From positions 1 to 20,774 of the IMG/VR virus record IMGVR_UViG_3300023220_000249: 20,774 nt of DNA. One strand, given 5' to 3'. Both the position numbers and the translations under genes were made by a program. The DNA is from a virus. Positions 1-20,774 of the stretch are shown one piece after another. A model generated the notes under the pieces. That model did no database searches. It was not told the origin of the DNA and worked only from the letters and a program-made list of their open reading frames with translations. The number at the start of each line of letters is the position of its first letter. Position 1 is the first letter of the stretch.

Positions 1-1133
1 TGGTCACTGTATTCTGTCCTGGTATCGAAATCTAATTCGCCTATTTTACCTGAGCGATCATCGCCCACTAAAATCTTTCCAAAAGCTTTCAACCCATGAA
101 CAGCCCGCCAAGGCAAAAAGCCACTACCATTTGTAATACCTGTTTGCCGTTCATGCCATTCTGGTTTACCGGATAAGGCAGAAGTAACAGCGTCATAAAC
201 AAAAGTATTATTCCCTACCGTGAAGACAGCAAAATAATTACCATTTTGTGCATAGGCAAAAGCTGTGGCATCGGCTATTTGCGCGGCTGTGTTCTTTTGG
301 ATAAGTTGATCAATAGAGGCTGTTGATATCTTTTGTACAGAAGACCCTAGCGCTCTCCAGATAGCGGGTTGTTCGCCAAGATCACCCCCAATAAACAAAA
401 AACTATTGTCAAACTCAATGACCGATAACCTTGCTGAACAGCCCTTTTGTATCACAGCGCCCTGTATTCTCTGGAACGGGAATCCCGTGGTCACAATAGT
501 CCTATACACCTCTATTGTATTTTCACCTAAAATATAGAGCTGATTATGGTTATTGTGTCCTGCAACGATAATGTCTGGGCTTATCTCAGCGTCGGCAAAA
601 TCCAAAGCATTAAAGTTCTTGCCGTCATTGGTTGTCTTAACAGAAGAACTGAAAAATACACTGTTTGTCGTATAGACATAAAAACCATCTTTAAAAGTAA
701 CCGTCGTGGCCTGTCCAAAGCTTAAGAATACAGCGTTATTGTTAGTTTCTAACGTATTGGTAGCAGGCGTAAAGAAAAAGCTCTCCCCTGTCGGATCTTG
801 AATAGCAATATTAATACCGTTCGAGGTTATAGAGACATTACTAGAACCTGATATGGTGCCATGATTGGTAATCGTACCGCTTGAATTTAAGGATATTAAT
901 GAACTGCCAATAACGTAATAAGGAATTCCATCACTAAAAACAATGGAACCCCGACTACTGCCAGATCCAAAATCAGCAAATTCAGGTATTCCGGGCGTAT
1001 TAAATAAAGCCCGTTTGCTAAGTGCATCAGCCTGCGGGATAACTGGATAGGCGTTCACAACCCGCTTGTCAATCAACGTAGGCGATTGACTCACGTAAAA
1101 CCCATCTGCAAAAGGCAATTCTATTCTAGCCAT
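1..1133 (-). CDS. P22 gp10-like packaged-DNA stabilisation / tail hub protein (3' end outside window)
   Basis: 377 codons are visible from an ATG at 1133; the reading frame is still open at base 1, so the C-terminus is missing. The ORF begins MARIELPFADGFY. Mid-protein it has a QKGCSARLSVIEFDNSFLF stretch, then SVQKISTASIDQLIQ and FVYDAVTSALSGKPEWHERQTG. This matches the layout of P22 gp10, which has VQKGIAGTY, ASIEKILRSYTADELADG and LVYDASSSANGPQW at equivalent places. In P22, gp10 assembles below gp4 at the portal vertex and retains packaged DNA. The start overlaps the stop of the gp4-like gene by 8 bases, the same gene order as P22 (4 then 10). Family assignment is by remembered similarity; P22 gp10 is about 470 residues, so roughly 80-100 residues should lie outside. 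Confidence 0.82.
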   Translation of the reverse strand, partial: MARIELPFADGFYVSQSPTLIDKRVVNAYPVIPQADALSKRALFNTPGIPEFADFGSGSSRGSIVFSDGIPYYVIGSSLISLNSSGTITNHGTISGSSNVSITSNGINIAIQDPTGESFFFTPATNTLETNNNAVFLSFGQATTVTFKDGFYVYTTNSVFFSSSVKTTNDGKNFNALDFADAEISPDIIVAGHNNHNQLYILGENTIEVYRTIVTTGFPFQRIQGAVIQKGCSARLSVIEFDNSFLFIGGDLGEQPAIWRALGSSVQKISTASIDQLIQKNTAAQIADATAFAYAQNGNYFAVFTVGNNTFVYDAVTSALSGKPEWHERQTGITNGSGFLPWRAVHGLKAFGKILVGDDRSGKIGELDFDTRTEYSD

Positions 1134-2451
1134 TCATCACCGGCTGTATGTTCAGGGAATCAGGTTCCCTATCAAATCCAAGCGCATCCTGTAGCATTTC
1201 TTCCGCTTTTAAAGTAAGTCGATCTAGCCTGTCTTGCGGAATGCGGTATTCAGGCGCTATCTCAACAGCTAAGTTATATTTTAATATCCTAAACCATTCA
1301 GCAGGGAAGTCTGGGTTATCGGCCGTATCAGTATTAATATCGATAGGCCGCTCGTAGGTAAACTTAGCCACTTGATCGACATTGTTGGCGGTTTGCCAGA
1401 TATAAATCCGCCCATTGGTTAACTGAGGAGAGTAATACCAGTTGTTCATTTCCCCTTGGGAAGTCTTATCGGGCTGGGCAAAATATTCCTGCCGGGACCA
1501 CTGATTAGCTTCTATTTCGTCCAATTGTCCAATCGTTTGCCGCCTGTTCTGCAAAATGCGAATCGGGCGCGGGATTAAATTTGAAAAACAAAATACACTG
1601 TTGTTAATAGTCGCCGCTCCGGTAAGGCCAGTGACGTTAAACACTTGAGTAGAGCTTAAAACCTCAACTATTTTGGTCCACTGGCGGGTTCCGCCATCCA
1701 GTTCAATCCCAATAAAGTCGCCGGTTGTTTCATCTAGAATTTCTATTCTGTCAGTAATCGTGTCGTTAGTGGCGGCAGTATCGCCGTTCAATATTTCAAA
1801 GGTATGGCTCGTTTGTGTAGCGGTGAATTCAAACTTACCTGTACCCGTCGCACTCAAGGAGACAGAGCCTAACGTTGTTGTACCGTCTTTCATGGAGTAG
1901 GTTACAGAAGGGCTTAAACCTTTGGTAAAGTCCACTATAACGCGGTAAATACGGCCTGATACTAAGGATGTGATGGTTCTTTCAGTTTCGCCCGCTGCCG
2001 CTGCCGCATTAGAGACTTTCAACGATGTACCCGTTAACACAATGGTTCCCGCCACAACTGTCCAACCTTGCAAGGATTCTGAAGGATCAGACGGTAATAT
2101 GTCAGTAGCGCCAGTCTTCCCGGTCGTGGAATCAAGGGTCAATGTTCTGTCGTTCGTGACCCCGGCAACGGCCAATTCTGTATTGACAAAATCATCGATA
2201 TTGGTCGCTTCATCACCACTTGGGCCTAGCAAGTAATCAGTCTTGCCAACATCTAAAAATAAAATACCTTCGGTTTTGGTCCAGAGATGTAAGCCCTGGC
2301 TCTGCCAGCTTTTAACCAGAAAGTTCAGTGCTTCCAGGCCGTCTTGGGTATCATTGGCATCAGGAGTTTGATTAGCATCAATTTGCCCAATCAATCGCAG
2401 CGCGCCGCTAACAACGTCAAGGGCTGTAGTCGTTAATACTGTCGCCGTCAT
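1126..2451 (-). CDS. P22 gp4-like tail accessory factor with an inserted beta-rich domain
   Basis: 441 residues. The N-terminal part (about 1-110) is helical and ends DRTLTLDSTTGKTG; the C-terminal part (about 245-440) has GIELDGGTRQW, the NNWYYSPQLTNGRIYIWQT stretch and a helical tail with FPAEWFRILKYNLAVEIAPEY. These two parts together resemble the P22 gp4 tail-accessory family, which binds the portal and extends the head-tail channel. P22 gp4 is only 166 residues. The excess here is a Ser/Thr/Gly-rich stretch of about 130 residues (about 113-243) that reads like a carbohydrate-binding or jelly-roll beta domain placed in a loop. The start overlaps the stop of the upstream 81-residue ORF by 4 bases (ATGA). 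Function of the insert is inferred; the family call rests on context plus pattern. Confidence 0.75.
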   Translation of the reverse strand: MTATVLTTTALDVVSGALRLIGQIDANQTPDANDTQDGLEALNFLVKSWQSQGLHLWTKTEGILFLDVGKTDYLLGPSGDEATNIDDFVNTELAVAGVTNDRTLTLDSTTGKTGATDILPSDPSESLQGWTVVAGTIVLTGTSLKVSNAAAAAGETERTITSLVSGRIYRVIVDFTKGLSPSVTYSMKDGTTTLGSVSLSATGTGKFEFTATQTSHTFEILNGDTAATNDTITDRIEILDETTGDFIGIELDGGTRQWTKIVEVLSSTQVFNVTGLTGAATINNSVFCFSNLIPRPIRILQNRRQTIGQLDEIEANQWSRQEYFAQPDKTSQGEMNNWYYSPQLTNGRIYIWQTANNVDQVAKFTYERPIDINTDTADNPDFPAEWFRILKYNLAVEIAPEYRIPQDRLDRLTLKAEEMLQDALGFDREPDSLNIQPVMNG

Positions 2452-2693
2452 AAGTCGTCCCTAGTTGGGGTAAAAAACTTATCAGGCTGTCTAGGGCGTG
2501 AATCAGGCACCGCTATTTGTTCGTCCCTTCCTCTAATGTCTAACTGCGGTTGCTTTTTTTCCCATTCTTCAACACCCACAAGTAGACCATCCCAAGTAAA
2601 CCGACATTGGGAACGCTTTAACTTCTGACCAGACCTATCAGAGATAACATTGTAATCCCCGAGAATAGCCCGGTTTTTACGCGGTCCGATCAT
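2448..2693 (-). CDS. Conserved phage hypothetical protein, 81 aa
   Basis: Starts MIGPRKNRAILGDYNVISDR, is highly charged and ends with a proline-rich stretch (VPDSRPRQPDKFFTPTRDD). No membrane segment or enzyme motif is visible. It looks like a small protein often found next to neck genes of P22-like phages, but no function is known to me. Its ATG overlaps the TGA of the 38-residue gene upstream and its stop overlaps the ATG of the gp4-like gene, so it is translationally coupled on both sides. A role in neck or tail assembly is only an inference from position. Confidence 0.8.
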   Translation of the reverse strand: MIGPRKNRAILGDYNVISDRSGQKLKRSQCRFTWDGLLVGVEEWEKKQPQLDIRGRDEQIAVPDSRPRQPDKFFTPTRDDL

Positions 2694-2806
2694 TTGTGAG
2701 CACTCTTATGCTTTTTCTTACTTTTTTTATTTCCGGCATGAACTCCGGCAGCTTGTGGTAACTGGTGTCCTGCTTTCTGTTGTAATGTTTCTCTTACTCT
2801 GGACAT
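2690..2806 (-). CDS. Very small basic protein, 38 aa
   Basis: Begins MSRVRETLQQKAGHQLPQAA and ends in a lysine-rich tail (NKKSKKKHKSAHK). An AGAGGA ribosome site lies inside the last codons of the upstream gene, 8 bases before the ATG. The stop forms an ATGA overlap with the next start. The position, ribosome site and 4-base coupling argue for a real gene although it is short. The basic tail suggests nucleic-acid contact, but nothing more can be supported. Confidence 0.65.
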   Translation of the reverse strand: MSRVRETLQQKAGHQLPQAAGVHAGNKKSKKKHKSAHK

Positions 2807-2809
2807 GTT

Positions 2810-3298
2810 TTAATCCTCTATTAAAGATACTTTAAAGACGGTAAGTGCCCCGCTAGACACAAGTATATTTGCGGTAGTATCCACATTTGCAACAAAGGCC
2901 TGTATTGTTGAACCTTCTTGAATATTGAATGCACCAAGACTTGTTAATGTGGATGGGTCTTTGTTCTTTGTGCCGGAGACTGTCTTTGTTCTTTCTACGC
3001 TATCAATCGCTACTGCCAGCTCTGCAAGATCGGCGCCTCCGCCAACTTTTTCCATAGTTGCCGTGATAATGCAAAAAACCATGAACGGAAATTGACCAGA
3101 ACTATTTAGTTTACCTGTGTTATCAGATGTAAATCGTTCCAGGATATCGCTTAACCAGCTAGTGCCGCCAATGGGGACAAAAACTCCGGCAGTTGTGATT
3201 ACAGCAACGGTCGGATTAAATAAAAATGTATCTCCTACGTTTGTAGTTAAATCCTTAACGATCTCCGAAATCTTAGCATTAACATGTTGTGTGGTCAT
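2810..3298 (-). CDS. Phage virion-region hypothetical protein, 162 aa
   Basis: I choose the ATG at 3298 rather than the in-frame GTG at 3304, because the GGGGAG ribosome site is 5 bases from the ATG and abuts the GTG. The protein is mostly beta-type, Thr/Val/Gly-rich, with a hydrophobic centre (FPFMVFCIITATME) and no signal peptide. It lies between the beta-helix/96-residue genes and the neck genes. A structural role (decoration or head-tail joining) is likely from context only; I do not recognise the family. Confidence 0.78.
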   Translation of the reverse strand: MTTQHVNAKISEIVKDLTTNVGDTFLFNPTVAVITTAGVFVPIGGTSWLSDILERFTSDNTGKLNSSGQFPFMVFCIITATMEKVGGGADLAELAVAIDSVERTKTVSGTKNKDPSTLTSLGAFNIQEGSTIQAFVANVDTTANILVSSGALTVFKVSLIED

Positions 3299-3319
3299 AA
3301 TCACTCCCCAACAAAGAAG

Positions 3320-3610
3320 TTATCCTGCTTCTGTAATATTAACCGTCCCCGTTGCCGCTCCACCTGCCGTTAACAGCCAACCATCATAGGGTTCATTGAG
3401 AACTCCCACAGCCCCGGCTACGATAGCTAAAGCTCCCGCTGCCGGGGTATCAAACGTAGGTGATGCGGCCTGTATGTCTTCGTTTGTTACCGTAATCGTA
3501 ATAGTTTGGTCTGTCAGGTTTTGAATGGTCGCATTGTATTGTGCATTTCTCCTGGAGTTAGCAACAAAATTCTTCGTTGTATCAGACGCAAATGTGATGG
3601 TGTGCCTCAT
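3320..3610 (-). CDS. Small beta-rich putative virion protein, 96 aa
   Basis: Sequence is rich in Thr, Ala and Val, with alternating hydrophobics (ATIQNLTDQTITITVTNEDI) typical of a small Ig-like or jelly-roll fold, and no Cys. A GGAGAAAGGCC ribosome site precedes the ATG. It lies 13 bases after the beta-helix gene in the virion operon. Possible decoration or fibre-base protein; family not recognised. Confidence 0.75.
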   Translation of the reverse strand: MRHTITFASDTTKNFVANSRRNAQYNATIQNLTDQTITITVTNEDIQAASPTFDTPAAGALAIVAGAVGVLNEPYDGWLLTAGGAATGTVNITEAG

Positions 3611-3623
3611 GGCCTTTCTCCTG

Positions 3624-5543
3624 TTATGTTGCTACAACAGTGACGCCAGACGATAAGGGTCTCCATCTTAAGCGATGAACCCACGTACCGGTAGTAGTGC
3701 CAACGCCGATAACGATTGTGATAACCCCTCTATTAGCTATTACGCCACGCGTGTGAACGCCCGTTAATGCTACGAGAGGGTCAACTACATCTGGAGCCGT
3801 GGTTAGCGCCGTTCCATTAAGCACAACGGCAGACCCGGCAGCCGCGTTAGCCAAAGAAGCCGACGCGCCAGAAAATGTGGTCGCTACCCCAGTCTCAGGG
3901 TCCGCGCTATATTGCAGCGTCGAAGCTGTCGCGTCATTTAATGTGATACATTCGCTAACTAATGACAGGATCTCAATGGGACCATTTGCAACAGTAAATA
4001 TCGTGTCGCCGTTAGTCATGACAGCAGTTGAAGTTGTTGAAGATTTCTCGCCTTGAACATGAGTTTCTATTAGATTCTTGCTCACGACTGAAACAATATC
4101 ACCATCAGCTAAAGCAGTACCAAACGCCGTAACAGTAAATGTGCCCGTCGCAGAAACGTAACCAGTAATTAAGCGAGTCTCACCCTCGGGTGCCGCGCTT
4201 GAGCCTGCCGCATCCTTAATGACAGTCATAAACCACTGATCATCAAAGTAATCATTGCCAAATCCTGCCAACTTATCAACAACAGGCGCAGTAGTACTGG
4301 CCGCCGTATTAGTGCCAGTGTATGAAACATTGTTGATATCATTAACAATACTTTTGTGTAGGACTAATACTTCATCGTTAGGAGCTAAAGCCGTCCCAAA
4401 GTTGTTTATGGTAAATGTGCCTGTCGCTGAAACATAATCAGTAATGAGTCGATATTCTCCCTCCGGAGCTGCGCTTGCACCACCAACATCGAATACCACA
4501 TACATAAAATATTCATCATTAAAGAAGTCGTTCCCAAAGCCCGCTAGCTCTGCGACAATAGCAGTTCCGCTAGCAGCATTTGAGTTAGTGCCGCTAAACG
4601 AAAGCGCGCTTGCTCCACTTGCAAGCCCGGCATCTCCCCCGCCTAATCCTATGTCTTTTCCAGCCCCGTCATCAACACCAACACCTTTGGCGTTATCAAA
4701 CTGCATGTTTGATGCGGCAGTGATAAATACCTCTCCTGAAGCGACACGAATACTTGAATCTTTTATCCAACCAGTTGAAGTCGTTTGCAATAAAACGCCG
4801 ACTGTAGGAGTAGAACTCTTATTGTTAAGAATAAGATTAGTCAAGTTAGCATCAATCCAAGCAGTTCCGTTCTCAATAATTGCAGTACCGAAATCACCCG
4901 TGATATCAATGTTATTCAGCTTACAATCTTGCGCCCCGGCAATTTGAATATGAGACTGTTTCTGGGTTCCAGCCTCATCGCCTCTAACGTAACGATATCC
5001 GTCTATGACCATTCGATCAGCGGCGGCATCAGCTATAATAGCGTCAGTCGTATCAATGCCTACAGCGTCTCTAAATTCTCCACCTATGATAGTGAAGTCA
5101 GCCGCATTAACATCGATAGGGCCAGTTAAAGCATCGATACCAGCCACAAATAGAGGGTTAACTAGCGTGATATTTGCTGCATCGATATCCATATCAGCAC
5201 CAACAACTGTGGTGAAATTAATCTGAGCACGATTAGAGCCTTCACCAAGAAATACAATAGCTGTACCCGCTATATCAAGATCAAGCATCGCTGCTGCACT
5301 AACAGTTTCAACGTGACCATTTTTACAATATATTTTATCGCCAGCCACAAAATTAAGACCGGCTGCATTGTTATAAATATTAGCAATACTGCCGAACGAG
5401 CGCTTAAATGTGCCAGCATTACCATTACTGCCATTCACTGAATCTACCCAAAAGATCTTACCTGGATAGGAATCTAAGATTGGTAGATTGCGACTGATCA
5501 ATCCGTTTGGAAAACCTGTATAAGTTGAAGGCGTGTTAGCCAT
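3624..5543 (-). CDS. Large beta-helix-type putative virion protein with internal duplication, 639 aa
   Basis: N-terminal block (about 28-85) reads KIFWVDSVNGSNGNAGTFKR, then GDKIYCKNGHVETV. This is the head of many phage right-handed beta-helix proteins, in which a 'VDSxNGSDxNxGT..PF.SI..A' motif precedes short beta turns. Residues about 90-300 carry repeated I/V-N-x-D-I type turns consistent with helix rungs. Residues about 314-397 and 406-489 are two copies of one domain, followed by a C-terminal beta region. It lies directly after the capsid gene and a terminator-like hairpin, preceded by TAGGAG and ATG. Such proteins act as head fibres, decoration or tailspike-like adhesins; which applies here is unknown. 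No catalytic residues were identified. Confidence 0.8.
   Translation of the reverse strand: MANTPSTYTGFPNGLISRNLPILDSYPGKIFWVDSVNGSNGNAGTFKRSFGSIANIYNNAAGLNFVAGDKIYCKNGHVETVSAAAMLDLDIAGTAIVFLGEGSNRAQINFTTVVGADMDIDAANITLVNPLFVAGIDALTGPIDVNAADFTIIGGEFRDAVGIDTTDAIIADAAADRMVIDGYRYVRGDEAGTQKQSHIQIAGAQDCKLNNIDITGDFGTAIIENGTAWIDANLTNLILNNKSSTPTVGVLLQTTSTGWIKDSSIRVASGEVFITAASNMQFDNAKGVGVDDGAGKDIGLGGGDAGLASGASALSFSGTNSNAASGTAIVAELAGFGNDFFNDEYFMYVVFDVGGASAAPEGEYRLITDYVSATGTFTINNFGTALAPNDEVLVLHKSIVNDINNVSYTGTNTAASTTAPVVDKLAGFGNDYFDDQWFMTVIKDAAGSSAAPEGETRLITGYVSATGTFTVTAFGTALADGDIVSVVSKNLIETHVQGEKSSTTSTAVMTNGDTIFTVANGPIEILSLVSECITLNDATASTLQYSADPETGVATTFSGASASLANAAAGSAVVLNGTALTTAPDVVDPLVALTGVHTRGVIANRGVITIVIGVGTTTGTWVHRLRWRPLSSGVTVVAT
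4077..4604 (-). repeat. Tandem protein-domain duplication inside the beta-helix gene
   Basis: Codons 314-397 (4353-4604) and 406-489 (4077-4328) encode two 84-residue copies. Both begin with a S-[FY]-[ST]-GTN motif, contain LAGFGND[FY]F[ND]D, then SAAPEGE[YT]RLIT[DG]YVSATGTFT and FGTALA. Eight residues separate the copies. The shared pieces are exact or conservative at most positions, so an intragenic duplication is the simplest reading. Confidence 0.92.
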
Positions 5544-5628
5544 GTTAAAACTCCTATGAAACCGTTGTACGGTCTTTAAAAAAGAAAACTACATAGTTCA
5601 TTAAATAGAGGGGCTTGCGCCCCTTTTG
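5544..5628 (-). terminator. Hairpin after the capsid gene (probable rho-independent or attenuating terminator)
   Basis: On the minus strand AGGGGC-GCAA-GCCCCT (5609-5624) makes a perfect 6-bp GC-rich stem with a GNRA-type loop, a few bases after the capsid stop codon. The 3' flank is CTATTT, so the U-tract is poor, while the plus strand has CCCCTTTT. A second small dyad, ACCGT-ACA-ACGGT, lies at 5561-5573 before the next ribosome site. Likely lowers expression of downstream genes relative to the capsid gene rather than stopping transcription fully. Confidence 0.6.
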
Positions 5629-6549
5629 TCATGCTCCGGCAGATGCATATAAGGTACGCTTATCGGAATAACCGAATGAATAACGCTCATCGGCTTTCAT
5701 GCGCAGATTACCAGAAGTAAACGCATTATCTTGACCAAACTCGACCGCTTGACGGGTAAAGTATTTCGCGCCGTCAGGCACATTGGTTTTGATAAACCAG
5801 GCATCAGCATCTGTTAGGTAATTGTTAATAGTGAATCCATCACGCAATGCGTTCATATCACGCACGGCATTAGTGGCATTATCACTCGTGTCATTCTGAA
5901 GAACCGAACCTAAAACACGTTGAAATTCAAATTGCAATGCATTAGGGCCAATCAATCGAATTCCCTTTAATGCAATCTGCAAATCTCTAGGATCTGTGGC
6001 GTCACCTATGATAATTAACAAATCTTCAAGCGAAGCTTCAGAAAAATCAGCATCTACTGCTAACTTATTGCTGAAAGTCCCACCTGTAGGGCCATTAACG
6101 TTCACAGTGGAGAACAACTCTATACCGTCCCCGCCTGACTGAGTAAAGGCACTATTAAAACCACGATTCAAAATATTAGCCCCTACAACTTCCTTGGTTT
6201 GCGTCATAGAAAAAGCTAATCGACTTGTATTGTTTTGAAGCTGCCCATACAGTTCATCTTGCATAGCCTCTTTTGACTGGATAAATCCCTTGCCATAAGT
6301 AAGATGCTGATAAACAGGAATGAAGCCCTGGCGGAATGAATCGAATGATATTTCATCGCTTTCAGGCTTTTCAGGCGCAAGCCCTAAACCTTCCAGTTGT
6401 GCATCAGACTCAAAGTTCTTGGTCGAACTGAATGTGTCAAAGATTTTACTCCACTGCGTTTCGTGCGGCTCATAATTAGCGCCAAAGATACGATTTAAAC
6501 CCTCTTCTAATAGGCGGGGTATAGTGCCTGTCGTAATTGTACCGGCCAT
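5629..6549 (-). CDS. Putative major capsid protein, 306 aa
   Basis: Begins MAGTITTGTIPRLLEEGLNR, with an unusually strong ribosome site (GGAGG, 6 bases from ATG) as expected for the most abundant virion protein. It lies downstream of the scaffold-like and decoration-like genes and is followed by a hairpin terminator, the usual setting of a capsid gene. The sequence has a long helical N-terminal arm, a central NRGFNSAFTQSGGDGIELFS loop region and a C-terminal FTSGNLRMKADERYSFGYSD. This pattern is typical of short HK97-fold capsid proteins. P22 coat is larger (430 residues), so the capsid lineage need not be P22 itself. No direct family motif is decisive; the call rests on position, expression signal and pattern. 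Confidence 0.8.
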   Translation of the reverse strand: MAGTITTGTIPRLLEEGLNRIFGANYEPHETQWSKIFDTFSSTKNFESDAQLEGLGLAPEKPESDEISFDSFRQGFIPVYQHLTYGKGFIQSKEAMQDELYGQLQNNTSRLAFSMTQTKEVVGANILNRGFNSAFTQSGGDGIELFSTVNVNGPTGGTFSNKLAVDADFSEASLEDLLIIIGDATDPRDLQIALKGIRLIGPNALQFEFQRVLGSVLQNDTSDNATNAVRDMNALRDGFTINNYLTDADAWFIKTNVPDGAKYFTRQAVEFGQDNAFTSGNLRMKADERYSFGYSDKRTLYASAGA

Positions 6550-6562
6550 GATAAACCTCCTA

Positions 6563-7111
6563 TTAAGCTATGCCAGCCGCGCCATCAGAGGCGGTACTAG
6601 CATTAGGGCGAAGAAGAACACGATTCCCAAGTACACCGGCAGTGTCCTCTAAAAGAGCGACAACGCGGTAGGGAAGCGTCTGGGTAGTAGCGACTGTGGC
6701 AAAGTCGGCTGTCATATTTGAAATAGTGAGACTGCCAGATTTAGTTGCTGTAGTGATATTAATGGCAGTGTTGAGACCAACACTTGCAGCATCATAGGTT
6801 GCATCTGCGTCAATTTCGTACAAAGCAAATTGATCGACGCGGACCCTGACTAAGCCAGCGGTTAAAGCGGCTAGGCCTGTTTCGGTTAAGTCAGTGGTAA
6901 CGACTTCTACGGATTCGAGGACACCAGTATTTGCGGTAGTAGTGTTTCCGGTATCGACTTCAGAGACCCCATTAGCATCGCCATCGCCTGTAATAACAAC
7001 GGCATCACCGGGGGCTAAAAGGGTAGCGTGTGCAGCGTCTACGGCAAATGTTGAAACATTGCCCGTAGTACCGCCGCCCGATTGGGATTTGCGGTATTTG
7101 AAACCAGCCAT
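6563..7111 (-). CDS. Putative head decoration protein, 182 aa
   Basis: I choose the ATG at 7111 because GGAG lies 6 bases upstream; a TTG at 7123 in frame overlaps that ribosome site and is unlikely. The protein begins MAGFKYRKSQSGGGTTGNVS and is Ala/Thr/Val/Gly-rich with beta-type alternation and few charges. Such proteins just upstream of the capsid gene are usually decoration or cement proteins. It ends 13 bases before the capsid start and shares the operon. Family assignment is by context; no specific motif. Confidence 0.7.
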   Translation of the reverse strand: MAGFKYRKSQSGGGTTGNVSTFAVDAAHATLLAPGDAVVITGDGDANGVSEVDTGNTTTANTGVLESVEVVTTDLTETGLAALTAGLVRVRVDQFALYEIDADATYDAASVGLNTAINITTATKSGSLTISNMTADFATVATTQTLPYRVVALLEDTAGVLGNRVLLRPNASTASDGAAGIA

Positions 7112-7247
7112 AATAGACTCCAAAAATAGTCAAAAATATGAAACCCAACACCAACATGGTGAAGGGCATACTCTCAATCTACTTTCGGTGGGTCTTTGGC
7201 CGGTGATTGAGCTAGAGGACTAGCCTCTAATCTCTTTGTTTGCCATA
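7112..7247. other. Short gene-free gap with two small dyads
   Basis: No convincing ORF on either strand. It holds TAGAGG-ACTAG-CCTCTA (7213-7229, 6-bp stem, 5-base loop) and a looser inverted repeat CTCAATC / GATTGAG (7173-7179 and 7205-7211). Neither is followed by a T-run on the minus strand, so they are at most weak attenuators or mRNA-processing stems between the early head genes and the decoration/capsid genes. Confidence 0.4.
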
Positions 7248-7379
7248 TTAGGCAAGCGGATCATACTCGTCTTTCTGTAAAACATGGTGCCTGCCCTCTG
7301 GCAGATACTCATGATATTCGCCATCTCTTTCTAAGATTTGTTGCTTCTTAATAATACCAGATAGCTTATCTTGTTTCAA
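7248..7379 (-). pseudogene. Out-of-frame C-terminal continuation of the 123-aa protein (frameshift product or separate 43-aa ORF)
   Basis: The frame from TTG at 7379 gives 43 residues, starting KQDKLSGIIKKQQILERD and ending KDEYDPLA before a stop. It overlaps the last 14 bases of the 123-residue gene. If one A is dropped from the A6 run (7380-7385), the upstream gene reads on as WLEEQKLKQDKLSGIIKKQQ, a natural charged helix. Related phage proteins continue in that way after a '(F/Y)..EDQ..K' segment. No ATG or good ribosome site exists for a separate gene. I favour a split gene (programmed shift, mutation or sequencing indel) over an independent peptide. Confidence 0.55.
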
Positions 7380-7737
7380 TTTTTTGCTCTTCAAGCCAAT
7401 ATTTCTTCTCAATTTTCATTAAAAATTGTTTATAAGGGCCGTTGGTCCGTGTGATGTTATGGCCATCTGTATCTTTCACCAGCTCATACCAACAGCGTTT
7501 GGCTTGTTCAATGCGACCGTCACGATCTGACATCCAACGTGGGTGCCATTTTTCTTCATCCACCAATCCGGGCGGGAGAGATAGTTTTAGCGTAGCTCCC
7601 ATCGATTCACGAGGCGGTCTATTAGCGCTATGGGCTTCTTCCACCCGGTCTGCTTCCAACTCGACCCGGCTATTTTTTGCCTGAAGTGCTGTTTTATCGG
7701 CTCTTGGGCGACCTCTGCCGCGTTTTGGCTGGTTCAT
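7366..7737 (-). CDS. Conserved phage head-region protein, 123 aa as read (probably truncated by a frameshift)
   Basis: N-terminus carries KRGRGRPR, an AT-hook-like basic patch, then a charged linker. The core RWMSDRDGRIEQAKRCWYEL, followed by GPYKQFLMKIEKKYWLEEQK, follows a pattern I associate with small proteins near the scaffold and capsid genes of many phages ('RW.ND..GRI..A...GYE.V ... LM.IP...Y.EDQ'). Its function is not known to me. The start forms an ATGA overlap with the scaffold stop. The reading frame ends right after an A6 run while the expected tail continues in another frame (7248-7379). Confidence 0.72.
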   Translation of the reverse strand: MNQPKRGRGRPRADKTALQAKNSRVELEADRVEEAHSANRPPRESMGATLKLSLPPGLVDEEKWHPRWMSDRDGRIEQAKRCWYELVKDTDGHNITRTNGPYKQFLMKIEKKYWLEEQKIETR

Positions 7738-8543
7738 TTGGAATTCCTCTCATCTTGTACGGCTTGCAGATAATCATCTTTTGTCTTCCAAGCTCCAGGC
7801 ATAACGTTGTACCACTTTGCTTCATCGGCTGTTAATTGTGACCAGCTTAGCTTAACAGTGGCTTTAGTGCCGGGTTTAGAACGGCCACCTTCAACAGTAG
7901 AAGGCTGGGAGCGCCGCGGGTTAACATCGGGGAACTGTCCTGCAACATCAGATTCCATTGCAATTATGGCCTCATCGGGTGACTTGGTTTGTGAATGCGT
8001 ATTAAATCGCATCATGGCATAAGCTGCTTTGGGGGTGTCTTCCCTAATCCATGCATTACTAGTGTTCCAATTGTCCAGGACATCTTGATTGTTTTGAGGT
8101 GCTGGTGTTTCAGGAATAGCCTGTGCTCTCACCTCATCGATCTGGCCCTGTATGTTATTGGCCTTTTCCCGGTCGGCTTCATCGATAGCGGAATCACGCC
8201 GTGACTCAAGTTCCGAGATAGCAACCTTCATCTGTGCTTCTTGCAGCTTTTTGTGATGATCTAAGCGGGAGCCGAAATCAGTTTTAGCCGCATCTAAGTT
8301 CTTTTCGAGACGCCTGATTGTACCTATCATTTCGCCGCGTTCATTGAACTTCTTAGCGCTTACCCAATCCTCAGCATCGCCATTCCATTCATCCTTAGGA
8401 CGCCAGCCATTGCGCGTAGCACGCTCTTGATCTGGATTTACCTCTGGAGCTTCTTGCTCTTGATTCTCTTCTGAAGCTTCTTCCTGATTCTCTTCTTCAG
8501 CCTGTTCTGCTTCAGCTTGTTCTACTTCTGCTTGTTCTGTCAT
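7734..8543 (-). CDS. Putative scaffolding protein, 269 aa
   Basis: Starts at ATG 8543, which overlaps the TGA of the 54-residue membrane protein (ATGA); an in-frame GTG at 8564 lacks that coupling. The N-terminal 35 residues are extremely acidic and repetitive (EQAEVEQAEAEQAEEENQ...). A helical, coiled-coil-prone centre follows (about 65-145: RRLEKNLDAAK... ISELESRRDSAIDEAD), and the C-terminus is mixed-charge (GAWKTKDDYLQAVQDERNSK). An acidic, helical, low-complexity protein encoded between portal and capsid genes is characteristic of phage scaffolds such as P22 gp8, which co-assembles with coat and exits before packaging. Homology was not tested; context is strong. Confidence 0.72.
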   Translation of the reverse strand: MTEQAEVEQAEAEQAEEENQEEASEENQEQEAPEVNPDQERATRNGWRPKDEWNGDAEDWVSAKKFNERGEMIGTIRRLEKNLDAAKTDFGSRLDHHKKLQEAQMKVAISELESRRDSAIDEADREKANNIQGQIDEVRAQAIPETPAPQNNQDVLDNWNTSNAWIREDTPKAAYAMMRFNTHSQTKSPDEAIIAMESDVAGQFPDVNPRRSQPSTVEGGRSKPGTKATVKLSWSQLTADEAKWYNVMPGAWKTKDDYLQAVQDERNSK

Positions 8544-8704
8544 AATTTTTCTACTCCATACCACAAGTCTTTGCTAAAACTTTTGATGTTATCTAATGGT
8601 TCTTTCAGCTCCCCAGTCATTAAATACCCTAGTATTAGCATACTTAATGTTACTATCGGTATCAGCCACCAAGCAATCAATACTCTAAGAAAGAAAATTC
8701 TCAT
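8540..8704 (-). CDS. Small membrane protein, 54 aa
   Basis: Begins MRIFFLRVLIAWWLIPIVTL and continues SMLILGYLMTGELKEP. A single membrane segment spans about residues 4-28 with basic N-terminal residues, followed by a soluble tail ending LWYGVEKL. A GAGG ribosome site lies in the end of the GroES-like gene, which stops 3 bases upstream; the TGA overlaps the scaffold ATG. Topology suggests N-in with a periplasmic tail, but no holin or spanin motif is decisive. Function unknown. Confidence 0.72.
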   Translation of the reverse strand: MRIFFLRVLIAWWLIPIVTLSMLILGYLMTGELKEPLDNIKSFSKDLWYGVEKL

Positions 8705-8707
8705 TCT

Positions 8708-9124
8708 TTAATCCTCTATCACTCCAATAATATGGCCGTCTTGCACTAGCCTATATTCATCGCCTTCATCAACACCATCATAGCGCTGGAATCGGACTAC
8801 ATCACCAATCTTAACGCCCCATTGTGCGGCTCTTTCTTCTGCTGTTGTGGGGATTTTACGACCAGACCCTATGATTTTAACCAATTCATCATCATCAATT
8901 ATATTTTCCATATCAATCCCTTGATAACCACTCCAAGCCGTTGGCCCCAATGCAACCAAAGTGCCTCTAAAATGCCCCTTCTGCTCACGCTCAGCTAAGT
9001 TACGGTTTTCCTTTTGCGTCTTTGGAGCGGCAATAATTACGTTGCTGCCCTCTATTTTTTCGTCATCCTTTTTGTCTAACGTTTCCATTTTTACTAGTAC
9101 ATAGTAACCAGTTGGTTTGATCAT
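8708..9124 (-). CDS. GroES-like co-chaperonin (chaperonin-10 family), 138 aa
   Basis: The frame of GroES is visible: N-terminal IKPTGYYVLVKMET (compare GroES IRPLHDRVIVKRKE), a mobile-loop-sized insertion (about 18-50), GHFRGTLVALGPTA (compare TRGEVLAVGNG), then VKIGDVVRF (compare VKVGDIVIF) and a final DEYRLVQDGHIIGVIED (compare EEVLIMSESDILAIVEA). It is about 40 residues longer than GroES; the extra sequence lies in the mobile loop and around 63-100. Phage co-chaperonins (T4 gp31, RB49 CocO) replace GroES on GroEL to fold capsid protein. Lying with portal, scaffold and capsid genes, it probably helps fold the coat protein with host GroEL. The start overlaps the zinc-ribbon gene stop by 4 bases. 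Confidence 0.8.
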   Translation of the reverse strand: MIKPTGYYVLVKMETLDKKDDEKIEGSNVIIAAPKTQKENRNLAEREQKGHFRGTLVALGPTAWSGYQGIDMENIIDDDELVKIIGSGRKIPTTAEERAAQWGVKIGDVVRFQRYDGVDEGDEYRLVQDGHIIGVIED

Positions 9125-9330
9125 TTTTGTTCCTCTTTGTGTTTTAAATACGGTCTACTTTTCAATGCAACAGAAGATTTATATGTATGACCAGCAACAC
9201 AAGCATCATTGCCGTTTAGCCTTCTCTCTCTAAACTGCCCGGATGATCCACATTTAGGGCAATAACCATATGGCGCAATATTTTCAAGTGGGTTATGAGA
9301 ATCAGTCAGTACGTTGGTATAAGTAGTCAT
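9121..9330 (-). CDS. Small zinc-ribbon protein, 69 aa
   Basis: Contains YCPKCGSSGQFRERR and later CVAGH. Cys24, Cys27, Cys44 and His48 can bind one zinc in a CxxC-x16-CxxxH ribbon. The C-terminus is KHKEEQK, nearly identical to the end of the next gene upstream (KHKEEIK). Ribosome site AGAGGAAA is 6 bases from the ATG, and ATGA overlaps link it to both neighbours. Small zinc-ribbon proteins of this kind are common in phage operons; partner unknown. Confidence 0.75.
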   Translation of the reverse strand: MTTYTNVLTDSHNPLENIAPYGYCPKCGSSGQFRERRLNGNDACVAGHTYKSSVALKSRPYLKHKEEQK

Positions 9331-9611
9331 TTGATTTCCTCTTTGTGTTTCAGATTGGCAGTGTCTACGTATCGTTCTAATCCATCAAGACATTCCACTT
9401 CTACGTTTGGCGCCCATTGACCGGTTAACCATCTATCCATCGGATGCCAATATTGCAAAAGTTGAATAATATAACCGTCTATTTTTGCGCAATCCTCGCC
9501 AATAAAAGCGACGAACTCTTCTTCTGTTTTTCCTAAAGGCTTTAGCCAATCATCTATACTAGATTGCGCAATAGGCAATCCACGTATATCTTTATATTTA
9601 GATATTTTCAT
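9327..9611 (-). CDS. Hypothetical protein, 94 aa
   Basis: Begins MKISKYKDIRGLPIAQSSID and has a W/Y-rich centre (IIQLLQYWHPMDRWLTGQW). Acidic overall, no membrane segment, no recognised motif. Its start overlaps the stop of a 10-codon mini-ORF (ATGA) and its own stop overlaps the zinc-ribbon gene start. Coupling shows it belongs to the operon; function unknown. Confidence 0.72.
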   Translation of the reverse strand: MKISKYKDIRGLPIAQSSIDDWLKPLGKTEEEFVAFIGEDCAKIDGYIIQLLQYWHPMDRWLTGQWAPNVEVECLDGLERYVDTANLKHKEEIK

Positions 9612-9640
9612 TCTTTCAGCTCAAACTCTTCTTTAGTCAT
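9608..9640 (-). CDS. 10-residue coupling mini-ORF (MTKEEFELKE)
   Basis: The ATG at 9640 overlaps the TAA of the preceding gene (TAATG), and the TGA overlaps the ATG of the next gene (ATGA). The first five codons encode MTKEE, the same as the start of the preceding 67-residue gene, and their DNA is almost identical over 12 bases. It may carry ribosomes across the gap by termination-reinitiation, or be the stub of a deleted duplicate gene. Confidence 0.35.
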   Translation of the reverse strand: MTKEEFELKE

Positions 9641-9843
9641 TATGCGCACCATAACTGATACATATTAATTGTTACCGCGATCACTGCCATAACTATGGCA
9701 GCAATAGAATATATTTTTGCTTTTTTTAAAGTAGCGGATATATCTCTTTGCTGTTCTTTACCTTGGGGAGGACTCCACAAGGGTGCCAAAGGTCCGCCAG
9801 TATGGTATTCTTTTTGATGTCGAATAGCCTCTTCTTTGGTCAC
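9640..9843 (-). CDS. Small single-span membrane protein, 67 aa
   Basis: GTG start, preceded by a very strong GGAGGAG ribosome site inside the end of the upstream gene (GTGA overlap). Residues 1-42 are soluble and polar (EEAIRHQKEYHTGGPLAP), residues about 44-64 are one membrane span (IYSIAAIVMAVIAVTINMY), and the last residues are QLWCA. Tail-anchored, N-in topology is likely. No known family recognised. Confidence 0.75.
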   Translation of the reverse strand: MTKEEAIRHQKEYHTGGPLAPLWSPPQGKEQQRDISATLKKAKIYSIAAIVMAVIAVTINMYQLWCA

Positions 9844-9974
9844 TTTAACTCCTCCAGCATCTGCACTCTATTTGATAGGTCATCGATTGCGTCTTTATGA
9901 TTGGTCAAAGCGAATATAACCATTCCTATCCATATTGCGATTGCTATATATAAAAATAAAACTGGGCTATTCAT
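9840..9974 (-). CDS. Small single-span membrane protein, 44 aa
   Basis: Begins MNSPVLFLYIAIAIWIGMVI; the membrane segment spans about 4-24 and is followed by a polar helix (NHKDAIDDLSNRVQMLEELK). The TGA overlaps the next gene's GTG start. An N-terminal anchor plus short coiled-coil tail resembles many tiny phage membrane proteins; function unknown. Confidence 0.68.
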   Translation of the reverse strand: MNSPVLFLYIAIAIWIGMVIFALTNHKDAIDDLSNRVQMLEELK

Positions 9975-9976
9975 CT

Positions 9977-10105
9977 TTATTCCCCACATGCTTCTATAGC
10001 AGCTAATATTTTGTCGTTATCGTCCAGAAGCATATAAGTATTAATAGCAGCCTGTATTATCAAACAGCAGGCAATAACGTTAATCAATATTACTAACTTA
10101 TTCAT
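9977..10105 (-). CDS. Small single-span membrane protein, 42 aa
   Basis: Begins MNKLVILINVIACCLIIQAA and continues INTYMLLDDNDKILAAIEAC. The start at 10105 is preferred over the adjacent ATG at 10108 because GGAGG lies 6 bases upstream. The first 20 or so residues form the membrane span. It overlaps the 88-residue gene by 8 bases. Function unknown; third of three adjacent membrane proteins. Confidence 0.68.
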   Translation of the reverse strand: MNKLVILINVIACCLIIQAAINTYMLLDDNDKILAAIEACGE

Positions 10106-10364
10106 CATTCCCCTCCAAACACTCAGGCGTCCACCCAATAGCAAAATCAACAGTATCTTGGACACCGTTAAACTTTGCGGCTTGTAAGCCAGCCGTATCG
10201 GATTTCTCCGCGTGGATATCATCGCCACACTGTAATTGCAGTTGCTCTAAGTCTTCAAAGAGCTGCTTAGTAATGATGTTGTGTCGCCAAGCCTCAAAGT
10301 CAGCTTGGGATATTGGATGGGACCGTCTCTGGTCTTGGAGTTTCTCTAGATAATCTTTCAGCAT
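10098..10364 (-). CDS. Conserved-type phage hypothetical protein, 88 aa
   Basis: Helical and acidic: MLKDYLEKLQDQRRSHPISQ, then FEAWRHNIITKQLFEDLEQL, ending WTPECLEGNDE. The first 65 bases overlap the end of the portal gene in another frame, with a purine-rich AGAGAGAT upstream of the ATG inside the portal coding sequence. No enzymatic motif seen. A conserved small helical protein right after the portal is common in phages; function unknown. Confidence 0.7.
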   Translation of the reverse strand: MLKDYLEKLQDQRRSHPISQADFEAWRHNIITKQLFEDLEQLQLQCGDDIHAEKSDTAGLQAAKFNGVQDTVDFAIGWTPECLEGNDE

Positions 10365-12384
10365 TGTCTATCTCTCTTTCTTTGATGGTATTGTCTATAG
10401 CCGAATTGACGGCGGATAACTGGGTAGTGTATTTATTTATCTGATTCTTTGCATCTTCTGATTCTGCTTTCTCTAAGTTTAAAACAACTTCAGATTCAGT
10501 CTTTTTAATATCTGACGGTACAGCCGCTAAAGCCGCCGCGGCCTCTTTCTCCTGGATAACCAGTAAACGCTCTCTATGGTCTATGTCAATCGCTTGTAGC
10601 TGTCTGCGCACTCTATCCTGCTGTTCCTGGGCTTGTGCGCGTGCGGCCTGCTCTTCACTCATTTGCTCTGGATCTGGGAAGACCTGGCCTAACAGATCAT
10701 CAGCGCCAATAGCATCAAAGTAAGCTTCCCAGATAGCCCGCACGTCACCACCCGTTAATGCTATCTCTTGTGCTCTAAATGTCAAGGCCTCAGCTCTTTG
10801 GATGCGCTGCATTCTAGAGGACATTTCAGGGTTAGCGGTAGGCGCTATGTCTAAACTGTCTAAGCTAAAGTCTCTAACAAAATCAGCGTTAAGATCATCC
10901 AGCACAATCCGGTATAGCTCGGGATCAGTAAAGCGGGAGTTAAGGATAAACAACAGCCTGAACTCTTCAGACTCCGCGCCTATAACACGCTGCATGATAG
11001 CCGACATAGGTAGCATGGCTTCTTGTATGAGTGCCAATGTGGTTGTAGCGGGGGCATTAGGCGAAAGCACACCTTTTAGATCGGTGTTGACTGCTAATTC
11101 TTTGACTTGTCTATCCAGCTTTTCGTTCAATGCGAACAAAACAGCCGATGGTTCTTTGAATTGGTGTCGCAATACACCATTTTGTAAATCGGCGGGTGAA
11201 ATATTAGTGTCTTCAAACTGCCCTGGCTTAAAGCGCAGATTGCCCATACGCTTTCTAAACCCTCTGGCTAGTAATCCGCCTTGAAGATTAGCCAATACGC
11301 CCGAGTCAGTTAATAGATTAGTGGTGGAGTTAATAGCCTTGCTCAACGAGCTGAGCAAATGGTAGTAACCAAGTCCTAAAAATGTACCATCAGTCGAGGG
11401 AATAAAATCATAGCAGACTATATTTTGATCAGGTTCAATCCTGACTAACTCCAGCCGCTTTACATTCTCCCTGTCATCTGGACCTAATGGGCGAATAGCA
11501 TCACCATCCTTAACCGTGATACCGGATGCCTGGAAGCGCGCTACTATCCTAACAACTTGCTGCGTCTGCTTGTGCACAGTGACCGTGTAAGGTTCCCGAT
11601 ACCCATCGTCATCCAGGTCATAAAAACAGTTCTGCTCTAAAAACTGCTGCGGATTATCACTAGCGTTAATGACTTCCTGCTCTTCATTTGACCCTTCGTC
11701 ACCTTCCGCATTTTCAGGATAAATATCAACATCTAGCCAAATGCCTGCCGCTTGCCGCTCAAATACCTCATCAACGGAGAAGTCCATAACATGGGTAAAA
11801 GGCACATCAATCAGGGATTTTGCGGCTTGGTTGACAACAAAGTCAGGGAAGTGGATCAGCTCTGATTTATTAATACCTTGAATGGGATCAAAGAATATTT
11901 TCTTAAAGACGGCGCCGACAGAAGGCAGCTCATACAACAACTTTTGCTGACTTTTCCGCCAGCCTCGCATTTGGTGGTTAATCTGCCAGTTCATAAACTC
12001 GACAACGTTCTCACCTGCCTGCTTCTTAGCGCCGGTATCATCATTACCGATAACGTCAGTCTTGACCAGATTACGGCCTCTGAGCAGCTCAGTCGAGGAT
12101 CTGTCACCAAAGGTAATGGATGCTTCGATAATGGCAGGGGATTTGAAATTGCTGGCACCTTCCCAAGGCTGAGACTTAGCGGCCGTTTCCTGCTTGGCTA
12201 TATCTTGACCATCTTCAACCATTTGCGTCCATTCGGTCATGGAGTCCAGGTCGCGGTCAAAGTCGGCAATGACTTGTTCGGCTAGCTTTTTGAGTACATT
12301 TTCCCCGTCTTCACCGTCGCGGATATCTTCGGCTATGTTGAGCTGGCCGATGTAGGAGATTAGTGTCTCTATGTTTTTAGCCAT
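10300..12384 (-). CDS. Portal protein, 694 aa
   Basis: Size and position (after large terminase, before scaffold) match P22-type portals (gp1, 725 residues). Visible features: an acidic N-terminal helix region with SQPWEGASNFKSPAI (about 71-85), a wing/stem region with GLGYYHLLSSLSKAINSTTN, a RFKPGQFED stretch with PSAVLFALNEKLDRQVKELA, and a long Gln/Glu/Ala-rich C-terminal helix (about 560-690; EEQAARAQAQEQQDRVRRQL) that could form the barrel. The portal dodecamer is the DNA entry channel and the docking site for terminase and the gp4-like protein. A TAA shared with the preceding 54-residue gene lies just inside its start (12377-12384 overlap). Confidence 0.87.
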   Translation of the reverse strand: MAKNIETLISYIGQLNIAEDIRDGEDGENVLKKLAEQVIADFDRDLDSMTEWTQMVEDGQDIAKQETAAKSQPWEGASNFKSPAIIEASITFGDRSSTELLRGRNLVKTDVIGNDDTGAKKQAGENVVEFMNWQINHQMRGWRKSQQKLLYELPSVGAVFKKIFFDPIQGINKSELIHFPDFVVNQAAKSLIDVPFTHVMDFSVDEVFERQAAGIWLDVDIYPENAEGDEGSNEEQEVINASDNPQQFLEQNCFYDLDDDGYREPYTVTVHKQTQQVVRIVARFQASGITVKDGDAIRPLGPDDRENVKRLELVRIEPDQNIVCYDFIPSTDGTFLGLGYYHLLSSLSKAINSTTNLLTDSGVLANLQGGLLARGFRKRMGNLRFKPGQFEDTNISPADLQNGVLRHQFKEPSAVLFALNEKLDRQVKELAVNTDLKGVLSPNAPATTTLALIQEAMLPMSAIMQRVIGAESEEFRLLFILNSRFTDPELYRIVLDDLNADFVRDFSLDSLDIAPTANPEMSSRMQRIQRAEALTFRAQEIALTGGDVRAIWEAYFDAIGADDLLGQVFPDPEQMSEEQAARAQAQEQQDRVRRQLQAIDIDHRERLLVIQEKEAAAALAAVPSDIKKTESEVVLNLEKAESEDAKNQINKYTTQLSAVNSAIDNTIKEREIDNAERLSRETPRPETVPSNIPS

Positions 12385-12541
12385 TATCAGTTTTCAGAAA
12401 CCAGCTTTCGTTATCCTTCAAAGTTTTATCAACAACAAAATCTTTAGGGAGTCGGCCTAATGAATATCTATGCCTGATCACAAGATATTTTATGCAAAGC
12501 AAAACACCAAAAATAAATAACAATAAAGCTATATCATTCAT
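12377..12541 (-). CDS. Small membrane-anchored protein, 54 aa
   Basis: Begins MNDIALLLFIFGVLLCIKYL, one membrane span (about 4-22), then a basic soluble tail (VIRHRYSLGRLPKDFVVDKT) ending WFLKTDNG. An alternative ATG lies one codon upstream at 12544. It overlaps the upstream gene by 8 bases and the portal start by 8 bases. The positive residues after the span favour N-out, C-in topology. Function unknown. Confidence 0.68.
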   Translation of the reverse strand: MNDIALLLFIFGVLLCIKYLVIRHRYSLGRLPKDFVVDKTLKDNESWFLKTDNG

Positions 12542-12779
12542 CATATACCGCACCGGTGGCTATCGATATCTCAGTGCCGCTAACATGGTCAGGATAGGTA
12601 AACCTAACAGTCCACATGGTTTGTTCAATCTTGTTCTTGGCAGTACCTATATATTCTGTGGCTGAAAAGTAGATGTCACTTGGCAGTGTAGTGGTGTTGT
12701 CCACGGTAAATGGCCCAGGCTCTATAGTTGTTAGGTCGGGGTCAGAGTAGACAGGTTTGTCAAAACTTAAGGAGTACAT
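12534..12779 (-). CDS. Hypothetical protein between terminase and portal, 81 aa
   Basis: Start at ATG 12779 overlaps the terminase TGA (TGATG); a GTG one codon earlier is possible. Polar, beta-type: MYSLSFDKPVYSDPDLTTIE, with EYIGTAKNKIEQTMWTVRFT. No Cys or membrane segment. Reads like a small beta protein; possible head-completion role from position only. Confidence 0.7.
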   Translation of the reverse strand: MYSLSFDKPVYSDPDLTTIEPGPFTVDNTTTLPSDIYFSATEYIGTAKNKIEQTMWTVRFTYPDHVSGTEISIATGAVYDE

Positions 12780-14209
12780 CACCAGTATCCAGTCTCGCGG
12801 CGTTGATCATTTTCATGCTCGGGATTAAAGTCATTTTCCTGCTGACTTATAGCATATCTCAGCATCATAAGTCCATATCGGCTAGCATCTAGGGCGTCAT
12901 CGTTCAGCTTGACTATTTTACCATCTTTGCGGTGATAGAGTCTAAACTCCTCTAGCCAGGGTTCGCAAGTATTGAACACCTTCCATCTGCCCGTTCTCAT
13001 TCTGTCTAATATATCGGCAATTCCAGGCTCTACGTTATTGCTGCCATTCTCAAAGGTGGCCCTGTCTTCCAGCATAGCAACATCACATTCACTGTATAAT
13101 TCTGCTAGCCGCTTGCCGGAACCTTTTTCATGATTAAGGCCATCGTGTGGCCACGCTACGGGAATCCAGCTATTCGACTTATTGATGATAATGCAGAACG
13201 GAGAGACTTCCATCTGCCGCTCTTTTACCAATGCTCGCACGTAGATAATATCGCCATCACGATCATAAGCCATATCGACCAAGGCCTGCGGGTGATCCCA
13301 GCCAAAATCTAAGCCTCTGATTCTTGGCCAGTACTTGGGTATCTCGAATGGTTCACAGACTATTCTCTCTTCCGATATTGGGTATATCCTGCCACTGCCT
13401 AACGCCGGTATGCCCTTAGTCCTGGCATCTCTTTCATGCTCCGGATAGGACGCAATGATGGCGTCCTTTTCCTCTTCCGTGTAGTGATCGGCATCGTCAA
13501 TGGTCATTATGGTCAATGACTGATTCTTATGCGGCTCCTGGTAAAACTGCATAACCACTTGAGTCATGCCTTTGAGTGGCGTGAAAGTCATCCAGGCAAA
13601 TTGACCTGCCTGCCCATTGTTGGTACGGGTTAGCCCTTCTGTGTAGATATCAGCGGGCGGCTCTTCGTCATACCATATCCAGTCGATAGTCTCGCCTTGG
13701 AACTTTTCCCGCCCTTTTTCGTAAGACTTGAAGAATATAAGCGATTGACTACCAGATTTGTGCTTAACCTTGACGTGATCGAGTAGATCAGGAACGCCCA
13801 TAGCTTTCTTGTAGCTCAGTATGTGGTCATGGGGTATAGATCCTGTTCCTATGAGGGTAACGTCCTGCATACGGCCTACCAGGAGCTTCTGTGTAGTGTC
13901 TCGGATGCACTCTCCGGAAACACCACATACCCAGCCTACCGTGGCCTTGGAGAAGCGCTGGCCTTCCCAGTCTGCCGGATATAGTCCAGTGGCGTGAAAG
14001 GCTGCTTCCATGGCACCACAATATGACTTGCCGGTCTGATTGCCTGCTCCAAGACAGCGTTCGGAGTATCGCCTGCCATCAGCATGAAACTGCCGTTGCT
14101 TAGCGTAAGGCTTGTAGAAGAAACACTGATTGCCAGCTTTGATTTGCTTGTACTGTATGATGGCTTCAGCTATTTGTCGGGCTTTGGCTAGGTCTTTGAT
14201 TTCTGACAT
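12779..14209 (-). CDS. terL: Terminase large subunit, 476 aa
   Basis: ATPase and nuclease halves are both visible. Walker A is GAGNQTGKS (54-62); the Walker B/catalytic pair is IDWIWYDEE (175-183, Asp181-Glu182); a coupling TFTPLKG motif lies at 208-214. The RNase H-like nuclease acidic residues fit Asp301 in RGLDFGWDHP, Asp356 in WPHDG and Asp441 in NDDALDASRY. It powers DNA translocation into the prohead and cuts the concatemer, docking on the portal encoded downstream. Length is in the normal range for P22/Sf6-type enzymes. It overlaps the 51-residue gene upstream by 22 bases. The small subunit is not adjacent but about 1.4 kb away. Confidence 0.95.
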   Translation of the reverse strand: MSEIKDLAKARQIAEAIIQYKQIKAGNQCFFYKPYAKQRQFHADGRRYSERCLGAGNQTGKSYCGAMEAAFHATGLYPADWEGQRFSKATVGWVCGVSGECIRDTTQKLLVGRMQDVTLIGTGSIPHDHILSYKKAMGVPDLLDHVKVKHKSGSQSLIFFKSYEKGREKFQGETIDWIWYDEEPPADIYTEGLTRTNNGQAGQFAWMTFTPLKGMTQVVMQFYQEPHKNQSLTIMTIDDADHYTEEEKDAIIASYPEHERDARTKGIPALGSGRIYPISEERIVCEPFEIPKYWPRIRGLDFGWDHPQALVDMAYDRDGDIIYVRALVKERQMEVSPFCIIINKSNSWIPVAWPHDGLNHEKGSGKRLAELYSECDVAMLEDRATFENGSNNVEPGIADILDRMRTGRWKVFNTCEPWLEEFRLYHRKDGKIVKLNDDALDASRYGLMMLRYAISQQENDFNPEHENDQRRETGYW

Positions 14210-14343
14210 TTGTCTAAATAAGCCCGTAGAATATCAGTTTCACTGTAACCTTCCCCATCGAGCACTTCCATTTCATCTCCTTCATATTCTTCCACTGCCA
14301 TTCTTATGGCCTTTTCTAGCTTTTCATGATCGATATCAGTCAT
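14188..14343 (-). CDS. Small acidic protein, 51 aa
   Basis: Sequence MTDIDHEKLEKAIRMAVEEY, then EGDEMEVLDGEGYSETDILR, ending YLDKCQKSKT. Very acidic and helical. The ATG overlaps the end of the 85-residue gene and the stop falls inside the terminase gene, so it is coupled to both. It could be a terminase cofactor from its position, but no family is recognised. Confidence 0.68.
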   Translation of the reverse strand: MTDIDHEKLEKAIRMAVEEYEGDEMEVLDGEGYSETDILRAYLDKCQKSKT

Positions 14344-14593
14344 CTTTCACCTCATTTGGGTCTTTCAGCAGATTATCTACAATTTTCACTACTTCTGGCC
14401 TAAAAATAACCCTATATACCTGGTATCTTATATCTCTACTAGTAACGATATCTCTTTCAACCATCTGTGCTCGTATCCAAGCACGGGCATTTTTATCATT
14501 TCCAACCTCTATAGACAAAAATGACCAGAGATGGCTATCCATTGATATGCTGACTCTTTTGCCGTCTCTATTTTTACCATCTATGATTTTCAT
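14336..14593 (-). CDS. Small basic protein, 85 aa, possible DNA-binding regulator
   Basis: First gene of the minus-strand virion operon. It has VSISMDSHLWSFLSIEVGND and then RAWIRAQMVERDIV, a beta strand followed by two helices, loosely like a ribbon-helix-helix protein (strand, helix, helix). The tail is FRPEVVKIVDNLLKDPNEVK. The ribosome site is weak. Being first behind a promoter and next to repeated operator-like boxes, it is a candidate regulator, but that is inference. Confidence 0.6.
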   Translation of the reverse strand: MKIIDGKNRDGKRVSISMDSHLWSFLSIEVGNDKNARAWIRAQMVERDIVTSRDIRYQVYRVIFRPEVVKIVDNLLKDPNEVKDD

Positions 14594-14617
14594 TTCTACA
14601 ATTATCTCATGACCAGC

Positions 14618-14626
14618 ATTTTACCA
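14618..14626 (-). promoter_or_regulatory. Extended -10 promoter candidate for the virion operon
   Basis: Minus strand TGGTAAAAT, an extended -10 (TGnTAAAAT), about 25 bases upstream of the 85-residue gene start. It resembles TGGTATAAT upstream of the small-terminase gene. No good -35 is visible, as allowed for extended -10 promoters. It lies in the 14594-14737 divergent region. Confidence 0.45.
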
Positions 14627-14659
14627 CACATTGCCTTTAGCTATTGTCATACCGGATAG

Positions 14660-14676
14660 TGATAGGTAAATACAAT
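14660..14676 (+). repeat. Operator-like box, copy 1 (TGATAGGTAAATACAAT)
   Basis: Matches 16 of 17 bases of the copy at 19523-19539 and contains TAAATACAAT, one base from TAATTACAAT found at 15143 and 16098. Sits between the two divergent promoters. Confidence 0.55.
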
Positions 14677-14683
14677 TGGGATA

Positions 14684-14706
14684 TTACCGGATAGATTAGT
14701 ACTATG
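14684..14706 (+). promoter_or_regulatory. Plus-strand promoter A
   Basis: TTACCGGATAGATTAG followed by -10 TACTAT (14700-14705). Shares CCGG, GATT and spacing to a downstream ACAGTCAA stretch and CGGAG ribosome site with the leaders at 15162, 16143 and 16745. A second ACCGGATAG lies at 14651. Confidence 0.5.
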
Positions 14707-14737
14707 GCTATACAGTCAAACAAGCGGAGAAATGAAG

Positions 14738-14941
14738 ATGAAATACTTATTATATACAGGTGATAATTACTCCCAACTCGGCGGGGCAGAGGACTTTAGA
14801 GGGATGTTTGACAGCCTCGACGAGGCGAAGGCCCAGGTTTCAAGCCCTAAGTATGAATGGGCGCACATCACTACGCTGGATGCGCCAGGCACGATTGTTG
14901 CGGAATGCTTGGAGCGTAGCGGTTGCGGCTGGGTAGCCTAA
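14738..14941 (+). CDS. Small phage protein, 67 aa
   Basis: Starts MKYLLYTGDNYSQLGGAEDF, followed by FRGMFDSLDEAKA and EWAHITTLD. Start chosen at 14738 because GGAG is 8 bases away; the ATG at 14732 is only 2 bases from it. The pattern 'TGDNY..LGG..DF...FD(S/T)L.EA' is one I associate with small conserved phage proteins of unknown function. It has its own promoter and is followed by a terminator at 15035, so it is a single-gene unit facing opposite to the virion operon. Confidence 0.75.
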   Translation: MKYLLYTGDNYSQLGGAEDFRGMFDSLDEAKAQVSSPKYEWAHITTLDAPGTIVAECLERSGCGWVA

Positions 14942-14984
14942 AGCTATGTTCTGTATGCCTAAGCTGATCAAATAACAACCAAAA

Positions 14985-15105
14985 CAGCAGATTCCACTGC
15001 TACATTTAGTACTGCCCTGGTATATCTCGCACCTACCCTCTGCATTTGAGGGTTTTTGCAGTGGATTATGCTGGTAAATGGGCCATATGGCAGCAGATTC
15101 CACTG
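14985..15105. repeat. Three copies of a 15-bp element in +, -, + order
   Basis: CAGCAGATTCCACTG at 14985-14999 and 15091-15105 are identical. The middle copy at 15059-15073, read on the minus strand, is CAGCATAATCCACTG (13 of 15 the same). Copy 2 can pair with copy 1 (enclosing the terminator) or with copy 3 (17-base loop), but not both. Confidence 0.7.
15035..15057 (+). terminator. Rho-independent terminator of the 67-aa gene
   Basis: ACCCTC-TGCATTT-GAGGGT stem (15035-15053) followed by five Ts on the plus strand. Lies about 95 bases after the gene, between copies 1 and 2 of the 15-bp element. Confidence 0.7.
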
Positions 15106-15142
15106 ATAGGTTTTGGCTATTGCTTGGTAATGAAGCTATAGA

Positions 15143-15152
15143 TAATTACAAT
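15143..15152 (+). repeat. Operator-like box, copy 2 (TAATTACAAT)
   Basis: Core of the box seen also at 14667, 16098 (reverse) and 19530. Its distance to the -10 of the next promoter is the same as at copy 1: ACAATT lies 22 bases before the -10 hexamer in both. Confidence 0.5.
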
Positions 15153-15161
15153 TAGATTCTA

Positions 15162-15182
15162 TCCGGTAAGATTGCTATAGTT
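15162..15182 (+). promoter_or_regulatory. Plus-strand promoter B
   Basis: TCCGGTAAGATTGCTATAGT: CCGG at 15163-15166, extended -10 TGCTATAGT ending 15181. Followed by ACATAGACAACGGAG and the ParB-like gene. Nearly the same as the leader at 16745. Confidence 0.6.
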
Positions 15183-15209
15183 AATACATAGACAACGGAG
15201 ACCAAAGCA

Positions 15210-15530
15210 ATGCAAACAATCGTACTAGCTCACAATCACTACAGCCAAGCACACCTAGAGGCTGTTAAAGCCAGCATGATAGAGCTAGGAGCGCCAACTA
15301 TCCGGGTTTACGACCTAGGCTTTGATAACCTCTGCCAAGCTATAGAGGGCTGTCATAGGCTAAGAGCGTGTGAAGAGCTAGGCATTACACCTGTTTTAGA
15401 ATATGTGGACTCAGAAGCCAGCCTGGAGAGCCTGGGGGGCTGTGATTTTGAGGGAGCAGAGAAGGCGTGTGAAGTAGGCGACTGGGAAAACTATCAAATC
15501 AGCGAGCAAGACATAGAGGACAACCAATGA
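15210..15530 (+). CDS. ParB/sulfiredoxin-like domain protein, 106 aa
   Basis: Residues 40-68 read NLCQAIEGCHRLRACEELGI then TPVLEYVD. The EGCHRLRAxEELGITPV segment fits the conserved GxHRRxAA..LG...vPv motif of the ParB N-terminal (ParB/Srx) fold, which binds CTP or other nucleotides and in some members is a nuclease. The protein is only this domain plus an acidic tail (residues about 70-106, Glu/Asp-rich), with no HTH, so it is not a classical partition protein. In phages, lone ParB-like domains occur in accessory regions and in some anti-defence or DNA-modification proteins. Activity here is unknown. It ends with an ATGA overlap into a small membrane-protein gene. Confidence 0.7.
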   Translation: MQTIVLAHNHYSQAHLEAVKASMIELGAPTIRVYDLGFDNLCQAIEGCHRLRACEELGITPVLEYVDSEASLESLGGCDFEGAEKACEVGDWENYQISEQDIEDNQ

Positions 15531-15631
15531 ACACCAGTAAAGAGTGGGCTAAGCTGCCTGTTGACCGCAAGATAGCGTTAATACTGTTAGCAGTAGTGAT
15601 AACCGCCGGAATATTTCAGCTATTTTTATAG
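15527..15631 (+). CDS. Small membrane protein, 34 aa
   Basis: Sequence MNTSKEWAKLPVDRKIALIL ending LAVVITAGIFQLFL; a polar, basic N-terminus followed by one span to the end (tail-anchored, N-in). ATG overlaps the ParB-like TGA. It converges with the small-terminase gene, overlapping its last 6 bases. Function unknown. Confidence 0.6.
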   Translation: MNTSKEWAKLPVDRKIALILLAVVITAGIFQLFL

Positions 15632-16057
15632 CTTGCCCACATCAACCCCATGCTCTTCCAGCAGCTCCTCTAAGGCCTCTAGGTTGTTTACGTCCAAGGT
15701 ATGCTTAGTGGTCTGCTCTACGGTTTGGCGTTGCTGCCAGGTGTGTTTGAAGCGATTGCACATGTTAAAAATGAGGCTTGTGGCGTTAGCTTCTGTGTTG
15801 GCGCCGGTCGCGTGTTCCTTGCTTTTATCTTCCCACCAAGCTTGGCAAATTTCATGCCCTTCTTTTACGGTGGACGAAAATTGATCAATCTCTTCTATCC
15901 ATCTATACCATAAATCCTTACTAACTGTATGGTCTTTAAAGCAATTTACTCTAACCCATACATCGCTATTGCCGTCACTGTAGCCAGCTAGCATCTCTTG
16001 TTGCCATTCGGTATTGTAATCTTCCGGATTAACTTTAGGCCTGCCTCTATCTGCCAT
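15626..16057 (-). CDS. terS: Terminase small subunit, 143 aa
   Basis: Basic start (MADRGRPKVNPEDYNTEWQQ), then an HTH-like segment with SDVWVRVNCFKDHTVSKDLW and YRWIEEI (about 30-57). An oligomerisation helix region follows (FSSTVKEGHEICQAWWEDKS), then ATSLIFNMCNRFKHTWQQRQ, which mirrors the common TerS pattern 'N...I..F.LKN...W.DK'. The C-terminus is an acidic helix (LEALEELLEEHGVDVGKL) likely to contact the large subunit. TerS recognises pac and loads TerL. It is encoded about 1.4 kb upstream of terL with oppositely oriented genes between them, which is unusual. It has its own -10. Confidence 0.8.
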   Translation of the reverse strand: MADRGRPKVNPEDYNTEWQQEMLAGYSDGNSDVWVRVNCFKDHTVSKDLWYRWIEEIDQFSSTVKEGHEICQAWWEDKSKEHATGANTEANATSLIFNMCNRFKHTWQQRQTVEQTTKHTLDVNNLEALEELLEEHGVDVGKL

Positions 16058-16085
16058 GTCTTTATCTCATAAGTAGAGTACTAAC

Positions 16086-16094
16086 ATTATACCA
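16086..16094 (-). promoter_or_regulatory. Extended -10 promoter for the small terminase
   Basis: Minus strand TGGTATAAT, a perfect TATAAT with extended TG, about 28 bases upstream of the terS ATG. TAATTACAAT (16098-16107, minus) lies directly upstream, overlapping where a regulator could block it. Confidence 0.65.
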
Positions 16095-16097
16095 TAT

Positions 16098-16107
16098 ATT
16101 GTAATTA
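16098..16107 (-). repeat. Operator-like box, copy 3 (TAATTACAAT, minus strand)
   Basis: Identical core to the copies at 15143 and 19530, here reversed, 4 bases from the terS extended -10 and about 36 bases from plus-strand promoter C. Confidence 0.5.
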
Positions 16108-16140
16108 TTTATGATATTGGCGGCTAAATCCCTTGTATCT

Positions 16141-16165
16141 TACCGGAGAGATTGTTATTATAGTT
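16141..16165 (+). promoter_or_regulatory. Plus-strand promoter C
   Basis: TACCGGAGAGATTGTTATTATAGT: CCGG at 16143-16146 and an extended -10 TGTTATTAT (TATTAT 16156-16161) or TATAGT (16159). Followed by ACAGTCAAGCAACGGAG, similar to promoter A's leader. Confidence 0.6.
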
Positions 16166-16193
16166 ACACAGTCAAGCAACGGAGTAAACGGAA

Positions 16194-16421
16194 ATGAACA
16201 CAGCAACCTTAAACGAAAACATGAAAATGGCGAGCGATAAACAACTCTACTGGCTCAAGTTTTCTAACGGCGACGTAGTTAAGAACGTTAATAGTGACGG
16301 CTTCAAGAAGCCTGAGAATAGGGGCCGTCCTTTTAGAATCATAGTTTCTTGGGGAACAATGAGAGATATAGACAAGCGCCTAAACCCTGACTTCGGCACA
16401 GGGTTTAACCAGTACAGATAG
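16194..16421 (+). CDS. Hypothetical protein, 75 aa
   Basis: Starts MNTATLNENMKMASDKQLYW and has LKFSNGDVVKNVN and RPFRIIVSWGTMRDIDKRLN, a short basic, beta-leaning protein. Ribosome site GGAGTAAACGGA precedes the ATG. No recognised family. It is the first gene after promoter C and may be co-transcribed with the next gene. Confidence 0.68.
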   Translation: MNTATLNENMKMASDKQLYWLKFSNGDVVKNVNSDGFKKPENRGRPFRIIVSWGTMRDIDKRLNPDFGTGFNQYR

Positions 16422-16479
16422 TTTGCGCAAGTTGCATAACAGGACACCCGCCAAGGATGGCAAACTAAAGGCGTACAGC

Positions 16480-16725
16480 ATGATAACTTATTATGATCAC
16501 GACCAGGATAAAGACGTAAAAATATCCGCAAAACATAAAGCACAGGCAATGCTTTTGAGTGGCATACAAGTAGCATTTTCCAGGTTTAATGAAGGCGAAT
16601 CAGCCGATCTAATCCAAATGACTGACCGCGAAAAAACGTTAGTTTTGGATCAAATGGATAAGCAAATGGGTAGAGTGGAAAAGATGTTTGGTTTTGAGCC
16701 CGGTTCCTGGATGAGGGGATGTTGA
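16480..16725 (+). CDS. Hypothetical protein, 81 aa
   Basis: From ATG 16480: MITYYDHDQDKDVKISAKHK, QAMLLSGIQVAFSRFNEGES, then a helical DQMDKQMGRVEKMFGFEPGS and WMRGC end. AAAGG lies about 9 bases upstream of this ATG. The frame is open back to a TTG at 16423 (100 residues) but that start has no ribosome site. Function unknown. Confidence 0.62.
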   Translation: MITYYDHDQDKDVKISAKHKAQAMLLSGIQVAFSRFNEGESADLIQMTDREKTLVLDQMDKQMGRVEKMFGFEPGSWMRGC

Positions 16726-16744
16726 TAGCTAAACCCTATCACAC

Positions 16745-16762
16745 CCGCAGATTGCTATAGTT
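16745..16762 (+). promoter_or_regulatory. Plus-strand promoter D
   Basis: CCGCAGATTGCTATAGTTA: extended -10 TGCTATAGT (TATAGT 16756-16761). From GATTGCTATAGTTA to CATAGACAAC it is nearly the same as promoter B. The CCGG has become CCCGC here. Confidence 0.6.
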
Positions 16763-16795
16763 ACTACATAGACAACAACAACGGAGTAAAACAAC

Positions 16796-16993
16796 ATGAA
16801 CGCATACGAAGTCAGAACATTAGAAGACAAAGATGGCGAATTCTACGCAGTGGGCATCGAAGGAGTAGCACACCATTTGCTGACTTCAGAAACCAACCTA
16901 AAATGGGAAGCTAAAAACTTTTGCGACAACGAAAACAGAAACGAAATAAAAAGATATGCCTATCCGCCTGTCAAAGCCTCTCATCTTCTTTAG
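16796..16993 (+). CDS. Hypothetical protein, 65 aa
   Basis: Starts MNAYEVRTLEDKDGEFYAVG and ends YAYPPVKASHLL. CGGAG ribosome site 11-12 bases upstream. Polar, with no Cys cluster (one Cys) or membrane span. Its last codons form the left arm of the following terminator. Unknown function; a one-gene unit with promoter D. Confidence 0.65.
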   Translation: MNAYEVRTLEDKDGEFYAVGIEGVAHHLLTSETNLKWEAKNFCDNENRNEIKRYAYPPVKASHLL

Positions 16994-17004
16994 GGGCTTT
17001 TTTT
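16973..17004 (+). terminator. Rho-independent terminator
   Basis: AAAGCCT (16973-16979) pairs with GGGGCTTT (16993-17000), one G-U pair, loop 13 bases, followed by a run of seven Ts to 17004. It overlaps the end of the 65-residue gene. Confidence 0.75.
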
Positions 17005-17007
17005 CAC

Positions 17008-17026
17008 TGCCATAGTTACTACACAT
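17008..17026 (+). promoter_or_regulatory. Orphan copy of the B/D promoter leader
   Basis: TGCCATAGTTACTACACAT matches promoter D's TGCTATAGTTACTACATAG at 16 of 19 bases. No plus-strand gene follows and minus-strand genes begin here, so it is probably a decayed or dead-end promoter. Confidence 0.5.
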
Positions 17027-17292
17027 TAACCTGGCAATCTCTGGCCTACTCTCACCTCTATTTGGGTAGGCCTTTCATTAATCCCACATATTTTCCGGGT
17101 AACAAATTCCTCATGCAAATGGCAGTAATGGCTTAGTATATTGATACCATTATCAGCTATGGCAGGCTTCTTTATTTCGTGATACTTGCAAAATCTAGCC
17201 TTGCCATTCTCTGCACGGCTGCTATTGCTGTGGCCATGGCACCAAGGACCATCGGGAATATCTTCTGCTAAAGACTCGACAATGCCCCTCAC
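17026..17292 (-). CDS. Small Cys/His-rich (zinc-binding type) protein, 88 aa
   Basis: GTG start with a GTGA overlap to the preceding gene. Cys18/His19/His21, Cys35/His38, Cys57/His58/His60 and Cys69 form two clusters (WCHGH...FCKYHE and HYCHLHEE...RKIC) able to bind one or two zincs. HNH or HNH-like nucleases also show such clusters, but no clear HNH signature is visible. Ends IEVRVGQRLPG. Function unknown. Confidence 0.68.
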   Translation of the reverse strand: MRGIVESLAEDIPDGPWCHGHSNSSRAENGKARFCKYHEIKKPAIADNGINILSHYCHLHEEFVTRKICGINERPTQIEVRVGQRLPG

Positions 17293-17561
17293 TGTTGCGC
17301 TCTATACCCATCACAAATGGCATTAACCCCTCTTAAGAAAGACAGCGCTGGCCTTATATCCTCTTCCCAGTTAGAGCAAGTGCTTAATATCTGATATTCG
17401 CCTTCGGTCATGCCTACAAAGCTTAGGCCATGCTGCCTACAGCCACCGCACTCGTTGACGGTTATCATGGATAAATCTTTGTCCTTTGTCTTGATGCTCC
17501 AGCCGCAACTATCACAGTAGTTAAAGTAGATTATATGTTTTGTTAGCTCTTGTACGTTCAT
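17289..17561 (-). CDS. Small zinc-ribbon protein, 90 aa
   Basis: YCDSCGWS (Cys16, Cys19) and ECGGC (Cys38, Cys41) make a CxxC-CxxC zinc ribbon, followed by a helical half (EGEYQILSTCSNWEEDIRPA). A GAGG site lies 8 bases before the ATG. Coupled to the next gene by GTGA. Likely a phage accessory zinc protein; partner unknown. Confidence 0.7.
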   Translation of the reverse strand: MNVQELTKHIIYFNYCDSCGWSIKTKDKDLSMITVNECGGCRQHGLSFVGMTEGEYQILSTCSNWEEDIRPALSFLRGVNAICDGYRAQQ

Positions 17562-17564
17562 GTT

Positions 17565-18101
17565 TCATTCCTCTTTCATCAACCAAGCCCACACATCTTT
17601 ATAATTCGATTCGTCTAGTTTGCCATCTTCCATATCATTAAAAATGTTTGGCCCCCAAACCTTAATATAATGGAAACCAGGCCCATCAGGAGAAATAGTT
17701 AGCTTTCTTTCTCCATTCCACCATTCAAGCAGTGTTCCGCCATCGATAGCGATAAACGGATCCTGAAAGCAAGTATGATCAAATTCGTCTTTAAGTTGGA
17801 GTAATCCTTGATATAGCTTATTCCGCTGTAAATCTTGCGTCTGTCTAGCTGCCTCAGCCAAAGCTTTTACATTCTCTTTATAAACATCTTTATACTTTTC
17901 TTGGGCTGAATCTACTATCTTCTCCCAGTTCTCATGCCTAGCATTTTTTGCATGTTGCACGCACCCCATCAGCACTATATCAAAAAAAGGACGATTGTGT
18001 TTAAACCAATAATTAAGCACTTGCGTACTCCGTGTTGATATAATTGAGACTTCCTTAAGGCTATTAAAGCCTGCCTGTTTAGCGGCTTGTGATGCTGTCA
18101 T
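17565..18101 (-). CDS. Phage protein with N-terminal HTH-like domain, 178 aa
   Basis: Residues 1-50 (MTASQAAKQAGFNSLKEVSI, then STQVLNYWFKHNRPFFDIVL) follow a 'TASQAAK.AG..SLK.VS...G.S.QTLN.W....P..F..VL.G' pattern, a helix-turn-helix module I associate with small phage proteins. A helix (about 60-110) follows, then a distinct C-terminal region (about 115-178) with FIAIDGGTLLEWWNGERKLT and GFHYIKVWGPNIFND. The two halves could be separate domains: DNA binding plus a beta domain of unknown role. Overlaps the 119-residue gene by 23 bases. Confidence 0.65.
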   Translation of the reverse strand: MTASQAAKQAGFNSLKEVSIISTRSTQVLNYWFKHNRPFFDIVLMGCVQHAKNARHENWEKIVDSAQEKYKDVYKENVKALAEAARQTQDLQRNKLYQGLLQLKDEFDHTCFQDPFIAIDGGTLLEWWNGERKLTISPDGPGFHYIKVWGPNIFNDMEDGKLDESNYKDVWAWLMKEE

Positions 18102-18438
18102 AAAGGGTAAACCTGGCTACAATGATTATACGATTTTCTTTTGTGAGAAAGGCTCTATCTTCGTCAATTTCTGGTTTCAGTCTCCAAAATATCTCAGTCC
18201 CCCCATACGGCTTTTTAGAACAATAATCTTGCCAGAACTCAAGCAGAGCTATAGCTTTAGTGGGTCCGGTGCCATGAATATAATAATGTGAATATGGGTC
18301 TTTGCTTTCATCATATTCAACGTCTTCTGCTACTGGAGCCGATGCCAGCCCATATGACTCTTCAACTACTTTATCGTCGTATTTTGCAGTACGCTTGCCT
18401 GTGATTATTTCTTCTATTTGCGATGCCAAATCTTTCAT
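18079..18438 (-). CDS. Hypothetical protein, 119 aa
   Basis: Helical start (MKDLASQIEEIITGKRTAKY), acidic linker (AEDVEYDESKDPY), then beta-type IFWRLKPEID and IIIVARFTLYDSITSR at the end. Between them a helix with IALLEFWQDYCSKKPYGGTE. No catalytic motif recognised. ATGA overlap with the next gene upstream. Confidence 0.65.
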   Translation of the reverse strand: MKDLASQIEEIITGKRTAKYDDKVVEESYGLASAPVAEDVEYDESKDPYSHYYIHGTGPTKAIALLEFWQDYCSKKPYGGTEIFWRLKPEIDEDRAFLTKENRIIIVARFTLYDSITSR

Positions 18439-18776
18439 ACAAAAAGCCCATCCGGGTCAGACTCTATTATATTGGCTATATCGGCAAATGTGTATTTATC
18501 CTCATCATTGTTTGAAGTAAGACTATCACCAATATATCTGCCACTCGGACTTTTCAGGCCTAACCACTCTCTCACTTGATCATAGCCACCGCCAAGATTA
18601 CCGCCTTCCAGATCGCCATCATCCGTTTTTAACTTTATCCCTGTTTGCTCTTGATAAACTCTACAAGCTACGTCAAGGCAACAATAACCATCGCGCACCT
18701 CTAGACGTCCGTACGTCTGCTCATACTCGTCAGATCTTAGCGCATCGACCCATAGCTGGGCGTTTTTGTTTAGCAT
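18435..18776 (-). CDS. Conserved phage small protein, 113 aa
   Basis: Pattern MLNKNAQLWVDALRSDEYEQ, then GYCCLDVACRVYQEQTG, WLGLKSPSGRYIG and FADIANIIESDPDGLFV. This order (N-A-x-LW--ALRS--Y-Q, CCLGVAC, WLGL, G-SF-EIAD-IE--P-GLF) is common to a small protein found in many phages of diverse hosts; function is unknown. AGGGG site before the ATG. A dyad-rich leader lies upstream. Confidence 0.78.
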   Translation of the reverse strand: MLNKNAQLWVDALRSDEYEQTYGRLEVRDGYCCLDVACRVYQEQTGIKLKTDDGDLEGGNLGGGYDQVREWLGLKSPSGRYIGDSLTSNNDEDKYTFADIANIIESDPDGLFV

Positions 18777-18839
18777 GTTGGTTCCCCTATCCGGCTTGAC
18801 GTACTCTTTCTCTCATAGCTAGCACGACTATTAGCGTCT

Positions 18840-18884
18840 ACAGTTTTAGCGTATCAGCCTACGCATTCTCTATCATAAAACTGT
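18840..18884 (-). promoter_or_regulatory. Intergenic stem-loop with bulge
   Basis: ACAGTTTTA (18840-18848) pairs perfectly with TAAAACTGT (18876-18884). Inside, GCGTA pairs with TACGC (18849-18853 and 18860-18864) around a 6-base loop, with an 11-base bulge (18865-18875) on one side. It lies between the 56- and 113-residue genes, in the leader of the latter (18777-18888 has no gene). Confidence 0.5.
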
Positions 18885-18888
18885 TTAG

Positions 18889-19059
18889 CTATTCTTCTTC
18901 CTTAGATATATCTATGTGTATTTTAATGTCAGATCCATTTTTATCGTCACTGTTTAGCATTGCATCATTATCGCCATCAGCCAGGGCGCAGTAAGTGTAG
19001 GCATTTTTTAATTCATTAACCGCGTAATTCTTAATTCTTTCTAGCACTTCATTTTTCAT
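18889..19059 (-). CDS. Small acidic phage protein, 56 aa
   Basis: Sequence MKNEVLERIKNYAVNELKNA, then YTYCALADGDNDAMLNSDDK, ending IHIDISKEEE. AAGGG lies upstream of the ATG. The pattern of amphipathic helix, Y-x-YC-x-A-DGDN, MLNSDD, NGsDIkIhI is typical of a conserved small phage protein, function unknown. First gene downstream of the structured region at 19085-19439. Confidence 0.7.
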   Translation of the reverse strand: MKNEVLERIKNYAVNELKNAYTYCALADGDNDAMLNSDDKNGSDIKIHIDISKEEE

Positions 19060-19084
19060 AACATACCCTTGTTTTTGATTAGGT

Positions 19085-19439
19085 TAGGTGAGAGAGGCTA
19101 GGCGCTACTCTAGCTAGGCGTTTTCCTTCTGCATAACAGAACAGCTATCCCGCGGTAATAAGGTGTTTAACCTTTTAGCGCTTCGAGGATGGCTCACCAG
19201 GGCCGTTGTGTTTTTAAAGAGGTTCGCAGTCCTCTATCTGTGTGTCTGCGCTAGTGTCGGTTAAATTGAAACTTGTCTATGAGGATCTATTTTGCCGCTC
19301 ACCTTTCCACACCGCTCTCTCATTGTTACAGGGTTGCTAGTCGTCTCGTGGCCCTGCGCCATCTCATCACGCCACTAGCTCGGCGGCTATCGTTAGCCCT
19401 AATCATCAAGCTAAGCCTGTCCACATCCGGGCAGCTCGA
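19085..19439 (-). ncRNA. Candidate structured RNA or highly structured leader (no gene seen 19060-19562)
   Basis: About 355 bases with no convincing ORF, visibly richer in G/C than its neighbours and carrying many short stems: TTCTG/CAGAA (19127-19141), AAGGT/ACCTT (19160-19174), AGAGG/CCTCT (19218-19235), GCTAG/CTAGC with inner TGGC/GCCA (19336-19379), and GGCTA/TAGCC with a 4-base loop (19385-19398). A good promoter lies just upstream on the minus strand (19446-19473). No group II domain V and no tRNA were found. It could be a small phage ncRNA or the 5' leader of the 56-aa gene. Confidence 0.4.
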
Positions 19440-19445
19440 ACACTT

Positions 19446-19473
19446 ATAATAGCAAGCTACTTGTCATTATCAA
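19446..19473 (-). promoter_or_regulatory. Sigma70-type promoter
   Basis: Minus strand: -35 TTGATA (19468-19473), 16-base spacer, -10 TATTAT (19446-19451); each box matches consensus at 5 of 6. Expected start near 19439, just upstream of the structured region. Overlaps one of the TACTTGTCRTTAT repeats. Confidence 0.6.
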
Positions 19474-19561
19474 GCATTTACTATGATTATTTGATGATTT
19501 ATTGCTATTGGGGGTGGTGAGTTGATAGGTAATTACAATGGCGGGAAGTACTTGTCGTTAT
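19458..19561. repeat. 13-bp direct repeat flanking operator-like box copy 4
   Basis: TACTTGTCATTAT (19458-19470) and TACTTGTCGTTAT (19549-19561) differ at one base. Between them, TGATAGGTAATTACAAT (19523-19539) is box copy 4, 16 of 17 equal to copy 1. The first repeat lies within the promoter's spacer and -35. Confidence 0.55.
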
Positions 19562-19562
19562 T

Positions 19563-19787
19563 TTAATCTTCTTCTAATTCCTTTAGTGCGCGCCTTTGCA
19601 GCATGGCACCAAAAAAGTGTAGTTCGGAGATATCCATATCTGTGGTGCATGACCGATAATAGCCGTTGCTGTCTTTGTAAATAACAGCCAAATTAACAGC
19701 TTTATGCTCTTTGATCTGATTGGAAACATCTAGCAAGACTTGCTCAGCGGTAACTTTATCGTCAATGTAAAGTACTTCTACTGTCAT
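19563..19787 (-). CDS. Conserved-type small phage protein, 74 aa
   Basis: Start at ATG 19787, which overlaps the TGA of the upstream gene (ATGA); the ATG at 19799 in frame is less likely. Sequence MTVEVLYIDDKVTAEQVLLD, then LAVIYKDSNGYYRSCTTDMD, ISELHFFGAMLQRRALKEL. The 'D.ISEL...GAMLQR.AL' ending is one I associate with small phage proteins of unknown role. Confidence 0.7.
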   Translation of the reverse strand: MTVEVLYIDDKVTAEQVLLDVSNQIKEHKAVNLAVIYKDSNGYYRSCTTDMDISELHFFGAMLQRRALKELEED

Positions 19788-19942
19788 ACTGGACGCCATT
19801 TTGGTATGTTTGGGGTTGTCTTGTCTTTGTCGTATTCGCCAATTATTGATGCCAGCTTATGCATGTAATCGTAGTTTTCATTTTCATTATGCACATGGTG
19901 TAGCCTTTCCCAAATCCACTGTAGAAATTCCTTATCTTTCAT
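19784..19942 (-). CDS. Conserved-type small phage protein, 52 aa
   Basis: Sequence MKDKEFLQWIWERLHHVHNE, then NENYDYMHKLASIIGEYDKD, ending IPKWRPV. The 'FLQWI.(E/D)RL..VH.EN.NYDYM.(K/R)L..II' pattern is typical of a small conserved phage protein of unknown function. ATGA overlaps on both sides tie it into the minus-strand operon. Confidence 0.75.
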   Translation of the reverse strand: MKDKEFLQWIWERLHHVHNENENYDYMHKLASIIGEYDKDKTTPNIPKWRPV

Positions 19943-20466
19943 ATTGGACTCACTTTGAGTTGATAGAGGCCCGCATCATAGATATTCATACGCCAATTAA
20001 TATTATAGATTGGTCCGGATATCTCATTTTTTAAGTTTTCAACTGAAAATTCATTATGTGAGAAACTGATTTCTGGGAATTGTCGCCAGACAATATAAAC
20101 GTCACGTTGCCGGATATCATGTCCTTCAGGCTTTATGTGGGAACAGGCGTCAACCATGTTTATAATTTTTTCAGTTGCGGCTGTTTTTAATTTGTCCTCG
20201 TTGCAGACGCCTTTATGGCCTATTGCGTATGTCTTATAAGCGTTCATAAATTGGTCTGAGGCACGGGAAGGGCCAAATATGTTGTATAGTTTGTAGCCTC
20301 CCATATCATTAACAACATTATCCCAAATAGCATCGGATGGTTGTTTATTTATAGCGGCCCTGCCATGCAAACAACTAACATAATCCTCAATGTCAGATAT
20401 TGGCTCACCAAATCCCTGATCTCTTAACTCTCTTATTGCTGTTTTATAACGATCTATTTCTTTCAT
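19939..20466 (-). CDS. Hypothetical protein, 175 aa
   Basis: Helical N-terminal half (MKEIDRYKTAIRELRDQGFG, DIEDYVSCLHGRAAINKQPS) with an AIWDNVVNDMGGYKLYNIFG segment, then a beta-type C-terminal half (RDVYIVWRQFPEISFSHNEF and PIYNINWRMNIYDAGLYQLK). Two-domain look; no catalytic residues recognised. ATGA overlap with the 52-residue gene. Confidence 0.65.
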   Translation of the reverse strand: MKEIDRYKTAIRELRDQGFGEPISDIEDYVSCLHGRAAINKQPSDAIWDNVVNDMGGYKLYNIFGPSRASDQFMNAYKTYAIGHKGVCNEDKLKTAATEKIINMVDACSHIKPEGHDIRQRDVYIVWRQFPEISFSHNEFSVENLKNEISGPIYNINWRMNIYDAGLYQLKVSPI

Positions 20467-20469
20467 CTG

Positions 20470-20667
20470 TCACCTCTTTTTAGGTATCTTTGCGCCACGC
20501 TTACGGGATTGTGAGATATTGACCGCCGCAGCTTGTTGCATGGCTTTGCCTTCTGAGCTATGACCTCCCCCGTCTATCGCGGTATTAGCCTTGTTTTTGG
20601 CTATCTTGCCGGTCGAGGTCTCGACTACCCTGAATTTGTTGCCGCGCTTTTTGGCTGTGACTGGCAT
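20470..20667 (-). CDS. Small basic phage protein, 65 aa
   Basis: Sequence MPVTAKKRGNKFRVVETSTG, then KIAKNKANTAIDGGGHSSEG, ending RKRGAKIPKKR. The 'K(Y/F)RVVE..TGKIAKNKAGT.VDGGGH.S..KA..QA.A(I/V)N' pattern is common in phage genomes. Strongly basic, likely unstructured and nucleic-acid binding by composition. Ends 3 bases before the 175-residue gene. Function unknown. Confidence 0.72.
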   Translation of the reverse strand: MPVTAKKRGNKFRVVETSTGKIAKNKANTAIDGGGHSSEGKAMQQAAAVNISQSRKRGAKIPKKR

Positions 20668-20675
20668 AACGTATC

Positions 20676-20774
20676 TTACTCGCTAGATATGAGCTTCAGA
20701 GGATAAGCTTTCAACCTAGCTCGTTTTTCGATTTCTACACTTGGTTCCTTAGCCCTAGATAGATCATAAATTTT
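20676..20774 (-). CDS. Partial CDS, C-terminal 32 residues (5' end outside window)
   Basis: The frame is open from the window edge to TAA at 20676-20678. It reads KIYDLSRAKEPSVEIEKRAR and ends LKLISSE, a charged, helix-like C-terminus. Its stop lies 9 bases before the next gene's start, consistent with the same operon. Nothing more can be said. Confidence 0.6.
   Translation of the reverse strand, partial: KIYDLSRAKEPSVEIEKRARLKAYPLKLISSE

Follow-up and report, generated by a model that had tools for sequence, protein, structure and literature searches.

The locus considered here carries four similar leader sequences in front of different small genes, within the packaging region of a phage and on the opposite strand. 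It lies in the virus record IMGVR_UViG_3300023220_000249, which we analyzed over its whole length of 20,774 bases (the window; 43.9% GC). The record is classed as linear, for which reason it is probably a genome fragment, and as a 20.8-kb fragment it leaves the early region, and any further copies of the leader, out of view. Its minus strand carries the structural and packaging genes (Table 1). The large terminase subunit (TerL) is ∼50% identical to the TerL of P22-like and Rhizobium phages, while the capsid-like protein has its nearest relative in an uncultured phage (L027, 84% identical) and its relatives are other phages, mostly aquatic. At the DNA level, no match to the window was found among the phage collection records.

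Four leaders share one layout

Four plus-strand leaders of about 75–80 nt, each before a different small gene, run against the direction of the packaging genes. A direct reading of the sequence recovers all of the elements listed in a preliminary description of this DNA: CCGG in three of the four leaders (A, B and C, with D the exception), a −10 hexamer TACTAT in A, TGCTATAGT in B and D and TGTTATTAT in C, followed by ACAGTCAA (A and C) or CATAGACAAC (B and D), and CGGAG in every copy. The homology proves longer than was then noted, reaching upstream to a GATAGcTAAAyMC box, whose sequence differs from copy to copy, and so covers more than the stretch from the −10 to CGGAG. Spacing is also shared: across the leaders the box starts 72–77 nt before the start codon and ends 19–26 nt upstream of the −10, the −10 ends 28–34 nt before the ATG, and GGAG lies 8–9 nt before it. 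For leader A the distances of box and GGAG are counted from 14738, a likelier start for gene A than 14732 because of the 8-nt GGAG spacing that it gives. A search against Rfam gave no match.

Leaders B, C and D combine a TGn with a −10 matching at 5/6 positions and have no −35 above 3/6, whereas in leader A the −10 and the −35 both match at 4/6 positions and TGn is missing. Each of the minus-strand genes that diverge from units A and C also appears to have a candidate extended −10; homology between the minus-strand halves of these two divergent regions is no more than suggestive.

Table 1. Positions of the leaders, genes and associated elements in the window
Feature	Position	Strand	Details
Leader A	14655-14737	+	box GATAGGTAAATAC 14661-14673; CCGG 14687-14690; GGAG 14726-14729
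Leader A −10	14700-14705	+	TACTAT; no TGn
Leader B	15132-15209	+	box 15137-15149; CCGG 15163-15166; GGAG 15197-15200
Leader B extended −10	15176-15181 (−10)	+	TGC-TATAGT; TGCTATAGT
Leader C	16113-16193	+	box 16119-16131; CCGG 16143-16146; GGAG 16181-16184
Leader C extended −10	16156-16161 (−10)	+	TGT-TATTAT; TGTTATTAT
Leader D	16718-16795	+	box GATAGCTAAACCC 16724-16736; no CCGG; GGAG 16783-16786
Leader D extended −10	16756-16761 (−10)	+	TGC-TATAGT; TGCTATAGT
Candidate extended −10 of terS	16086-16094	−	TGGTATAAT; divergent from leader C
Candidate extended −10 before 14593 gene	14618-14626	−	TGGTAAAAT; counterpart of the terS site
Gene A	14738-14941	+	67 aa; distant match phrog_1411, function unknown
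Gene B	15210-15530	+	106 aa, acidic; no family match
Gene B2	15527-15631	+	34 aa, C-terminal half hydrophobic; convergent with terS, 6 nt overlap
Gene C	16194-16421	+	75 aa; orphan
Gene C2	16423-16725	+	100 aa, TTG start; orphan
Gene D	16796-16993	+	65 aa; orphan
Terminator-like hairpin after gene A	15035-15058	+	ACCCTC..GAGGGT + TTTT; −13.6 kcal/mol, z −2.0
Terminator-like hairpin	16973-17004	+	AAAGCCTCT..AGGGGCTTT + T run; −10.3 kcal/mol, z −2.9
Capsid-like gene	5629-6549	−	
Portal-like gene	10300-12384	−	
TerL, large terminase subunit	12779-14209	−	P22-like; Pfam Terminase_6N/6C
85-aa gene	14336-14593	−	divergent from unit A; no family match
TerS, small terminase subunit	15626-16057	−	between units B and C; phrog_309, E 7e-10

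Leader similarity exceeds chance

In an all-versus-all local alignment of upstream regions, the pairs A/C (score 30), B/D (26), A/B (25) and C/D (24) scored higher than every other pair of genes, and none of 19,885 random 75-mer pairs drawn from the window reached a score of 24. The weakest pairs were B/C, which 15 of the 19,885 random pairs equalled, and A/D, which 448 equalled. The exact GATTGNTATNRT occurs three times in the 20.8-kb record, each time at a leader and never reversed. A 24-nt core pattern allowing up to three mismatches matched only A, B and C, with 0.01 matches expected. When HMMs were built from three copies at a time, the held-out copy was always the best non-training match in ∼1.5 Mb (E 1.7e-6 to 9.2e-5). 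These results confirm that the repeated leaders are real and that their likeness lies far beyond chance.

Outside the record, two specific leader patterns had no match in 2.9 million viral contigs, and a leader HMM run over the loci of about 106 relatives returned nothing better than E 0.26. A looser pattern matched once among the 2.9 million contigs (L119), in a stretch that resembles coding sequence, and was rejected.

The genes behind the leaders carry a coding signal and are mutually unrelated

All six plus-strand ORFs have an in-frame codon preference like that of the phage's own genes (z 2.3–4.0) and negative coding scores in the other frames and on the opposite strand. No significant similarity was found among the six products, in accordance with the earlier observation that the leaders resemble each other more than their downstream genes do. 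Only gene A has a family match, the remaining products being orphans. Searches for relatives of genes A and B in viral contigs, and for those of C, C2 and D among phage records, found none, apart from one weak match of gene B to a 485-kb uncultured phage (E 1e-3), and PADLOC gave no match. Single-sequence structure models of B and C2 were poor (mean pLDDT 48 and 60), and their fold predictions were unsearchable for that reason. Reading of the sequences had raised the suspicion of a ParB-like fold in gene B and of a ribbon-helix-helix in the 14593 product, neither of which a family or PDB search supported; PPR matches of gene B were repeat artefacts.

Terminator-like hairpins follow genes A and D, the second overlapping the gene D stop codon. 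No terminator was found after B2 or C2, and the folded stretches before leader D and at the end of unit B contain no convincing terminator hairpin.

The leaders form a block-wise mosaic

Each leader was split into upstream, core and UTR blocks, which were compared pairwise. The closest pair shifts from block to block, being A/B and A/C (26/36 each) along with C/D (23/36) in the upstream block, B/D in the core (27/28, shared indels included) and C/D in the UTR (15/18). In the upstream block B/D is among the least similar pairs (19/36, chance level), and the B/D block has sharp edges. Such a mosaic is hard to obtain from one duplication tree, and copying or recombination between leaders fits, as the preliminary description had supposed in proposing assembly by recombination at shared leaders; with four sequences the pattern is suggestive, and given only four copies uneven selection could also be its source.

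The sharp boundaries of the B/D block, together with unrelated genes behind like leaders, are also what might be expected if the leaders were site-specific recombination or cassette sites, as in integrons, rather than promoters. This we regard as very improbable: the conserved positions are the −10 and the Shine-Dalgarno sequence at a fixed distance from the ATG, neither a shared 3′ boundary repeat nor an inverted core site was found, and no recombinase was recognized among the proteins searched. A promoter set for a T7-like, single-subunit phage RNA polymerase seems scarcely credible. Conservation does cover the −10 and the initially transcribed region, but the copies contain indels within the core, such as the 3-nt indel after GATTG, unlike the promoters of a fixed polymerase, and are too divergent for one; no polymerase gene is seen within the 20.8-kb fragment.

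The terS–terL interval in related phages

The units had been described as inserted in the packaging region. In the nearest capsid relative (L108), terS and terL overlap and the surroundings lie almost all on one strand, and where distant relatives have homologs of both TerS and TerL, the two genes overlap or lie at most 154 nt apart. The nearest TerL relatives, L004 (68%) and L025 (46%), do have small genes between terS and terL, two or three of them (L004 2063-2467, L025 766-1401), which lie on the same strand and have no such leader. Small genes are therefore tolerated in the interval, which suggests that it may be prone to insertion. None of the relatives examined has opposite-strand genes there, and opposite-strand units with shared leaders would so far seem peculiar to the window phage. 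The description as inserted is supported only in part: the opposite-strand genes are absent from the relatives examined, but L004 and L025 also have small genes at this place, and the window and its nearest capsid relative do not have the same packaging genes, the TerL of the latter being non-orthologous, so that the insertion is not cleanly polarized. The combination in L027/L108 and the window of capsids 84% identical with non-orthologous terminase genes points to an exchange of the packaging module between close relatives.

Comparison with repeated phage promoters and T1-like leaders

Repeated promoters before small phage genes have precedents. In T4-type phages, the promoter-terminator cassettes known as PeSLs (Arbiol 2010 and Comeau 2014, cited in PMC4503421) are likewise repeated, as early-promoter cassettes, and are proposed there to mediate small-gene shuffling; the window phage is not T4-type, however, and its leaders have no stem-loop inside or directly before them, the hairpins following genes A and D instead. 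In cluster K mycobacteriophages, the 46–47 bp ESAS/SAS intergenic motif is repeated (seven times in Adephagia) with a SigA-like promoter before small genes (PMC3203893, PMC11373665). ESAS contains a 17-bp imperfect inverted repeat with −35 and −10, whereas the window leaders lack an inverted repeat and B, C and D have a −35 of at most 3/6. The repeated intergenic sequences of halovirus HF2 act as promoters in a reporter assay (PMC8707807); like the leaders they are repeated and intergenic, but they are archaeal promoters of unrelated sequence.

Lambdoid morons are small genes with their own promoter and terminator in the morphogenetic region, and the classic ones share no single leader. The moron-like character proposed earlier is retained for the window units as small ORFs on the opposite strand that are absent in this orientation from the relatives examined. 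They have a predicted promoter (extended −10 in B, C and D), and terminator-like hairpins were found only after genes A and D.

The closest parallel in layout is found in the T1-like phages (Drexlerviridae). TLS has 18 intergenic repeats with the consensus aaATAGCACnnnTTGnTAAAA, which lie ∼76 nt ahead of start codons, and such repeats run in the transcription direction before small genes in TLS, T1 and Rtp; the TLS authors call their function an unanswered question (PMC11447400). The window leaders are also repeated upstream of start codons in the transcription direction, at a similar position, where a different box occupies the place of the repeat. The best match outside the window comes from the repeated leaders of the Weberviruses, which are T1-like phages of this family. 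By blastn, leader C is identical over 23/23 positions, start codon included, to a leader in ∼200 Klebsiella phage records (E 0.04), Weberviruses where taxonomy was read, and matches four related records at 86.8% over 38 nt (E 0.01). Leader D independently matches Klebsiella phages of about 50 kb, at best 81% over 43 nt. In the Webervirus Kpn02SCE a leader of ∼73 nt recurs before small genes in about 15 copies. An HMM was built from eleven of these, leaving the window out, and in 1.53 Mb it gave leader D the first rank (E 0.05) and leader C the second (E 0.3), on the right strand and in register. Singly these E-values are weak, and a shared −10/SD consensus contributes to them; jointly, and with position considered, the matches are hard to dismiss. 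Similarity to the Webervirus leaders extends from TAAA through the −10 to GGAG. Differences include the lack of ATAGCACnnnTTGnTAAAA in the window, the spacer hairpin of many Webervirus copies, which the window leaders do not have, the copy number (about 15–18 there, four in the window fragment) and the lineage, the window phage having a P22-like TerL and lying outside the Drexlerviridae. The 21-base repeat aaATAGCACnnnTTGnTAAAA does not occur in the window with up to two mismatches, and its two occurrences with three are both inside genes; the leaders are therefore elements of the T1-like kind, without proven membership.

That the leaders were acquired from the T1-like leaders, or are their recent kin, is on this evidence doubtful. 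The Webervirus matches of C and D speak for it, but blastn E-values reach only 0.01–0.04, a TLS-derived HMM finds the window leaders at chance level only (C at E 17), no shared genes were found, the defining repeat is absent, and a strong −10/SD leader could plausibly have arisen by convergence. In the T1-like leaders of PV081217.1 (L122) and AY308796.1 (L123) we observed that the conserved unit exceeds the published 21-base repeat: it also takes in a spacer, which varies and often forms a hairpin, and the −10 and SD beyond it. A second set with the same geometry, divergent in sequence and in an unrelated phage, shows which parts persist (box, extended −10, UTR and SD) and suggests that the 21-base repeat could be the upstream part of a promoter-UTR unit.

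A model for the leader cassettes

Our preferred explanation, which we consider likely, is that the four leaders are host-sigma70 promoter/5′-UTR cassettes, each expressing small accessory genes, that have been copied or recombined within the phage. Each cassette would consist of the upstream box and an extended −10 that lacks a good −35, as is clear in B, C and D; the 5′ UTR would be short and A-rich, with a strong Shine-Dalgarno sequence 8–9 nt before the ATG. Host RNA polymerase would start at each leader and transcribe against the packaging operon, driving one or two genes (A; B and B2; C and C2; D). This expression would probably fall early in infection or be uncoupled from the late programme. 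We call these genes accessory by default. Duplication would have produced the copies, and later recombination or gene conversion among them would account for unrelated genes behind related leaders.

A phage-specific promoter set had been one of the two readings offered at the outset. Specificity to the phage in a strict sense is not established: the elements of B, C and D are ordinary extended −10 sigma70 elements, and no phage factor is therefore needed. The leaders might nevertheless form a regulon of four units in which a phage regulator, bound to the box and the spacer CCGG, takes the place of the −35 contact, the layout known for MotA at T4 middle promoters (PMC2988021). The poor −35 of B, C and D, the conserved box upstream of the −10, and ATTGTAATTA-like motifs near A, B and C and the minus-strand 19446 promoter are in line with this. 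A −35 is dispensable for extended −10 promoters, however, the box varies among copies, CCGG is lost in D and TGn in A, and no regulator was identified, and we consider such regulation possible but rather unlikely.

The sigma70 cassettes of our model would be copied within one phage. That the leader rather than the gene is the mobile unit, as the preliminary description had suggested, with T1-like-related promoter-UTR cassettes spreading between phage families and recruiting unrelated small genes, even into opposite-strand late modules, is as a whole an improbable extension. What the window adds is a genuine and clearly delimited set of repeated, predicted promoter-UTR cassettes before orphan genes, the phage strategy itself being already known. 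If leaders do recombine, they would offer phages a simple route to gain new small genes and express them at once, and among such genes those for host-takeover and counter-defence proteins are abundant.

Additional sequence features

Between gene A and leader B, CAGCAGATTCCACTG occurs twice as a direct and once as an imperfect inverted repeat (14985-15007, 15050-15065 and 15091-15113). On the minus strand, the stretch 19473-19060 has a good sigma70 promoter (TTGATA-16-TATTAT with TG), after which ∼390 nt are gene-free before the 19059 gene; this stretch, which had no match in Rfam, may be a long leader or a small RNA. A ATTGTAATTA(yCTATvA)-like motif lies near leaders A, B and C (14663-14679, 15137-15152 and 16098-16107, plus strand) and again upstream of the 19446 promoter (19539-19530, minus strand), and is a possible operator.
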